The position numbers and the translations under genes are program-made. Shown here in pieces: positions 1 through 64,000 of a DNA stretch of 64,000 nt; within the stretch, counting starts at the first letter, position 1; the number at the start of each line of letters is the position of its first letter. The notes beneath the pieces were generated by a model. It was not told the DNA's origin. It did not search any database and saw nothing but the letters and a program-made list of their open reading frames with translations. The stretch comes from Rubeoparvulum massiliense. Lineage in GTDB: Bacteria; Bacillota; Bacilli; Rubeoparvulales; Rubeoparvulaceae. The stretch lies in NCBI RefSeq assembly GCF_001049895.1, contig NZ_CVPE01000005.1, positions 62,001 to 126,000 of the forward strand. Direction: 5' to 3'.

Positions 1-588
1 GAAACCTCCGTCTCAGAATTGACCAACCCCCATTTTGTCAATAATCAAAAGGATCGTTGCTATCATTGTAAGCATGGGCTATATTCCCATCTCAATCAAT
101 TGGCGAAGAAGCTGAATTTTCCTTATATTCTCGATGGAACCAATCACGATGATTTGGGTGATTATCGTCCAGGCTTAGAAGCAAAAGAGGAGCAAGGGAT
201 TCGTAGTCCCCTCCTTGAGGTAGGACTTACCAAGGCAGAGATTCGGCAGCTTTCAAAAGAGATGAATCTTCCCACTTGGAATAAACCATCCTTTGCCTGT
301 CTCTCCTCACGAATTCCTTATGGTCAAGTAATCACCCAAACAAAAATTGATCAGTTGGATGCTGCAGAGCATTTTTTATTAGAGCTGGGATTTTATCAAG
401 TACGGGTTCGCCATCATGGGGAGATGGCACGAATTGAAGTATTGCCAGCAGAGATGGAGAGGGTGGTACAATCCCATGAGCGTATCCTTCCCTATTTCCA
501 AGCCCTTGGTTTTACCTATGTCACATTAGATCTTCAAGGCTACCGAACAGGGAGCATGAATGAAGTCCTCCAATTGAAGGAAGGGTAA
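1..588 (+). CDS. larE: LarE, ATP-dependent sacrificial sulfur transferase (5' end outside window)
   Basis: LarE adenylates the carboxylates of pyridinium-3,5-biscarboxylate mononucleotide and gives up sulfur from its own cysteine, making the thiocarboxylates of the nickel-pincer cofactor of lactate racemase-type enzymes. The reading frame is open from base 1, so the N-terminal PP-loop domain is missing only because of the window edge. Visible family features are the CYHCK motif, the DGTNHDD segment, and the KPSFACLSSRIPYG motif. The cysteine of the last motif (codon 298-300) aligns with the sacrificial Cys176 of Lactiplantibacillus plantarum LarE, so this looks like the sacrificial type rather than the Fe-S type. 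The stop directly abuts the larB start, indicating an operon. Confidence 0.93.
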   Translation, partial: ETSVSELTNPHFVNNQKDRCYHCKHGLYSHLNQLAKKLNFPYILDGTNHDDLGDYRPGLEAKEEQGIRSPLLEVGLTKAEIRQLSKEMNLPTWNKPSFACLSSRIPYGQVITQTKIDQLDAAEHFLLELGFYQVRVRHHGEMARIEVLPAEMERVVQSHERILPYFQALGFTYVTLDLQGYRTGSMNEVLQLKEG

Positions 589-1404
589 ATGATGAATTCA
601 AATGAATTAATGCAACTTCTACAAGCGGTTCGTGATAAAAAGCGTGATATTCATGAAGTAGCAAGAGAATTGACCCAATACAGCAAACAGGTGGAGCAGC
701 TAGGCTTCTCCACCTTGGACATTCAGCGTGAAAGCAGAAAGGGATTTCCTGAAGTGATCTACGGAGAAGGCAAAACCGTGCCTCAGCTCCGATCCATCAT
801 GGAACGTTTGATGGTTCACCACCATACCGTCTTTGCTACAAGAGTCTCCATGAAAAAAGCAGAAGAATTACAAAAGCAACTATCCAGTATCCAATATGAC
901 CCCACATCACGTATCCTCTACTGGCAACGAAAAGGGCAGAGCAATGCTCAACACGCTGGTACAGTTGCCATCCTCTGTGCAGGAACCTCCGACCTACCTG
1001 TGGCTGAAGAAGCTGCACTATCAGCTGAATTGCTTAATCAACAGGCATTGCGTATCTATGATGTAGGCGTCGCTGGATTGCATCGCCTAATTAATCGTCT
1101 TCCTCAGATTATGACCGCTGATGTTGTGGTAGTCGTAGCAGGAATGGAAGGCGCACTCCCTAGTGTGATGGCAGGATTGATCGATAAGCCTGTCATCGCA
1201 GTTCCAACCAGCATTGGGTATGGTACCAGCTTTCATGGAGTAACTGCATTGTTGTCCATGTTAAATAGTTGCTCATCAGGTATCTCTGTGGTCAATATCG
1301 ATAATGGCTTCGGTGCTGCCTATCAAGCTGCCTTAATTACGAAAGGTATAAGAGATTATCAGAATCGACGGGAGGTGGACGACCATGAATCATCTTCACT
1401 TTGA
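589..1404 (+). CDS. larB: LarB, pyridinium-3,5-biscarboxylic acid mononucleotide synthase
   Basis: LarB carboxylates and hydrolyses nicotinic acid adenine dinucleotide, the first step of nickel-pincer cofactor synthesis. The 271-residue protein has a helical N-terminal part and a C-terminal AIR-carboxylase (PurE)-like domain, recognisable from the CAGTSDLPVAEEA, GVAGLHRL and AGMEGALPSVMAGL segments. The start follows a GGAAGGG ribosome-binding site inside the end of larE, with no gap between the genes. The 3' end overlaps larC by 20 nt, so larE-larB-larC are translationally linked. It is slightly longer than many LarB proteins because of a charged C-terminal tail in the overlap. Confidence 0.92.
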   Translation: MMNSNELMQLLQAVRDKKRDIHEVARELTQYSKQVEQLGFSTLDIQRESRKGFPEVIYGEGKTVPQLRSIMERLMVHHHTVFATRVSMKKAEELQKQLSSIQYDPTSRILYWQRKGQSNAQHAGTVAILCAGTSDLPVAEEAALSAELLNQQALRIYDVGVAGLHRLINRLPQIMTADVVVVVAGMEGALPSVMAGLIDKPVIAVPTSIGYGTSFHGVTALLSMLNSCSSGISVVNIDNGFGAAYQAALITKGIRDYQNRREVDDHESSSL

Positions 1405-2128
1405 TTGTTTCAATGGAATTAGTGGCGATATGACCCTTGCTGCACTTGTAGATGCAGGTGCCTCTGCAGAATATATTGAGTCCCAGCTCCAATCGTTAAG
1501 ATTGAATCACCCCTTTCAATTACACTGGAAGTATGTTCAGCAGCATGGTATCCGCGCACTCTCTCTTACAGTTGAGGAAGAAAAGCAAGAGACGAGCCTT
1601 CAAGCTCCTCAGCATCATTGTCATTTTTCAGAGATCGTTCAGATCATTGAGGATAGTGCTCTCTCCCATCGTGTGAAGGAGTTAGCACTGGCTATCTTTA
1701 CACCCATTGCTCATGCAGAGGCCAAAATTCATCAAACGACCATCGAGAAGGTCCACTTCCACGAAGTTGGGGCACTGGATTCCATCATTGATATTGTAGG
1801 GATCGCCATCGCTCTGGATCACCTTCAGATCACCAGCCTCTCCTCATCTCCTGTTCCTGTAGGACAAGGTAAGATAAAGATCCAGCATGGCATTTATCCT
1901 GTTCCCGCTCCAGCTACCATGGAGCTATTAAAAGGAATTCCCCTCCAAGCTAGCCCATTGGATGCAGAATTAACTACACCTACAGGAGCAGCACTCCTCA
2001 CTGCACTGGTTCAGCAATTCGGCCCCATCCCTAGCATGACCATCCAGCAGGTGGGCTATGGTGCTGGAACTCGCCAATTCCTTGATCGTCCCAATATTAT
2101 GCGTATAATGATCGGTAGCTTAGCATAG
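1385..2128 (+). CDS. larC: LarC N-terminal domain protein (LarC1-like)
   Basis: LarC is the CTP-dependent cyclometallase that inserts nickel into the pincer cofactor. This 247-residue gene covers only the N-terminal domain: it begins with the FDCFNGISGDMTLAAL signature, has the histidine-rich stretch and the KVHFHEVGALDSIIDIVG motif, and ends after PNIMRIMIGS, the usual boundary before the C-terminal domain. A GGGAGGT ribosome-binding site precedes the ATG. In L. plantarum the two halves are larC1 and larC2, joined by a ribosomal frameshift. Here the second half is not downstream on this strand but on the opposite strand, tail to tail one base away, so no frameshift can join them. Confidence 0.9.
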   Translation: MNHLHFDCFNGISGDMTLAALVDAGASAEYIESQLQSLRLNHPFQLHWKYVQQHGIRALSLTVEEEKQETSLQAPQHHCHFSEIVQIIEDSALSHRVKELALAIFTPIAHAEAKIHQTTIEKVHFHEVGALDSIIDIVGIAIALDHLQITSLSSSPVPVGQGKIKIQHGIYPVPAPATMELLKGIPLQASPLDAELTTPTGAALLTALVQQFGPIPSMTIQQVGYGAGTRQFLDRPNIMRIMIGSLA

Positions 2129-2129
2129 A

Positions 2130-3146
2130 TTAGGTTGGATCCGTAGCTTCCTCACCACATAGCAATGCGCGCTGAACATATTGATACACTGCTTGTAAGG
2201 GGATCCCGTGCTTACGGGCAATCTGCGCGCAATCCTCATACTCAGGCTTTTGGCGAAGAACTTGTCCATCCTTCACAATCGACTTGATTCTTACATGCTC
2301 TCCAAGAATGGTGATCTGATCCATTCTTCTCCCAAGTCGATACACTGTAACAGGATAGTAACGAAAGCCTGGGCTACTGGTCTCGTTAAAAATGATCTCT
2401 TCTACAGCGGATAACAATTGGGATGGGATTAAGCACTGGAGTTTCATGCTAGCCCTCCCCTTTTTCATAATGATGGGAATAATCGCTACATCATTGGCTC
2501 CCACTGCAAATAGACGCTCCATTACATAGGGTAAGATCTCAGGATTCATATCATCAAGATTCACCTCCAATTGGAGCATATCATGATCAAGATGCGAAAT
2601 CTCATGGTGCTGGAATCTGCTAAAAGTACTCTCCATCTCTTCTTGGTAAAGAAGAAGTGTCAGTTCCTTTCTATGGTATGACCCTATAAGCTGACCTTCA
2701 CTTTTCATACTTGCTTGAACAAATGGCAAAAACCAAACTGCTGCAAATAAACAATGATCTGATACTTTATACTCTTCTCGTTCATCCGTGAAATAGAGAG
2801 GTAGTTGATAAAATCTTCTCCATAATATAGATAGGTCTTGAGCCTGTAGTAATGAAGAAGGGTAGCATAACTTTCTAGGAATAACTTGAATACTGGCATC
2901 AATGCAGCTTTTCATCAAAGCTCTATATCCCCTTTCCATTTTCTCTGGAAGCTGCTGAAATAACGCCATATATGCACTCCACTCCACGTCCTTCCATCCT
3001 AATGTAGTAAGCACTGTTTCAAGCTCACGTTGGCTGAACAGTGCTTCCATCGTTTCGCCAGCAGAGACTGGAAATATGGATTGAAAACTATCTTCCCATG
3101 TTGAGAATGGAATGACGCCATGTTGCCAGATGTGAATGGACTTCAA
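2130..3146 (-). CDS. LarC C-terminal domain fused to an unrecognised N-terminal region
   Basis: The last ~145 residues are a clear LarC C-terminal (LarC2) domain: LEVNLDDMNPEI, MKKGRASMKLQCL, SSPGFRYYPV, and PEYEDCAQIARKHGIPL. The first ~190 residues resemble neither LarC1 nor anything I recognise. The start is a TTG at 3146 preceded by a strong GGGGGAGGTG site; the in-frame upstream extension would run into the divergent lytH-like start and has no ribosome-binding site. The gene converges on the LarC1 gene with a single base between the stops. I infer that nickel insertion needs two separate polypeptides here. An old local inversion breaking larC at its domain boundary would produce this layout. 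Confidence 0.8.
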   Translation of the reverse strand: MKSIHIWQHGVIPFSTWEDSFQSIFPVSAGETMEALFSQRELETVLTTLGWKDVEWSAYMALFQQLPEKMERGYRALMKSCIDASIQVIPRKLCYPSSLLQAQDLSILWRRFYQLPLYFTDEREEYKVSDHCLFAAVWFLPFVQASMKSEGQLIGSYHRKELTLLLYQEEMESTFSRFQHHEISHLDHDMLQLEVNLDDMNPEILPYVMERLFAVGANDVAIIPIIMKKGRASMKLQCLIPSQLLSAVEEIIFNETSSPGFRYYPVTVYRLGRRMDQITILGEHVRIKSIVKDGQVLRQKPEYEDCAQIARKHGIPLQAVYQYVQRALLCGEEATDPT

Positions 3147-3261
3147 CTTATCACCTCCCCCTCTAAATCTATTCTGATGGGTAGAAATAATTGACAGCAT
3201 GAAATTACACTTTTTATCCCAACCTAAGTGAAGGGTGCAAAAGGAGATGAGGTGACTCACC

Positions 3262-4284
3262 ATGAAGAAAAAACAGAGCTACACAATCAGGATCATGATC
3301 CGACTATGCTTACTTATCATACTTTTTATGCAATCTACTCCCCTCATAAGTCATGGCGTCAATCAAGCCTCAGCTCAACCCACTACATGGGAGGATCGTC
3401 TTTATCTTTATCAGCAGATTAGCCAAGTCTTTCAACTACCATGGAGCTATCTAGCGGCCATCGACCAATTCGAACGGACGATGCGAAAGCCTGATGAATT
3501 GCAAAAGAGCGCGGGCTTTGTCGCCATTCAATTCCCCGCTCATCTTTGGTCTGGTATACTGAATCCCAATCCTAATGATACCAATCCAGGCACCATTGGC
3601 TTCTATACAGGGATCGGGCGAGATGGTTCCGGTGATGAAATTGCTGATCCCAATGACGATGTAGATCTCCTCTACACCATGGCCTCCTACCTCTCCCAAT
3701 ATGGATGGATGAAGGATGACTTTCGCCTCGCCCTATGGAGATACTATCAAAATGAAAAAATCGTAGAGATTATTACGGAATTTGCTGTGATTTATGATAA
3801 ATATCAACGTCTTGACCTTTTCGATAATCAATTTCCCATTCCTGCCCACTTTAATTATAGTTATAAGAATACATGGGGCGCCCCACGGGGCTGGGGAGGA
3901 AGACGTATTCATGAAGGAACTGATATCTTTGCTGGCTATGGTACCCCGATCCGTTCCACCTGCTATGGGTATGTGGAGTCCATGGGGTGGAATCGTTTTG
4001 GCGGATGGCGCATCGGTGTTCGGGATCTGAATAATCATTATCACTATTTTGCTCATCTTAGCGGTTTCAACAAGGAGATTAAGGAAGGACAGATTGTGGA
4101 GCCTGGCGAGATTTTAGGCTATGTGGGTTCCTCAGGCTATGGTAAGCCAGGAACACAAGGTAAGTTCCCGCCACACCTCCATTATGGAATCTACAAGTAT
4201 ACAATGAAGGGCGAATGGTCCTTTGACCCCTACCCTCATCTCCGTAAATGGGAACGCCAGATGTTCCAAAAAAAGAAGAGGTAA
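3262..4284 (+). CDS. LytH-like M23 family cell-wall endopeptidase
   Basis: Secreted peptidoglycan endopeptidase of 340 residues. An N-terminal hydrophobic segment (about residues 11-30) acts as signal or anchor. The region around residues 48-75 (QLPWSYLAAIDQFER) resembles the N-terminal part of Bacillus subtilis LytH/YunA, a sporulation L-Ala-D-Glu peptidase. The C-terminal LytM/M23 domain carries the zinc ligands His217 and Asp221 (HEGTD) and His305-x-His307 (HLHYG). The AGGTGACTCACC site fits the ATG. A yunD-like gene lies 5 kb away, as in the B. subtilis yun region, which supports the LytH assignment. A sporulation role is inference from the family. Confidence 0.8.
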   Translation: MKKKQSYTIRIMIRLCLLIILFMQSTPLISHGVNQASAQPTTWEDRLYLYQQISQVFQLPWSYLAAIDQFERTMRKPDELQKSAGFVAIQFPAHLWSGILNPNPNDTNPGTIGFYTGIGRDGSGDEIADPNDDVDLLYTMASYLSQYGWMKDDFRLALWRYYQNEKIVEIITEFAVIYDKYQRLDLFDNQFPIPAHFNYSYKNTWGAPRGWGGRRIHEGTDIFAGYGTPIRSTCYGYVESMGWNRFGGWRIGVRDLNNHYHYFAHLSGFNKEIKEGQIVEPGEILGYVGSSGYGKPGTQGKFPPHLHYGIYKYTMKGEWSFDPYPHLRKWERQMFQKKKR

Positions 4285-4314
4285 GGAGAGTACCATTTTC
4301 TCTCCTTACCTCTT
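4276..4314 (+). terminator. Bidirectional hairpin between convergent genes
   Basis: A perfect 15-bp stem (4276-4290 with 4300-4314, 9-nt loop) overlaps the stop codon of the lytH-like gene. The T-rich flank is better on the minus strand, so it can also end transcription arriving from the NSS transporter operon. Confidence 0.75.
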
Positions 4315-4334
4315 TGATTGTTTACATGGATTTC

Positions 4335-4460
4335 CTATGCATCTACACCTTGTTTGAAGCTCTGTTTTCCTCGCTTCACCGCAATACTTACACAGATGGC
4401 AAAGCCCCCCCATAAGCCAACAAATCCCAACATCATCATGGCAATGGCACTTCCACTCAC
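4335..4460 (-). CDS. MetS-like small subunit of NSS transporter (41 aa)
   Basis: A 41-residue single-span membrane protein starting MSGSAIAMMM, followed by a hydrophobic helix and a short basic tail (VKRGKQSFKQGVDA). This matches the methionine/alanine import family NSS small subunits, known as MetS in Corynebacterium, where MetS is needed with MetP for uptake. The GTG start overlaps the TGA stop of the transporter gene by the classic GTGA, so the two are translationally coupled. It is followed by the bidirectional hairpin at 4276-4314. It is easily missed because of its length. Assignment rests on size, sequence character and position. Confidence 0.8.
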   Translation of the reverse strand: MSGSAIAMMMLGFVGLWGGFAICVSIAVKRGKQSFKQGVDA

Positions 4461-5965
4461 ACGGCTTCCTCCTCTCCAGATTTTTCTACTTTAAAGCGTG
4501 GATTGGTACTTCTAATACTCTGCATATAGAAGCCCATCACGATGACACCAATCGCTGCTGCCCAACCGATGGAAATAAGCGAATCTGGATAATCTCCGTA
4601 GTTCGTGGTCAGGTCTGTTTTCAATTGCTGTAACGCCATATAGCCAAGGACAGATGGTGTCAAAACAATAATTGAGAAATTCCACCATCTTCCTACTTTG
4701 ATTTCAGAGATACTATTATTATAATCACGAATATCTTCCGTCTTATTCAAAATCCAGCCCATCAGAATGGCAAAGAAGAGACCCGATAAAGCGACACCAT
4801 AGTTATTAATAAAGTAGTCTACCGTATCTAAGATGTATAAGCCTGAACCAGTAGCATAGAAAAGGCTAAAGAATGCTGCCAAGCCAACCGCCCAGTTTAC
4901 TGCCTTACGACGGGGTAACTGGAATTTATCCATCACAGCAGCTACTGATGTCTCCACAATGGAGATGAGTGATGTTAGCCCTGCAAAGACAAGCGAGATG
5001 AAGAATAGGACACCCACCAGTTTACCCAGGGGCATTACATTAAGGATCTGTGGAAAAACATCAAATGCAAGCCCTACTCCAGACTTCGCATACTCGTCAA
5101 CTGCTCCACCAGACTGTGTAGCCATAAAACCGATGGCACTAAAAATTGCTACACCAGAGATTAAGCTGAAACCACTATCAGCAAATGCAGTGATAAATGC
5201 ATTGTTATTGATATCTGATTTCTTCGGTAAATAGCTGGCATACGTTAACATAATGGCAAATGCGATACTCAGACTATAGAAGACTTGCCCATAAGCTGCC
5301 AACCATGTTTTTGGATTGGTAATCCCACTCCAATCTGGGGTAAAGAAAGCATTAAGTCCTGCCATTGCACCATCGAGGAATAGACCACGAATTGCCATTA
5401 AAATCATCAATAAGAATAAGAGCGGCATAAAAATTTTACCAGCAGCCTCAATTCCCCGTTTAACCCCACGATGGAGAACACCGAACACCACTAGCCAAAC
5501 AACCAGTAAAGGAATAAAGACACCCCACTGAATTCCACCTAACCAGCTTACATTCCATGAGTCCGTTACGCCTAAATACTCATACAAAAATGATCCAGTA
5601 TCTTGACCCCAGCTCTGAAAAACAGCAAATCCTGTATACGAGATGGACCAACCGATAATGACAGAGTAATACGTTGCGATAATGAAAGCGACGCCTACTT
5701 GCCACCAACCATACCATTCCAACTTCCCTAAGCGGCTAAATGCTAATGGTGCAGAGCCCCGCATGCGCTGACCAATACTAAACTCTAGAATCAGCAAAGG
5801 AATACCTGCTGTTAATAGTGCAAATAAGTAAGGAATGAGGAATGCTCCACCCCCATTCTCATATGCGATGTAAGGGAAACGCCAGATGTTTCCAAGTCCT
5901 ACCGCTGAGCCCACCGCTGCCATGATAAATCCTGCACGTGAGCCCCAATTTTGTCTTTCTTCCAT
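4457..5965 (-). CDS. Sodium-dependent NSS-family amino acid transporter (MetP-like)
   Basis: A 502-residue transporter of the neurotransmitter:sodium symporter family. The N-terminus has the diagnostic WGSRAGFIMAAVGSAVGLGNIWRFPY in TM1, with the unwound sodium/substrate site, followed by about 11-12 hydrophobic segments. An AGGAGGAG site lies seven bases before the ATG. The coupled MetS-like small subunit suggests the MetP subgroup that imports methionine and/or alanine with sodium. Substrate identity is inferred from that pairing, not visible in the sequence. It is transcribed away from the thymidylate-synthase-like gene. Confidence 0.9.
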   Translation of the reverse strand: MEERQNWGSRAGFIMAAVGSAVGLGNIWRFPYIAYENGGGAFLIPYLFALLTAGIPLLILEFSIGQRMRGSAPLAFSRLGKLEWYGWWQVGVAFIIATYYSVIIGWSISYTGFAVFQSWGQDTGSFLYEYLGVTDSWNVSWLGGIQWGVFIPLLVVWLVVFGVLHRGVKRGIEAAGKIFMPLLFLLMILMAIRGLFLDGAMAGLNAFFTPDWSGITNPKTWLAAYGQVFYSLSIAFAIMLTYASYLPKKSDINNNAFITAFADSGFSLISGVAIFSAIGFMATQSGGAVDEYAKSGVGLAFDVFPQILNVMPLGKLVGVLFFISLVFAGLTSLISIVETSVAAVMDKFQLPRRKAVNWAVGLAAFFSLFYATGSGLYILDTVDYFINNYGVALSGLFFAILMGWILNKTEDIRDYNNSISEIKVGRWWNFSIIVLTPSVLGYMALQQLKTDLTTNYGDYPDSLISIGWAAAIGVIVMGFYMQSIRSTNPRFKVEKSGEEEAV

Positions 5966-6214
5966 GTAAATACTCCTCCTTTCGACAGTATGCGAGATTC
6001 TCTTAATTTTCTGAATATCTCGTCTATTAAGAATATATTATAGCAGACTTTTTTTAATATGCTAGTATTTTTTCAAAAAATATTTAAAGTTTTAAATTTA
6101 GTTGGCAAAATTGAACTCAGTAATTCCTTCACTTCAAATCTGAGCGAAAAAACGATATGATTAAGAAAGCTTGGACATTTGGGGAAAAATTGTCCATATT
6201 AAGGGAGGATTGTC
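5966..6214. promoter_or_regulatory. AT-rich divergent promoter region
   Basis: Spacer between the divergent NSS transporter and ThyX-like genes. A TATAAT-type -10 for the transporter is visible on the minus strand at 6037-6042, without a convincing -35. On the plus side a small inverted repeat TGGACA/TGTCCA (6172-6177, 6191-6196) sits just before the AAGGGAGG ribosome-binding site of the thyX-like gene. It could be an operator or a leader hairpin. Confidence 0.4.
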
Positions 6215-7714
6215 GTGGAATCAAAAACAAATAACGCCATTGACCTATCTCAGTATGTCTCAAACACAGACAAGAATGTTTATACCATCTTTAACTTACC
6301 TGAAGAAGTAATCGCTGTTATTTTTGCATACGTTAGTCGTAGCCCGAAAAGCTTTCGGGAAAATCTTCGTCAGCTTTTGGAGGATGAAGAACTGGGCATT
6401 CAACAAGGGACATCAAGTCAGCTCTGGCTATCCAAAAAAGCCTCTTCCTTTCACGAGAAATGGGTTGTCCAATACGGTCACTCCTCCGTGGCTGAACACG
6501 CTGTTGCCCATGTGGGGATAGAGCAAATCAGCCGACTTGCTTCTGCTGCACTAGAGTTAGCTACCTCTTTTGGTAGCTTCACAGAATATAGTCAGCGCTA
6601 TCAACGTCCACAGCGTGGAGCATACTATCTTCCTGTCGAATTGGCGCAAGCTCCACATTTGAAGGAACGCTTTATTGCTGTGCAAGAGGAAAACTACTCC
6701 ATTTATGAAGAACTTTTTCATCAATTGGTTCAATATCTCCAGAAGGAGATCCCTTTACAAGCTGGAGAATCAGAGCGGGCTTATAAAATGCGAATTGAGA
6801 AGATCGCCTTTGAGGATGCACGTTATGTATTAAGTAATGCTACCTTTACCCAATTAGGGATGACCATTAATGGACGAGCAGTACGGGATGCCATCGTGCA
6901 ATTGCTTTCTTCACCCTACCCAGAAATGCAGGAGCTTGGCCAACAGTTAACCGATGAAGTTAGTCAAGTCATCCCCACGCTCCTTCGGCACATTAAGGCG
7001 AACCAATATCAACTAAAAACAAGAGAAAACCTTCATGCTGAAAATTATGCAAAATTAATCGCTAAGGCTGATTGGTGTGAAGGTGAGAGCAAATCCCATG
7101 CTCGAATCCTCTCTGTAGATGAAGAGCTTGCCACACTAAGAAAGCTCGCATCCCTACTACTGATGCAGTTCCAAGAACTAGGCTATGATGAAGCGGACAA
7201 ACGGGCTGAACAAGCCACAGAGGAAGAGCTAAAAAGTATTGTTTCCAACGGCTTATCCAATCTCCAATTCTTCGATCATCCGTTAGAGCTATTCCAACAT
7301 GTGAACTATACCGTTCAGCTCCAGATCTCCGAAGCCAACTGGCACCAGCTCTTACGGCATAATCGTAAGACACACTTCACCTATCAGGAGCCAACCATTG
7401 TGAATGGATATACGATCCCTCCACATATTGTTGCTGCTGGTGCGACCGCTCCCTTCCAAAGAGCGATGGAGAATGCCAATCAGCTTTATGTCCAATTAAT
7501 CAATGAGCTTCCACAAGTGGCTCCTTATGCGGTGACCAATGCTCATCATCGTCAGCTGATGGCTACCATCTCCTTATGGGAACTCTATCATTTGATCAAC
7601 TTACGGACATCCGATGAAGCACAATGGGATATTCGACAAACTTTTCAAGATCTCCACGATCAGCTGCAACAGATTCATCCTACCCTGCTCCATTTTGCAA
7701 AACGTCGACCTTAA
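6215..7714 (+). CDS. Long tandem-domain ThyX-like (FAD-dependent thymidylate synthase family) protein
   Basis: ThyX makes dTMP from dUMP with methylene-tetrahydrofolate and FAD. This 499-residue protein is about twice the usual size and seems to hold two ThyX-fold halves. The first half has HSSVAEHAV and SFTEYSQRYQRP, matching the end of the ThyX motif. The second has LLRHNRKTHF and a ThyX-like C-terminus (NLRTSDEAQWDIR). The canonical RHRx7S signature is not intact in either half: the RHR is absent from the first, and the second has an RHNR variant. Long degenerate ThyX proteins are known, for example in chlamydiae. GTG start after AAGGGAGG. Whether it makes dTMP cannot be told from sequence. 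Confidence 0.75.
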   Translation: MESKTNNAIDLSQYVSNTDKNVYTIFNLPEEVIAVIFAYVSRSPKSFRENLRQLLEDEELGIQQGTSSQLWLSKKASSFHEKWVVQYGHSSVAEHAVAHVGIEQISRLASAALELATSFGSFTEYSQRYQRPQRGAYYLPVELAQAPHLKERFIAVQEENYSIYEELFHQLVQYLQKEIPLQAGESERAYKMRIEKIAFEDARYVLSNATFTQLGMTINGRAVRDAIVQLLSSPYPEMQELGQQLTDEVSQVIPTLLRHIKANQYQLKTRENLHAENYAKLIAKADWCEGESKSHARILSVDEELATLRKLASLLLMQFQELGYDEADKRAEQATEEELKSIVSNGLSNLQFFDHPLELFQHVNYTVQLQISEANWHQLLRHNRKTHFTYQEPTIVNGYTIPPHIVAAGATAPFQRAMENANQLYVQLINELPQVAPYAVTNAHHRQLMATISLWELYHLINLRTSDEAQWDIRQTFQDLHDQLQQIHPTLLHFAKRRP

Positions 7715-7721
7715 TAGCAAC

Positions 7722-7765
7722 AAGCCCATGCACCTGGCTCATGAAGACCAGTGCATGGGCTTTTT
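7722..7765 (+). terminator. Intrinsic terminator after the ThyX-like gene
   Basis: A stem of about 15 bp (7722-7737 with 7748-7762, one bulged base) is followed by TTTTTATATT. It lies between convergent genes and may also serve the HD-GYP gene. Confidence 0.85.
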
Positions 7766-7799
7766 ATATTGAAAACTGCGCCTTCCTTCTAGCATTCCT

Positions 7800-8906
7800 T
7801 CAATTAGAGAAGGGTAAGGGAACATCAACTTCTTCAATCATCACATGGAGCTGTTTGCTTAAATCACGTTCACAAATCTTGCAATAGGGTTCCCCATTTG
7901 CATCATAAAGCACCCGAATCACCGGCCGCTCAGGAATATTGGAATGAACATCTACAACTACACCTAATTCTCCTGTGCTTAAGCGGACACTCATCCCAAT
8001 GGGGTACATGGAGATGGTTTTATGAAATACTTCAATCATTTTCGGATTAAATAGCTTGCCTGACCCAGCCAGGAGAATTTCATAAGCCTCATGAGGTAAC
8101 ATGGCACCTCGATAGACCCGATTGGATGTCAATGCATCGTACACATCTGCAATGGCAACTACTTGTGCATAGGGCTGGATATCCTCTTCTAAGAGTTGAC
8201 GGGGATAACCACTTCCATCTATGCGTTCATGATGTTGAAGAGCACAATGAGCCACAAGTAGGGATAATTCTGGTTGCTTCCGCAAGATCTGAAACCCTGT
8301 CCATGTATGCTGTTGAACGAGTTGAAACTCTTCCTCTGTCAACTTGCCTGGTTTATTTAGAATTTCTGAAGGAATCATCTGTTTTCCCACATCATGAAAG
8401 ATTGCGCCCAGCCCCTGCTCCGCAAGCTCTTGATCGTTATATCCCATACGGAACCCTAAAGCGAGACTATAGAGCATCACCTGATAGGAATGCTTATATA
8501 GTTCATGATCTGTGACATAGATATTCCCAAGCATGAGTAATGTAGTGGGTTGTGTTTTCAGTTCATCAATGATGAGATGGACGGATTGGAGTAGACGCTT
8601 ATGCAACTCCGCAGGGCGTTGTACTTTATTACGCCATGGTTCTTCGATTAGAAGTGAATCAAGGGAATCATGAATGGCAGACATCACCTCTTTACGAACC
8701 TCTAGAGAAACTGTCTCCAGCGGTTCGATCCCTTCTGTTGCATCATCGATCACGAAGAGATGTGTTACTCCCATCTGACTCATACGGCGAATAAAGCGTG
8801 GAGTCAGTTCCATTCCCTTGGCAATCAGGATAACCCCCGACTCGTCATAGATATCCTTCGCTAATATCATCCCCGGAACACAATGTTGTATAGATACAAG
8901 TCTCAT
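7800..8906 (-). CDS. HD-GYP domain c-di-GMP phosphodiesterase
   Basis: A soluble 368-residue protein. An N-terminal ~60-residue segment of the type often found before HD-GYP domains (PGMILAKDIYDESG) is followed by a helical linker and an HD-GYP domain. Visible metal-site motifs are HD (residues 171-172, HDVGK), the histidines of LQHHERIDGSGYP, with GYP at about 233-235, and the ADVYDALTS motif. All key elements are present, so an active phosphodiesterase hydrolysing cyclic di-GMP is expected. A short C-terminal extension has a CKIC pair. AAGGAGAA site before the ATG. It may be cotranscribed with the yunD-like gene 36 nt upstream. Confidence 0.9.
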   Translation of the reverse strand: MRLVSIQHCVPGMILAKDIYDESGVILIAKGMELTPRFIRRMSQMGVTHLFVIDDATEGIEPLETVSLEVRKEVMSAIHDSLDSLLIEEPWRNKVQRPAELHKRLLQSVHLIIDELKTQPTTLLMLGNIYVTDHELYKHSYQVMLYSLALGFRMGYNDQELAEQGLGAIFHDVGKQMIPSEILNKPGKLTEEEFQLVQQHTWTGFQILRKQPELSLLVAHCALQHHERIDGSGYPRQLLEEDIQPYAQVVAIADVYDALTSNRVYRGAMLPHEAYEILLAGSGKLFNPKMIEVFHKTISMYPIGMSVRLSTGELGVVVDVHSNIPERPVIRVLYDANGEPYCKICERDLSKQLHVMIEEVDVPLPFSN

Positions 8907-8942
8907 GATTGTTCTCCTTAATCCCTTTTATTTTTCTCTATT

Positions 8943-10358
8943 TCAGGAAAGACGGATCCAGCGATTCCTCTTTGCATCTATTATACTCATCGGATTCTGA
9001 AGCTCTTGACTCAAGAGATCTCGTAACATTTCTGGCAGAAAGTATTCAGCACGTTCAACACCTACCAACTCCGGAAATCCCACGCCAAAGGTATACATAT
9101 CAATAATTCCCACACGATATAATTGATCAGCTTGCAGGGGCTTTCCCTGAAACAAAACACTGGTGATCTCATTGCCATGATAAGAAACTGTTAATCCATC
9201 AACGACCATACTACCAAACATTGTACCACGAAACCCATAACCATGAATTCGTTGTTGAATGATCCGTTCATCCAAGGAGTGACGGAGGACCTGTCCAACC
9301 TCTCGCCCTGATAGTCGTACCACTGCAGGATTAATCGGATGCGGTAAAGTTTGATGGATCATCTCACGCGTTATAGGTCCTTGTGGCAGTGCGCGTAAAA
9401 TCAGGCCACTATTCAACAAAGCCATATCTGAATTGGTCCATTTCCGTACTGCGATGGCTAAAAGATTAGGTAAAGGGCTCTCTTCATACCAGGAAAAGGT
9501 TAATTCATCATTCAACTGTATGATAGCCTCTCCTAGTACTTGATGGGCAAGTAATTCTTTTTGTTCAATCCATGCTTGAATCTCTTTATTCTCCTCATAC
9601 TCATCGACTGGTTCACAAGTGGCTTCCAATGAAACAATGCGTTGCTTCACATCATCCCATTCAATAACCACATGCCCCAGTGCCTGACCAAATTTTCCAG
9701 CCTCGGCAATTAAATGTTCATTCACCCAATGCCCATCAGGAAAATAATTATGGGTATGTGCCCCTAAAACAAGATCAATTTGGGGAACCTCAACGACGAT
9801 CCGTTCGTCGAATTGGATTCCACAATGGGACATTAATACAAGAAGATCAACACGTGGTCGAAGCTCAGCAACCATTCTTTTCACCGTTTCTACTGGATCG
9901 AGGATATACCAGCCTAGCTGCTCATAGAAGATGGTGAATGGAGCTGTAACACCGAGAAAGCCGATGCGGATTCCCGAGAGTTCTGCGATGGAATAACGTT
10001 GTACCCATTTTGGTGCCTGCAAGCTCTTCTTATCCAAGAGATTACTGAGAATCACTTTACAAGAAGTATGTGCATATAACTCCTGCAGTTTCTCCTTGGG
10101 CATGGTGATGCCCTCATTATTCCCTAGCGTCAGGTAATGATAGCCCATTTTTTCCAAGAGCTCAATATTTGCTTGTCCCAGTGAGGCTTCGGTGATTGGG
10201 TGAACCCGATCCAGATGATCACCCAAATCTATGAGTAAATAATCCTCACCAGCTCGCGTCACTTCCTTTTTTCTCTCGTTGATCACAGTAGCTAGCCGCG
10301 GAAGATTGACAAAATGACTATGAATATCATTGGTATGCAACAGATGAACTCTTCGCAT
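8943..10358 (-). CDS. YunD-like metallophosphatase / 5'-nucleotidase
   Basis: A bifunctional UshA/5'-nucleotidase-type enzyme of 471 residues. The N-terminal calcineurin-like metallophosphatase domain has HTNDIHSH, the DLGDHLDR metal-bridging aspartate, GNNE, and GAHTHNYFP. The C-terminal domain with LLAIAVRKWTNSDMALLNSG is the 5_nucleotid_C substrate-binding domain. There is no signal peptide, as in B. subtilis YunD, so it is probably cytoplasmic. The AGAGGATGG site fits the ATG. Neighbourhood with a lytH-like gene resembles the B. subtilis yunA-yunD cluster. Natural substrate unknown; hydrolysis of nucleotides or cyclic nucleotides is the family activity. Confidence 0.88.
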   Translation of the reverse strand: MRRVHLLHTNDIHSHFVNLPRLATVINERKKEVTRAGEDYLLIDLGDHLDRVHPITEASLGQANIELLEKMGYHYLTLGNNEGITMPKEKLQELYAHTSCKVILSNLLDKKSLQAPKWVQRYSIAELSGIRIGFLGVTAPFTIFYEQLGWYILDPVETVKRMVAELRPRVDLLVLMSHCGIQFDERIVVEVPQIDLVLGAHTHNYFPDGHWVNEHLIAEAGKFGQALGHVVIEWDDVKQRIVSLEATCEPVDEYEENKEIQAWIEQKELLAHQVLGEAIIQLNDELTFSWYEESPLPNLLAIAVRKWTNSDMALLNSGLILRALPQGPITREMIHQTLPHPINPAVVRLSGREVGQVLRHSLDERIIQQRIHGYGFRGTMFGSMVVDGLTVSYHGNEITSVLFQGKPLQADQLYRVGIIDMYTFGVGFPELVGVERAEYFLPEMLRDLLSQELQNPMSIIDAKRNRWIRLS

Positions 10359-10453
10359 ATTCCCATCCTCTCATGACGATAAATACCCGATAGCATACAA
10401 TGTGCTATATTGTGAATACATGCCCATACAAAGATAAAGTAAGGAGTGGTTAT

Positions 10454-10876
10454 ATGATCGGGTCTCCATTTCAATCTGATCAGCCCTTAATCATTGAACG
10501 ATCATGTTTAATGCGCTTCCATGATCACGCTAAATCCGCACTACCCCACGAAGCTGCTGCACTTCTTACAGGTTATGATCATCATATCACGGATTTAGTT
10601 CCCATTGAAGTGATGGCTACTCCCGAGACATTTTCACTCTCACCTCAGCTTCTGCTTCAAGAGTTGCATAAAATCTGTGAGCGCAAACAAGAATGGATCG
10701 GCCTGATCCATAGTCATCCCACCATGCCTCCCATCCCTTCTTCGGCAGATACAACAGGCTGGCACTATCCTATGCTCTCCTATTGGATTCTCTCCCTTGC
10801 TGCTGAACCAGCGGAGGTAGCCTTATACCGCTGGATAGAAAACTCATGGAGGAACTATCCATACGAGGTCAAGTAG
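10454..10876 (+). CDS. JAMM/MPN-domain metalloprotease-like protein (M67)
   Basis: A 140-residue protein with a complete JAMM zinc motif: catalytic Glu33 (PHEAAALLTG), His86-x-His88-Pro, and Ser96-x-x-Asp99 (HSHPTMPPIPSSAD). Bacterial proteins of this group (Mec-like) can release peptides or cysteine from small ubiquitin-like sulfur carriers; others have unknown substrates. No ThiS/MoaD-like or E1-like partner is adjacent, so the substrate cannot be guessed. The ATG at 10454 is chosen for its AAGGAGTGG site; an upstream in-frame ATG at 10400 lacks one. It is transcribed divergently from the yunD-like gene. Confidence 0.82.
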   Translation: MIGSPFQSDQPLIIERSCLMRFHDHAKSALPHEAAALLTGYDHHITDLVPIEVMATPETFSLSPQLLLQELHKICERKQEWIGLIHSHPTMPPIPSSADTTGWHYPMLSYWILSLAAEPAEVALYRWIENSWRNYPYEVK

Positions 10877-10954
10877 CCTTGATTTTAGACTTGTAGGTGA
10901 AATGCCCCACTGTACTCTTCAATTATTACGTTATGGTGAAGAAACCAAGTTGAC

Positions 10955-10980
10955 GTTTCATGATTTACACAACAGGGTAT
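10955..10980 (+). promoter_or_regulatory. SigB-type promoter
   Basis: GTTTCA (10955-10960), a 14-nt spacer, then GGGTAT (10975-10980). This is a near-consensus general-stress sigma-B promoter, placed just upstream of the ytxG- and ytxH-like genes, whose B. subtilis counterparts belong to the SigB regulon. Confidence 0.7.
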
Positions 10981-11001
10981 ATCTAGTATGAAGGGGGAGG
11001 T

Positions 11002-11454
11002 ATGATGTGGGCCGAGCTTAGTCTTGTGGTTATAGCCATTGCCTTTGTCTTTCTCGTCTACTATGTAATACAAACCTTAAAAACAGCGCAAGCTACATTG
11101 AACCAATGGAATGAGACCTTACCGCGTATTGAGCAAAAAGTGGATCAACTGGTTCAGGAAACAACCAATACCCTTCAAGAAGCGAATCAGGTGATCCTAC
11201 AGGCGCAGGAACAGAGTAAATCCGTCACAGAGATGCTCAACAAGGTGAACACCAAACTAGACTCTGTGAGTGCATCATTCAAGGCAAAGAGACAAGCCTT
11301 GCCAATCGATGCAGCATTACAGGCAACCTCAAAATCCAACCTGCTTATTCCTGTAGCTCAAATGCTTGCAAAGGTCTGGCGAGAACGGCGTCAAAAGAAA
11401 AGGATTGCACAGAGGATAAATGAAGCAACGAAGGAGGAAATAAAACATGAGTGA
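11002..11454 (+). CDS. DUF948 (YtxG-like) membrane-anchored stress protein
   Basis: A 150-residue protein with one N-terminal transmembrane helix (about residues 6-26), a long amphipathic coiled region rich in Gln/Val/Asn, and a basic C-terminus. This is the layout of DUF948 proteins such as B. subtilis YtxG. Two tandem ATGs follow GGGGGAGG; the second, at 11005, has the better spacing. It overlaps the ytxH-like gene by 8 nt. The SigB-type promoter upstream predicts induction by general stress. Molecular function is unknown. Confidence 0.8.
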
Positions 11455-11812
11455 TGATCGGATTGAAAGTAAGGATTTCTTTTTAGGTGCGTTGATTGGT
11501 GGGGTTATTGGAGCGACTGCTGCCTTGCTATTGGCACCGAAGTCAGGTAAAGAGCTACGCGGTGATATCTCCCAGCAATATTCAGTATTAAAAGAGAAGC
11601 AAGATGAGTTACAGCAAAGATTACTTGGAAAACAGCAAGAATTTGAGCAAGAACTACAAGAAACAGCCGAGGAATTTAAAACAAAAATTAAAGACGAAGC
11701 AGAAGAGCTGATCAACCGTATTTGTGAAGAGTATGAAAACTCACCCTTCAAGGAAGTTACAGAAGCTCCTGCACCATCCACATCCGTAAAGCCCAGTATT
11801 GAAGAGAAATAA
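11447..11812 (+). CDS. YtxH-like general stress protein
   Basis: A 121-residue protein with the YtxH signature: a glycine-rich N-terminal membrane segment ([25 protein letters not shown]), then a long charged coiled coil. AAGGAGG lies eight bases before the ATG, inside the end of the ytxG-like gene. It is the last gene of a two-gene SigB-type operon, followed directly by a strong terminator. The family is linked to stress survival, but no biochemical function is established. Confidence 0.85.
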
Positions 11813-11833
11813 CTCCTTCAGACTGGCAATCAT

Positions 11834-11884
11834 AAAAAAGGTGACGAGAAAGTCGACTTGTACGACTTCCCCGTCACCTTTTTT
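11834..11884. terminator. Strong bidirectional terminator
   Basis: A long hairpin with nested stems (outer AAAAAAGGTGACG with CGTCACCTTTTTT; inner AGTCG/CGACT) has A-runs on the left and T-runs on the right, so it works in both directions. It ends the ytxGH operon. It was probably also the original terminator of sufB before the insertion described at 11888-14338. Confidence 0.9.
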
Positions 11885-11887
11885 GGC

Positions 11888-11923
11888 TTAACCGATACTG
11901 CCTTCCATCTCGAATTTGATTAA
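11888..11923 (-). pseudogene. Orphan copy of the sufB 3' end (direct-repeat arm 1)
   Basis: Read on the minus strand, this stretch encodes [11 protein letters not shown] followed by a stop, identical to the C-terminus of SufB, but no SufB sequence precedes it. The core 11895-11920 is identical over 26 bp to 14339-14364 at the true sufB end, and similarity extends a few bases further with two mismatches. It abuts the bidirectional terminator, as the ancestral sufB end would. It marks one border of the inserted segment. Confidence 0.85.
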
Positions 11924-11966
11924 TTTTGCTCGAAATGGCACGAACTTATTAACAACAAATCCGGTC

Positions 11967-12001
11967 AACCATTTGATATAAAGCCATTTCTTCAAATGGT
12001 T
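11967..12001. other. Perfect 10-bp inverted repeat beside the repeat arm
   Basis: AACCATTTGA (11967-11976) and TCAAATGGTT (11992-12001) flank a 15-nt loop, 46 nt inside the inserted segment. It could be a recombinase arm site or a leftover transcript hairpin. I see no gene in 11924-12091. Confidence 0.4.
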
Positions 12002-12091
12002 TAAAGTGGATTATAATTTCAACTTGGCACGGTGAAGACACGGAGATTCAATTAAAAAATCCATTATAATATTTCTAGATTATGTGATGAT

Positions 12092-12124
12092 AAAAGGCAT
12101 ATCCTAACAAAAATAGGTATGCCT
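12092..12124 (-). terminator. Terminator of the HEPN-like gene
   Basis: On the minus strand, AGGCATACCTA pairs with TAGGATATGCCT and is followed by TTTTATC, starting 12 nt after the gene's stop. Confidence 0.7.
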
Positions 12125-12135
12125 GCTTTTATAAG

Positions 12136-13113
12136 TTATACACCTAAAAGTGAAATCAATTCATTTCTTTTTTTTTCTAATTCTTCATAAGTTTTTAAAT
12201 CCGATTTAATTACATTTTCAACATATTGTACAATAATTCCTGTCAATTTAAACATCTCTCTTTTTATTTCATTAAAAGAACTATATAAATCAAATATGTT
12301 TTTTCCATTATGAACAATTTCAGTTCTTTTGTTCTCAGATAAATCGGTTAAGTATTTTGCTCGTTCGTGATAATCTGACTTAGATTTTGAGATGAAGGGG
12401 AGTATTTTGGTTTTTACTTTCTTAAATTGAATGTAATCTGGACTAGCTAACATTTCTAAGGTGCTCACTAAATATATAAAAGCTGTATTTAAATTATGCA
12501 TATACATTGCTTCTGAAATCCGGTGTAAAGCATTTCTACAAGTATTATATATAATATCAGTTCTATCACTAAATAGGCATTTGTATAAAGGATCACTATG
12601 TATTGATAATGAGGGTTCTAATAAGGGATTTAATCCAATACCATCTCTAATCATGAAGGAAACTTTTCCGTTTACTATAGAAATTTTTCCTGTATGTGGA
12701 TTACTTTGAAAAATAGTTCGAAACCCATCTATACTAATTCCCGCAATACCTGGGAGCGTTTCATAGTTCCCGATTTGACATTCATTTATTCTAAAGATAT
12801 CTAGGGATTTATTTGCCTTATCAGATAAACGATTTACTAATAAAAAAGATTCCTCAATGCTAGAAACCTCAATAAATTCGTCTTGAAGAATTATGAATGA
12901 AGAATTTATAGCAATATGTGGATGTGATTTTTTAATAGATTCTATATAAATGTAAATATCATTGAATTCTTCTTCAGTTAAAGTATCCGTTGAAACTTCC
13001 TCATATCCTTTTTGTAAAAATTCAAAACTAGGACTATAAATAAAATCACCTAATTTAAATGCTAATTCAATATAAAAATTTGACACAGGAACTATGTACT
13101 TAGTTTTATTCAT
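12136..13113 (-). CDS. HEPN-like (ApeA-type) protein, candidate RNase/defence protein
   Basis: A 325-residue protein coded in markedly AT-rich DNA, unlike its neighbours. The N-terminal ~190 residues are unrecognised. The C-terminal helical part (about 195-320) resembles Apea-like HEPN domains and contains Arg263-x4-His268 (RTEIVH), the HEPN ribonuclease-type Rx4-6H motif, preceded by a helix with STLEMLASPDY. HEPN proteins often act as RNases in toxin-antitoxin and abortive-infection systems. AAGGAGA lies before the ATG. The gene sits in the sufB-end insert next to a Fic toxin-antitoxin pair, which supports an accessory defence role. Direct function is inference. Confidence 0.55.
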   Translation of the reverse strand: MNKTKYIVPVSNFYIELAFKLGDFIYSPSFEFLQKGYEEVSTDTLTEEEFNDIYIYIESIKKSHPHIAINSSFIILQDEFIEVSSIEESFLLVNRLSDKANKSLDIFRINECQIGNYETLPGIAGISIDGFRTIFQSNPHTGKISIVNGKVSFMIRDGIGLNPLLEPSLSIHSDPLYKCLFSDRTDIIYNTCRNALHRISEAMYMHNLNTAFIYLVSTLEMLASPDYIQFKKVKTKILPFISKSKSDYHERAKYLTDLSENKRTEIVHNGKNIFDLYSSFNEIKREMFKLTGIIVQYVENVIKSDLKTYEELEKKRNELISLLGV

Positions 13114-13282
13114 AGACTGAATATCTCCTTTTTACTGATACTGATACAGCACCCTCTAAGAAATAACAGGAAGGTGCTGCTTTGTTATTTGTATGTTAGA
13201 TGAACATTTGTTGAATAACGACTTGCTTTTGTTGTTGTAGTTGCAATAATTTTTCTTCATTAACTTGAATATTTATATGGCT

Positions 13283-13876
13283 TTAGCCATTAGAGGTTAA
13301 ATTCTTGCTCAAGGTTTCATTCAATAATTTCCGTAAAAGAGATTCGTCAACAACTGATTGAATCATCGCTTTCATGTAATAATGACGATCAATTTTTTGA
13401 AAATCCCAATCGTATCCCTGACTGCGTGCAATCTCACGAATGACTAAACGAATCGTTCGGCCATTCCCTTCTCGGAAAGGATGAATCATATTAAGTTCTG
13501 ACTTATAATAAGCTAATCTTTCAGACGCTTGCTCTATCGACTTCCAAACAGATTCCCCTTGCAATTGAAGAATTAATTCATATAAATTTGATTCAATAAA
13601 CTCTACCTGACAAAATCGTGTTTGTCCCTTCATCAATTGAACATCTCGAATTTTACCTGCAAATGGATAAGCATCTTGAAACAGAAAATAATGCAATCGC
13701 TTTAGCGTATCAATTGAAAGAGGGTGCAACCAAACAAAACCTTTACTTTCTAATTGTGAAGCACGTATAGAAAAAGCAACTGCTTCCAGTTGCTCTAATT
13801 CATCATACGAGGTAGCTCCAAAGAAATTATGTTTTAATAAATATGCATCTTGATTTTCAGGATTATATTTCCCCAT
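13283..13876 (-). CDS. Fic family AMP-transferase toxin
   Basis: A 197-residue Fic-domain protein. The active-site loop HPFREGNGRTIR fits the consensus HPFx[D/E]GNGRxxR, so AMP transfer to a target hydroxyl is expected; the flap segment YPFAGKIRDVQLMKGQTRF is also present. Fic toxins of this class typically AMPylate targets such as type II topoisomerases, but the target cannot be seen here. The ATG at 13876 is chosen because AAAGGA lies nine bases upstream; an in-frame TTG at 13885 is less likely. The start overlaps the end of the antitoxin gene by 14 nt, giving translational coupling. Confidence 0.88.
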   Translation of the reverse strand: MGKYNPENQDAYLLKHNFFGATSYDELEQLEAVAFSIRASQLESKGFVWLHPLSIDTLKRLHYFLFQDAYPFAGKIRDVQLMKGQTRFCQVEFIESNLYELILQLQGESVWKSIEQASERLAYYKSELNMIHPFREGNGRTIRLVIREIARSQGYDWDFQKIDRHYYMKAMIQSVVDESLLRKLLNETLSKNLTSNG

Positions 13877-14036
13877 CCGCAACAATCCTTTGAATGAGTT
13901 TTGGCGTAATTATTTCATTGCGGTTTACGACTTCGATAACTTTTCTTTGAAGTTCTATGGTGAGAGTCATATTTTCTAAACGAAGATTATGAAGCACTTG
14001 TTGGAATTCTTTAGATCCAACCGATAATTTCACCAT
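13863..14036 (-). CDS. Class I Fic antitoxin (VbhA/FicA-like, 57 aa)
   Basis: A 57-residue protein located directly upstream of and overlapping fic, as in VbhA-VbhT and FicA-Fic pairs. The segment NLRLEN, followed by a helix and ...NEIITPKLIQRI, resembles the VbhA inhibitory helix, whose motif is [S/T]xxxE[G/N]. Here the glutamate and asparagine (Glu21, Asn22) are present, but the serine position is Asn17. The glutamate would block the ATP gamma-phosphate site of Fic. GGGAGG precedes the ATG, and a TATAAT-like -10 lies about 45 nt upstream. It was found by reading the minus strand, being too short for routine ORF calling. Confidence 0.75.
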   Translation of the reverse strand: MVKLSVGSKEFQQVLHNLRLENMTLTIELQRKVIEVVNRNEIITPKLIQRIVADGEI

Positions 14037-14282
14037 TTAATGACCTCCCAATTCCATACTAATTACTAATATTATATCATATGTACAAATTATAAAAAAT
14101 ATACTGGAACTTCAGGTATGTATCAAGATATGTAGTTTTCATTGGGGTATGGCCTCAGCTGACTCATCACGGCTAATTTTTGTCAACCAAGTTGCATACG
14201 CCGTTTCCATCTGTCCGCGAAGCTACCCTAGCTACCCTAGGCTATAATGGTTGGTCACTACATGCCCCCTGCGGCCCACAAC
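14037..14282. other. Intergenic segment upstream of the Fic antitoxin
   Basis: No gene seen. The right end of the insert holds the antitoxin promoter region (minus-strand TATAAT near 14080) and a short tandem repeat of GCTACCCTA around 14220-14240. The rest has no recognisable feature. Confidence 0.5.
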
Positions 14283-14322
14283 AAAATAAATACCCCCGCC
14301 ACCAACATTAATGTGACGAGGG
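14283..14322 (-). terminator. Terminator after sufB
   Basis: On the minus strand, CCCTCGTCAC pairs (with G-U wobbles) with GTGGCGGGGG and is followed by TATTTATTTT. It lies 9 nt after the sufB stop. It seems to have come with the insert, because the older bidirectional terminator is now 2.4 kb away. Confidence 0.7.
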
Positions 14323-14331
14323 TTGAAGATA

Positions 14332-15729
14332 TCAGCCAATACTGCCTTCCATCTCGAATTTGATCAATCGATTCATCTCAACGGCATATTCCATGGGTAA
14401 TTCCTTAGTAAATGGCTCGATGAAGCCCATGACGATCATCTGGGTTGCCTCTTGGCGAGTTAAGCCACGACTCATCAGGTAGAAGAGCTGATCCTCACTC
14501 ACTTTGGAAACAGTGGCTTCATGCTCCAAGGTGACATCCTGATTCTGTACCTCGTTGAACGGAATGGTGTCTGATGTAGATTCCTTATCGAGAATCAAGG
14601 TATCACATTGGATATTGGCTTTGGAGCCTTGTGCCTTCTTACCGAACTTCGCCAAGCCACGATAGGTGGTCTTCCCACCATTTTTACTGATGGACTTGGA
14701 GATGATGGTGGAAGTACAATCTGGTGCAAGGTGGGTTACCTTGGAGCCAGCGTCTTGATGCTGACCATTTCCAGCCACAGCAATGGAGAGTACATTGGCT
14801 TTGGCCCGTGGTCCTACCATCACCACTGCTGGATATTTCATGGTCAATTTACTACCGATATTCCCATCGACCCACTCCATGGTGGCATCAGCGTGGGCAA
14901 CAGCTCGCTTGGTTACGAGGTTATAGACGTTATTGGACCAGTTTTGAATGGTGGTATAACGGGCACGACCTCGGTCCTTCACGATAATCTCAACCACCGC
15001 ACTGTGAAGTGAATCAGTGGAATAGATGGGTGCTGTACATCCTTCAACATAATGGACGAAAGCATCCTCATCTACAATAATCAAGGTCCGCTCAAATTGA
15101 CCCATATTCTCGGAATTAATCCGGAAGTATGCTTGAAGAGGTACCTCCACCTTCACACCCTTCGGTACATAGATGAAGCTACCTCCAGACCAGACCGCAC
15201 TGTTGAGCGCAGCAAATTTATTATCTGTAGGCGGTACCACCGTTCCAAAGTATTCTTTAAATAGCTCAGGATATTCGCGTAAGGCGGTATCAGTATCGGA
15301 GAAGATAACCCCTTGCTTCTCCAGCTCTTCCTGCATGTTATGATAAACCACTTCCGACTCATACTGGGCAGAGACCCCAGATAGATACTTCTGCTCGGCC
15401 TCTGGTATCCCTAGCTTATCGAAGGTATTCTTAATCTCTGATGGTACCTCGTCCCAGGAACGTCCCTTCGTCTCAGAAGGCTTGACATAGTACGTAATCT
15501 TATCAAAATCGAGCTCCGACAAGTCACCGCCCCATTTTGGCATGGGCATTTTCTCGAACTGCTCCAAGGATTTAAGGCGGAACTGCAACATCCAATCAGG
15601 CTCACCCTTCATGCGAGAAATCTCTTCCACCACTTTTCGACTTAAACCCTGCTTCATGCGAAAAACGGAAACGTCTGGGTCATGGAAACCATACTGGTAT
15701 TCTTCTAGCTCAATCATCTCTTTTGCCAT
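14332..15729 (-). CDS. sufB: SufB, Fe-S cluster assembly scaffold subunit
   Basis: SufB is the main scaffold protein of the SufBCD complex, on which Fe-S clusters are built. The 465-residue protein has the full family sequence, including [20 protein letters not shown] and the beta-helix core with the EGCTAP cysteine. It is the last gene of sufC-D-S-U-B, 12 nt after sufU, with an AAGGAGGG site. Its final codons form one of the two repeat arms of the neighbouring insert; the C-terminus is nevertheless intact and ends in EMEGSIG. Confidence 0.97.
14339..14364. repeat. Direct-repeat arm 2, inside the sufB 3' end
   Basis: These 26 bp are identical to 11895-11920 in the same orientation, spaced 2,444 bp. 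They lie within the last codons of intact sufB ([11 protein letters not shown] region). The pair looks like attL/attR of an element that entered the sufB 3' end and restored the reading frame. Confidence 0.85.
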
Positions 15730-15741
15730 TCCAATCCCTCC

Positions 15742-18699
<2,958 letters not shown>

Positions 18700-18712
18700 C
18701 GGGCAACCCTCC

Positions 18713-19498
18713 TTATCCTTGTACTTCCACCTTTTCATCCTCGATGCCCAATTCTTCCTTGATCCAATCATAGCCCTCTGCCTCTAAGCGTTCAGCTAAT
18801 TCGGGACCGCCCGATTTTACAATCCGTCCCTGCATCATTACATGAACGAAGTCAGGTTGAATATAGTTGAGTAAACGTTGATAGTGGGTAATAATGATCA
18901 TGCCCAATTCTTCACTACGCATTTTGTTTACGCCATTGGCGACAATTTTTAAAGCATCAATATCCAACCCAGAATCAATCTCATCTAAAATTGCGACTCT
19001 TGGATTTAACATCATCATTTGTAGGATTTCATTACGTTTTTTCTCACCGCCAGAAAATCCTTCATTGAGGTAGCGAGTTGCAAATGCTTCTCCCATCTCC
19101 AAAAACTTCATGTTTTCATCGAGTAGGCGGATAAATTTCATTAAAGAAATTTCATTTCCTTCACCACGGCGAGCATTAATCGCGCTACGAATAAAGTCAG
19201 AGTTACTAACGCCATTTACTTCACTGGGATATTGCATCGCTAAGAAAAGACCAGCCCGTGCCCGTTCATCCGTCTCCATCTCTAATACATTGGCACCGTC
19301 CAGGGAGATTAATCCAGAAGTTACTTGATAAGTAGGATGTCCCATCAAGGCAGAAGCAAGGGTACTCTTACCAGTCCCATTAGGACCCATAATCGCATGG
19401 ATTTCTCCACCCTTTACGTCTAAATTTAAACCCTTTAGGATCTCCTTATTCTCGATCGATACGTGTAAATCTTGAATTGATAAATGTGGTGCTGCCAT
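18713..19498 (-). CDS. sufC: SufC, ABC-type ATPase of Fe-S assembly
   Basis: A cytosolic ABC ATPase of 261 residues that drives conformational change of SufBCD. Walker A (GPNGTGKSTLASALMG), the SGGEKKRNEILQM signature, Walker B (VAILDEIDSGLDIDAL) and the H-loop (IIITHYQRLL) are complete. First gene of the suf operon; the promoter is at 19569-19597. Confidence 0.97.
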   Translation of the reverse strand: MAAPHLSIQDLHVSIENKEILKGLNLDVKGGEIHAIMGPNGTGKSTLASALMGHPTYQVTSGLISLDGANVLEMETDERARAGLFLAMQYPSEVNGVSNSDFIRSAINARRGEGNEISLMKFIRLLDENMKFLEMGEAFATRYLNEGFSGGEKKRNEILQMMMLNPRVAILDEIDSGLDIDALKIVANGVNKMRSEELGMIIITHYQRLLNYIQPDFVHVMMQGRIVKSGGPELAERLEAEGYDWIKEELGIEDEKVEVQG

Positions 19499-19568
19499 CG
19501 ATAATTCCTCCTATCATCCGATGAACTTGTGGCCCTTGCTTTTGGGTCTCATCTAACATTCATCACCT

Positions 19569-19631
19569 ATTATAATGATATTCTCTCTCATTCTCAATTT
19601 ATTCTCAATACATTTCTCAATTTATTCTCAA
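19569..19631 (-). promoter_or_regulatory. suf operon promoter with phased TTGAGAA repeats
   Basis: Minus-strand -35 TTGAGA (19592-19597), 17-nt spacer and -10 TATAAT (19569-19574) form a good housekeeping promoter 70 nt before sufC. The heptamer TTGAGAA occurs four times (19591, 19602, 19614 and 19625 as left ends), spaced 11, 12 and 11 bp, one copy being the -35 itself. The helical phasing suggests a regulator binding upstream of RNA polymerase. Confidence 0.65.
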
Positions 19632-19708
19632 TCACATTATATTATATCCCTTCTAAAAATAAAAGGTTATAACTATTTTAATACTTTTTATACTATTATA
19701 TATAATAA

Positions 19709-19744
19709 GTAAGGAGGAACAAAGTGATCCTTGTTCCTCCTTAC
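19709..19744 (-). terminator. Hairpin after the flavin reductase gene
   Basis: A perfect 14-bp stem (19709-19722 with 19731-19744, 8-nt loop) lies 25 nt after the minus-strand stop. The tail is AT-rich without a pure T-run. Confidence 0.6.
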
Positions 19745-19769
19745 CTGTGATAATATGTATTATTTAGTG

Positions 19770-20315
19770 CTATTTCTCTTCACCGACCCGAATAAATTGC
19801 AAGCCCCCTAAGTGAACAGCAACATTGAGATGGTCTCGAAGGAGGGCCCCATCTTCCCGATACATCGTGGGGTCATAATGCTCATAGAGAACCTGACCAA
19901 TCACCATCTCATGATCACCTACAGAAACAATATTCTTCACTTTGCATTCTAACGATAGGAATGCTTCCTCAAGAATAGGGGCATCCGTAGCAACACCTGG
20001 AACAATGGGGATATGAAAAGTTGTAAACTTATTCATATCCTTTCCTGAATAAAGGCCTGCTTCACGGAAACGACTCGCGTGATCACCGGTTATAAAATGG
20101 AAGGCAAATTCGCCACTCTCTTTAATCATCTGAAGTGTATATCGTTCCTTTGCTAAGGAGATGGCATACATGGGTGGCATAAATGATACGTGAGAATGCA
20201 TAGCCACGGTACAGATATTGATCTGACCTTTCGCTTCAACAGTGACTACACCTGTTATTTCCGGAAAATAAAATGGGAATCCTTCACTGACCTCGATGGT
20301 TGCTTTCTTTTGCAC
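19770..20315 (-). CDS. Flavin reductase-like (FMN-binding) protein
   Basis: A 181-residue member of the flavin reductase-like/flavoredoxin family with the FMN-binding split-barrel pattern (NICTVAMHSHVSFMPPMYAISL, GEFAFHFITGDHASRFREAGLYSG). The GTG start has GGGAGG nine bases upstream. Such proteins bind FMN and either supply reduced flavin or act in small-molecule reduction. No partner monooxygenase is adjacent, so the role is open. It seems to be cotranscribed with the 184-residue unknown gene upstream. Confidence 0.8.
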   Translation of the reverse strand: MQKKATIEVSEGFPFYFPEITGVVTVEAKGQINICTVAMHSHVSFMPPMYAISLAKERYTLQMIKESGEFAFHFITGDHASRFREAGLYSGKDMNKFTTFHIPIVPGVATDAPILEEAFLSLECKVKNIVSVGDHEMVIGQVLYEHYDPTMYREDGALLRDHLNVAVHLGGLQFIRVGEEK

Positions 20316-20356
20316 AGCTCATTTCCTCCCTTAACCAGATGTTGGTTACTCCTCGA

Positions 20357-20911
20357 TTATAATGGAAACGGAAAGGCAACGGTATGATTACTTTCTTTCA
20401 ATCGTTGTAGAACATGCCGCATGAACGCCTTGGAAACCTGCTCACCTTGTTTTGTTCCTGTAATATAGGTAAGCCCTATGGTAGTATCCACTAAGACAAG
20501 GCCAGGGATATATTGGGGTAAAAAGAAGGTGACGATCTGCGGTTCCTCCTTCCACTCTCCTGGTAGCGGTAAATGTGTTGCCCATGGAACCACAAGAGAG
20601 AGTTCGGAAGAAGGTAGATATAATCGACCGTGAAAAGCAAATTCACCAGCACCAATTTGCCGATCTAACTGGATCAATTCTTCTTGCTCCATCCAGTGAT
20701 GAATCTCCCGTTGAAGGTAGAGGGCATCATTCCTACTTATGCGGCGAACCCGTGTCAAAGTCGAGTTATCCTCCACATAGATAAGCGGTAGCTGGCCTTC
20801 TTCTCCAAGGGATGCCTCCTCTTTACTCTGCTCATCTAAAAATGCCTCCATCCATTGCTTAGATGGGTTCTGGATTACACGTTTTGCTTTCACCGGTAAG
20901 CGTTGATTCAT
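20357..20911 (-). CDS. Protein of unknown function (184 aa)
   Basis: I do not recognise this protein. It has no signal peptide or membrane helix. It is acidic to neutral, with a PLIYVEDNSTLTRVRR strand region, a tryptophan-containing central helix (REIHHWMEQEEL) and a C-terminal helix (VSKAFMRHVLQRLKES). The ATG at 20911 has GGAGG eight bases upstream, favoured over an in-frame TTG at 20929. It sits 41 nt upstream of the flavin reductase gene on the same strand, and an rsgI terminator isolates it from the sigI/rsgI operon. Confidence 0.65.
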   Translation of the reverse strand: MNQRLPVKAKRVIQNPSKQWMEAFLDEQSKEEASLGEEGQLPLIYVEDNSTLTRVRRISRNDALYLQREIHHWMEQEELIQLDRQIGAGEFAFHGRLYLPSSELSLVVPWATHLPLPGEWKEEPQIVTFFLPQYIPGLVLVDTTIGLTYITGTKQGEQVSKAFMRHVLQRLKESNHTVAFPFPL

Positions 20912-21004
20912 AATGGATGCCTCCAACAAGATTTGTTTTGCCTTTAGTTTATCAAATTATCGAAGCTTTTCCATTCTAATTTGCCCCTGCAAACAAAAAA
21001 ACAT

Positions 21005-21035
21005 GAAAAAATGTGCCAGCAACTAAGCCAGCACA
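21005..21035 (-). terminator. Terminator after rsgI
   Basis: TGTGCTGGC and GCTGGCACA pair (two wobbles) around a 6-nt loop, followed by TTTTTT on the minus strand, 17 nt past the rsgI stop. Confidence 0.75.
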
Positions 21036-21052
21036 GCATCATAATCATGTGA

Positions 21053-22339
21053 TTAATGGCGATACTCCTCATTGTAATCGTAATTATCATCGTCTTCGTC
21101 GTCTTCGTCGTCATCATGATCATCATCGTCATCATCATCCAGTTTATCCTGATCATCATCTAAACGATTGGATGAATTATCCCATTTCTTCTGCTCTTTT
21201 TCACGATCCTTTTGCTTTTTCTCCTGTTCTTTTCTTTGCTTCTCCAACTCTTTTTCTAGCTTTTTATCGGTTTTTTCCTGATCCTTCCGTGATGGATCGA
21301 CGAGACCAGCTTTATCGTTCTTTTTATCTTTGTCTTTCTTGACTGAGCCTTGATCTTGTTCCTTTTGACTTGGACTCTCTTTATTATTTTTCGGATTAAC
21401 TTGTTCTTTCTTTTCCTGCTTTAGTTCTTCCTTTAGTTCTTTCTCTTCTTGCTTTCTCTGTTCCTTTTCCAGCTTTTGCTGAGCCTTAGGCTCAGTGAGG
21501 ATCCCCAGATTATCTCCTTGCTCATCGTCAGAAATATCGCTCTCTCCAAGGGAAGCTGCCGTCTTATCATGACTTGAATTTGCATGGGTGATCAGATCTT
21601 TCACAGGAATCTCTCGCCATTCTTCAATGGTGATTCCCTCTTCCTTTTCCTCTTGGGCTTGAAGATATAGAATATATCGACCTGTTGAGATCTGCTCCTC
21701 ATATGCGCCTTCTCGTATGGAGCTATCACCTTGAACAATCACAGGAACAATGGATTTTGCTTCATCTTGATTAAGCTTTTCCAATGTACTGGTCAACGTT
21801 TCTTCTAATGCACTTTCTAGGTGAGTATCATTGTTGTCTGGTAAGATTGTACTTGAGTAGAGAATACTATCCTTTAAGACACCATCTGCTTGCATTTGCT
21901 GAAGTAGTTGTTGTAAGAGCGATTGGAGCTCTATCCCCTTACGTACCTTTGCGTTCTGTAAAAGCTGCTCCCCATCCTTATTCAGAGGGGTCCAATTCAC
22001 GACACGCTGTCGATCATCTACGCCGATTTCAATGCTTGGGTTCACATCCAATGTAACGTATGCAGCTACTTCACCAATGGGTTGGAAGGTGCTGATCCAA
22101 GTCGCCAATGTTAAAAAGAGCACAGCTGCAACAACCAGTGGAATTGCCTTTTTCCAGTTACGGAAATGTTGAGTAGAATGCTCCTCCCTTGATGCAGCAA
22201 GCTGGATTGGAGAGAGCTGAACGATTTGACCTACCTGATATGTTGACCCCTTATTAGGTATCCGGAGTACCTCTCCATCAGTGGTCATGATGATGATCCA
22301 TTTCTTCTGCTTTTTCAATACACATCCTTGAGTCATCAC
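21053..22339 (-). CDS. rsgI: RsgI-like anti-sigma-I factor with extreme acidic tail
   Basis: RsgI holds SigI at the membrane until an extracellular signal is sensed. The 428-residue protein has an N-terminal RsgI_N domain (MTTDGEVLRIPNKGSTYQVGQIV), one transmembrane helix (about 64-84), and the conserved juxtamembrane DVNPSIEIGVDDRQRVV domain. Beyond residue ~265 the extracellular part is unusual: a Lys/Glu/Gln-rich coiled stretch of more than 100 residues, then a tail that is nearly all aspartate. Tandem GTG-ATG start behind AAGGAGGG; the start lies inside sigI (62-nt overlap). Confidence 0.87.
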   Translation of the reverse strand: MMTQGCVLKKQKKWIIIMTTDGEVLRIPNKGSTYQVGQIVQLSPIQLAASREEHSTQHFRNWKKAIPLVVAAVLFLTLATWISTFQPIGEVAAYVTLDVNPSIEIGVDDRQRVVNWTPLNKDGEQLLQNAKVRKGIELQSLLQQLLQQMQADGVLKDSILYSSTILPDNNDTHLESALEETLTSTLEKLNQDEAKSIVPVIVQGDSSIREGAYEEQISTGRYILYLQAQEEKEEGITIEEWREIPVKDLITHANSSHDKTAASLGESDISDDEQGDNLGILTEPKAQQKLEKEQRKQEEKELKEELKQEKKEQVNPKNNKESPSQKEQDQGSVKKDKDKKNDKAGLVDPSRKDQEKTDKKLEKELEKQRKEQEKKQKDREKEQKKWDNSSNRLDDDQDKLDDDDDDDHDDDEDDEDDDNYDYNEEYRH

Positions 22340-23090
22340 TGCTCCCTCCTTTCCCAGGTAGTTGTAAAAAAGCCTGTAGCTTTGGATAATTCCCGGTGAT
22401 AATCACCAGCATTGCAGAAATATATTTACGTTGTCGTTCTAAGGTTTTTCGACTGATATGAACCTGCTCCTCTAGCTCTTTTAAAGGTAACTGTCTCGTC
22501 CGTCGAAAATAGTCGACCCATGCTTGATTAGCGATCATTAATTGCACTACTTCTTTCGCGCGTTGACGCGAATCTTGATGCTTGGGAGCCCGCTCAACCA
22601 ACTGTTCAAATGTTATACTAAACTGTTGCAATTCTTCTTCCAGTTGATAAATCTCTTGAGCCCGTGCATCTTGGTCTTGCTGAAGTTGATATGTAAGAAC
22701 TGCATGTTCATCTACCAAGCTTGTTTTTTCCTCTTCATCTTGAAGGGAAAGTACCGGTCGTTCTTCCCGTTCTTTCTGTCGAAGATAATCGATGATCCGT
22801 CTCCGGATCACCATTTCAGCAAAAGCTAAAAAAGAGGGAGAACGGTCTGGATTATATTGATCTAGGGCTTCATTGAGTGCTTCTAAGCCAATACTAAATT
22901 CATCGTCATGCTCCCGCGATATAAAGCGGCCACAGACTTGGGAAGCAATTCGTAAAACAAAGGGTTGATAATCTCTTAGAATATGGGTTCGGAGCCGCAT
23001 ATCACCGGCCTGAATCTGTAACACTTGTTCTTCTAAGGCCACAGACTTAGAAGATGAAGACGACTCTCCTCTCTTGAGCCTTCGCCACAC
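22278..23090 (-). CDS. sigI: SigI, RNA polymerase sigma factor
   Basis: An alternative sigma factor of the SigI family (heat and envelope stress in B. subtilis; polysaccharide-sensing SigI/RsgI pairs in clostridia). Region 2 contains DDEFSIGLEALNEALDQY and FAEMVIRRRIIDYLRQ; the C-terminal SigI domain has HISRKTLERQRKYI. The GTG at 23090 follows AGAGGTG with six-base spacing and matches the B. subtilis N-terminus in length; ATGs at 23114 and 23108 are preceded only by a poly-A run. The C-terminal ~20 codons overlap rsgI. Autoregulation is expected from the family, but I see no clear SigI promoter. Confidence 0.9.
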   Translation of the reverse strand: MWRRLKRGESSSSSKSVALEEQVLQIQAGDMRLRTHILRDYQPFVLRIASQVCGRFISREHDDEFSIGLEALNEALDQYNPDRSPSFLAFAEMVIRRRIIDYLRQKEREERPVLSLQDEEEKTSLVDEHAVLTYQLQQDQDARAQEIYQLEEELQQFSITFEQLVERAPKHQDSRQRAKEVVQLMIANQAWVDYFRRTRQLPLKELEEQVHISRKTLERQRKYISAMLVIITGNYPKLQAFLQLPGKGGSSDDSRMCIEKAEEMDHHHDH

Positions 23091-23145
23091 TGCCTTCACC
23101 TCTATCATATACATTCGTTTTTTTTTTTGATTTTATGGGGGTCGC

Positions 23146-24426
23146 TTATATTTCTTCTTTCACTACCTGCTTATGTCCTAGTCCTAGTCGCTTGTAAAAG
23201 ACCATATAGAAAAATAATGAGCCTACAACATAAAGGAAAGAAGTGATGGAGAATACAGTTACATAGCCCCAGTAAGCACCCTGTTGCACCACAATTGTAG
23301 TACTTAATGGTCCCATGGATGACCATCCTACCATAAAGACCATCTGACCTACGCTATTGGCTAGCCCCTTATGGCGATCATCGATGGCACCCATAATGAG
23401 AGCTTGCTGAATCGGGTTGCCTGCGTTCATAAGAGCCTGTCTTAAAAAGAAGCCAAGAGCTGCCAAATAAAAGTTGGTGGTGAAGCCAGTAAGCAAAAGA
23501 AAGGGGATGGAGGTTAATTGAAGCACCACCACGGTCTTCACTTCACCCCAGCGTCGTACAAAGAATGGCCCCATCATCATGGCCACAGCTGTGGCAGCTT
23601 GCCCCAAGGAGACGACCATCCCGATCACCCAATTATCCACAGCAAAACGGTCATGAAAATAAAGATTTAAATAGGGAATGACGAGGCCAGAGCCTAAACC
23701 AATGATTAATTGGGCAATTCCATAGAGAAAGATAATCTTCAGCTGGGCTTGCCCTTCACTCCAATCACGCAGAAGCTGTTTGAACATTGCAACAGTTGAA
23801 AGCGAACTTTGCTCCTGTGGCTTCTCAGCAATCATCAGTAAAGGAATCATCGCACTTATACATAAAAATGTACCAAAAAGTAAGGTGATTCGATAGCTAA
23901 AAATCGGTGAAATCCCAAACCATTGAAAAAAATCAGTCAATAGTCCCCCACTAAGGTTACCTAGAACCTGGGCCACCATCACGATGGCAAAATTATAGCT
24001 GAACAGGGTAGTCCGTTGATCAACACGAGAATTCTCTGCCAATAAAGGAATGGACGCCACAGAGATAAACGCCGAAAATATACCCGTCATAAAAGCAAAG
24101 ATGAGTAAGGTGTTCTCCTGCTCAAAGATCGCCCGAAATAGTAGGCTGATAGCAACCAACCAGCCACCGATTAGCATCACCTTTTTTCGTCCCACTCGGT
24201 CACTGACCATTCCTATGGGGATTAAGATCAATGCAGACGCCAAGGATTGAATGGAGATAATCGAACCATTGACAGTATTGGGATAACCCAAGGCCTGGAT
24301 ATAGAGATTGTACATGATGGCATAGATCCCCATACCCACCTGGTTTAAGAAGTTTCCTAAAAAGAAGAGGCGTATATTCCGAGAGTACCCCTGAAATTCA
24401 CTACGTAGTTCAAGCAAATAACCCAT
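23146..24426 (-). CDS. MFS transporter (paralogue 1)
   Basis: A 12-helix major facilitator of 426 residues, with the MFS loop motif SDRVGRKKVMLIGG between TM2 and TM3. It is closely related along its whole length to the gene at 24523-25791 (shared EFQGYSRNIRLFFLGNF, YNLYIQALGY, and NLYFHDRFAVDNWVIG segments), so the two arose by tandem duplication. Substrate is unknown. GGGGAAA precedes the ATG. Its stop lies 55 nt before the sigI start, so readthrough into sigI/rsgI is possible. Confidence 0.85.
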   Translation of the reverse strand: MGYLLELRSEFQGYSRNIRLFFLGNFLNQVGMGIYAIMYNLYIQALGYPNTVNGSIISIQSLASALILIPIGMVSDRVGRKKVMLIGGWLVAISLLFRAIFEQENTLLIFAFMTGIFSAFISVASIPLLAENSRVDQRTTLFSYNFAIVMVAQVLGNLSGGLLTDFFQWFGISPIFSYRITLLFGTFLCISAMIPLLMIAEKPQEQSSLSTVAMFKQLLRDWSEGQAQLKIIFLYGIAQLIIGLGSGLVIPYLNLYFHDRFAVDNWVIGMVVSLGQAATAVAMMMGPFFVRRWGEVKTVVVLQLTSIPFLLLTGFTTNFYLAALGFFLRQALMNAGNPIQQALIMGAIDDRHKGLANSVGQMVFMVGWSSMGPLSTTIVVQQGAYWGYVTVFSITSFLYVVGSLFFYMVFYKRLGLGHKQVVKEEI

Positions 24427-24504
24427 CGGTGTTTCCCCTTCCGATCAATTTCGTGTCTCTAAATATTTTATCACGTTTTACTTCTATTGGAACGCTTTAT
24501 TAAT

Positions 24505-24543
24505 CGTGAAAAAGTAATGCTGCTAAGCCTTAACCTTAGCAGC
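24505..24543 (-). terminator. Terminator of MFS paralogue 2
   Basis: A perfect 9-bp stem (GCTGCTAAG 24519-24527, CTTAGCAGC 24535-24543) overlaps the stop codon. The minus-strand tail is ATTACTTTTTC. Confidence 0.7.
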
Positions 24544-25791
24544 ACCTTGTACACGTTTATTAAATGCGAAATAAAAGAGAATGGAACCCATCACATAAAG
24601 GAAGGAAGCGATGACAAAGACTTTTAAGTAACCGGTATATGCCCCATTCTCCACTACGATCCTCATACTAATTGGGCCCATCGCTGCATAACCAATCATC
24701 GAGACCATCTGAGCAACACTATTAGCCAGCCCTTTGTGACGATCATCCACCAAGCCAATAAAGACTGATTGCTTAATCGGATCGCCTGCGTTCATAAAGA
24801 TCTGGCGGAATAGATAGCCAAGAATGCCCCAAAAAAGAACGGTGGTAAATCCAGTCATCAGTAAAAAAGGAACGGAGCTTAACTGTAAGATAACCACCAT
24901 CTTCACGTCGCCCCAACGCCGTGCAAGAAAAGGACCCATCATCATAGCAACTGCTGTTACTGCCTGACCTAATGCGGCAACCAATCCAATTACCCAGTTA
25001 TCCACAGCAAAACGATCATGGAAATAGAGATTGAAGTAAGGGAAAACTAAACCTGCACCCAAACCAATGAACAACTGGACAATACCATAATAGAAGATCA
25101 CCTTGAGGGGCTGGCGTTCTCCTTCCCAAATTCTACGTAACCCCTTCAGGATAGAAAGATTGGCCACCATGGTCTTTGTACGATGCGCCTCTTGAATCCA
25201 TTGAAAAGGAAACAATGATGCTAAGCATAATGCCGTCCCGATCAGGAGCGTAATCCGATAGCTAAGCACTGTCGAAAGCCCGAGCCATTGAAAAAGATCA
25301 GCTGATAACCCACCAACTAGATTGCCGAGGACCTGGGCTACCATGACGATGGCAAAATTATAGCTGAAGAGCATCGCCCGTTGCTCAATCCGTGAGTTCT
25401 CCGCAAGAAGAGGGATGGATGGAACCACAACGAAAGCAGAAAAAATACCTGTCATAAATGCAAAAATGAGCAGACTACTCTCCTGCTCAATGACTGCACG
25501 GAAGATAAAGCTAGCAGCAACCAGCCAGCCACCGATGACCAGAATCTTTTTACGGCCAATCCGATCGCTCAGCATCCCAATGGGGATAAGAATAAGAGCC
25601 GAGGCCAATGATTGATAGGATACGATGGAGCCAGCCACTGTATTGGAATAGCCTAAGGCTTGAATATAAAGATTATAGATGATGGTATAGATGGCCATAC
25701 CCGTCTGATATAAAAAATTTCCCAAAAAGAAGAGGCGTATGTTTCGAGAATAACCCTGAAACTCCGTTCGCATATCATGTAAATAACTCAT
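24523..25791 (-). CDS. MFS transporter (paralogue 2)
   Basis: A 422-residue major facilitator, sister of the gene at 23146-24426, with SDRIGRKKILVIGG and the same DRFAVDNWVIG loop. Twelve hydrophobic segments are evident. The ATG at 25791 has GGGGGAG nine bases upstream; an in-frame GTG at 25809 overlaps that site and is rejected. Each copy has its own spacing and the second ends in a terminator, so the paralogues may be expressed separately. Substrate unknown. Confidence 0.85.
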   Translation of the reverse strand: MSYLHDMRTEFQGYSRNIRLFFLGNFLYQTGMAIYTIIYNLYIQALGYSNTVAGSIVSYQSLASALILIPIGMLSDRIGRKKILVIGGWLVAASFIFRAVIEQESSLLIFAFMTGIFSAFVVVPSIPLLAENSRIEQRAMLFSYNFAIVMVAQVLGNLVGGLSADLFQWLGLSTVLSYRITLLIGTALCLASLFPFQWIQEAHRTKTMVANLSILKGLRRIWEGERQPLKVIFYYGIVQLFIGLGAGLVFPYFNLYFHDRFAVDNWVIGLVAALGQAVTAVAMMMGPFLARRWGDVKMVVILQLSSVPFLLMTGFTTVLFWGILGYLFRQIFMNAGDPIKQSVFIGLVDDRHKGLANSVAQMVSMIGYAAMGPISMRIVVENGAYTGYLKVFVIASFLYVMGSILFYFAFNKRVQGAAKVKA

Positions 25792-25901
25792 CAGTCTATT
25801 CTCCCCCACAATAGTGATGTCTTAAGCTATTTTATCAATATTGGCCAAACCATGCATCCATTTTCTTCATTCATCCAGTCTACTCCAATATGTATTCACA
25901 C

Positions 25902-25925
25902 AAAAAAAGCGCGCCTTCGCGCGCT
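25902..25925 (-). terminator. Terminator of the 78-aa gene / gcvH unit
   Basis: AGCGCGC and GCGCGCT pair around a GAAG loop and are followed by TTTTTTT on the minus strand, three nt past the stop. Confidence 0.92.
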
Positions 25926-25927
25926 CC

Positions 25928-26164
25928 TTAACACCAACCTAAATCGCAATGCTCTGCATAGCTAGCTGGATTCTCCTCATCCTTACAACAAAAATAGATC
26001 CGATTCCCCACCTTCTGAAAGTTCGGATGCTGTAAGGTATCTACATGCTCCCACTGAAGGGGAATGGATGCGACCCGCTCCCCACGAAAATACAATAGAA
26101 TGCTTTCATTGGAAACTCTACCCTCTAAATAAGGCGTAACATCAATACGAAGTTTATTCTCCAT
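25928..26164 (-). CDS. Small protein of unknown function (78 aa)
   Basis: Not recognised. The 78-residue protein has a beta-strand-rich pattern (RIDVTPYLEGRVSNESILLYFRG, then RIYFCCKDEENP) and four cysteines in the last 25 residues (FCC, HC, WC at the end), which could bind a metal or form disulfides. AGGGAT lies before the ATG. It is 30 nt downstream of gcvH and shares its terminator, so it is probably cotranscribed with gcvH. Confidence 0.65.
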   Translation of the reverse strand: MENKLRIDVTPYLEGRVSNESILLYFRGERVASIPLQWEHVDTLQHPNFQKVGNRIYFCCKDEENPASYAEHCDLGWC

Positions 26165-26194
26165 GGCTATCCCTCCATGGAGTTAGTATTTCCC

Positions 26195-26578
26195 TTATTC
26201 TTCTGAGATATGAGCTTCGTATTTAGCCCCATCTAACAAGTCTGCAACCTGTGAAGGATCATCCATCTCCACAACGATCATCCATGCGGCTTCATAAGGT
26301 GCTTCATTGACTAACTCTGGGCTGTCTTCAAGAGTCTGATTCACCTCTACCACGGTACCGCTAACAGGTGCATAGAGTTCAGAAACTGTCTTTACTGACT
26401 CCACACTACCGAAGGAAGCACCTTGCTCCAGCTTAGTCCCCACTTCTGGTAGTTCCACAAAGACAATATCCCCCAATTCGCTTTGGGCAAAGTCAGTGAT
26501 CCCAATATATGCCTTCGCTCCGTCTACACGCACCCACTCATGCTCATCTGTATACTTTAATTCCTTTGGTACGTTCAT
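26195..26578 (-). CDS. gcvH: GcvH, glycine cleavage system H protein
   Basis: Lipoyl carrier of the glycine cleavage system, 127 residues. The lipoylated lysine is Lys63 in [15 protein letters not shown]. It begins [15 protein letters not shown]; the ATG at 26578 follows GAGGAGG, so the longer in-frame start is rejected. No gcvT or gcvP is adjacent. Stand-alone gcvH is common in Bacillales, where it also serves in lipoyl relay to other complexes. Confidence 0.96.
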
Positions 26579-26696
26579 CCCAATACCTCCTCTAATCATT
26601 TCACAATTACTTTACCCATTTCTATTCTCTTTAACTTTCTATTCTCTTTCAATATACCATAGGTGGCATCTAAATGGATAATCTTTTCAGTCGTTA

Positions 26697-26740
26697 TGAA
26701 AACAAGCCCTGATAGAGTTTTTTGGACTCCACCTGGGCCT
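26697..26740 (-). terminator. Probable terminator after the peroxiredoxin gene
   Basis: On the minus strand, AGGCCC pairs with GGGCTT, with an inner GGAGT/ACTCT stem, followed by GTTTTC. It lies about 40 nt after the stop. Confidence 0.5.
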
Positions 26741-26781
26741 TCTTTGTTTCAATCATTATAATGCCTTGCATTACGAATCGT

Positions 26782-27318
26782 TTACAGTGTTTTTTGACCT
26801 GGTTTCCAGTTTGCTGGGCAAAGACCACCTGTTTGAAGAGCTTGAAGGACACGGAGAGTCTCTTCTACGGAACGTCCGATATCATTATGATTAACCACGG
26901 AATACTTGAGAACGCCTTCTGGATCAATAATAAAGAGACCGCGTAGAGCAACTCCAGCTTCTTCAATGAGAACACCATAGTTACGGGATACTTCATGGGT
27001 AATATCCTGACCTAATGGGAAATGAATATGGCCTAAACCACCTTGATCCACAGGCATATTTACCCATGCCTTATGACTAAACTTCGAATCAGTAGAAGCG
27101 CCCACAATCTCACAATCCAAAGCTTTGAATTGGTCATAAGCTTGACTCAAAGCGGTGATCTCCGTAGGACATACGAAAGTAAAGTCCAAAGGATAGAAGA
27201 AGAGAACCAACCATTTCCCCTTATAATCATCAAGAGAAACCTTACTAAATTCACCATTGGGCATGTAGGCTTCCATCTCAAACTTTGGTGCTGGTAAACC
27301 AACCATACGTTCTGCCAT
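26782..27318 (-). CDS. Typical 2-Cys peroxiredoxin (AhpC/Prx type)
   Basis: A 178-residue peroxidase that reduces hydrogen peroxide and organic peroxides. The peroxidatic cysteine is Cys50 in DFTFVCPTE and the resolving cysteine is in GGLCPANWKPG near the C-terminus. The ATG at 27318 has AAAGGAGG eight bases upstream; the longer in-frame start at 27366 has none. It is monocistronic, with no AhpF neighbour, so thioredoxin is the likely reductant. Confidence 0.95.
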   Translation of the reverse strand: MAERMVGLPAPKFEMEAYMPNGEFSKVSLDDYKGKWLVLFFYPLDFTFVCPTEITALSQAYDQFKALDCEIVGASTDSKFSHKAWVNMPVDQGGLGHIHFPLGQDITHEVSRNYGVLIEEAGVALRGLFIIDPEGVLKYSVVNHNDIGRSVEETLRVLQALQTGGLCPANWKPGQKTL

Positions 27319-27466
27319 ATGTAAAACCTCCTTTGGTATTTGTAAACATAAGAGAGAGCCATTCAAGTATAACTCAAATTTTACCTTCTTATGTATACAA
27401 TACCATCAGGCAAAAGTAATAGTCAATACCTTTTAATAATTATTTTAATTTAATGATTAACAACAA

Positions 27467-28261
27467 CTATTCCCAAGAAAATTGGATATGATAGCCGGCA
27501 TGCTTTCGTACATGGAAGACGCCATGCTCTAGGATTAAATACTGACCTTTAATACCGATTAAGCGATCCTCAATCTCATCCTGCTTATCTAATTGAATGG
27601 ATTGAATCTTTTTTAACTGCTCAAGCTGAGGATAGGTAATCTCAGTGATCTCGTCTACTGTTAGCAAATCTTGCTGGAACTCTTCAGGAATGATCGCAGT
27701 GAGCTCCTGCCGAAGCTGAAAGAGATCCGCTTCATCTACCTCGCCCTTCAGCATTTTCCGCCAATTGGTTTTATCAGGGAGATAGTCGGTTAAGAAAAGC
27801 TCTAATTCACCAGCACGCTTACGCGTAGTACATTCTGCAATGGGAATAGCCCGAACTGCACCTTGATCGATCCAACGCTTTAACTCATTGTTTTTTCGTG
27901 TTAGCCCCACTTTGATACCACTACTAATGGCGAGGTAAACATAGTGGGGAATCATACAATGCTGCTCACCGAACTCTGAGTCGCGACAGGTCCCTTCAGC
28001 AAAGTGACAAAGGGAAGGCTTTACAATACAGAGGTCATTCTCTGGTAGCTTCTGAAAGCAAGGATAGCAATAACCAGAATTATACGTTTTTTTAATGGAT
28101 CGACCACATGCAATACAAGAGATTGCGTGGGCATATTGGATTTTAATCGGGTGACCGATCACTTCGTTTAAAGAAACTTCCTCATCCTGTAGGGCTAAAT
28201 AATACTCAACTGGATCAGCATATTGATGGCTAAGACGCTGAATGATTCCTTCTGCTTGCAA
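27467..28261 (-). CDS. DUF2797 family zinc-binding protein
   Basis: A 264-residue protein of the DUF2797 family. The N-terminal half has a cysteine-rich block (CIACGRS, GYCYPCF, LC.FAEGTCRD, GEQHC) likely to bind zinc. The middle (YVYLAISSGIKVGLTRKNN) looks like a GIY-YIG-type core. Function is not established. TTG start with AGGAGG six bases upstream. It follows the ABC ATPase gene by 41 nt on the same strand. Confidence 0.85.
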   Translation of the reverse strand: MQAEGIIQRLSHQYADPVEYYLALQDEEVSLNEVIGHPIKIQYAHAISCIACGRSIKKTYNSGYCYPCFQKLPENDLCIVKPSLCHFAEGTCRDSEFGEQHCMIPHYVYLAISSGIKVGLTRKNNELKRWIDQGAVRAIPIAECTTRKRAGELELFLTDYLPDKTNWRKMLKGEVDEADLFQLRQELTAIIPEEFQQDLLTVDEITEITYPQLEQLKKIQSIQLDKQDEIEDRLIGIKGQYLILEHGVFHVRKHAGYHIQFSWE

Positions 28262-28302
28262 TTTACTTCCTCCTCATCTATCCTACGGAATCCTCATCAA
28301 TC

Positions 28303-29034
28303 CTAAAGAATCTTATTAAGGAATTCTTGGGTCCGCTCATGTTGGGGATTGGCAAATAGTTCAGATGGTTCCCCTTCTTCTAGAATCTTTCCATAATCCA
28401 TGAATAGCACGCGGTCACCTACTTCACGAGCAAACCCCATCTCATGGGTAACCACCACCATTGTCATTCCTTCTTTCGCTAGCTCCTTCATGACATTCAA
28501 CACTTCGCCTACCAACTCTGGATCCAAGGCAGATGTTGGTTCATCAAAAAGCATAATTTTTGGATTCATCGCCAAGGCACGTGCAATCGCTACCCGTTGC
28601 ATCTGTCCGCCTGAAAGACGATTGGGAAGCTGTTCAGCTTTATCACCAAGACCCACCTTCTGTAACAATTCTAACGCTAAACGATGAGCTTCTGCCTCAG
28701 GCATATTAAGTACCTTCTTCGGAGCCAGCATCACATTCTCTACCACTGTCATATGGGGAAAGAGATTAAAACGTTGGAACACCATCCCCACTTCACGTCG
28801 AACGAGGTTATCATCTACCTTCGGATCGGTTAATACATGGCCATTCACCACAATCTCACCGCTCGTAGGCGTCTCTAATAAATTGAGACAGCGTAACAAG
28901 GTACTCTTTCCAGAGCCAGAGGGTCCAATAATACAGACCACTTCTCCCTCCATAATTTCACAATTAATCCCCTTTAACACTTCAAGATCGCCATATGATT
29001 TGTGCAAATCCTTTACTTGAATAATCGCTGCCAT
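28303..29034 (-). CDS. Polar amino acid ABC transporter ATP-binding protein (GlnQ-like), orphan
   Basis: A 243-residue ABC ATPase of the polar amino acid importer class, with Walker [15 protein letters not shown]-loop [13 protein letters not shown], signature [16 protein letters not shown], Walker [15 protein letters not shown] and H-loop THEMGFA. It would energise uptake of glutamine or a similar amino acid. Unusually, no permease or substrate-binding gene is on either side (DUF2797 downstream, DUF939 upstream), so its membrane partner must be encoded elsewhere. GAAAGGGTG precedes the ATG. Confidence 0.88.
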
Positions 29035-29098
29035 GCTTGCTTCACCCTTTCATCCATGACGAAATCGTCCTATTCTTCGTTGCTCATTCTCTCGCTTC

Positions 29099-30061
29099 CT
29101 ACTCCTTTTGGATGGGAGGAAGAGTCTCTCTATTCATGTTCAAAAGCTTCTCATACAACATCAGCACCAATTGACCTAAGGCTGTTGACGAAGTAAGTTC
29201 TCGAGAATGGGTCATGCTACCCCGCTGATTAGAGGGAGCCAAAAACAAAGAACCAATCTCCTTTGCATATGCAAGGATCATGTTTTTTTCTTCTGTCGTA
29301 TAAAACTGTCCCGTCTGAAGGTGTTGAATTACTCCGAGATAATCATATAAGAGCTTTAAGCGTAGAACCTGTTCTTCAATCTCAATTGCCCGCTTATGTT
29401 CATCATCTTGTCTTTGATGATACCGCCACTCTTCTTCTTGATACGCTTGAAATTGATTGAACTGTTGCAAACGATCTCTTCCCACTTGGAGCTGTTGGTG
29501 TAATTGGTGCTCATCACCACCGTCTCCAAGAAGATATTGAATCCACTCATCGAAAAGGGTAATGCTTTCTTGACAGAAGAGTGGAACCTGACTGCAGAGC
29601 AATCGCATAAAGCGAGGTGGAAAAATGAACAGATTAACGAGCGTTGCTACTCCAATTCCGATGAATGTGGTCAGCATCCGTGTGAAAAAGGCTACGGTAT
29701 AGTTTTCTGTTGTACTAGGAATCATTACAATGGCCGTCAAGGTGGCTACAATGAGTCCATCACCCCAGCCTAGACGATGGCAGACAAAGATTGTGACCAT
29801 CGCAGCCAATGTATAGGTAAGTGGGATGGGTCCCAATAAATAATCAAAGGTTAGCGCAAAAGCAGCTCCTAGAACCGCTGCAGGGAAGCGAATCAGCCCT
29901 TTGCGCAAAGAGGCAGCTGCGGTTGGTTCAATGGAGACGATGGTGGCCATAACAGCATAGACAACAGGTAAGTCAAAGGCGATCAGAATGGCTGATGTAA
30001 TAAAGACCGCGATCCCCGTCTTAATGAGGCGACCTCCAATCCATTGCCGCAGGCGTTCCAT
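29099..30061 (-). CDS. Aromatic acid exporter family (DUF939/FUSC-like) membrane protein
   Basis: A 320-residue protein with about six transmembrane helices in the N-terminal half (to about residue 150) and a cytoplasmic helical C-terminal half. This is the layout of DUF939/ArAE-type proteins such as B. subtilis YgaE. The FIFPPRF junction follows the last helix. Substrate unknown; the family name comes from distant similarity to AaeB-like efflux proteins. AAGGGAG lies 11 nt before the ATG. Confidence 0.8.
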   Translation of the reverse strand: MERLRQWIGGRLIKTGIAVFITSAILIAFDLPVVYAVMATIVSIEPTAAASLRKGLIRFPAAVLGAAFALTFDYLLGPIPLTYTLAAMVTIFVCHRLGWGDGLIVATLTAIVMIPSTTENYTVAFFTRMLTTFIGIGVATLVNLFIFPPRFMRLLCSQVPLFCQESITLFDEWIQYLLGDGGDEHQLHQQLQVGRDRLQQFNQFQAYQEEEWRYHQRQDDEHKRAIEIEEQVLRLKLLYDYLGVIQHLQTGQFYTTEEKNMILAYAKEIGSLFLAPSNQRGSMTHSRELTSSTALGQLVLMLYEKLLNMNRETLPPIQKE

Positions 30062-30090
30062 TTGTTGTGCACTCCCTTTGTATGTACGAA

Positions 30091-30124
30091 AAGAAGAGGT
30101 GTAAGTCGTTACTTACAACCTCCT
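30091..30124 (-). terminator. Terminator of the fadNAE operon
   Basis: On the minus strand, GAGGTTGTAAGT and ACTTACACCTC form a stem (one bulged T, 4-nt loop), followed by TTCTTTTC, about 60 nt after fadE. Confidence 0.7.
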
Positions 30125-30183
30125 CCCTCTTTCTACTTATTATTGCATGGATTATCCTGCAACTCAAGATATTCTAAGCAAGA

Positions 30184-31959
30184 TTACACCAGGTATTTTT
30201 CCTGCTCTGCCATGGCTTGGGCAACCTGACGGCGTAAGGTAATGAGATTGACAGGTTCTGTTCTTGTCAACTTCTTCACCATACTTAACATGGTGCGGAG
30301 CATATCTCCATCCTCCATATATACAAGACCTTCCCGTAATGTTTGTTCAATTCGTTGAAATGCCTCGTGGATATAGATTCGGGTCAGATTGATTTTCAAC
30401 GCTTCCCTCTCTTCACCATGCTGATGGATGGCTTTCATTGTACGGAGATACGCACTCTCCATGGCATAGATTTCGATTACCACATCAGCAGCACGAGCCA
30501 AAATCTCTTGCTCCTGTGCTAATCGCTTCTCATACTTCTGTAATGCGGTTCCCGCTAACATAATGAAAAGCTTTTTCCCATTCTCGATCATATTCTGTTC
30601 CTGGGCCAATGGCTCATCTCCTGGTAAGGAAGGAATATAAGTCAGCAGCTCCTCTTGGATACGCGTGGCTGCTTGAAGGAATGGCAATTCTCCTTTTAGT
30701 GTTTTCTTCACCAAGGTATTGGGAATCAACAAGCGATTAATCTCATTGGTTCCTTCGAAGATTCGATTGATCCGCGAATCACGATACATATTTTCAACCT
30801 CATACTCTGCCATAAAACCATAGCCACCATGGATCTGTACTGCTTCATCGGCAATCCCATCGAAGATCTCTGACCCTAATACCTTGGTAATGGAGCATTC
30901 CATGGCATACTCGGCAATGGCTGCTGCCACCCCTTGCCCATCATTGACTTCTACATCAGATAGGGCATCCTCCATTAATCCTGCTGTCCGATAGATGGCA
31001 CTCTCCAATGCGTAAGTGTTGGCAGCCATCCTCCCGATCTTCTCTTGAATTAAAGGGAATTGAATAATGGGAGTCTGAAACTGCTTCCGCTCCTTCGCAT
31101 ATTGAACCGCCACCTCAAGGGCACGCTTCGAGGACCCGACACATCCCACACCAAGCTTAAAACGACCAATATTGAGGATATTAAAAGCAATCACATGGCC
31201 ACGTCCTACTTCACCGAGGAGATTCTCCACCGGTACCTTCACCTCATCCAAGAGCAAGGTACGCGTAGAGGAACCCTTAATCCCCATCTTCTTCTCCTCA
31301 GGTCCTGTGGATACCCCCTCATAGGCGCGCTCAACGATAAAGGCGCTGAACTGCTCACCATCCACCTTTGCATAGACCACAAAGAGGTCCGCAAAGCCAG
31401 CATTGGTAATCCACTGCTTTTCCCCATTTAGGATATAATACTTTCCATCCTCTGAGAGTCGCGCTGAGGTTTTTGCACCCAAAGCATCTGAACCAGAGCC
31501 TGGCTCTGTCAGCGCATAGGCAGCTATATATTCCCCTGTTGCTAGCTTAGGGAGATACTTCGTCTTCTGTTCCTCTGTTCCAAAGTAAACGATGGGAAGA
31601 CTCCCAATCCCCACATGAGCACCTTGGGTTAGGGCAAAGGAGCGACTCAATGCAAACTTCTCTGTGATTAAACTAGAGCTGATCTTATCTAGTCCGATGC
31701 CACCATATTCTTCAGGGACATCAGCACCTAATAGTCCGAGCTCCCCTGCCTGCTTCATTAAGCGAACGGAGTGGTCAAACTGATGCTCCTCAATGGCTGG
31801 CAAAACGGGCCATACCTCTTGAGTTACAAACTCCTCCGCCGTCCTAGCAATCATCTTATGCTCTTCAGAAAAATCCTCTGGTGTAAAAAGGCGATCGGTT
31901 TCTCCCTCTTGTAAGAGAAACGCACCACCACGTACTCCCTCACGAATCGACTGACTCAT
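30184..31959 (-). CDS. fadE: FadE, acyl-CoA dehydrogenase
   Basis: A 591-residue acyl-CoA dehydrogenase of the long type with a C-terminal extension, like B. subtilis FadE (YusJ). It carries out the first, FAD-dependent step of beta-oxidation. Signatures are AYALTEPGSGSDALGAKT, the VQIHGGYGFMAEYEVEN region and RIFEGTNEINRLLI. The ATG at 31959 has GAGGAGG upstream; an in-frame extension to 32007 runs up to the fadA stop. Last gene of fadN-fadA-fadE. The electron acceptor ETF is not in this window. Confidence 0.95.
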   Translation of the reverse strand: MSQSIREGVRGGAFLLQEGETDRLFTPEDFSEEHKMIARTAEEFVTQEVWPVLPAIEEHQFDHSVRLMKQAGELGLLGADVPEEYGGIGLDKISSSLITEKFALSRSFALTQGAHVGIGSLPIVYFGTEEQKTKYLPKLATGEYIAAYALTEPGSGSDALGAKTSARLSEDGKYYILNGEKQWITNAGFADLFVVYAKVDGEQFSAFIVERAYEGVSTGPEEKKMGIKGSSTRTLLLDEVKVPVENLLGEVGRGHVIAFNILNIGRFKLGVGCVGSSKRALEVAVQYAKERKQFQTPIIQFPLIQEKIGRMAANTYALESAIYRTAGLMEDALSDVEVNDGQGVAAAIAEYAMECSITKVLGSEIFDGIADEAVQIHGGYGFMAEYEVENMYRDSRINRIFEGTNEINRLLIPNTLVKKTLKGELPFLQAATRIQEELLTYIPSLPGDEPLAQEQNMIENGKKLFIMLAGTALQKYEKRLAQEQEILARAADVVIEIYAMESAYLRTMKAIHQHGEEREALKINLTRIYIHEAFQRIEQTLREGLVYMEDGDMLRTMLSMVKKLTRTEPVNLITLRRQVAQAMAEQEKYLV

Positions 31960-32007
31960 TCTCCATTCCTCCTCATGAATCATGATCTGCAATCCAGTTG
32001 TGTACAC

Positions 32008-33192
32008 TTACTCGTTGAGTAATTCAAAGACACCTGCTGCGCCCATACCACCACCAATGCACATGGTTACGAGACCATAACGTCCACCGCGTCGTCGTAA
32101 TTCATGGAGCAAGGAGACGGTCAGTTTTGCACCAGTACAACCGAGGGGATGACCTAAGGCGATGGCTCCTCCATTTACATTCACCTTTTCTTCATCCAAT
32201 CCTAAGCTCCGGATCACTTGAATTGCTTGAGAAGCGAACGCTTCATTCAGTTCAATTAAATCAATTTGCTCCAAAGAGAGCTTTGCCTGCTCTAATGCCT
32301 TCGGTACTGCTGCAATAGGGCCAATCCCCATCACTTCTGGAGCCACACCTGCAACAGCAAAAGAGTGAAAACGTCCCATCGGCTTCACGCCAAGCTCATC
32401 AGCTTTCTTTCTTGACATGAGCAGAACAGCAGCAGCGCCATCGCTGGTCTGAGATGCATTCCCTGCAGTTACTGTACCCTGAGGATGAAAGCTAGGCTTT
32501 AACCCTGCTAAAACCTCCTGGGTTGTTGATGGTCGTACCCCTTCATCCATCGCGAAGAGATGAACCACCTCATCCCATTTTCCATCAGCCTTTCGTTTTC
32601 TTTCGACGATGGGCACAGGTACAATCTCTTCCACAAAGCGTCCTTCTGCAATGGCTTGAGCAGCTCGTTGATGGCTCCGTACAGCAAAGGCATCCTGATC
32701 CTCACGTGATACACCATAGCGACGAGCCACTTCTTCTGCCGTATGTCCCATGGACATATATACCTCGGGATATTCCTCCATTAATGTGGGGTTGGGTGAA
32801 GGTAGATTCCCCCCCATGGGAACCATACTCATACTCTCCACACCCCCAGCAATCACCACATCCGCTGCACCGATCATAATCTGCTGTGCGCCATAGGCGA
32901 TGGATTGTAGACCTGATGAACAGAAGCGATTGATGGTGATCCCAGGCACCGCTGCAGGTAAGCTAGCCCGGGCTGCAACGATTCGACCGAGATTCATCCC
33001 CTGCTCCGCTTCAGGAAAAGCACAACCTAGGATCACATCCTCGATTATCTCTCCTGTTACTTGCGGAACACGATTGAGTAGCTCTTTCACCACCAAAGCA
33101 CCGAGATCATCCGGTCGTACCTGCCGTAAACTTCCTTTCTTCGCCTTCCCTACAGGAGTGCGAACCCCTGCGACAATCACTACCTCTTCCAT
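32008..33192 (-). CDS. fadA: FadA, acetyl-CoA acyltransferase (thiolase)
   Basis: A 394-residue degradative thiolase that cleaves 3-ketoacyl-CoA. The nucleophilic cysteine is in [15 protein letters not shown], and catalytic His/Cys motifs are in [18 protein letters not shown] and [22 protein letters not shown] precedes the ATG. It lies 17 nt after fadN and 48 nt before fadE. Confidence 0.96.
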
Positions 33193-33209
33193 TCCATCCT
33201 CCTCCTCTC

Positions 33210-35609
33210 TTAATTACGTAAAGGCTTTCCTTTTAACAGCATGTGCTGCATGCGTTGCTGTGTTTTCACTTCCCCAAGCAGACTGAGAAATGCTTCCCGT
33301 TCAAGATCTAGTAGATACTCTTCATCTACAAGCGTCCCTTTCGGCACATGTCCACCTGCGAGGACAAAAGCCAGTTTTTTCGCAATGGTATAGTCATGAT
33401 CACTGATCTGCCCACTCTGTAAAAAGCCATAGGCTCCTAATTCCAAAGTAGCAAGGCCCGTTTCCCCCACCACCGGAATCTTGCGAGGAATCGGTGGTGC
33501 ATAGCCTTCCTCTGCTAATCGGATCGCCTTCTGCTTCGCATCATAGAGTAGAAAATCTTGATTCATCGTGACCCCATCCTGTGGACGAAGTAATCCTAAG
33601 GCTTTCGCTTCATGGGCACTGGTAGAGACCCGCGCCATGGCAATTAACATGAAGGCTTGATTCACATAGGACTGGAGGTCCACTTCTACCCCTTCAGGAA
33701 TGGTATCCAGTAGACGGAGTAGGACCTCTTTATTCCCTCCACCGCCAGGAATCAACCCGACGCCAACCTCCACTAAGCCGAGATAGGTCTCCGCAGCAGC
33801 CTGAATATGAGCAGCTGGAAAGCTGATCTCTGCACCGCCTCCCAAAGCCATTTGAAACGGCGCAGCGACCACCGGAATCTTGCTATACTTCAGCTTCATC
33901 ATGGCTTGTTGAAAGCCTTTGATCACCTGCTCCAGCTCAAACCAATTCTCATCCTGTGCCTCCATGAGCATCAAAGCGATATTGGCGCCGACACAGAAGT
34001 GTTTTCCTTGATTCCCGATCACGAGCCCACGATATCGCTCCTCCAGCTTGGGAAGCTCTTGGTGAATCAGCTGAATCACATCAAGCCCTAATGCATTATT
34101 AGGTGAAGTAAACTGCAGCAATGCGATGCCATCATCTAGATCAAGGAGCGTAGCACCTGCATTCCGCGTAATCACCCGTCCTTTTTCCTTCAATGCTTCG
34201 AGATTGATCACTCGCTGATCATGCTCAATCTCGCGCAAACCAGCACCCTTCGTAAAGAAGTGAGTCGTTCCAATGTTTCTTTGATAAAAACTAGTCTGAC
34301 CTGATGCTAACAGCTCTTTAACGAGGGTGGGAATCACTTCTCCTTCTGCTTGCATCCGTTCCACACTCTTCACCACACCGAGGGCATCCCAGACTTCAAA
34401 GGGGCCAAGCTCCCAGCCAAAGCCCCAACGCATGGCCTGATCGATGCTATGAAGATCCTCCGCAATCTCCCCAACCTTACTTGCCGCATAGAGCAAGGTG
34501 GATTTTAATACCTCCCAAACCAATTTTCCTGCACGATCCTCACTATAAGCAAGAATTCGAATCTTCTCTTCTAAGGTCTTCGCCTGCTTCGCTCTGTTGA
34601 TGGAAGGTGCTTGCATCCGTTGACGCGGTCGATACTCCATGCTCTCCACATTGAGGACGAGAATCTCTTTCCCGGCTTGCCCACGTGTTTTTTGATAAAA
34701 GCCTTGACCAGTTTTGGCACCCAACCAGCCATTACTGATCATGGTCTGGACAAATGTCGGTAAGCAAAAGACCTGTTTCTCTGCTTCATCTTCCACATGG
34801 AGGTGAACATTATTGGCCACATGGGCATACGTATCTAGACCAACCACATCCAAGGTACGGAAGGTGGCACTCTTAGGGCGACCTAAAAGCGGACCTGTTA
34901 CCTCATCCACTTCATCGATGCCATAGCCACCTTCCACCATGGCCTGGATCGTTACTTGAAGCCCATAGGTTCCGATCCGATTGGCGATAAAATTCACCGT
35001 ATCACGAGCAATGACTACACCTTTACCAAGACGCTGCTCAGCGAATTGACGGATGAATTGAACGACCTCTGGCTTCGTCTCCTCTGTGGGTATCACTTCC
35101 AATAATTTCAGATAGCGCGGAGGATTGAAGAAATGAGTTCCGCAGAAATGGTGACGAAAATCATCGCTTCGACCAGCTGCCATAGCAGCGATGGAGATCC
35201 CTGAGGTATTGGAGCTCACAATACTTCCTGGTTTTCTCCACTCATCCACCAATTGAAAGATAACTTGCTTTACCTCCAGCTTCTCCACAACCACTTCAAT
35301 AATCCAATCGGCCTGTTGCAAGCGTTCATGATGGTCCTCCAAGTTACCTGCTTCAATTCGCTTCAAGTGAGCAGGTGTAAAGAGAGGCGCTGGCTTGGTC
35401 TGTAATAAGCGCTGCCTCGCCTCTTCTGCCAAGCGATTACGAACCCTTGGATCCTCCAATGTTAAGCCTGCTTGCTCCTCTTTGGCTGTGAGACTCTGTG
35501 GTACAATGTCGAGTAAATCTACTATCAACCCTGCATTGGCTAGGTGTGCTGCGATCCCTGATCCCATGACACCAGAGCCAATCACCACAACACGACGGAT
35601 CGCTCTCAT
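33210..35609 (-). CDS. fadN: FadN, 3-hydroxyacyl-CoA dehydrogenase / enoyl-CoA hydratase
   Basis: A multifunctional beta-oxidation protein of about 799 residues. The N-terminal NAD-dependent 3-hydroxyacyl-CoA dehydrogenase has [21 protein letters not shown] and the [14 protein letters not shown] motif. The C-terminal enoyl-CoA hydratase domain has [20 protein letters not shown]. This is the reverse of the FadB domain order and is typical of Bacillus FadN. The ATG at 35609 suits the GGGGG site best; 35615 is an alternative. The FadR-type operator sits just upstream. Confidence 0.95.
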
Positions 35610-35650
35610 TCTCATTCCCCCTTCTTGCTTCTCCATCCAGCTTTAATTTT

Positions 35651-35668
35651 TGAATGAATGTTCATTCA
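35651..35668. promoter_or_regulatory. FadR-type operator
   Basis: TGAATGAATGTTCATTCA is an 18-bp palindrome matching the B. subtilis FadR (YsiA) consensus TGAATGANTANTCATTCA. It lies between the fad promoter and fadN, so acyl-CoA-responsive repression of fadNAE is expected. Confidence 0.85.
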
Positions 35669-35727
35669 TTATTGGTTAAAAAAATGAAGAAGAACCTATT
35701 TCCCTTCTTCTCCCTCTCTTTGATCTC

Positions 35728-35757
35728 ATCATAAAGCATGTTGCAGAAAAAAATCAA
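35728..35757 (-). promoter_or_regulatory. Housekeeping promoter of fadNAE
   Basis: Minus-strand -35 TTGATT (35752-35757), 18-nt spacer, -10 TATGAT (35728-35733). The predicted start near 35721 is about 55 nt upstream of the FadR palindrome. Confidence 0.55.
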
Positions 35758-35806
35758 CTGAAATGTTCTATATTTTATAATTTTCTGTCTCTTCTTTTAA
35801 ATATTG

Positions 35807-35833
35807 AAAAGCCCATGGGAGGTTGGGCTTTTT
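35807..35833 (-). terminator. Terminator after the BshB2-like gene
   Basis: AAAAGCCCA (35807-35815) pairs with TGGGCTTTT (35824-35832) around an 8-nt loop, with T/A runs on both sides; it starts right after the minus-strand stop. Confidence 0.8.
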
Positions 35834-35837
35834 AAGA

Positions 35838-36509
35838 CTATTTTTCTAGCTTGGGATGAATGACAGGAATGAATGCTTCAAACATGGCAATCCTCTCTCG
35901 TGCTGAATCCCGTTGCCATAGCCACTTCTCCTGCTCCATCTGTGTGCGGTGTGCTTGCAGTGCAGTCACCTTCTTCTCCCAAGTATCCGTAATCTCGATA
36001 CGGACCAGATCCTTCTGCTGTAGTCCTAGCTCACTAGCTTTCTCCCATTCTGCAGGAAAGAGCGGATAGTATAGCATACAGGGATGGGAGCTACTCATGA
36101 ACGCTTCCGTTGCACAGCGGGAGACCGCACGATGATCAGCATGATAATTGAACCGTCCCAGTAGCCCAAAGGTGACAACCAGATCCGGCTTCAGTTGCTC
36201 CATCCAGTCTCGTAAGATGGAAGTGAGTGGCTCTGGCTCATGAAGCTCCACTTCCTTATCCTTAATATCGAGGAAATGAAGATACTGAACACCCATTACC
36301 TCACAGGCCTGTCGTAATTCTGCTTCACGAACTTGAGGAAGCTCTTCCCTCGTAGTAAACGGAGGATCCCCCATTCGGCGTCCTGCTTCGCCTCTCGTTG
36401 CACAGAGCAAGGTGATCTCTGCTCCCTCCTCAGCCCATTTGGTCAGAGAACCACCACATGCGAAGGTTTCGTCGTCGGGATGTGCAAAAATTGCGAGAAT
36501 CCGTTTCAT
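35838..36509 (-). CDS. BshB2-like PIG-L deacetylase
   Basis: A zinc-dependent LmbE/PIG-L deacetylase of 223 residues. The metal site AHPDDE lies near the N-terminus and HADH is in the middle. The segment GEAGRRMGDPPFTTREELPQVREAEL closely follows B. subtilis BshB2 (YojG), which deacetylates GlcNAc-malate in bacillithiol synthesis. Bacillithiol function is therefore likely, though PIG-L enzymes are diverse. GGGAGGGAG lies eight bases before the ATG. It follows modC on the same strand by 59 nt. Confidence 0.8.
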   Translation of the reverse strand: MKRILAIFAHPDDETFACGGSLTKWAEEGAEITLLCATRGEAGRRMGDPPFTTREELPQVREAELRQACEVMGVQYLHFLDIKDKEVELHEPEPLTSILRDWMEQLKPDLVVTFGLLGRFNYHADHRAVSRCATEAFMSSSHPCMLYYPLFPAEWEKASELGLQQKDLVRIEITDTWEKKVTALQAHRTQMEQEKWLWQRDSARERIAMFEAFIPVIHPKLEK

Positions 36510-36568
36510 CGATTAACTCCCTCCCTCATCGTCTATTTCTCTTATCCTACCATGAAGGAGTTAATTGC

Positions 36569-37249
36569 TCAATATACCAGCGCTTCACTTTCACCCACTT
36601 TAGCATAATGAAGTACCCCTTCGTTTAAATGAAGAATCCGATCGCCGAGCCGTTCTGCTTCCGTACGATCATGGGTGACGAGAATGGTGGGAATCTGCCA
36701 CTCTTGATGTAAGCGTAGTAGTTCGTCCTGACACTGGCAACGTGTATCTGGGTCCAACGCTGACATGGGCTCATCGAGGAGTAGGACTTGTGGTTGAATA
36801 GCTAAAGCTCGAGCAAGTGCAACCCGTTGCTTCTCTCCGCCCGAGATTTGATTGGGATACTTCTTTAGCAGATGACCGATATGAAGGGTGGAGACAAGAT
36901 GATCTACATGCTGACACACCTGTTGATACTCCCGCCGTCTGAAGCCATAGCAGATATTCTGTTCCACAGTCATATGGGGAAAGAGAGCATAGTCCTGAAA
37001 GAGATAACCCACTCTTCTTTTCTGAATTGGTAGCGTCTCATGCTTCCCATCCTCAGATCGTTGGAAGAATACCTGATCATTGCAGATGATTTTCCCTTGG
37101 TCAGGATGAACCAAACCAGCAATACTGTTTAATATGGTAGTTTTCCCTGCTCCTGATGGACCGAACAGAACCACAATTTCATTCTCCACAGTAAAATTAG
37201 CACGTAATACCGTCTGCGTAAGTTGCTTCACAATCTGGACCTGTAACAT
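36569..37249 (-). CDS. modC: ModC-like molybdate/tungstate ABC transporter ATPase
   Basis: A 226-residue ABC ATPase with Walker A FGPSGAGKTTILNS, signature ISGGEKQRVALARALA, Walker B VLLLDEPMSALDPDT and the H-loop THDRTEA. It is short: the C-terminal oxyanion-binding (TOBE/MOP) domain of E. coli ModC is missing, so the usual feedback inhibition by bound molybdate on ModC is probably absent. It starts one base after the modB stop, with AGGGAGGGG upstream. Confidence 0.88.
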   Translation of the reverse strand: MLQVQIVKQLTQTVLRANFTVENEIVVLFGPSGAGKTTILNSIAGLVHPDQGKIICNDQVFFQRSEDGKHETLPIQKRRVGYLFQDYALFPHMTVEQNICYGFRRREYQQVCQHVDHLVSTLHIGHLLKKYPNQISGGEKQRVALARALAIQPQVLLLDEPMSALDPDTRCQCQDELLRLHQEWQIPTILVTHDRTEAERLGDRILHLNEGVLHYAKVGESEALVY

Positions 37250-37250
37250 C

Positions 37251-37949
37251 TTATCCCCTCCCTTCCTGTTGTGTGTAGCGTTGGATATTTTTCTTACTCC
37301 ACCAATTAAGCCACATGATAATACTTAAGCCAAAGGTAACGATGATAATCGCCCAAAAAGCAGCTAGATCCATATGCCCTGACTCTACGGCAAAATAGAT
37401 GGCCAATGGCATGGTATCCGTCCGTCCTGGAATATAGCCAGCTAGCATCAGGGTAGCACCAAATTCGCCTAGCGCACGGGCAAATGTAAGGACCAAACCA
37501 GCCAATAGGCCAGGCCACGCTAAGGGAAAGGTAATGGTGCGAAAAACATGGAGACGTGATGCCCCCATGAGAAGTGCAGCTGATTCTAGCCGGCGATCCA
37601 CCTGCTGAAAAGCAGCAACTGCATTCTGATACATGAGTGGAAAAGAGACGACCACAGAGGCAATCACTGCTGCCACCCAAGTAAAAACCACCTGTACACC
37701 AAACCAATCATCGAGCCACTTGCCAATCATTCCATTTTTCCCAAACAGAATGAGTAAGCCGAAGCCTACAACGGTAGGAGGCAAGACAAGGGGTAGGGTA
37801 ACAAGGGCTTCGATGAAGCTCTTTCCAAAGAATTGATGGCGGGCCATCCAGTGAGCCAATGCTACCCCGATCATAAAGACGATCAATGTAGCCATGCCTG
37901 CAATTTTTAATGAGAGAAGAAAGGGTGTCATATTCACTTGGTCTAGCAC
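37251..37949 (-). CDS. modB: ModB, molybdate/tungstate ABC transporter permease
   Basis: A 232-residue inner-membrane permease with about five helices and the conserved EAA loop (AALLMGASRLHVFRTITFPLAWPGL), plus RALGEFGATLMLAGYIPGRTDT, typical of ModB. GTG start preceded by GGGGGAG. It lies between modA and modC in one operon. Confidence 0.92.
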   Translation of the reverse strand: MLDQVNMTPFLLSLKIAGMATLIVFMIGVALAHWMARHQFFGKSFIEALVTLPLVLPPTVVGFGLLILFGKNGMIGKWLDDWFGVQVVFTWVAAVIASVVVSFPLMYQNAVAAFQQVDRRLESAALLMGASRLHVFRTITFPLAWPGLLAGLVLTFARALGEFGATLMLAGYIPGRTDTMPLAIYFAVESGHMDLAAFWAIIIVTFGLSIIMWLNWWSKKNIQRYTQQEGRG

Positions 37950-38000
37950 GATTCGTCTCCCCCTTGTAATGATCTACCTAGCTTTTTATCTCATAATCTC

Positions 38001-38822
38001 TTAGGGTTGGCGAAAGCCATAGGATTGCAAGGTGGCTGCACCATCACCTAGTAGGTATTGAATAAACTCCTGAGCCATTTCTGCATGGGTGCTGTTGGCA
38101 ACTACAGCTGCTGGATAGAGGATGGGATCATGCCCTTCATCCACTGTGGAGACAACTTGAACTTGATCGGAGATGGCAGCATCACTAGCAAATACCACGC
38201 CATAATCCACATTCTTAGATTCTACATAGGTAAGAACTTGTCGTACATTGGAGGTGTAGATGATCCGCTCTTGAAGCTGTTCCCAGATCCCTGCTGCTTC
38301 TAAGCTTTGCTTTGCATATTTTCCAGCAGGAACGGTCTCGATTTCACCAATAGCAAGCTGACCATATTGTTCATCTGCAAGATCAGCCAATGTAGCTGGT
38401 AATTCCGTGCGATCTGCTTGCGTGATTAACACAAGGTCATTTCCTACCACATCCGCACGGGTAGCAGAATCAATCAAGGCTTTTTCTTCAAGGTCATTCA
38501 TAAATGACTGATTGGCAGAGATAAAAATATCCACAGGTGCACCTTGCTCAATCTGTTGTGCGAGCTTACCTGAACTGGCCATATTTAAAGTGATGGTTAC
38601 ATGATCATGACTTGCTTCAAAATCTGCTTTAATCTGGTTGAGCGCATCGGTTAAACTAGCTGCGGCAGATACCATTAATTCAATGGGTTCTTCTGTTTCA
38701 GCTGGGGCTGTGTTTTCATTCTCCTTCGGAGCATCATCCTTCTGTCCACAAGCAGCAAGCGTGCTAATAAGTAAGATCACTGTAAAAATCAGTGCGAATT
38801 TTTTCATCCATGATTGTTTCAA
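38001..38822 (-). CDS. modA: ModA, molybdate/tungstate-binding lipoprotein
   Basis: A 273-residue extracellular binding lipoprotein. A signal peptide ends in the lipobox LAACGQK, followed by a Glu/Thr linker. The ModA signature VSAAASLTDALNQIKADFE holds the serine that binds the oxyanion, and NMASSGKLAQQIEQGAPVDIFISAN follows. TTG start behind AAGGAG. The leader contains a Moco/Tuco-type riboswitch and a terminator (38863-39020), so transcription of the whole mod operon should respond to cofactor levels. Confidence 0.93.
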   Translation of the reverse strand: MKQSWMKKFALIFTVILLISTLAACGQKDDAPKENENTAPAETEEPIELMVSAAASLTDALNQIKADFEASHDHVTITLNMASSGKLAQQIEQGAPVDIFISANQSFMNDLEEKALIDSATRADVVGNDLVLITQADRTELPATLADLADEQYGQLAIGEIETVPAGKYAKQSLEAAGIWEQLQERIIYTSNVRQVLTYVESKNVDYGVVFASDAAISDQVQVVSTVDEGHDPILYPAAVVANSTHAEMAQEFIQYLLGDGAATLQSYGFRQP

Positions 38823-38862
38823 GCTACTTCACTCCTTATTTAAGTTGACGGCTTCGGATAAC

Positions 38863-38905
38863 AAAAAACAGGTTGTCCTTTGCAAATGGAAAGGAACAAC
38901 CTGTT
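38863..38905 (-). terminator. Intrinsic terminator in the modA leader (riboswitch expression platform)
   Basis: On the minus strand, AACAGGTTGTTCCTTT pairs with AAAGGACAACCTGTT (one bulge) and is followed by TTTTTTG. It lies between the riboswitch aptamer and modA, so it is the likely on/off switch. Confidence 0.88.
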
Positions 38906-38914
38906 ACGAGCTGA

Positions 38915-39020
38915 TCTTCATTGTTCACTCCTTTCCAGCGGGAGGCACATGCGTTTCCACACATACCCTATCGGTCTATGAACCATAGACGGATCCACAG
39001 GTTCAATAGACTCGGAGTTC
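38915..39020 (-). ncRNA. Moco/Tuco-type riboswitch, compact form
   Basis: Leader of modABC. The 3' part reads GCCUCCCGCUGGAAAGGAGUG, very close to the conserved end of the E. coli moaA Moco riboswitch. It is preceded by a stem capped by a GGAA (GNRA-type) loop, and earlier by a perfect GUCUAUG/CAUAGAC hairpin. ACUCC near 39018 pairs with GGAGU near 38928 as the closing stem. The aptamer is about 95 nt, shorter than the E. coli form, and seems to lack the extended P3 arm, which has been proposed to mark tungsten-cofactor (Tuco) sensing. An imperfect palindrome at 39027-39048 lies just upstream. Confidence 0.8.
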
Positions 39021-39134
39021 ATATGGGCCATTCATCCGGATGATTGGCATGTTTCTTCACCCATATTTTACTACACTCAAGGAGAGGAGAGTTAAAGCAA
39101 GTATGACAATTACTTGAATTCACACAGCAAATTC

Positions 39135-40718
39135 TTAAACAGTTTGTGACGGAAGTTGTCCGGAGCGGATATGCTTCTTAATATATTCTGCTGTTCGTAG
39201 GGCAATGGCCATCACCGTATTCGTGGGATTGCCTGCACCAGAGGTAACAAAGACACTAGCATCGCAGATAAAAAGATTGGGATGATCATGGCTCTGACAG
39301 TACCCATCTACCACAGAATCCTCCGGATCTTCTCCCATCCGACAGCCCCCCATGAGATGGGCTGTATCATCGACCACATATTCCACTTTACCACCTGCCG
39401 CTTCCAAAATCGTAGACATGGTAGCGACACCATGTTGAATCACCCGTTCATCATTCGTACTATAACTAAATGAGACACGGGCACGCGGGATTCCATACTC
39501 ATCCACCTCATCCGCCAAGGTGACACTGTTATGGACCTGTGGTAAGACTTCACCAACCATGGTTAAGCGACCATAGAAATTATAATCCAGCATCACCTGC
39601 TGGAGTTTTTCTCCCCATAATCCATGGGTTCTTGCCAAGCCTTGCGCCATCGCTACCGGTCTCACCCCATGGGCATGGATCGTATACCCCCTCACAAATC
39701 CTCTGCTGGCATCGGTCCTGTAAAAATCTAAGGTACTGGCCAATACTGGCGTTCCTTTATACAGCCGAACCTCGTCTGCAAATTTAGCATAGACATCATG
39801 GCTGCTGTGGGTCATGAGACCCTTCCCCACCCAGCCACTGGTATTGGCTAATCCCTGCGGATATTGTGTCGTAGCGGAATGCAATAATAGGCGAGGCGAT
39901 TCGATGGCATAAGCAGAGAGAATCACAATGCGCGCTGACTGCTCATAGGTGATGCCATCGTGGACAAATGTTACTCCACGTACTTTGTCATCTTGATCGA
40001 GGAGAATCTGTGTCACCATACAATCAGCTAGGACTTCCGCACCGGCCTTCATCGCCTTGGGAATATGGTGAATTAAGGTGGAGAACTTGGCATTGGGCAT
40101 ACAGCCTTGATTACAGAAGCCCCGATTAATACAAGGTGGACGACCATCATACGGGGCAGAAAGAATAGCAAGGGGAGTGGGTGTGGCTTGAATCCCTAGC
40201 TTTTCACAACCATTCATAAAAAGATCGGCATTGGGACTGAGGGGATGCCTTTCTGGATAAGGATAGGGACCATGAAAATGACCCCAAGGGAAATGCTTTG
40301 GTCCTGACACAGCAATCTCTTGCTCGATCTGTGTATAGTACGGCTCTAGATCCTCATAGCTTATGGGCCAATCCCAAGCGACACCATCCATGGTCCGAGC
40401 ACGAAAATCAATATCCTGAAAACGCAAAAAGACGCCAGTAAAGTGAACCGTCCCCCCACCTACACCGCGGCCTGAATTGTTATGTCCCATGGTTAAGGGA
40501 TTCTTCCCAGCGACCAGTCGTGTATCCTCCCAGCCTAAACGCTTCATGCTTAATTCATCACTGGCAAAATCCTTCTGAGGATCACGAAAAGGACCTGCCT
40601 CCAATACCACCACCTTCAGGTTGGCTTCTGCCAGTTCCTTCGCCAGTACGCCACCTGCTGCCCCTGCACCAATAATGAGTACATCCACTTCTTCATTCGC
40701 GTATTTTCTCTTCAGCAT
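39135..40718 (-). CDS. GMC family oxidoreductase (gluconate 2-dehydrogenase-like flavoprotein)
   Basis: A 527-residue FAD-dependent GMC oxidoreductase. The Rossmann motif VLIIGAGAAGGVLAKELAEANLKVVVLEAG is at the N-terminus, GRGVGGGTVHFTG follows, and the C-terminus has CDASVFVTSGAGNPTNTVMAIALRTAEYI. Such enzymes oxidise sugar acids, polyols or related hydroxy compounds and pass electrons to the respiratory chain. A CX3CNQGCMPNAKF cysteine cluster lies mid-protein. No signal peptide. It overlaps its small-subunit gene by 26 nt and ends an operon led by larA. Substrate unknown. Confidence 0.87.
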   Translation of the reverse strand: MLKRKYANEEVDVLIIGAGAAGGVLAKELAEANLKVVVLEAGPFRDPQKDFASDELSMKRLGWEDTRLVAGKNPLTMGHNNSGRGVGGGTVHFTGVFLRFQDIDFRARTMDGVAWDWPISYEDLEPYYTQIEQEIAVSGPKHFPWGHFHGPYPYPERHPLSPNADLFMNGCEKLGIQATPTPLAILSAPYDGRPPCINRGFCNQGCMPNAKFSTLIHHIPKAMKAGAEVLADCMVTQILLDQDDKVRGVTFVHDGITYEQSARIVILSAYAIESPRLLLHSATTQYPQGLANTSGWVGKGLMTHSSHDVYAKFADEVRLYKGTPVLASTLDFYRTDASRGFVRGYTIHAHGVRPVAMAQGLARTHGLWGEKLQQVMLDYNFYGRLTMVGEVLPQVHNSVTLADEVDEYGIPRARVSFSYSTNDERVIQHGVATMSTILEAAGGKVEYVVDDTAHLMGGCRMGEDPEDSVVDGYCQSHDHPNLFICDASVFVTSGAGNPTNTVMAIALRTAEYIKKHIRSGQLPSQTV

Positions 40719-41310
40719 GCTTCCGCTTCGCCTCCCATGGATCCAATTGTCCTAGTTCTGTCCTTACATAACCCCTTGGATAGGCCGGACCCCCATAGCC
40801 GATATCCGACCAGACATGGGGGTGCGAGTAATAGGCTTCAATGACAAGCTGGACTAATTTTTTCATAAAGATGGTTGGATCCACATGCTTCCAGTACTGA
40901 GGATAAGGTGTCATTCCACCTTGAATCATGCTCAAGATACTCCGCTGCTGCTCAGGTTGAAGACCTGCAAAGGGTGCAAGAAGATGAGCAACAGTACTCT
41001 GTTCTAGCGCATTCAATCCTTCACGGATCAGTTGAGCCTGGGGAGGTGAATTCACATGGCGTTCCCCCTCACCAGCATCCTTCGCTAAGCTTTGATCCAG
41101 ATGCTTCACAATATACTGACCGATCTCAGGACGAGGATCGCCTGTGAGTCGCGCTGCCAGCTCCATAAGAAGGGTCATCTGCTCTGGTCGGAAGAAGCGA
41201 AGCTGATGAAGTGGCTCCAATCTTTTTTGAACAATTTTCTGAGTATGATCATCCCAATGATCCATCTGCTCCAATACATCATAGGTTGGGTAATGCTTCT
41301 GCATAGCCAT
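40693..41310 (-). CDS. Gluconate 2-dehydrogenase subunit 3-like protein
   Basis: A 205-residue protein of the gluconate 2-dehydrogenase subunit 3 family (RFFRPEQMTLLMELAARL near the N-terminus, DIGYGGPAYPRGYV near the end), the usual partner of membrane-linked GMC dehydrogenases. It lacks the Tat signal that proteobacterial homologues carry, so the complex probably sits on the cytoplasmic side. GGAGGTGAAGC precedes the ATG. It starts 4 nt after the membrane protein gene and overlaps the GMC gene, indicating a coupled complex. Confidence 0.82.
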   Translation of the reverse strand: MAMQKHYPTYDVLEQMDHWDDHTQKIVQKRLEPLHQLRFFRPEQMTLLMELAARLTGDPRPEIGQYIVKHLDQSLAKDAGEGERHVNSPPQAQLIREGLNALEQSTVAHLLAPFAGLQPEQQRSILSMIQGGMTPYPQYWKHVDPTIFMKKLVQLVIEAYYSHPHVWSDIGYGGPAYPRGYVRTELGQLDPWEAKRKHAEEKIRE

Positions 41311-41313
41311 GCT

Positions 41314-41706
41314 TCACCTCCACCAAACTGCGAGTAGACCGAGGATACTCAAGGCACCAAACATCATGGGAAGAAAGATGGGAGGCCCGATCAATAGATT
41401 ACGTAGGGTCCAGCCACCGACACGAATTCGGACCCCACGGATATGAAAGAAAGCTCCCACCACCCCATCCACAAGACCGATCCAAAGCAAGATGAGGTAA
41501 AGATAATAGCTCCAGTTAGTTAGCCAAAAGCTGTAGATGAGACCCGTGAGAAAAATCAACGGTGCTGAAATGACTGGCAACCACATAGAGCGATGATGAA
41601 AGTTTTGCCGATAGTGAAAGAGCGTAACCTGAAAGCCTATGACAAGAAAAGCAAGGGCAACAAAAATTGTTGCAATCCGCACAAAAGGCCATCCATCCCA
41701 GCCCAT
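41314..41706 (-). CDS. Small membrane protein of the larA-GMC operon (130 aa)
   Basis: A 130-residue protein with about four transmembrane helices (roughly 10-28, 43-62, 66-86, 105-127) and conserved-looking His and Arg/Gly-rich loops (FFHIRGVRIRVGGW). I do not recognise a named family. Its position between larA and the dehydrogenase genes, with only 4 nt to the next gene, suggests it anchors the dehydrogenase to the membrane or hands electrons on. Strong AAAGGAGG site before the ATG. Confidence 0.7.
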   Translation of the reverse strand: MGWDGWPFVRIATIFVALAFLVIGFQVTLFHYRQNFHHRSMWLPVISAPLIFLTGLIYSFWLTNWSYYLYLILLWIGLVDGVVGAFFHIRGVRIRVGGWTLRNLLIGPPIFLPMMFGALSILGLLAVWWR

Positions 41707-41739
41707 CTATTCATCCTCCTTTAGACGATGACGCTACTT

Positions 41740-42972
41740 CTACTGATTATGAAAAAAGGTAAGTGAAGCATGAGGTAAAACAGCAACCCGCCTTGCTCTG
41801 CGATACCAGGCAAACTCCTGAAGATTCAAATGGGTTAATCCCGTAATGGGTAGAAGATCTACGAAAGCGTGAGCCATGGCGCTATATAGATAGATTTGAT
41901 ACTCCTTCGCCAGCTGCTCCAACTGTTCTACCTTGTGCCAGCCTAGACGAAATTCAGGCTTCACCTTCTCATATTCTCCAGGTTGGTGACGCTCCACCCA
42001 TTCTTGAAAGGCAGGATGACCAAACCCTTCACCGCATTCCCCAACCAGTACAATGACACCGCCCTTCTTGGTAATCTGACTGGCATTCTGCAAGCTCTTG
42101 ATGAGCTGATAAAGATTCATATCCTTGGGAGTGCCACCAGCTGATGCGACTGTAACCTCAAATGGTGGAGGCATAGGATGAAAGAAATACGGCTTAGCCA
42201 GTTCAACGCCTTTACGGAACGCTGCCAGCGGATCACCGCTTACTGCCGCCATGATCTGGCGCTGTGGATTGACCACCGTATTGAAGAGAAAGTGAATGGG
42301 TAGAAACTGCTGCCACTCTTCCAGATCGTCACGAAGAGGATTCTCTACCATCCCAGGCTGTACCTGATATTCCCTGCTCAATGCATGGTGGGCCTGAATC
42401 GCCCGTTCGCTTGCCACGCCTGGCATCAAGGCCTTTAGTCCACCTGACATTCCCACCAACCAATGGGGTTCGATGTTTCCCGTTGCAATTCGGAGCTCCG
42501 CCTCTATAACCGGTCGATAGACCTCTACAGGTGTGCCCCGTGTGGTCTGCCCCAGTAAAACGGCATCTTCCACAAGTGGTGAGTGATTCAAAATGTTTAA
42601 CTTGCCCATCCACTTTTCGCCAACAATTTGAATCATTTCACGCTCCGTCTGCCGCCGATGTGTTCCTAAGGCGATCACCACGGTTATCTCTTCCTCCCTC
42701 ATGCCTCCTTCCTTCAATTTTGTCATTAGCTGATCAACGAGCTTTGCTGTAGGTACTAGCCGTGTTGAATCGCTGACCAAAATACATGCACTCTTTGCAT
42801 TTTGTACAAGCATCTGCAATGGAGGTGAGCCAATGGGCTCACGCAGAGCATCTACTAATCGCTCATCCTCAGCAAAGGGGGCAATTTTGGGGAAATCGTA
42901 GATCTTAATTTCTTGGTGCCCCGAAAGCTGAATGAGTTTTGTTTCATTGCCATAAGGTAAAAGTATGCGCAT
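41740..42972 (-). CDS. larA: LarA-family nickel-pincer 2-hydroxyacid racemase/epimerase
   Basis: A member of the LarA family, which uses the nickel-pincer nucleotide to racemise or epimerise 2-hydroxyacids by proton-coupled hydride transfer. With the ATG at 42972 (410 residues), the key L. plantarum LarA residues have counterparts: Asp68 and Arg71 (DSTR), His105 (GTHR), His170 (IEPH), the cofactor-bearing Lys180 (GGLKAL) and the nickel ligand His196 (QAHH), all with matching spacing. GGAAAA is a weak ribosome-binding site; a GTG at 43011 has none. The cofactor genes larE, larB and split larC are 40 kb away. The operon with a gluconate-type dehydrogenase suggests a substrate other than lactate. 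Confidence 0.88.
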   Translation of the reverse strand: MRILLPYGNETKLIQLSGHQEIKIYDFPKIAPFAEDERLVDALREPIGSPPLQMLVQNAKSACILVSDSTRLVPTAKLVDQLMTKLKEGGMREEEITVVIALGTHRRQTEREMIQIVGEKWMGKLNILNHSPLVEDAVLLGQTTRGTPVEVYRPVIEAELRIATGNIEPHWLVGMSGGLKALMPGVASERAIQAHHALSREYQVQPGMVENPLRDDLEEWQQFLPIHFLFNTVVNPQRQIMAAVSGDPLAAFRKGVELAKPYFFHPMPPPFEVTVASAGGTPKDMNLYQLIKSLQNASQITKKGGVIVLVGECGEGFGHPAFQEWVERHQPGEYEKVKPEFRLGWHKVEQLEQLAKEYQIYLYSAMAHAFVDLLPITGLTHLNLQEFAWYRRARRVAVLPHASLTFFHNQ

Positions 42973-43039
42973 AATTCTATTTTTTCCAGATAATTCAGGA
43001 ATATACGCCACAGAGATGGGGCTGATATCGTATGATCAT

Positions 43040-43077
43040 AACAAGGCAGCCGATCCAACTTGATCAGCTGCCTTGTT
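43040..43077. terminator. Hairpin between the nrfD-like and larA genes
   Basis: A perfect 11-bp stem (43040-43050 with 43067-43077) lies 58 nt past the stop of the molybdoenzyme operon. There is no clear T-run, so termination is likely but not certain. Confidence 0.5.
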
Positions 43078-43135
43078 TGATTAAAGATTACGAAATTGAT
43101 TACTTAGAGAGTGGTATTATCCGTTTGAGTTATCC

Positions 43136-44170
43136 TCATGCCTTCTTTGCAAATACACCTTGGTTATCAAATAGTTTTTTACAGAGTGGCGGGAGGAGTA
43201 AGACGAGAACAGCAAATAGTACTAAGAAGATCGTAACCTCCATCCAAGCTGCTCCTGAAGTATCTACTGTGTTAAAGAGTGTCCCTGTCAATGGCATCTC
43301 TCCACCAGCAATGACGAAGTTAAAGCGGAGAGCAAAGACACCAACTAAGCTGAGAAGGCCAGAAATTCCTAAGATGGCTGTAGAACCCTTACTAAATACC
43401 AGTAACAGCAAGGGAAGTACCATCCCAATGAGTACTTGAACAACGACGAAGGAGAAGAAGCGATCACCTGCTAGGAGATTCTCTGCCACTCCTTTTCCAG
43501 CTGCATCAAGGGCAAAGAGAATCAGGATATGGGCTGCTAATAAGGCAAGTTCTAGCACAACAAAGCCAATTTTCAGACCATGGAGCGCTTCCTTCACCTC
43601 TTCACCAGCTACGCCTGTCAGACGTGGGAAGAAGCTATTGGCCACACTAAGCAGACTCATACCTGAAACAAACCCAGAAACTAAGAAGAGAATAGGTACC
43701 AAGGCTGAGTTCCAAAGGGGACGACTTGGTGCTAAAGCTAGTAGAAAGCCTGTGTACAACCCAAGGGATGCTGCAAGGATTAAACCTGCAACTCCCCAGC
43801 CTTTTAGACGTTTGGCATTCTCATTACGCCAAGCAAACCATGTATAGACTAAAGCGATGATTCCGTAAAAGAGTAAGATAAACGAACCCCATGTCATGGC
43901 AGAGCTAGGATTGACGCGGAAGAGCAGGGTAATGAAACGGCCTGGTTGTCCTAAGTCCACAATCAAGGCCAATGCCCCTGGAACAAGTGCACCTAGCGCC
44001 ATAATACTAGCTGGCTTAACTAGCGCATCATATTTTTTAATCCCAAACACGGTACTGAGTGTGGAAACGAGAAAGAGTCCTGCACTCAGACCAGCAATGA
44101 AAATATAGAATACAATTAACATGCCAAATGGGGCCTCATGCTGCAACTGATAGACGATGGTAGTATCCAT
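43136..44170 (-). CDS. NrfD/PsrC/TtrC-like quinol-binding membrane subunit
   Basis: A 344-residue polytopic membrane protein with about nine transmembrane helices, of the NrfD/PsrC family (FYIFIAGLSAGLFLVSTL, DLGQPGRFITLLFRVNPSSAMTWGSF). It anchors the complex in the membrane and passes electrons from quinol to the Fe-S subunit. It is the last gene of the four-gene molybdoenzyme operon, 6 nt after the Fe-S gene. Size and type match TtrC of tetrathionate reductase and similar anchors of Bacillus selenate reductase-type enzymes. Confidence 0.9.
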   Translation of the reverse strand: MDTTIVYQLQHEAPFGMLIVFYIFIAGLSAGLFLVSTLSTVFGIKKYDALVKPASIMALGALVPGALALIVDLGQPGRFITLLFRVNPSSAMTWGSFILLFYGIIALVYTWFAWRNENAKRLKGWGVAGLILAASLGLYTGFLLALAPSRPLWNSALVPILFLVSGFVSGMSLLSVANSFFPRLTGVAGEEVKEALHGLKIGFVVLELALLAAHILILFALDAAGKGVAENLLAGDRFFSFVVVQVLIGMVLPLLLLVFSKGSTAILGISGLLSLVGVFALRFNFVIAGGEMPLTGTLFNTVDTSGAAWMEVTIFLVLFAVLVLLLPPLCKKLFDNQGVFAKKA

Positions 44171-44176
44171 CTTCCC

Positions 44177-44782
44177 TTACCCCCTTTTCTCCAGCTTACT
44201 AAAGTCTGCACCTGCTAGCGCCTCATCCAACCCAATATAAAAGACGCGAGGTTTTGTCCCCAATTCAGGGCGAAGAACTTGGTAGGATTCTTCTGCTAGA
44301 AGGCGGCTTACGATACTATTGGGATCATTTAAGTCACCAAAATACCGGGCATGTGCGATACAGTTGCTTACACAAGCCGGTAGGAGCCCTGCATGAACCC
44401 GCTCGATACAGAAGTCGCATTTATCCGCCATCCCATTCTCGGGATTAAGATAGCGCTGATCGTAAGGACATGCAGCGATACAGTAGCGACAGCCAATACA
44501 TTTATCAGGATCGATCCGTACAATTCCATCTTCATCATGATAGGTAGCCTTAACTGGACAAACCGTAGTACAAGGAGCATCTTCACACTGATTACAAAGA
44601 CGAGGTACCTTGACCCGAATCACATTGGGGAAGACCCCTTTATCTGCTTCCGCCACCCATGAGCGGAAAAAACCTTCCGGTACATCGTTCTCCATTTTAC
44701 ACGTAACGGTACAAGCATGGCAGCTAACACAGCGTCGTACATCGATCACCATGGCATAGCGATGTTGTGATGTTGTACTCAT
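44177..44782 (-). CDS. 4Fe-4S ferredoxin-type electron transfer subunit (TtrB/PsrB-like)
   Basis: A 201-residue subunit binding four [4Fe-4S] clusters. The cysteine groups are CVSCHACTVTC, CNQCEDAPCTTVC, CIGCRYCIAAC and CDFC...CVSNC. It moves electrons from the membrane anchor to the molybdenum subunit. The ATG at 44782 overlaps the TorD-like stop (ATGA), so it is chosen over an ATG six bases upstream. No Tat signal of its own; it would be co-exported with the catalytic subunit. Confidence 0.93.
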   Translation of the reverse strand: MSTTSQHRYAMVIDVRRCVSCHACTVTCKMENDVPEGFFRSWVAEADKGVFPNVIRVKVPRLCNQCEDAPCTTVCPVKATYHDEDGIVRIDPDKCIGCRYCIAACPYDQRYLNPENGMADKCDFCIERVHAGLLPACVSNCIAHARYFGDLNDPNSIVSRLLAEESYQVLRPELGTKPRVFYIGLDEALAGADFSKLEKRG

Positions 44783-45462
44783 GACCATTCACCCACTTTC
44801 GTTGAATTGCTTCGCAGGTATTTCATATCATCAGCTACCCAGTTGAATACGATTAACCCAACCTTTGTGTAATAACCTTCTCCTGACTCCGTCAGGGCAG
44901 CAACAAACGAATCGGTCCATGGGTTCACATGTTCAGCTAAAAATTGTTCTTGCCGATCTCGCCACTTCGTAGCTAACCCTTCGTTCCTTCCCACAGACTC
45001 TAATTCCTCCATACAGAGATAAGCCATAAAAGCTAATTCAAACCCAATATGATCAGGAAAAGTGATGCCCTTCAAGGGTTCAAAAATATCCAAGCGGGTA
45101 GGTTGAAAATCAAAGAGATCATAACAGGATTGGACATGACTGGCTTCTGGACCCATTAAGCGCCCCCACTTACGACCATTGGTAAGATAATTGCGCAGAA
45201 CTGATTCGTAAGGTGGGATATAACGCCCTGACATGGGAACAAAGAAGCGGTCATAATATTCCTGACGGAGTTCTTCGACATTAGACTTATTATCCATAGA
45301 TAGTGGCTCTTCACCATACTCTTCTAACATGAGAGAAAGCTGTAGGTAGTTCTGCTCCATCCGCTCCGCTGTTGGCTCTTGAAGAAAAAGACTAGCGAGA
45401 AACGCATAAATCTGCTGACGTACGTCAGTTGTCCCATACGCTTCAGTCTGCATCATCATCAC
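44779..45462 (-). CDS. TorD/DmsD-like chaperone of the molybdoenzyme
   Basis: A 227-residue all-helical TorD-family protein (QIYAFLASLFLQEPTAERM, YDRFFVPMSGRYIPPYESVLR, HIGFELAFMAYLCMEE). Such chaperones bind the Tat signal and help molybdenum cofactor insertion before export. Its place directly behind the catalytic subunit (no gap) and coupled to the Fe-S gene by ATGA supports that job here. The ATG is preceded by GTAGGTGAT. Confidence 0.88.
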   Translation of the reverse strand: MMMMQTEAYGTTDVRQQIYAFLASLFLQEPTAERMEQNYLQLSLMLEEYGEEPLSMDNKSNVEELRQEYYDRFFVPMSGRYIPPYESVLRNYLTNGRKWGRLMGPEASHVQSCYDLFDFQPTRLDIFEPLKGITFPDHIGFELAFMAYLCMEELESVGRNEGLATKWRDRQEQFLAEHVNPWTDSFVAALTESGEGYYTKVGLIVFNWVADDMKYLRSNSTKVGEWS

Positions 45463-48400
45463 CTACACTCTCTCAATTCGGAAGGCGCCACCATTCCGGC
45501 TTGGAATTCCTGTTGACATCTCGCTAAAGCCCATGATACCTGCTTCAACGGTTGGGTCGAGCAGACTAATACGAGCAAGGTTAACCCCTTTGCCACGCCG
45601 CTCATCGCCAGGTATGGTCTCATTTCCTACTTCATAGGATTTTACTCCATATTGCCAGTGTCCATAACCGAAGGCGATGGCTACAGTACCTTTTGCTACA
45701 CCTTGACGTGCTAGTAAGATCCCCTCTTCTTCACCACCAGTAGCGGAAATCAATTTCACCCGATCGCCATTTTTTAAGCCTAACTGTTCAGCATCTTCAA
45801 TATTGACCTCTACATAGTTGGTATCATGAATCTGTGTAAGGATAGAGCTATTAGCTAACATGGTGACACTACGGAAGTTGGCCTTGTAGGAGACTCCTTT
45901 AAATGGCCATTCGCTCTCTGGATACTTATCCGTTAATAATGTGCCATCGGCAAAGGTTTCAGGTTCATAGACAAGTACACCTGGGAAGTATTCGCCAGTG
46001 AAGCTATTCCGTGCAGTAGCAAGTGATTCTACATAGAGATTTAACACTTTCTTATAGCCATATTTATGGAACTCACCATCAAATCCATCCTCCCGACTTT
46101 CGAAACGACCACCACGACTCATCACATAGAGTGCTTTTCGCCATTCATCTGGCTTCAAAATCTTCTTCCACTCTTCTAGTTCTTCTCCTAGACCCATGAG
46201 CTGAATCTCTTCATCAGTAATGTCAGGCGCCACTTTACCAATGGAGTCGTCGAAGGCCATGTTGGTGATAATCCGTAAGAAATACTCAGCTGGATTATTA
46301 ACGGGAACATCATTCCCATCCTTATCTTTCAGTGCCTTGTCACCATAGCCTGGTACGCCGATCGCCTTTGCCACATCAATAATATAGTTCTCTAAACAAG
46401 CATAACGACCGTCTGGCAATTGTTCTGTTAGCGCTTTCACTACAGGCCAGCGAACGGTGGTGCCTTTACCAGAGAAGTTCCCTTCAATATTGGGAGTACC
46501 CCAACTTTCATAGGGAGTAGTATCTGGAATGATATAGTCAGCTAAGGACGTTGTTTCGCCCATAAAAGCATCGGAAGCGATAAATAACGGAACCTTATTT
46601 ACATCCTTCAGTCCTTCAACTACTTCACTTTTCGCACCTGCTGGCGTTGTCATCACGGGATTACTCATCCAAGTGAAGAGAATTTTAGTCTGATAAGGGT
46701 ACCCATTAATGGCAGCGAAGACCGCTTGGTTATCGGATGCACCCCCAACTGGATGCCAAGGGAATTTACTAGGATAAGGATTTTCTCCTTGCGCCACCTT
46801 CTGTTTATATTCCGTGGTATCTTCATATCTAGCACCAGTACGTCCTACAAGCATCCCTGCTGGTTTTGGTGCTCCTTCAATATTTTTCAGATCATAACGC
46901 GGTCCTGGAGTAGCAGTACTAAAGTTGTTCCGCCGAGTAATATTACCGCCCTTCATATTCGTCGAACCGACAAGGGCACAGAGTGCGTAGTGAGCAGCGG
47001 TCGCTTGCAAGCCCGTTGAGGATGCCGTACCGCCTAAACCATCCACAGCTACCTTGGTTCCATGAGAGGTGAACTCCTTAGCGATTTCCACAATGGTAGC
47101 AACCGGAATCCCACACTCTTTGCTGTAGAACTCCATATCATGGGAATCTGCACTCTCCTTCAGTAAGAGCAGGCTAGATTTAACATGAATCGTTGTTCCA
47201 TCAGCAGCAGTCAATGCGCCGGCATAGAAGATATCTGCATCGGTTGTTTCACTGTAAAGCTTGGGTTGCCGTGTGGCTTTATCAATCACCACGTAGAAAT
47301 CTTCCTTACCGTCGTTTTCTGGTACCGGAAGTCCGAGATCCTCTGCCCGTAAAAGTTTCCGATAATTGGGATGCTGCTCATCCATAATGACGAGGTACGA
47401 AGCATTACAGAAGCTGTTATAGCCTTTCGCTTGAGCTGCCTCGAGATTAGGAGCGCTTAAATAGGCTTCGTTATAACGGCGGTTGGCAAGAATCCATTGG
47501 ATTAATGCAAGTGCAAATGCACCGTCCGTTGTTGGCTTAATGGGGACCCACTTCGTCCGGTTACCATTGGGGCCAATTCCTCCACCCATCATGACTGGGT
47601 CTACCACCGTATATTTCAAATGACCTGTTGTGGTACCCACGGCTGCCTGCCGAGCAATGGTCTGCATCGGCTTCCCTGCTTTACCAGGGTAAGCACCTAG
47701 ATAGAGGATATATTCAGCATTTGTCATATCTGGCTTAAAGACGTTTCCACCAGCGAATATCCCAGCACCTGGGACTTTAGAGCCCCCTCAGGAAAAGCCA
47801 TGTGAATGGAAGTTCTTTGTACCAAAAAATCCCGCAAATTTGTTCGCAATCACTGTACGACCATCCCCACGTCCGCCAATAAAGGAGAGCTGGTTGCTCT
47901 TCGGACCTAACTCAGGCTGAGCTGGATCAAGAGGAGTCTTCACATCATGAACTTGACGGAAGCCTTCGATGGTTTGACCCTCACCAAGATCTGCAAAGAG
48001 CTTACCACCTTCAACCGTTTCCTTAACAGCTTCTTCCCAAGTAATGGGGACCCATTTTCCTTCTCCCCGTTTTCCTGCCCGCTTTAAGGGAACCAGAATA
48101 CGATTGGGGTCATAGTGCGCCTCTAGGGTTGCATTCCCCCGTTGACATAGCGTGGCACGATAACGATATCCATAATCTTGATAGCTACTGAATGCACGGT
48201 ATGCGTCTAATAATGGTGCTTCAAAATCCAAGGTTGGTTGAGCATTGTTCGGATTATACGGATTCCCATATACTCGTAGCATCTGACCGGTTCGCGTATC
48301 AATTTTGACCCGGTTACCACAAGAGCTATAGCATCCGAGACAAGCACTATTCCGCATGACAATGTTGGAATTCACTTTCACTTCTCCGCTCTGTGGATCT

Positions 48401-48549
48401 ACCCGAGCCTCTAACTCTTGGGTACGGGCATGGAGAGGAGTAAATTCCTTCGGCTCTTCTGCATGACTCAGTTTGTCCAGACCCAAATCCACTACAGCTA
48501 CTGTACCAACTGCCATGGAAAGTTTCAGAAATTGGCGCCGATTCAGCAT
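45463..48549 (-). CDS. TtrA-like molybdoenzyme catalytic subunit, predicted selenoprotein (UGA at 47788-47790)
   Basis: Two open stretches (48549-47791 and 47787-45463) are in one frame, divided only by a TGA; together they encode 1028 residues, the size of tetrathionate reductase TtrA. The N-terminus has a Tat signal (RRQFLKL) and the [4Fe-4S] ligands Cys70, Cys73, Cys77, Cys135. The TGA is codon 254, in GTKNFHSHGFS-TGA-GGSK, which aligns with GSKNFGAHGAYCGLA of Salmonella TtrA, so it replaces the cysteine that ligates molybdenum. A SECIS-like hairpin follows. Selenocysteine at this ligand is known in formate dehydrogenases. Close relatives include tetrathionate, selenate and polysulfide reductases, so the substrate is open. 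Confidence 0.85.
47755..47790 (-). promoter_or_regulatory. bSECIS-like element after the UGA of the molybdoenzyme gene
   Basis: Starting 12 nt after the UGA, GUCCCA and UGGGAU (47759-47775) pair around the loop GGUGC. The loop starts 18 nt after the UGA and begins with G, fitting published bacterial SECIS rules (G among the first two loop bases; 16-37 nt distance). Confidence 0.65.
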
Positions 48550-48766
48550 CTACATTCACCTCGCTCATTAATTTCTGTCACATCCTCAGTTCAATTTCTG
48601 ATTGTGTGACATTTTCGTTGTTCTTTTCACCATAACTAAGAGTAAACACCGTCTTAAACCATCCATCTGGTTATCTGCTTGGAATCGTTTCACCTCCCAT
48701 ATTGACTGTTTGAAAAGTAAGGGGGTGGTCGTACAATCCATCCACTCGCCTTTCACTTATCTACTA

Positions 48767-48783
48767 ATGCATTTTTCATGCCA
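48767..48783 (-). promoter_or_regulatory. Sigma-54 (-24/-12) promoter of the molybdoenzyme operon
   Basis: TGGCATGAAAAATGCAT has the GG-N10-GC spacing of sigma-54 promoters and is close to TGGCAC-N5-TTGCA. It directs transcription toward the TtrA-like gene, starting near 48757, with a ~200-nt leader. I see no other gene or clear structure in 48550-48766. Confidence 0.75.
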
Positions 48784-48828
48784 AAAAAAACCGCCGATTT
48801 AGGAGGATTTCGCTTCCTATCGACGGTT
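48783..48828 (-). terminator. Terminator of the NtrC-type regulator gene
   Basis: On the minus strand, AACCGTCGAT and ATCGGCGGTT pair (one G-U) with an inner AGGA/TCCT, followed by eight Ts. The T-run ends exactly where the sigma-54 -24 element begins. Confidence 0.85.
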
Positions 48829-48851
48829 GAACTCTATCATTATGAAAGAAT

Positions 48852-48865
48852 AGGTCTAAAGACCT
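48852..48865. promoter_or_regulatory. Palindrome, candidate activator site
   Basis: AGGTCT-AA-AGACCT lies just after the regulator's stop and about 100 bp upstream of the predicted sigma-54 start site, a usual place for an NtrC-type upstream activating sequence. Confidence 0.45.
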
Positions 48866-48867
48866 TA

Positions 48868-50277
48868 TCAATTTGAGAGGGTTTCATGAGTGCCATTCGA
48901 TGTATCGGAGATCTGGTACTCTTCAATTTTCCGGTAAAGGGTACTAATACTAATACCCAGTTGTTGTGCTGCTTGTGTTTTGTTCCCCTCCACCAATTGC
49001 AATACACATTGGATATGATGTCGTTCCATGGTGGCTAATGTTAAATCCTGATCCAAGCTCATCATTCCTATTCTTGGTATCGTTTTCAAAGTAGGATAAT
49101 CATGATATCCCTGTAAATGTTCAGCATGGATCAGTTCACCCTCTGATAAGAGAATCCCCCGTTCAATCATATTGCTCAATTCTCGAACATTTCCTGGATA
49201 TTCATAGGCATCTAGAAACTGCCATGCGTCTTCTGCCAATCGCTTCTCCTTCCCTAGCGGTGTATAGAGATGAAGAAAGTGTTGAGCTAATAAGGGGATG
49301 TCACAGGGATGCTCACGCAACGGTGGAGTCTGAATTGTCACGATACTTAAGCGGTAGTAGAGATCCTCGCGGAATTTACCCTCGCTGACCGCCTGCTGAA
49401 GATCACGATTGGTCGCCGCAACCACTCGTACTTTTACCTTGCGCAAGATATTCGAACCAATCCGACGGAACTCTCCATTCTCTAGGAACCGAAGGAGCTT
49501 TGCTTGAATCGATAGATCCATCTCACCGATTTCATCGAGAAAGAGGGTGCCACCTGCTGCCTCCTCCACAAGCCCGATCCTTGTGGTCACAGCCCCGGTA
49601 AAAGCTCCCCTTTCATAGCCGAACAATTCGCTTTCCAATAACTCCGGTGGTAGCGCAGCAGAATTCAGCACTTGGAATGGTTGATCCTTACGATAGCTAC
49701 ATTGGTGTAATGCTTTTGCAACCAAGTCTTTACCGGTTCCACTCTCCCCATAGATTAGAACCGTGGCTTCGCTATTGGCCACACAATGAATGAACTGATG
49801 CAAATTTCGAATCAAGGAATGTCGACCAATAATAAAACAACCGGAACACATGGAACCAAGTGCCAGCTGTCTACACATTTTCTCAAGACGTGAACGGTTT
49901 CCAAGTGCCCGGTTGATGGCTTCCTCTAGCTGAGGAAATGAAAAGGGGCGTGATAATGTTGTAAAAGCACCTAAGTAAAGGGCATGAGGTGAAAGTAAGG
50001 TTGCATCTTCCTTACAGGTGAAGATGACTTCAACTAAAGGAGATTGTTCTTTCACTTCCCTCAATAACTGCAAACTATTTCGATCCGGTAAAACTGCATC
50101 CAATATTAAGAGCTGAATCGGATGACCTGCCACATATTTCAGGGCCAATTCACCTGAAGAAACGAGCATTACATGATAGCCTAGTTCCACTAACTGTTGA
50201 CAGTAACTATCAAAGAGACTGGGCTCACCGATGGCAACCAATATGTCTGCAGGTTGATTAAAGCCATTCTTTTTCAT
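48868..50277 (-). CDS. Sigma-54-dependent transcriptional activator with atypical receiver
   Basis: A 469-residue NtrC-type activator: receiver-like domain (about 11-125), AAA+ domain (Walker A GESGTGKD, GAFTGA loop for sigma-54 contact, LFLDEIGEMD Walker B) and a Fis-type helix-turn-helix (NKTQAAQQLGISISTLYRKIEEY). The receiver keeps the phospho-acceptor-like Asp60, but the acidic pair is replaced by Ile16-Gly17 and the invariant lysine by Arg110, so normal phosphorylation is doubtful. The linker has three cysteines, Cys135, Cys144 and Cys147, possibly redox- or metal-sensing. No histidine kinase is adjacent. It very likely activates the molybdoenzyme operon next to it. Confidence 0.88.
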   Translation of the reverse strand: MKKNGFNQPADILVAIGEPSLFDSYCQQLVELGYHVMLVSSGELALKYVAGHPIQLLILDAVLPDRNSLQLLREVKEQSPLVEVIFTCKEDATLLSPHALYLGAFTTLSRPFSFPQLEEAINRALGNRSRLEKMCRQLALGSMCSGCFIIGRHSLIRNLHQFIHCVANSEATVLIYGESGTGKDLVAKALHQCSYRKDQPFQVLNSAALPPELLESELFGYERGAFTGAVTTRIGLVEEAAGGTLFLDEIGEMDLSIQAKLLRFLENGEFRRIGSNILRKVKVRVVAATNRDLQQAVSEGKFREDLYYRLSIVTIQTPPLREHPCDIPLLAQHFLHLYTPLGKEKRLAEDAWQFLDAYEYPGNVRELSNMIERGILLSEGELIHAEHLQGYHDYPTLKTIPRIGMMSLDQDLTLATMERHHIQCVLQLVEGNKTQAAQQLGISISTLYRKIEEYQISDTSNGTHETLSN

Positions 50278-50459
50278 GATTGCAATGTCGTTCCTTTCTA
50301 GTTGAATTCCCTTCTCATATTTATTATAAGCAAAGGAGATCCTCCAAAAGTGTACAATCCATGACAGGTTTCAAACAAATCCGCCAACGACTAAGCATAA
50401 TTCTCTATTCAGATGATGATACTGCATCCACTCTGCACATAAGCTATAATGAATAGAGT
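50278..50459. other. Intergenic region upstream of the regulator
   Basis: No gene seen. It contains the AAAGGAA ribosome-binding region of the regulator and AT-rich promoter-like sequence; nothing else is recognisable. Confidence 0.4.
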
Positions 50460-50905
50460 CTTCTTTTGAGACTCCCACGACTAAAGTCGCAAGCCCTGAC
50501 GGGTGGGATTCCTGCATGGCTTTGCGTTCTCAGTCCATTTCTGTTTTGAACAGCCTGCAAGATGAGGGTGTCTCATCACCCCTCCATATCCAGTGCATAT
50601 AGCAGATATGGCTACGCTACTATGACCATCGCGTACAGTTTTTTCGTTCGTGGTGTTTTAGCGTCTTGTTCTTGACGACACATATCGTTTTACCGATCGC
50701 ATGTATTAGGCGATCGAACCTTATACGATATCCAATTTTCAAAGAACGAGGTTGTGTTAGAGACTTGTACTTGTCTATAAGCAAATTATAGTACAATTCA
50801 GACAATTATGGTAGCCATAAGCTACCCCTTGTCTGACCTCGCTTTCATCCCATGTCTAAAGACGGGCTACGCCCTGCATGGGCTTTCTCGTTCGGAAAAT
50901 CGGTA
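50460..50905 (-). mobile_element. Relic resembling IS200/IS605 (TnpB-type) ends
   Basis: Two blocks in the same minus-strand orientation, GCGACTTTAGTCGTGGGAG (about 50470-50490) and CCCGTCTTTAGACATGGGATG (about 50850-50872), resemble the subterminal hairpins at the right ends of TnpB-type elements; each sits in a longer CCCA...TGGG fold. Between them is only a 61-codon open frame (50620-50805) that I cannot match to a transposase. I interpret this as two decayed right ends, which in active elements overlap the omega RNA. The assignment rests on remembered end sequences. Confidence 0.35.
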
Positions 50906-50957
50906 ACTGCACCTTCATAATGGTAATGGTTGTAGAGAAAGTTGAGGGTAATATCCA

Positions 50958-52133
50958 ATGAATCAGACAGATCAACTCGTAACAAGAGGGATACGCATCC
51001 ATTATCTTGTTCTGTTTTTCTCCTTTGGCGTGCTATTCCCATTCCTCGGTCCTTATTTTGAAAGTGAATTACAATTCTCAGGTACACAGATCGGGTTCTT
51101 ACTTTCACTTAATCCCATTGTACTAACCATTGCCCAGCCGATCTGGGGCGCAATGACTGATTATACCCAGAAGCCTCGGCTACTCCTACAGATCGCCTTG
51201 CTAGGGACTGCATTCACAACCTTTGCTTTTTTCTTTGTCTCATCCTATTGGAGTGTGGTCATTGCATATATTGCCCTCTCGCTCATTCAGAGTGCACTCG
51301 TTCCCATCTCTGATAGCTTAGCGATCCAATACGCAACGACAAAGGGCTTGGAATATGGTAGCTTCCGCCTTTGGGGTGCAATTGGCTTTGCCTTTTCCGT
51401 TTTGATCATGGGCTTTATTACTGAGCAATTAGGCTTACAATCCATCTTCATCGCCTTGATTCTCATTCTACTGATTGCCTTCTTGAACAGTAAGGTGTTA
51501 CCTGCCTACTCCGCACCATTAGCTGCCATTCAATGGAAAGTAGGTCTAGCACGTCTCTTAAAGATGCCGCAATACTTATTATTTTTACTCATCAATTTTA
51601 TGATTTTCGGCCCTATCTATGCGAACAATTCCTTTTTTGGCTTTCTCATACTAGGCATTGGCGGTAGCTTAGCCAGCTTAGGTTGGGCCTTTTTCCTAGC
51701 TGCTGGTAGTGAAGCACCTTTTATGAAAATAGCAGGGACCTGGATTCAGCGTTATGGCGTAATGACAATGATGATCGCTGCTGCTGCCATCGCAACATTG
51801 CGCTGGGGACTGTATGCCTTTCAACCCTCACTCTTGGTCATTTTTCTCTTGATCTTTCTGCAGGGTTTTTCCACAGGACTCTTTATTCCAGCTTCGATCC
51901 AGTTTGTCTATACCACCACACCGCGGGAAGTTCAAGCCACAGCCATCGCTGTGTACTCTGCTGTTGGTAACGGGTTAGGCACTTGGTTCTGTAGCCTGTT
52001 TGGCGGCTGGCTATACGAGAATTATTCCATTGGTACAACCTACCTCTTCTTCACCATTCTCTCTGCAGTAGGCTTGATTCTATTATTTGTCCTGAGAAAG
52101 TGTTACCACGAAAGTAAAGAAGACTTGCTTTAA
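50958..52133 (+). CDS. MFS transporter (PPP/YwbF-like)
   Basis: A 391-residue, 12-helix major facilitator of the MFS_1-like/PPP group (similar in pattern to B. subtilis YwbF and 3-phenylpropionate transporters). Recognisable segments include FFSFGVLFPFLGPYFESEL, QPIWGAMTDYTQKPR and EYGSFRLWGAIGFAFSVLIMG. GAGGG lies before the ATG. It stands alone, with its own terminator, beside the IS-like relic. Substrate unknown. Confidence 0.82.
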   Translation: MNQTDQLVTRGIRIHYLVLFFSFGVLFPFLGPYFESELQFSGTQIGFLLSLNPIVLTIAQPIWGAMTDYTQKPRLLLQIALLGTAFTTFAFFFVSSYWSVVIAYIALSLIQSALVPISDSLAIQYATTKGLEYGSFRLWGAIGFAFSVLIMGFITEQLGLQSIFIALILILLIAFLNSKVLPAYSAPLAAIQWKVGLARLLKMPQYLLFLLINFMIFGPIYANNSFFGFLILGIGGSLASLGWAFFLAAGSEAPFMKIAGTWIQRYGVMTMMIAAAAIATLRWGLYAFQPSLLVIFLLIFLQGFSTGLFIPASIQFVYTTTPREVQATAIAVYSAVGNGLGTWFCSLFGGWLYENYSIGTTYLFFTILSAVGLILLFVLRKCYHESKEDLL

Positions 52134-52163
52134 CCGGCCAATCATCGAATCATCTCATTAATC

Positions 52164-52201
52164 GAGACCTCCCCATATTGATAGGGTGAGGTCTCTTTTT
52201 T
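52164..52201 (+). terminator. Terminator of the MFS gene
   Basis: GAGACCT (52164-52170) pairs with AGGTCTC (52189-52195), with an inner CCC/GGG stem, followed by TTTTTTT. Confidence 0.88.
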
Positions 52202-52281
52202 AAACTTTATTGCCTATTTTTGCTATTTTAGTTATACTGGCTATATCGATTTCCCATCTGTTGTAAAGGGAGGAATAGTCT

Positions 52282-53241
52282 GTGAGTTACCAAAAATGGC
52301 GTTGGATGCTGTTGATAGTTGCCCTAATTATTATTGTCACCGGAGTGGCATTTGGACCTTATACTCAAGCTTTTGTCGCTAGTAAATCTCCTGATGAAGA
52401 GGCCCTCCTCAGTAAAATGGGTGTGAATGAAGGAGGTAGTGTCAATCATTTGGTTGCCTATCTCGCTTGGGGTGGACCACATTGGGAGAAGCAACTTACC
52501 CGTTTTCTTGATGATGGCCTAGACCTAGTAGAAGACGCGCGGAATGATTACACTAGCCCCAAAGAATATAAGAAAGCTTATGAGGGATTGGAGAAACAAT
52601 TAGATGAAACGCTGGCGAAGATCGAGGAACGGCGATTCTATGGCGCTAATCACAAATATGAAAAGCAACTCCTTTCCTTCTATCAAAAGTTTCAGCAATC
52701 AATGGCTGAGGTGGATGGTGCAGGGAAAGGTGATGAATGGGAGGGTAAGAGCCTTTCAAAGATTCGAAATCAATTACGTAGCTTAGAAGAGGAATTAGAA
52801 GATCTCCAGTATGAAATACAGGAATTTACTTGGGAAGTGAGTAAAGAGGTATTACTTGATGCTGAAGCATGGTATGAGGAGATTGAACCTTACTATGAAA
52901 TGTTTCATGAGATCTATGAGAAAACCACGAATCTTGCTTACAAACTAAGAAATAAGGAGATTAGCTATAAAGAGTATAAGGAAATGGCAACCCAGCTTGA
53001 TGAGCATCTCAAGAAGGTCCATGCCAAAATCGTGAAAACTCCTTATCCCAAACAGCTAGAGTCATTGGCTGGTTCGCTCTATATCATATTAGAGGATTTA
53101 ACTACCGTTCATGAAATGTTTGCAACGCGTATAACCAGAAATGGAGCCTTTAGCGAAGAGGATCAGGAACAAGTAGAGCATCTTAGACAAATCAATGAAT
53201 CTATCCTCGATGAAATATGGGAGGCATATGGTAGATTTTGA
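52282..53241 (+). CDS. Membrane-anchored helical protein of unknown function (319 aa)
   Basis: Not recognised. One N-terminal transmembrane helix (about 8-27) anchors a largely alpha-helical, acidic extracellular domain. The domain seems to hold two ~125-residue units, each with a YK(K/E) motif (SPKEYKKAYEGLEKQLDETLAKIEE and SYKEYKEMATQLDEHLKKVHAKIVK). The following lipoprotein gene has the same arrangement, so the two are probably distant paralogues. GTG start behind AAGGGAGG. It ends in its own terminator. Confidence 0.65.
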   Translation: MSYQKWRWMLLIVALIIIVTGVAFGPYTQAFVASKSPDEEALLSKMGVNEGGSVNHLVAYLAWGGPHWEKQLTRFLDDGLDLVEDARNDYTSPKEYKKAYEGLEKQLDETLAKIEERRFYGANHKYEKQLLSFYQKFQQSMAEVDGAGKGDEWEGKSLSKIRNQLRSLEEELEDLQYEIQEFTWEVSKEVLLDAEAWYEEIEPYYEMFHEIYEKTTNLAYKLRNKEISYKEYKEMATQLDEHLKKVHAKIVKTPYPKQLESLAGSLYIILEDLTTVHEMFATRITRNGAFSEEDQEQVEHLRQINESILDEIWEAYGRF

Positions 53242-53276
53242 AGCAGTTAGGAATCCTTCCTTCTGCTTTTTATTTT
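53241..53276 (+). terminator. Terminator after the 319-aa gene
   Basis: AAGCAG...CTGCTT with an inner AGGAA/TTCCT stem is followed by TTTTATTTTT. The rest of 53277-53444 is AT-rich promoter-like DNA without a gene. Confidence 0.78.
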
Positions 53277-53444
53277 TCCCTCTCCAATGAATTCATCTTT
53301 GAATTACTAGAAAAAACATACATTTTATTCTAATAAGTCCTACTTATGCTTCTTATGTATAAATTTCTAAATGGCTATAATTTTAAATGTTGCATAAAAA
53401 ACCATATAAATTTTAAACTTGGTAGGTTTTAGAGGAGGATACCA

Positions 53445-54425
53445 TTGAAAAATTTTCGTTATGTTATGAGTTTATTTGTCGTACTAGTCCTAGCGATTAC
53501 GATGATTGGTTGCTCCAGTGATAAGAAAGCAGATGCACCAAAGGATGAGGAGAAACCTGCAGTAACAGATACGGAGAAAAAGGAAGAAACAAAGGATGAA
53601 GCCCAAACAGAATTTACTGCCGACGATGTAAAGGAAGCCTTCATGAATTGGAACGTAGGTAATGAAATTGATCAATTCTATGTACTGATGGCGGAAAATG
53701 GACAAATCGTTGACCAGGTACTTGCAGGCGAACGCTCTGTCGATGAATATAAAGCAGAAAATGCTGCGATTCTAGAAGAAGCTACTGTAGTCGTAAATAA
53801 GATTGCCGAGACCCCTATTAAGCCAGCTGGTGAGGATGCCAAAGCAGAGATTGTATCATTATACCAAGAATATCTCCAAGGATTTGCTGGAACCAGTGAG
53901 ATCTTTAATGATGACGCAACTGTAAACACAGAAAAACTAAATCCACTATTAGAAAAGATGGTGGCAACAGAGAATCAAATACAGGTTGCCCTAAAGCTGA
54001 TGCTCTATGATGTTCAAGAGGCTAGCGATGAAGAGATTGATGCTGCTAATGAATGGTTAGCTGCTATAGAAGAAGCATCCAATGTAATTTGGGGTAACAT
54101 GATCACTATGGATGAGCTCTATATGGAAACACTAAATGGTCAAAAAACCCCTGCTGACTATAAAAATGAAGCAGCCACCTTAGTTAAAGCATCACAAGAA
54201 GCCTTAGCTCAAGTAGAAGAGACTGCTGTACCTACCAATGCTGAGAATTTCCGTGAGTCATACTTAGAGATGCTTCAACTCTCTGTTGAGATGGATGAAC
54301 TACGGATGAATGCCTTCAATGATGATGGGACATTCAATGAGGAGGTCATTACACAAGTAGATGAGCATCTTGCCATGATCACCAGTATTCAATCTGACAT
54401 AGCCCTACTCTACGGATTTGAATAA
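53445..54425 (+). CDS. Helical lipoprotein of unknown function (326 aa)
   Basis: A lipoprotein: signal peptide with lipobox IGC (Cys23), then a Lys/Glu/Asp-rich linker to about residue 55, then an acidic helical domain. Two units repeat the pattern SVDEYKAENAAILEEATVVVNKIAETP and TPADYKNEAATLVKASQEALAQVEETA, about 135 residues apart. The same pattern is found in the preceding membrane-anchored protein. TTG start with GGAGG five bases upstream. Function unknown; an extracellular sensing or binding role is only a guess. Confidence 0.68.
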   Translation: MKNFRYVMSLFVVLVLAITMIGCSSDKKADAPKDEEKPAVTDTEKKEETKDEAQTEFTADDVKEAFMNWNVGNEIDQFYVLMAENGQIVDQVLAGERSVDEYKAENAAILEEATVVVNKIAETPIKPAGEDAKAEIVSLYQEYLQGFAGTSEIFNDDATVNTEKLNPLLEKMVATENQIQVALKLMLYDVQEASDEEIDAANEWLAAIEEASNVIWGNMITMDELYMETLNGQKTPADYKNEAATLVKASQEALAQVEETAVPTNAENFRESYLEMLQLSVEMDELRMNAFNDDGTFNEEVITQVDEHLAMITSIQSDIALLYGFE

Positions 54426-54451
54426 GATTAATCCAAAAAGTCTGATTTTAG

Positions 54452-54482
54452 AACAGAAGGAATAATTCCTTCTGTTTTTTTC
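54452..54482 (+). terminator. Terminator of the lipoprotein gene
   Basis: AACAGAAGGAA and TTCCTTCTGTT form a perfect 11-bp stem with a TAA loop, followed by TTTTTTCTTTT. Confidence 0.92.
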
Positions 54483-54698
54483 TTTTACCTCCCTACCCTC
54501 TCTTGTTGCCTTTATCACTCAACCAGCTCATTTTGCATATTTTTCCTTCAACCTTTATTTAAAATGACTCATTCACAATTCTAGTAATCAACGCATTTAA
54601 TGGTAGAATTTATATAGGGCTATTTTCCTAGCAAACATCCATCTGATTTCACTATGATTGGTGAGCCTATGGCAGAAGATGTAAGGAGGAAACTATGC

Positions 54699-57600
54699 AT
54701 GCTACAGTCATTGTTCAATCGTTTCACATCAAGCAATCCAAATCTTGATATCGAAGAAGATCTTCAACAAATATATAATCTGCTTTTTGAGCAAGATAGT
54801 TTACCTGAAGCTGTCTTGGATGAGCATGGAACAATCCTTTTGGCCAATCAAGAATTTAAAGAGCTATTTCAGCTGCGAAAGGTGAGCGGCCTTCAACTAT
54901 CAACCCTGCTTAATCCCTCTAGCTGTGATCAGTTTAAGTCCTACCTTATCAATGTTTTTGATGGTGACTCCTACCTCGAGACCATGGACTTTCAGCTACC
55001 TGACCAGCAAATTCTACCCATTCCCACCCGCCTTCTTCCCATCTCAAGCAAGCGTTCACCTGTGGACTTTGTTCTATGCAAGCTAGAGATTGCTTCCGGT
55101 GTAGGAGAGTCTGACCTCTTTTTTTCCCAAACAGAACGACTGGATGCATTACTAACCACACTACCCATCTCACTCTATATCCTAGCTGTGAAAAAACAGC
55201 AATTTACCTACCTTAGTCAAGGCGTAGAAAAAATCTGGGGTGTACCCCGTACGCTTTTACAATCCAATTCTAGCTTACTTACACAACACGTTCACCCTGA
55301 TGATCTAGCCAAGGTAGAGAAGCTGCCCCACGCTCGCTCGGTTCATGAGACTTACCATCACACCTTCCGCATTCTCCAACAGAACGGTGAGATCCATTGG
55401 ATCCTTGAACATCGTTTCCCGAAAAAAGACCACCAAGGAGAAGTGGTGGGCTTATTAGGTATCGCCATCGATATCACCAATAAAGAATTAAACCGACGTG
55501 GTATCGAAGAAGCAAAGCAGCAGGTGGAGCTATTAAAACGAGGACTAGAAGATACGCTTCCCCTCCTCCAAGCTGATGAAGCTGGTAGAGTGGTCCACAT
55601 TAACACCCAGTTCTGTCAGCTGACCCAATATAGTGCTCAAGAGCTACTCACACACCATAATCCCTATCTGCCAACAAAGGCATGGGGCAAGCTAACTCAA
55701 GGTGAATGCTGGTATGGCCAATGGGAGACCACCAAAAAGGACGGGAGTCTATTAATTCTTTCTATCGCTGCGATTCCTGCCATGAGAAACGGAACCCTCT
55801 CTGGATATCTTGCCATCTATCAGGATCATACTAGTGAAAAGGTGATCAAGGAGCTACTAGATGAGCTGCAAACAAGAATTACCCATGCCCAAGGTCTTGC
55901 AAAAATTGGTTGCTGGGAACGGGACTGCACCACCGATCAAATCACCATCACCCCTGAGATTACCCATATTCTCGGCTACCCTAGTAGTGAGCTAGTTACC
56001 TTGGAGAAATTTATGTCCCATGTACACCCCGATGATTTACCCAGTATGTACGAGAAACTGAATCTCTTAAAAATTGGCCAAAAAGTAAACTTTGTGCATC
56101 GAATTATCCATGCAGATCATTCCATTCGCTATGTACATCAAATTTGTGAAGTATTAAAAGATGAAAATGGTACTCCTCTTAAATCCATTGGGACGATCCA
56201 AGATATTACGGAACAAAAAAATTTCGAAGCCAAATATCGCAAAATGGCTTATGAAGATGAGTTAACCATGCTACCCAATCGCCGTAGTTTAGAAGAGAAA
56301 ATCGATCACATGATCGAAGATAGTAGAAAAAAGCATGAAATGTTTGCCCTTCTTTCGCTCTATGTGAATAATTTTTCACGGATCAATAGTAACTTTGGCT
56401 ATGAAATGGGTGATCGCCTTCTCCGAAAGGTAGCGTTTCGCCTTAAACGGTACACAAAAGAACATCACGGCTTCGTTGGCCGCTTGTTCGGGAACCGTTT
56501 TTTAATTCTCTGCCCCATCAAGGAGATAGATGAGCTTAAAGTACTAGCTGAAGGGCTGATTAAACAATTTGAAGAACCCTATATTATTGATGATTATCAT
56601 CTCAATTTAACCATCAATCTCGGCATCAGCACATTCCCGCTAGATGGAGAAGATGGAAAAGCATTGCTTAAGCATGCTGATATTGCACAAGCCCGCTCCT
56701 CTGAACGAGGAATGAATCAATATGAGTGCTATACATCCACCATGAATGTTCAGTCCTACCGTCATTTCTCCTTAGCCAATGACCTGGTTCAGGCTTTCAA
56801 TGAACACAAGTTCAAAGTATATTTCCAGCCCCGCGTGGAGCCTTATCAATTTCACATTGTCGGTGCAGTGGCAAGTATTTATTGGGAGCATCCTGAATGG
56901 GGCGTGATTCCGACCCAGGACCTCATATCACTTACAGAAGAGACTGGACTTACTCTCCCCATAGGTGACTGGTTATTTCAACAGGTACTTCGTCAAATCA
57001 GCCAGTGGCAAGAAGCTGACGAACCAATTGTGCCCATCTCCATTCGTTGTTCCACCTTACAATTTCTCGATCCCCACCTAGTGAGGGATCTCCTTCAGCT
57101 CCTCTCTCAATATAAGATTGAACCTCATTGGCTTGAGCTTGAACTGAGTGAGCGTGTCAACCTCGAAGAGAATCAGGAAATTTTGCGCTCAATTCATCAG
57201 ATTCGAGAAGCAGGGATCAAGTTAACCATCAATAACTTTGGTACAGGTCATTCCTCCTTCCTTTTCTTAAAGGAGCATCAGGCAGATAAGTTAAAGATTG
57301 ATTATCGCTTTATTGCAGATATCTATAAAAATAACGAAAGCCGTTTTATCGTGCAAAGCATTCTCCATCTCGCTCAGCTTTTGAAAATTAAGGTGGTAGC
57401 TGATGGCGTAACCAATGCTGAGCAATTGCGAATCTTACAGGATTTGAAGTGTTCAGAAATGAAGGGACCGCTCTTTGGTCAATCGATGGGAGCGGAGGAA
57501 TTTAATAAGCTGTTACAAAAAGGGAGCTGTAAACCCTTAGTCTCTTCATTTTCCAAGGAGAACTTGTATGAACGGAGAAAGTACTTCCGTATTTCCTTTA

Positions 57601-57998
57601 CCTATCCCCTTGAAGCCAATATGACCATTGCTAATATTGGTGCAAAAAAAGTAAAGGTTGGTTACACCACAGTATTAATCAATGATATCGGTCCAGGAGG
57701 ACTCTGTTTCTTCACCAATGTAAAGCTACCACTCTCAGAAGAGTTGACCCTATGCTTCACCACCATTCTCTTAGGCGAAGAGATCCAATTTTACGGTCAT
57801 AATGTTTGGACCGAAGAAGTACAGAAAGACCTCTACCGATATGGCGTAGAATTTCATATGGAGGAGAAAGAGCGAGAACAGTACATTGCATTCTTTAATC
57901 AGCTCCAAGTGAAATTAAAAAATGAGGTCTGGTTGAATAATTGTAGCTTCATTAAAATTCATAATCGAGCTGAATATTTTAAACGTGAACAAGAATAG
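54699..57998 (+). CDS. Multi-PAS, degenerate GGDEF-EAL protein with C-terminal PilZ domain
   Basis: A 1099-residue cytosolic signalling protein. Four PAS-like regions (about 30-130, 139-264, 280-385, 393-507) precede a GGDEF domain (about 515-680), an EAL domain (about 694-934) and a PilZ domain (about 956-1070). The GGDEF site reads FGNRF and the EAL site is altered (EAL lost in GAVASIYW, DDFG is NNFG, the SxNxS asparagine is Arg), so both are probably inactive. The PilZ c-di-GMP motifs RRKYFR and NDIGPGG are kept. I infer a c-di-GMP receptor rather than a turnover enzyme. The ATG at 54699 has AAGGAGG nine bases upstream, favoured over 54654. Confidence 0.87.
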   Translation: MLQSLFNRFTSSNPNLDIEEDLQQIYNLLFEQDSLPEAVLDEHGTILLANQEFKELFQLRKVSGLQLSTLLNPSSCDQFKSYLINVFDGDSYLETMDFQLPDQQILPIPTRLLPISSKRSPVDFVLCKLEIASGVGESDLFFSQTERLDALLTTLPISLYILAVKKQQFTYLSQGVEKIWGVPRTLLQSNSSLLTQHVHPDDLAKVEKLPHARSVHETYHHTFRILQQNGEIHWILEHRFPKKDHQGEVVGLLGIAIDITNKELNRRGIEEAKQQVELLKRGLEDTLPLLQADEAGRVVHINTQFCQLTQYSAQELLTHHNPYLPTKAWGKLTQGECWYGQWETTKKDGSLLILSIAAIPAMRNGTLSGYLAIYQDHTSEKVIKELLDELQTRITHAQGLAKIGCWERDCTTDQITITPEITHILGYPSSELVTLEKFMSHVHPDDLPSMYEKLNLLKIGQKVNFVHRIIHADHSIRYVHQICEVLKDENGTPLKSIGTIQDITEQKNFEAKYRKMAYEDELTMLPNRRSLEEKIDHMIEDSRKKHEMFALLSLYVNNFSRINSNFGYEMGDRLLRKVAFRLKRYTKEHHGFVGRLFGNRFLILCPIKEIDELKVLAEGLIKQFEEPYIIDDYHLNLTINLGISTFPLDGEDGKALLKHADIAQARSSERGMNQYECYTSTMNVQSYRHFSLANDLVQAFNEHKFKVYFQPRVEPYQFHIVGAVASIYWEHPEWGVIPTQDLISLTEETGLTLPIGDWLFQQVLRQISQWQEADEPIVPISIRCSTLQFLDPHLVRDLLQLLSQYKIEPHWLELELSERVNLEENQEILRSIHQIREAGIKLTINNFGTGHSSFLFLKEHQADKLKIDYRFIADIYKNNESRFIVQSILHLAQLLKIKVVADGVTNAEQLRILQDLKCSEMKGPLFGQSMGAEEFNKLLQKGSCKPLVSSFSKENLYERRKYFRISFTYPLEANMTIANIGAKKVKVGYTTVLINDIGPGGLCFFTNVKLPLSEELTLCFTTILLGEEIQFYGHNVWTEEVQKDLYRYGVEFHMEEKEREQYIAFFNQLQVKLKNEVWLNNCSFIKIHNRAEYFKREQE

Positions 57999-58025
57999 CT
58001 GGGATAAAAACATCCCAGCTTTTTT
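57997..58025 (+). terminator. Terminator after the PilZ protein gene
   Basis: AGCTGGGAT (57997-58005) pairs with ATCCCAGCT (58012-58020), followed by TTTTTT. It lies between convergent genes and overlaps the sensor kinase stop. Confidence 0.9.
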
Positions 58026-59406
58026 ATACGGGAAAGTCCAATCTGACCACCGTTCCGACCCCAACCTCACTCTTGATGGAAATCTCTCCATGATGAGCTT
58101 TCATCAAAGCATGAACAACGGATAAGCCGATACCAGCCCCCCCTGTTTTTCGATTCCTTGATTTTTCACCGCGATAGAATCGTTCAAATAGGTGGGGAAG
58201 ATCTTCTGCTGCTATTCCCTGTCCCGTATCTTCAATTTGAAAACGTATCATTTCCCCAGTTTGCTGAGCAGATAATTTCACCTTTCCTCCAGCTCCTGTA
58301 TATTTCAGCGCGTTGTCCATGATATTAATCATGATTTGCATAAACCGATCGCGATCCACAGTGACCTGCAATGTAGGAGCTGGTGGCTTCAGAATGAGTT
58401 GCACTTCTCGCTCATAGAATGCAGGGAAAAAGTGCTCATAGATATTTTGAAGAAGCGCTTGTACAGAAAAGGATTCCTTTTGGAGTTGAATTTGTGGATT
58501 CTCTGCTGCTAATAATGTATCCATCTCATTCACCAGTCCAACCAACCGCATCAGCTCATGATGACTCTGCTTTAACCGTTCTGGCGTAGGCTCCCATACT
58601 CCATCTTGAAAGGCTTCCAATTGGCTACGAAGGGTAGCGAGTGGTGTTCGGAGCTCATGGGCAAGATCATCGGTAAACTGCTTTCGTAAGCTCTCCTGAT
58701 ATTGTAAGGACTCAGCTAATTCATTGATAGCCAATGCTAATTGTTTCATCTCTTCCGATTGGTTCTCGGTGGGGATCCGAACAGTGAGATCATGCTGTTG
58801 TAGTGAGCGAGCTGCCTCTTCCATCTCTCGTAGCCCCATGGTAATTCGCCGTGTAAAAAGGATACTAAAAAGAATACCCAGTAGGATCATTACTACAGCA
58901 GCCAGCAAGATGTTGCGATTAAACCGTTCAAAAAAATAGAAGTCGCCTTGCGTATATCCTTTAAAAAAATAGACCTCTAACTGTGCAATGGTGTTGTCAT
59001 TCCACTGAACCGGATATTCTTCTACCAATAAATCAAAAGACTCCAGCTCAGCGGAGGATTCCATCATCATGCCATTGATCATCATGTGCTCCATCATCTT
59101 GATTAGCGGAGTTGAATCAATGATCAATCTCCCTTGCTGATCATATATTTTGTAATAAAGGTAGTCGGTCATGGCTTGCAAATGGATGAGACTACCTGCC
59201 AGTTCACCATTCATTCTTCCATTTGCTTCATATTCTTCAACCAACCGCTGACGAAGCTGATCCACTTGTTCCTCTCGTTTCTGCTGCAAGTAATCATCAA
59301 AGCTATCGGTAAAACCCCATTGTATTGCTACACTCACAATGATAATGCTGCTTAAGGAGATGAGGAGGAAGAGGATGAGAAGTCGGGATTGGAGGCTTTT
59401 AAACAT
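58024..59406 (-). CDS. Sensor histidine kinase (two TM, HAMP)
   Basis: A 460-residue membrane kinase: TM1 (about 7-29), an extracellular domain of about 130 residues, TM2 (about 162-182), HAMP, HisKA with the phospho-accepting His in HELRTPLATLRSQ, and HATPase with N-box NIMDNALKYTG and G-boxes DTGQGIA and GGAGIGLSVV. The ATG at 59406 overlaps the response regulator stop by 8 nt, so translation is coupled. It shares the operon with a predicted selenocysteine lipoprotein, suggesting the sensed signal is extracellular and related to that protein. Confidence 0.92.
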   Translation of the reverse strand: MFKSLQSRLLILFLLISLSSIIIVSVAIQWGFTDSFDDYLQQKREEQVDQLRQRLVEEYEANGRMNGELAGSLIHLQAMTDYLYYKIYDQQGRLIIDSTPLIKMMEHMMINGMMMESSAELESFDLLVEEYPVQWNDNTIAQLEVYFFKGYTQGDFYFFERFNRNILLAAVVMILLGILFSILFTRRITMGLREMEEAARSLQQHDLTVRIPTENQSEEMKQLALAINELAESLQYQESLRKQFTDDLAHELRTPLATLRSQLEAFQDGVWEPTPERLKQSHHELMRLVGLVNEMDTLLAAENPQIQLQKESFSVQALLQNIYEHFFPAFYEREVQLILKPPAPTLQVTVDRDRFMQIMINIMDNALKYTGAGGKVKLSAQQTGEMIRFQIEDTGQGIAAEDLPHLFERFYRGEKSRNRKTGGAGIGLSVVHALMKAHHGEISIKSEVGVGTVVRLDFPV

Positions 59407-60097
59407 CGGGCTGCCCACCAAATTTATATCCCATTCCAAACACCGTAAGGATATAGACTGGCTCCTTAGGATCCGTTTCGATCTTCTTCCGTAGATTTTT
59501 TACATGGACATCAATACTCCGCTCATAACTCTCATAAAGATCTCCTTGTACCTTCTCCAATAGCTCCGCACGACGATAAACTCGCCCTGGATATTGAGCC
59601 ATTCCACTTAATAGCTTAAATTCAATGGGAGTTAAAGAGACGAGCTCGCCCTTCACCTTCACTTCTTGCTTAGGTAGGTCGATAAACAGTTCGCCACCTT
59701 GATAGGAGTAACATTCTTCCTCCTTGAGCTTCTTAATTCTTCGAAGAATGGCCTGGGCTCGAACCACGACTTCTCTAGGACTGAATGGTTTTACCACATA
59801 ATCATCAGCACCGATGACAAGTCCATGGATTCGATCAGCTTCTGCAGTTTTTGCAGTGAGCATGATGATAGGTACATCGGACTCCTGACGAATCCGTTCA
59901 CATATCTCCTCACCTTTCATATCGGGGAGCATTAGATCAAGAATTATTAAATCAGGATTCCACTTCTGGAATTGCTCCATTGCTTCCCTTCCTGTCTCAG
60001 CAGTTTCTACTTTATACCCTGCTTGCTCAAAATAGGATCGCAAGACATCACCAATCATGGGCTCATCGTCAACGATTAAGATTTGGACCGGTGTCAT
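59399..60097 (-). CDS. OmpR/PhoB-type response regulator
   Basis: A 232-residue response regulator: receiver with acidic pair DDE, phospho-acceptor Asp in LIILDLMLPDMKG and Lys in VVKPFSPRE, and a winged-helix C-terminal domain (LTPIEFKLLSGM, RSIDVHVKNLRKKIE, TVFGMGYKFGG). The ATG at 60097 follows GAAGGAAGGG and lies one base after the stop of the Sec-lipoprotein gene; longer in-frame starts overlap that gene. The inverted repeat at 60600-60623 is a possible self-regulated site. Confidence 0.93.
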   Translation of the reverse strand: MTPVQILIVDDEPMIGDVLRSYFEQAGYKVETAETGREAMEQFQKWNPDLIILDLMLPDMKGEEICERIRQESDVPIIMLTAKTAEADRIHGLVIGADDYVVKPFSPREVVVRAQAILRRIKKLKEEECYSYQGGELFIDLPKQEVKVKGELVSLTPIEFKLLSGMAQYPGRVYRRAELLEKVQGDLYESYERSIDVHVKNLRKKIETDPKEPVYILTVFGMGYKFGGQPDV

Positions 60098-60098
60098 G

Positions 60099-60539
60099 TT
60101 ATTCCCTTCCTTCGTCGGGTATGGATGTCGGTGTAGGATCTCCATACTGTTCATACTTCTCCACGATATTTAGATGTATCTCACGTAAAGACTTGCCATC
60201 TTCCCATTCTGCTACCGCCTCCCGGGCGATATTCACGCAGATGTCTCAAGTCGAGCCATGGGAGTCCCAGCTGATCACTTCTTGGTTAGGACCCAACTCG
60301 CCAATGAAACAATCTAGATTACTCTTATGTCCTATGGTACCACAGCCACAATAGCAGGGAACACTAGCAAGTACCTGTGGATATTGAGCTGCCTTCCCAT
60401 ATGCATCCTCCACCTTCCACCCTTTGGATGTTGCATAGTTGGGGAGAAGAAGTTGCGTATCTCCTTGATTACTACAGGCTGTTCCAAGTATGCTAATGAA
60501 CATTAACAGCAATAGTAAGCTACCTATTCTTCGTTTCAT
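60099..60539 (-). CDS. PCYCGC-motif lipoprotein, predicted selenoprotein (UGA at 60246-60248)
   Basis: A 146-residue lipoprotein if the in-frame TGA is read as selenocysteine. It has a signal peptide and lipobox LGTAC (Cys22), the PCYCGC block (Cys62, Cys64, Cys66), then HKSNLDCF (Cys77) and WDSHGST-TGA-DICVNIA. In PCYCGC-family proteins the last motif is a CxxC, so the TGA (codon 98) replaces its first cysteine, giving UxxC with Cys101. After the TGA the frame continues with family-like sequence and stops one base before the response regulator start. A SECIS-like hairpin follows the TGA. ATG at 60539 behind GAAGG. Function of the family is unknown; metal or thiol-redox chemistry is plausible. 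Confidence 0.82.
60208..60245 (-). promoter_or_regulatory. bSECIS-like element of the PCYCGC gene
   Basis: Directly after the UGA, UCUGC/GCAGA (60237-60241 with 60208-60212) and AUCGCC/GGCGGU form a two-part stem with internal loop and a CGGGA apical loop. The loop starts 21 nt after the UGA and has G at its second position, fitting bacterial SECIS rules. Confidence 0.65.
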
Positions 60540-60599
60540 TTCATCCTTCAACTCCATCTGAACCTTAGTCGCTCTTATTTCGAAGCTTAGCGGCACTTT

Positions 60600-60623
60600 A
60601 CTCCCACTTTCATAGATGGGAGT
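60600..60623. promoter_or_regulatory. Inverted repeat upstream of the Sec-lipoprotein operon
   Basis: ACTCCCA and TGGGAGT are separated by 10 nt, about 60-85 nt upstream of the start codon. It is a candidate operator or leader hairpin. Confidence 0.4.
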
Positions 60624-60694
60624 ATTAGTAACGCCGCAGAGATAAATTATAGGAAAAAGTTATGTAGATGTTATGAAGATCAAATCCTTGTATA

Positions 60695-60725
60695 AGAAAA
60701 GAGCACCAAGAAGGTGCTCTTTTCT
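60695..60725 (-). terminator. Terminator of the coiled-coil gene
   Basis: AGAAAAGAGCACC pairs perfectly with GGTGCTCTTTTCT (5-nt loop) and overlaps the stop codon. Confidence 0.8.
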
Positions 60726-61374
60726 AACGATTTTTTATTTTATAGATTTCCCGATCATGTTCTGCAATTTTTTGATCATAATAAGCAAGATCTTGCTTGG
60801 AAACCATCTGGATGCGAATTTCTGTCACATCATTTCTCACATCAGTCACTTCGCCTCGTAGTGAATGGAGATCCATGCTCAAGCCCTCTAATTTTGCATC
60901 CGTTTCTTCCTGTCGATCTAGGATCGCTCTAGCAAGTTGAAACAACTCACTCTGACCTGATTCTAAAGCGTCCAGTCTGGTATTAACACCTACTAGCTCT
61001 GATTGAACACCGACTAGACCTGTCTGTACTTCGGTGAGTTCTGTCCTTACTTCGGCCAGATCCGTCTTTACTTCGCTCAGTTCTGTCTTGACTCCGGTTA
61101 AGTCCGTCTTTACCTCGCCAAGGTCCGTCTTGACTTCGGCTAGATCCGCCTTTACTTCGCTCAGTTCTGTCTTGACTCCGGCTAAGTCTGTCTTTACCTC
61201 GCCAAGGTCCGTCTTCACTTCGGCTAGATCCGCCTTTACTTCGCTCAGTTCTGTCTTGACTCCCGCTAAGTCCATCTTCACTTCTTTGAACTCTGTTTTC
61301 ATTTCCTGGATATCATGTTTAATCGTAGATAGCTCATTGATGATAAAATCCAGTTTCTCTTCCACCGGTATCAT
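60724..61374 (-). CDS. Coiled-coil protein with internal heptad repeats
   Basis: A ~216-residue, soluble, probably continuous coiled coil. Residues ~25-125 are made of seven-residue units of the type xLxEVKT(D/E); a 28-residue block (84 bp) occurs twice in tandem. The C-terminal part (LARAILDRQEETDAKLEGLSMDLHSLRGEV...) is less regular. Function unknown. The ATG at 61374 or the GTG at 61365 (AAAGGA eight bases upstream) may be the start. Repeat-number variation between strains would be expected from the DNA repeats. Confidence 0.7.
   Translation of the reverse strand: MIPVEEKLDFIINELSTIKHDIQEMKTEFKEVKMDLAGVKTELSEVKADLAEVKTDLGEVKTDLAGVKTELSEVKADLAEVKTDLGEVKTDLTGVKTELSEVKTDLAEVRTELTEVQTGLVGVQSELVGVNTRLDALESGQSELFQLARAILDRQEETDAKLEGLSMDLHSLRGEVTDVRNDVTEIRIQMVSKQDLAYYDQKIAEHDREIYKIKNR
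61100..61267. repeat. Two tandem 84-bp repeats within the coiled-coil gene
   Basis: Copies at 61100-61183 and 61184-61267 differ at only a few positions, each built of four 21-bp heptad-coding units; diverged units continue on both sides. Confidence 0.85.
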
Positions 61375-61473
61375 CCTTTCGGCTATTTTCGCAGCACCTC
61401 TCAATGTTAGTTATTTACATTTTGATATAAAAGATGTGGGAGGTCAAGCGATAATTGAAGAAGGATGAAGCAC

Positions 61474-61510
61474 TTAAAAAAGTAGCACCCCTGCAAAATA
61501 TTAGGGGAGC
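61474..61510 (-). terminator. Terminator after the broken fic gene
   Basis: CCCCT and AGGGG (extended by GC pairs) enclose a 10-nt loop and are followed by TACTTTTTTAAG on the minus strand. Confidence 0.7.
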
Positions 61511-61558
61511 CACTTCATTGGAAGGTATAGTTTTATTCAACAAATTACATATCTCTAC

Positions 61559-61723
61559 CTATTTAAGGTTTCCTTTAATTGGACTTAAGTTTAGAATTCT
61601 TAAACGGTCTGCTGTTATCATTCGCTCAAATGCATCAAGTTGCTTTTGGTTCTTAAATTCTGGGATATTAATTAATACATCACTACCAGGAAAGCAGTAT
61701 CTTGATTCTTCTTGTTTATACAT
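61559..61723 (-). pseudogene. Truncated Fic toxin gene (N-terminal 54 codons)
   Basis: The first 54 residues (MYKQEESRYCFPGSDVLINI, then PEFKNQKQLDAFERM and LRILNLSPIKGN) look like the N-terminus of a Fic protein up to the SPIKGN/LxxIH region, after which a TAG follows and no HPFx[D/E]GNGR core is found nearby. It overlaps the antitoxin stop by 8 nt, as intact Fic pairs do. The toxin has evidently been lost by deletion. Confidence 0.65.
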
Positions 61724-61898
61724 TTTTGGCAATTTCTCTAGCGCGAGCTATAAACTCTGAATAACTTAATCGTCCATTAGCTCTTTCTAATAACAACTGT
61801 TCTTCCTGTGTAGTAAAATGGATCCCTTCAATTTCAAGGGATGCTTTGGCATGCATTAGAGCGCTCTTGCTTTTCTTATGATTATTTTTCCTCACCAT
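61716..61898 (-). CDS. Class I Fic antitoxin-like protein (60 aa)
   Basis: A 60-residue protein with the exact inhibitory-helix motif SxxxEG (SLEIEG), followed by a helical region (TTQEEQLLLERANGRLSYSEFIARAREIAKNV) typical of Fic antitoxins. The ATG at 61898 has AGAGGA six bases upstream; the in-frame ATG at 61940 lacks one. It overlaps the start of the truncated fic gene. The frame is intact although its toxin is gone, so it may be a remnant or could still neutralise another Fic protein. Confidence 0.72.
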   Translation of the reverse strand: MVRKNNHKKSKSALMHAKASLEIEGIHFTTQEEQLLLERANGRLSYSEFIARAREIAKNV

Positions 61899-62031
61899 AA
61901 TCATTCCTCTTCTGCTCCAATTTACTACATTAATATGCATTCAGTTTGTCCACCTTTCACAGCTAAAATACTCTTTATATATATTTATACAATTTAGATA
62001 TTTTTCATCTTATAAGGGCGAACTCAACACT

Positions 62032-62064
62032 AAAAATAAAAAGCCAACCTCATTCTGTCGGCTT
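62032..62064 (-). terminator. Terminator of the tmRNA gene
   Basis: AAGCCGAC pairs with GTTGGCTT (one wobble) and is followed by TTTATTTTT on the minus strand, 15 nt after the CCA end. Confidence 0.85.
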
Positions 62065-62078
62065 AATTATGACTATTA

Positions 62079-62435
62079 TGGTGGAGGTGAGGGGAGTCGA
62101 ACCCCTGTCCGAAAATAACGCAACATCAGTTTCTCCGAGCGCAGTCACCTGAGGGAGATTCGCTTCATGAGCTGGCAAGTGACAACCTACTTATGAAGCT
62201 AGTCTGATTGGTTCTCTTCCCTTAGCTCCAGACGGAAGCCTTAGGCGTATCCCACGGTAGGTGAGCCCTAGTCACACAACATGGGCGATTGTGTGGTAGA
62301 GCAGCTGGTGCTTAGGCAGCAGCTAGTTGTGTGTTTTGTTTGCCAGTTATTATTGGCGGTTGCGTTTTAACGTGGCCGACCCCACGGCTCGCTTCTGATG
62401 CCCGAACTATTCCCGTCGAATCCATAAACACCCCC
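62079..62435 (-). ncRNA. ssrA: tmRNA (ssrA)
   Basis: Transfer-messenger RNA of about 357 nt, which rescues stalled ribosomes. The 5' end GGGGGTGTTTATGGATTCGAC pairs with the 3' CACCTCC-ACCA acceptor, and the T-arm GGGGTTCGACTCCCC is perfect. The tag frame ends in GGC AAA CAA AAC ACA CAA CTA GCT GCT GCC TAA in the usual region, giving a tag ending GKQNTQLAAA; the first tag residue is uncertain. The CCA end is encoded. It lies downstream of smpB, the usual order. Confidence 0.96.
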
Positions 62436-62486
62436 AGTGGAGTGAATAAGCAACATGATCTACACATACCTATATGTTGCATCTTC

Positions 62487-62515
62487 ATCATAACAGAAAA
62501 TCAGGGGTTCTTCAA
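62487..62515 (-). promoter_or_regulatory. ssrA promoter
   Basis: Minus-strand TTGAAG (62510-62515), 17-nt spacer, TATGAT (62487-62492). It starts transcription about 45 nt before the mature tmRNA 5' end. Confidence 0.6.
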
Positions 62516-62539
62516 TTGATTCCATGTTTTGTATTAAAA

Positions 62540-63007
62540 TTATATTTTTTGGCGCTCACGAAAGGCTCGTTCAATTTCCCGCTTCTGATCCTTGCTCTTT
62601 AGATCTTCCCGCTTATCATATAATTTCTTCCCTTTTGCTAATGCCAAATCTACCTTAGCATAGCCGTGGCGTAAATAGAGGCGCAGCGGTACCAAGGTCA
62701 AGCCCTTCTCTTTGGTAAGACCAATAAGCTTATCGATCTCTTTCCGCTTTAGGAGTAGCTTCCTTGTCCTAGTGGGCTCATGATTGAAGCGGTTTCCCTG
62801 CTCGAAGGGACTAATATGCATATTCAGGAGCACAACCTCACCATTCATGATCCGGGCATAGCTATCCTTTAGATTCACCTTACCTGCACGGATGGATTTG
62901 ATCTCCGTTCCCGTTAAGACGATCCCTGCTTCTAATGTTTCAACCACTTCATAATCATGGCGTGCCTTTTTATTTTGCGCAACGACTTTAATACCTTCTT
63001 TAGCCAT
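62540..63007 (-). CDS. smpB: SmpB, tmRNA-binding protein
   Basis: A 155-residue SsrA-binding protein required for trans-translation. It has [29 protein letters not shown], the [15 protein letters not shown] core and the basic C-terminal tail that reaches into the mRNA channel. The ATG at 63007 has GGAGGAGG upstream, so the longer in-frame start at 63118 is rejected. It lies between rnr and ssrA, its functional partners. Confidence 0.97.
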
Positions 63008-63136
63008 GGCTTTTTCCTCCTCCCCAAAGCCATCTACAATGCAGAGGGATTCCCAGCGTACTTTTGCTGAGAGCAAGTATATCACGAAGGGAATGCCTCT
63101 GCAATTACTCTCTTTCAACGTTGGATGAACAAAGCA

Positions 63137-64000
63137 TTATTTTCGTTTCCGTGGTGTTCGATGACTGCTTTTCCCTTTGCCAGTGCCTGTTTTCTTCTGA
63201 CGGTGCTTCCTTTTTCTCGATGGAACAGAATACCACTCATCGCCTTGACTTGATGACCGCTCTTCTCCTGCTTTTTCCTCCACCTTTTTAGGCTGCCTGC
63301 TACGAGAACGATCTGCCCTTACTTTTCCTGCTGTGATCACCGTAGGCTGCCGTTTCTTTTCCCGTTTTTGGGACTGGGTACCTACGATTTCCATGTCGAT
63401 TTTCCGCTCATCCTTATTCACACCGATTACACGGACTCGAACCTGATCACCAATGCGGAAGATCTTACCCGTCCGTTCACCAACGAGGGCATAGGCCTTC
63501 TCATGGAAGGAATAGAAATCGTCGGTCATGTAACTCACATGTACCATCCCTTCGATGGTGTTAGGCAATTCCACAAAGAGCCCGAAGGAGGTGACCCCAC
63601 TGATTACACCCTCGAATTCCTCCCCGATCTTATCCATCATAAATTCCGCTTTCTTCAGATCATCCGTTTCGCGCTCAGCATCGACAGCCACACGCTCACG
63701 AATGGAAGCTTGATCAGCGATTTCTGCTAATCGTCCCTGTAGCTTCTTCATTTTCCCTTCTGCCAGCGGACCATTTACATAGCGGTGGATCAGCCGATGG
63801 ACGATTAAGTCAGGATAACGGCGGATCGGTGATGTAAAGTGGGTATAAAATGATGTGGCGAGACCATAGTGTCCTAAGTTCTCATTGGCGTAACGAGCCT
63901 GCTTCATCGACCGTAGTAACAAGCTGTTAATCACTGCTTCCTCAGGCTGTCCCTCTATCTCACTCAGCAAGCTCTGAAGTGCGAGGGGATGAACCTGGTT
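63137..64000 (-). CDS. rnr: RNase R, C-terminal part (5' end outside window)
   Basis: The frame is open to the window edge (base 64000). The visible part holds the end of the RNB catalytic domain (HYGLATSFYTHFTSPIRRYPDLIVHRL), an S1 RNA-binding domain (GEEFEGVISGVTSFGLFVELPN) and a long Lys/Arg-rich C-terminal tail, all typical of the 3'-5' exoribonuclease RNase R. RNase R also degrades mRNAs released by trans-translation, and smpB and ssrA follow directly. Confidence 0.96.
   Translation of the reverse strand, partial: NQVHPLALQSLLSEIEGQPEEAVINSLLLRSMKQARYANENLGHYGLATSFYTHFTSPIRRYPDLIVHRLIHRYVNGPLAEGKMKKLQGRLAEIADQASIRERVAVDAERETDDLKKAEFMMDKIGEEFEGVISGVTSFGLFVELPNTIEGMVHVSYMTDDFYSFHEKAYALVGERTGKIFRIGDQVRVRVIGVNKDERKIDMEIVGTQSQKREKKRQPTVITAGKVRADRSRSRQPKKVEEKAGEERSSSQGDEWYSVPSRKRKHRQKKTGTGKGKSSHRTPRKRK

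Follow-up and report, generated by a model that had tools for sequence, protein, structure and literature searches.

The 64,000-nucleotide stretch of Rubeoparvulum massiliense DNA analysed here (the window) contains, as our analysis confirms, a gene for a PCYCGC-family lipoprotein with an in-frame UGA that is probably read as selenocysteine (Sec). The product is probably a membrane-anchored, extracytoplasmic selenol/thiol oxidoreductase of CcmH-like type, with its Sec98 supplied by way of SelB and tRNA-Sec.

The in-frame UGA and its hairpin

The PF13798 (PCYCGC) selenolipoprotein gene, assigned by its domain match and alignment with 68 homologues, occupies positions 60539 to 60099 on the minus strand. 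It runs from an ATG at 60539-60537 to a TAA at 60101-60099 and comprises 146 codons, including Sec98, plus the stop. Just 5′ of the ATG, inspection of the sequence revealed a putative Shine-Dalgarno sequence, GAAGGAT with an AAGG core (60543-60549, minus strand). With the UGA read through, the PF13798 match reached 104.1 bits, against a Pfam gathering cut-off of 25, and spanned residues 30 to 141, which correspond to profile positions 41 to 153 and thus extend to the profile end; a six-frame search of the genome found one TGA inside this match. On the same strand, 60724-61404 encodes a protein built from heptad-like repeats that are almost identical to each other (SEVKTDLAEVKTDLGEVKTDL) and probably form a coiled coil.

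The 146-residue read-through product consists of a signal peptide followed by Cys22, a PCYCGC motif at residues 61 to 66, the sequence U98-D-I-C101 and a PTPT tail. Cys22 (60474-60476, minus strand), invariant among 13 UGA members, is the putative lipidation site in an atypical lipobox, ILGTAC. The alignment of 69 members showed C62, C64, C66, H71, C77, U/C98 and C101 to be invariant, and so is G115, which like C101 falls within the codons after the UGA. The first three Cys residues belong to the CYCGC motif (60342-60356, minus strand), which in the profile comparison aligns with the active-site region of CcmH. Cys101 (60237-60239, minus strand) is the putative resolving Cys of the UxxC motif.

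The TGA lies at 60246-60248 (minus strand) and occupies the first position of UxxC, which relatives have as a C-terminal CxxC. It therefore sits where the family has the first Cys of CxxC, as the earlier note had proposed from the window alone; the PF13798 alignment bears this out, with UGA at that same Cys column in 45 loci. The note was also right that the frame continues for 48 family-like sense codons past the UGA before its TAA, ending one base before the start of a response regulator gene whose ribosome-binding site lies within those codons.

The UGA is followed by a bacterial SECIS (bSECIS) apical hairpin, TATCGCC-CGGGA-GGCGGTA (60213-60231, minus strand), identified by folding, by conservation in homologues and by comparison with the published model. 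It has a 7-bp stem and a 5-nt loop with G at loop position 2, the loop lies 21 nt past the UGA, and the computed energy is -15.1 kcal/mol. All these values lie within the bSECIS model as given in a 2026 review (PMC13188914), i.e., a loop of 3 to 9 nt, a stem of 4 to 16 bp, G in one of the first two loop positions, a spacing of 16 to 37 nt and a minimum free energy of at most -7.5. Hairpins with a stem of 5 to 7 bp and a 5-nt loop located 21 to 22 nt past the UGA are present in 45 of 45 UGA loci, with the loop sequences CGTGA (32 loci), CGGGA (11) and TGGAT (2); two of them (G070 and G008) fall outside the model only in the -7.5 kcal/mol limit, when a 45-nt piece is folded.

In our first set, all 20 UGA homologues have at this position a 5-nt loop closed by a stem of 5 bp or more. 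Synonymous codon resampling gave a mean of 3.0 of 20 such hairpins and a maximum of 8 in 1000 rounds, and 2 of 12 Cys homologues had one. The closing pair of the stem varies (GC in 7 rows, AU in 6 and CG in 6 of a 19-row alignment), and the covariation score was 0.566 versus 0.198 for shuffled alignments (0 of 500 reached it), while versions slid along the alignment scored at most 0.114. A few Cys rows, e.g., L197, have kept a hairpin-like sequence, possibly a remnant. The element had been described as a two-part SECIS-like hairpin, which our analysis half confirmed: the apical part proved to be conserved, while an outer stem was seen in the fold of the window's own sequence. We propose that UGA98 would be decoded as Sec by SelB and tRNA-Sec, directed by this hairpin 21 nt downstream.

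Sec machinery and Sec/Cys exchanges

The sel genes that the Sec reading presupposes are all present in the same genome. It encodes a tRNA-Sec (62.6 bits; called by ARAGORN as tRNA-SeC with anticodon TCA), SelA (579 bits), SelB (371 bits) and SelD (390 bits), each of them above its curated cut-off. The SelD gene, located next to selA outside the window (C6:224865-225791, L229), itself has one in-frame TGA, so SelD is probably also a selenoprotein. TGA ends 12 of the 36 window genes as an ordinary stop, so the genome has not reassigned this codon.

Another selenoprotein candidate is found inside the window, a TtrA-like (tetrathionate reductase) molybdopterin oxidoreductase gene at 45463-48549 on the minus strand. 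It scored 785 bits against NF011567, below the cut-off. Its UGA (47790-47788) corresponds to residue 254 in the sequence FSUGGSK, probably the Mo-ligand position. No TtrA entry was found in the selenoprotein table of the 2026 review, as far as that table was accessible (PMC13188914). Upstream of molybdate-transporter-like genes lies a riboswitch for the molybdenum cofactor (38912-39029, minus strand; 63.5 bits to Rfam RF01055), in line with a nearby molybdoenzyme.

We searched 400 genomes of the class and found PF13798 in 162. Among the weak-scoring members fetched, 20 genes in 19 genomes, window included, have a TGA exactly at the Sec98 column. G222 was excluded from this count, as its TGA precedes the domain and its CxxC is intact. 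A named collection of 80 PF13798 loci contributed 25 with UGA; four of these repeat genomes of the first set, so the 45 loci represent about 41 distinct genes. They span Bacillota, Acidobacteriota and Chloroflexota, and in the named collection they come from Neobacillus, Bacillus, Mesobacillus, Pseudoneobacillus, Paludifilum, Kroppenstedtia, Salinibacillus, Vicinamibacterales, other Acidobacteria and one Chloroflexi metagenome-assembled genome (MAG). PCYCGC relatives occur in 17 plasmid records, none closer than 60% identity, and none was found in a search of viral contigs.

The presence of SelB follows that of the UGA. SelB scored above its cut-off in 19 of 19 UGA genomes versus 12 of 50 Cys genomes (Fisher p = 3e-9, kinship ignored), and in 4 of 11 genomes without PCYCGC. 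The corresponding proportions in the named set were 18 of 20 and 16 of 30, both UGA misses being MAGs.

On a tree of 106 rows, five Sec/Cys changes are required, of which starred branches force three, although the deep forks are unsure because the columns are few; several exchanges have thus taken place inside one family. In one case, a Kyrpidia MAG (G056) with Cys and without SelB stands beside a member of the same family (G071) with UGA and SelB. After the Cys codon, the MAG gene (L057/L146) retains a partly decayed hairpin, and a recent Sec-to-Cys switch is likely there. Bacillus marasmi harbours three UGA-type paralogues, each in another context: heavy-metal genes, DsbD_2 with a two-component system, and a Ccm operon (L128, L131 and L132). 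This species would suit a test of function.

A stop inside a known domain usually means a nonsense mutation, a sequencing error or a pseudogene. Such an explanation is refuted here by the recurrence, across dozens of genomes, of the same UGA column together with a hairpin that covaries, and by the association with SelB; we give it next to no weight. It is just as improbable that the UGA marks the true end of a functional product of 97 residues. Some termination at a Sec-UGA is expected under selenium scarcity, but the 48 codons after it match the family to profile position 153, including C101, G115 and the PTPT tail.

CcmH likeness, neighbourhoods and proposed function

An AlphaFold2 model had a pLDDT of 90. 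The top and sole notable Foldseek match in the PDB was 2hl7, the CcmH periplasmic domain. As this match is weak on its own (probability 0.63, E 0.77), profiles were compared with each other. HHalign aligned the PCYCGC family, without its signal peptide, to an alignment of CcmH sequences from clostridia and Bacillus with 93% probability over 60 columns. By comparison, 100 column-shuffled controls gave at most 3.5% and a reversed control 0.2%; clostridial CcmH alone gave 88%. The Pfam CcmH model (PF03918) matched 1 of the 69 members, at an E value of 0.035, below the cut-off. It was not listed for the window protein in the Pfam search, and searches of the PDB by sequence and of viral structures returned no credible relative and no match, respectively. 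No paper that mentions PCYCGC together with CcmH turned up in our literature search. Profile evidence thus suggests that PCYCGC may be a distant CcmH-like module.

The gene neighbourhoods of relatives also point to redox chemistry, as indications rather than tests, since the loci are related and the fetched flanks unequal in length. In six related UGA loci, an EF-P gene lies on one side and cytochrome c, CcmE, CcmF and CcmH genes follow the UGA gene on the other, CcmH being within the fetched flank of four. A DsbD_2 gene adjoins the UGA gene in G008, and L131 and L135 share the order UGA gene-DsbD_2-regulator-kinase. A ResA-like protein is encoded at G204a, a cytochrome c gene directly follows the UGA gene in G012, and cytochrome oxidase genes precede it in G240 and G119. 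No CcmH was found in the window genome, and the window locus is without a DsbD_2 or cytochrome gene; the proposed function is thus carried over from relatives.

The folded part of the protein would be a distant CcmH-like thiol-disulfide module, with CYCGC and UxxC most likely forming its redox relay. Electrons would probably be taken across the membrane from DsbD_2/CcdA-type carriers and ResA-type thioredoxins. They would probably serve to reduce disulfides of proteins outside the cytoplasm, for example apocytochromes, oxidase subunits or proteins under copper stress. The idea of an extracellular Sec-dependent redox lipoprotein, put forward in the earlier note, has thereby gained ground: UxxC, SECIS and Sec machinery favour its Sec part, and the CcmH likeness and the DsbD_2, ResA-like and Ccm neighbours in relatives its redox part.

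The copper-exporter context of some relatives could mean metal handling instead, i.e., binding or trafficking of copper or another soft metal via the six invariant Cys/Sec residues and His71 rather than thiol-disulfide exchange. A heavy-metal P-type ATPase is encoded within the fetched flanks of 11 UGA loci and one Cys locus (of CopA type in L121), a CsoR/RicR-like repressor near L131, and ZnuA-like zinc-binding lipoproteins next to G250 and G356; the invariance of C62, C64, C66, H71, C77, U/C98 and C101 would also suit metal ligands. However, a Sec-dependent UxxC, the similarity to CcmH and the DsbD_2, ResA and Ccm neighbours better suit redox, and the ATPase loci are phylogenetically clustered, with flanks of unequal length. 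We therefore regard metal handling as unlikely, though a contender. Less plausible still is that the protein partners the adjacent two-component system in sensing, with regulator synthesis possibly dependent on UGA read-through. The OmpR-type regulator gene (59399-60097, minus strand; assigned by domain match) has its ATG at 60097, one base past the selenoprotein TAA, and its Shine-Dalgarno sequence GGAAGGGAA sits in the last codons of the selenoprotein gene. The HAMP/HisKA sensor kinase gene (58024-59406, minus strand), presumed to start at an internal ATG, encodes a protein whose presumed extracytoplasmic sensor region carries a Met-rich stretch, IKMMEHMMINGMMMES. A regulator and a kinase also follow the UGA gene in G170, L131 and L135, and the regulators of the last two are 49% identical to that of the window. 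However, only four UGA loci, of about 41 in all, share this arrangement, and most have other neighbours; kinase similarity is low (about 28%), the tight gene-regulator spacing is not kept in G170, and no Met-rich stretch was found in the L131 kinase. The partnership with the kinase suggested in the earlier note is thus weak, its conserved linkage being rare.

Returning to the preferred oxidoreductase reading, a bolder version would make PCYCGC proteins CcmH-related surface selenol/thiol reductases of many Bacillota, devoted to redox upkeep of cytochrome c, oxidase and copper sites, with regulator synthesis in the window species coupled to Sec read-through. We consider this whole a long shot; if true, the coupling would represent a selenium-responsive switch.

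Relation to known Sec and Cys proteins

The earlier note was unaware of any account of Sec in PCYCGC proteins, but the record says otherwise. PF13798 is listed, in the 2026 review, as “CYCXC family protein (hypothetical protein OS_HP4)” with UxxC and one Sec (PMC13188914). OS_HP4 with its UxxC stems from a 2007 Olavius symbiont study (PMC9312934), and NCBIfam NF041379 is a “CYCXC family (seleno)protein” model (OS_HP4_CYCXC equivalog). Together these entries make Sec in PF13798 already known. Bacilli go unmentioned in the main text of both reviews. The window protein scored 71.7 bits against NF041379, under its cut-off of 90 bits, which none of 399 phylum genomes passed. This curated NCBI model is too strict for the Bacillota genes, and many of them may thus be annotated as truncated. 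What is new here is the Bacillota subgroup under that cut-off and the CcmH-like functional lead. The OS_HP4 selenoprotein family is now found in culturable Bacillota (Neobacillus, Bacillus, Mesobacillus, Kroppenstedtia and Paludifilum) where function is testable, and a Pfam family of unknown function gains a testable fold and pathway.

The Bacillota members share with OS_HP4/CYCXC the Pfam domain, a single Sec and UxxC, and all 69 aligned members match NF041379; they differ in being lipoprotein-like and in scoring below its cut-off. The Cys-type PCYCGC lipoproteins of Bacillus, Paenibacillus and Priestia have the same architecture and invariant Cys and His residues, but Cys replaces Sec, the hairpin is not conserved and SelB is often absent. 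CcmH (PF03918) is a thiol-disulfide protein that acts in cytochrome c maturation by system I; in the profile alignment, the region it appears to share with PCYCGC covers CYCGC and two helices ending in “GKS..EI....YG”, and one clostridial CcmH reads LMCYCGC. In contrast, PCYCGC has an insertion between the shared parts and an extra U/CxxC, and it is held by a putative N-terminal lipid anchor, where CcmH has a C-terminal membrane helix.
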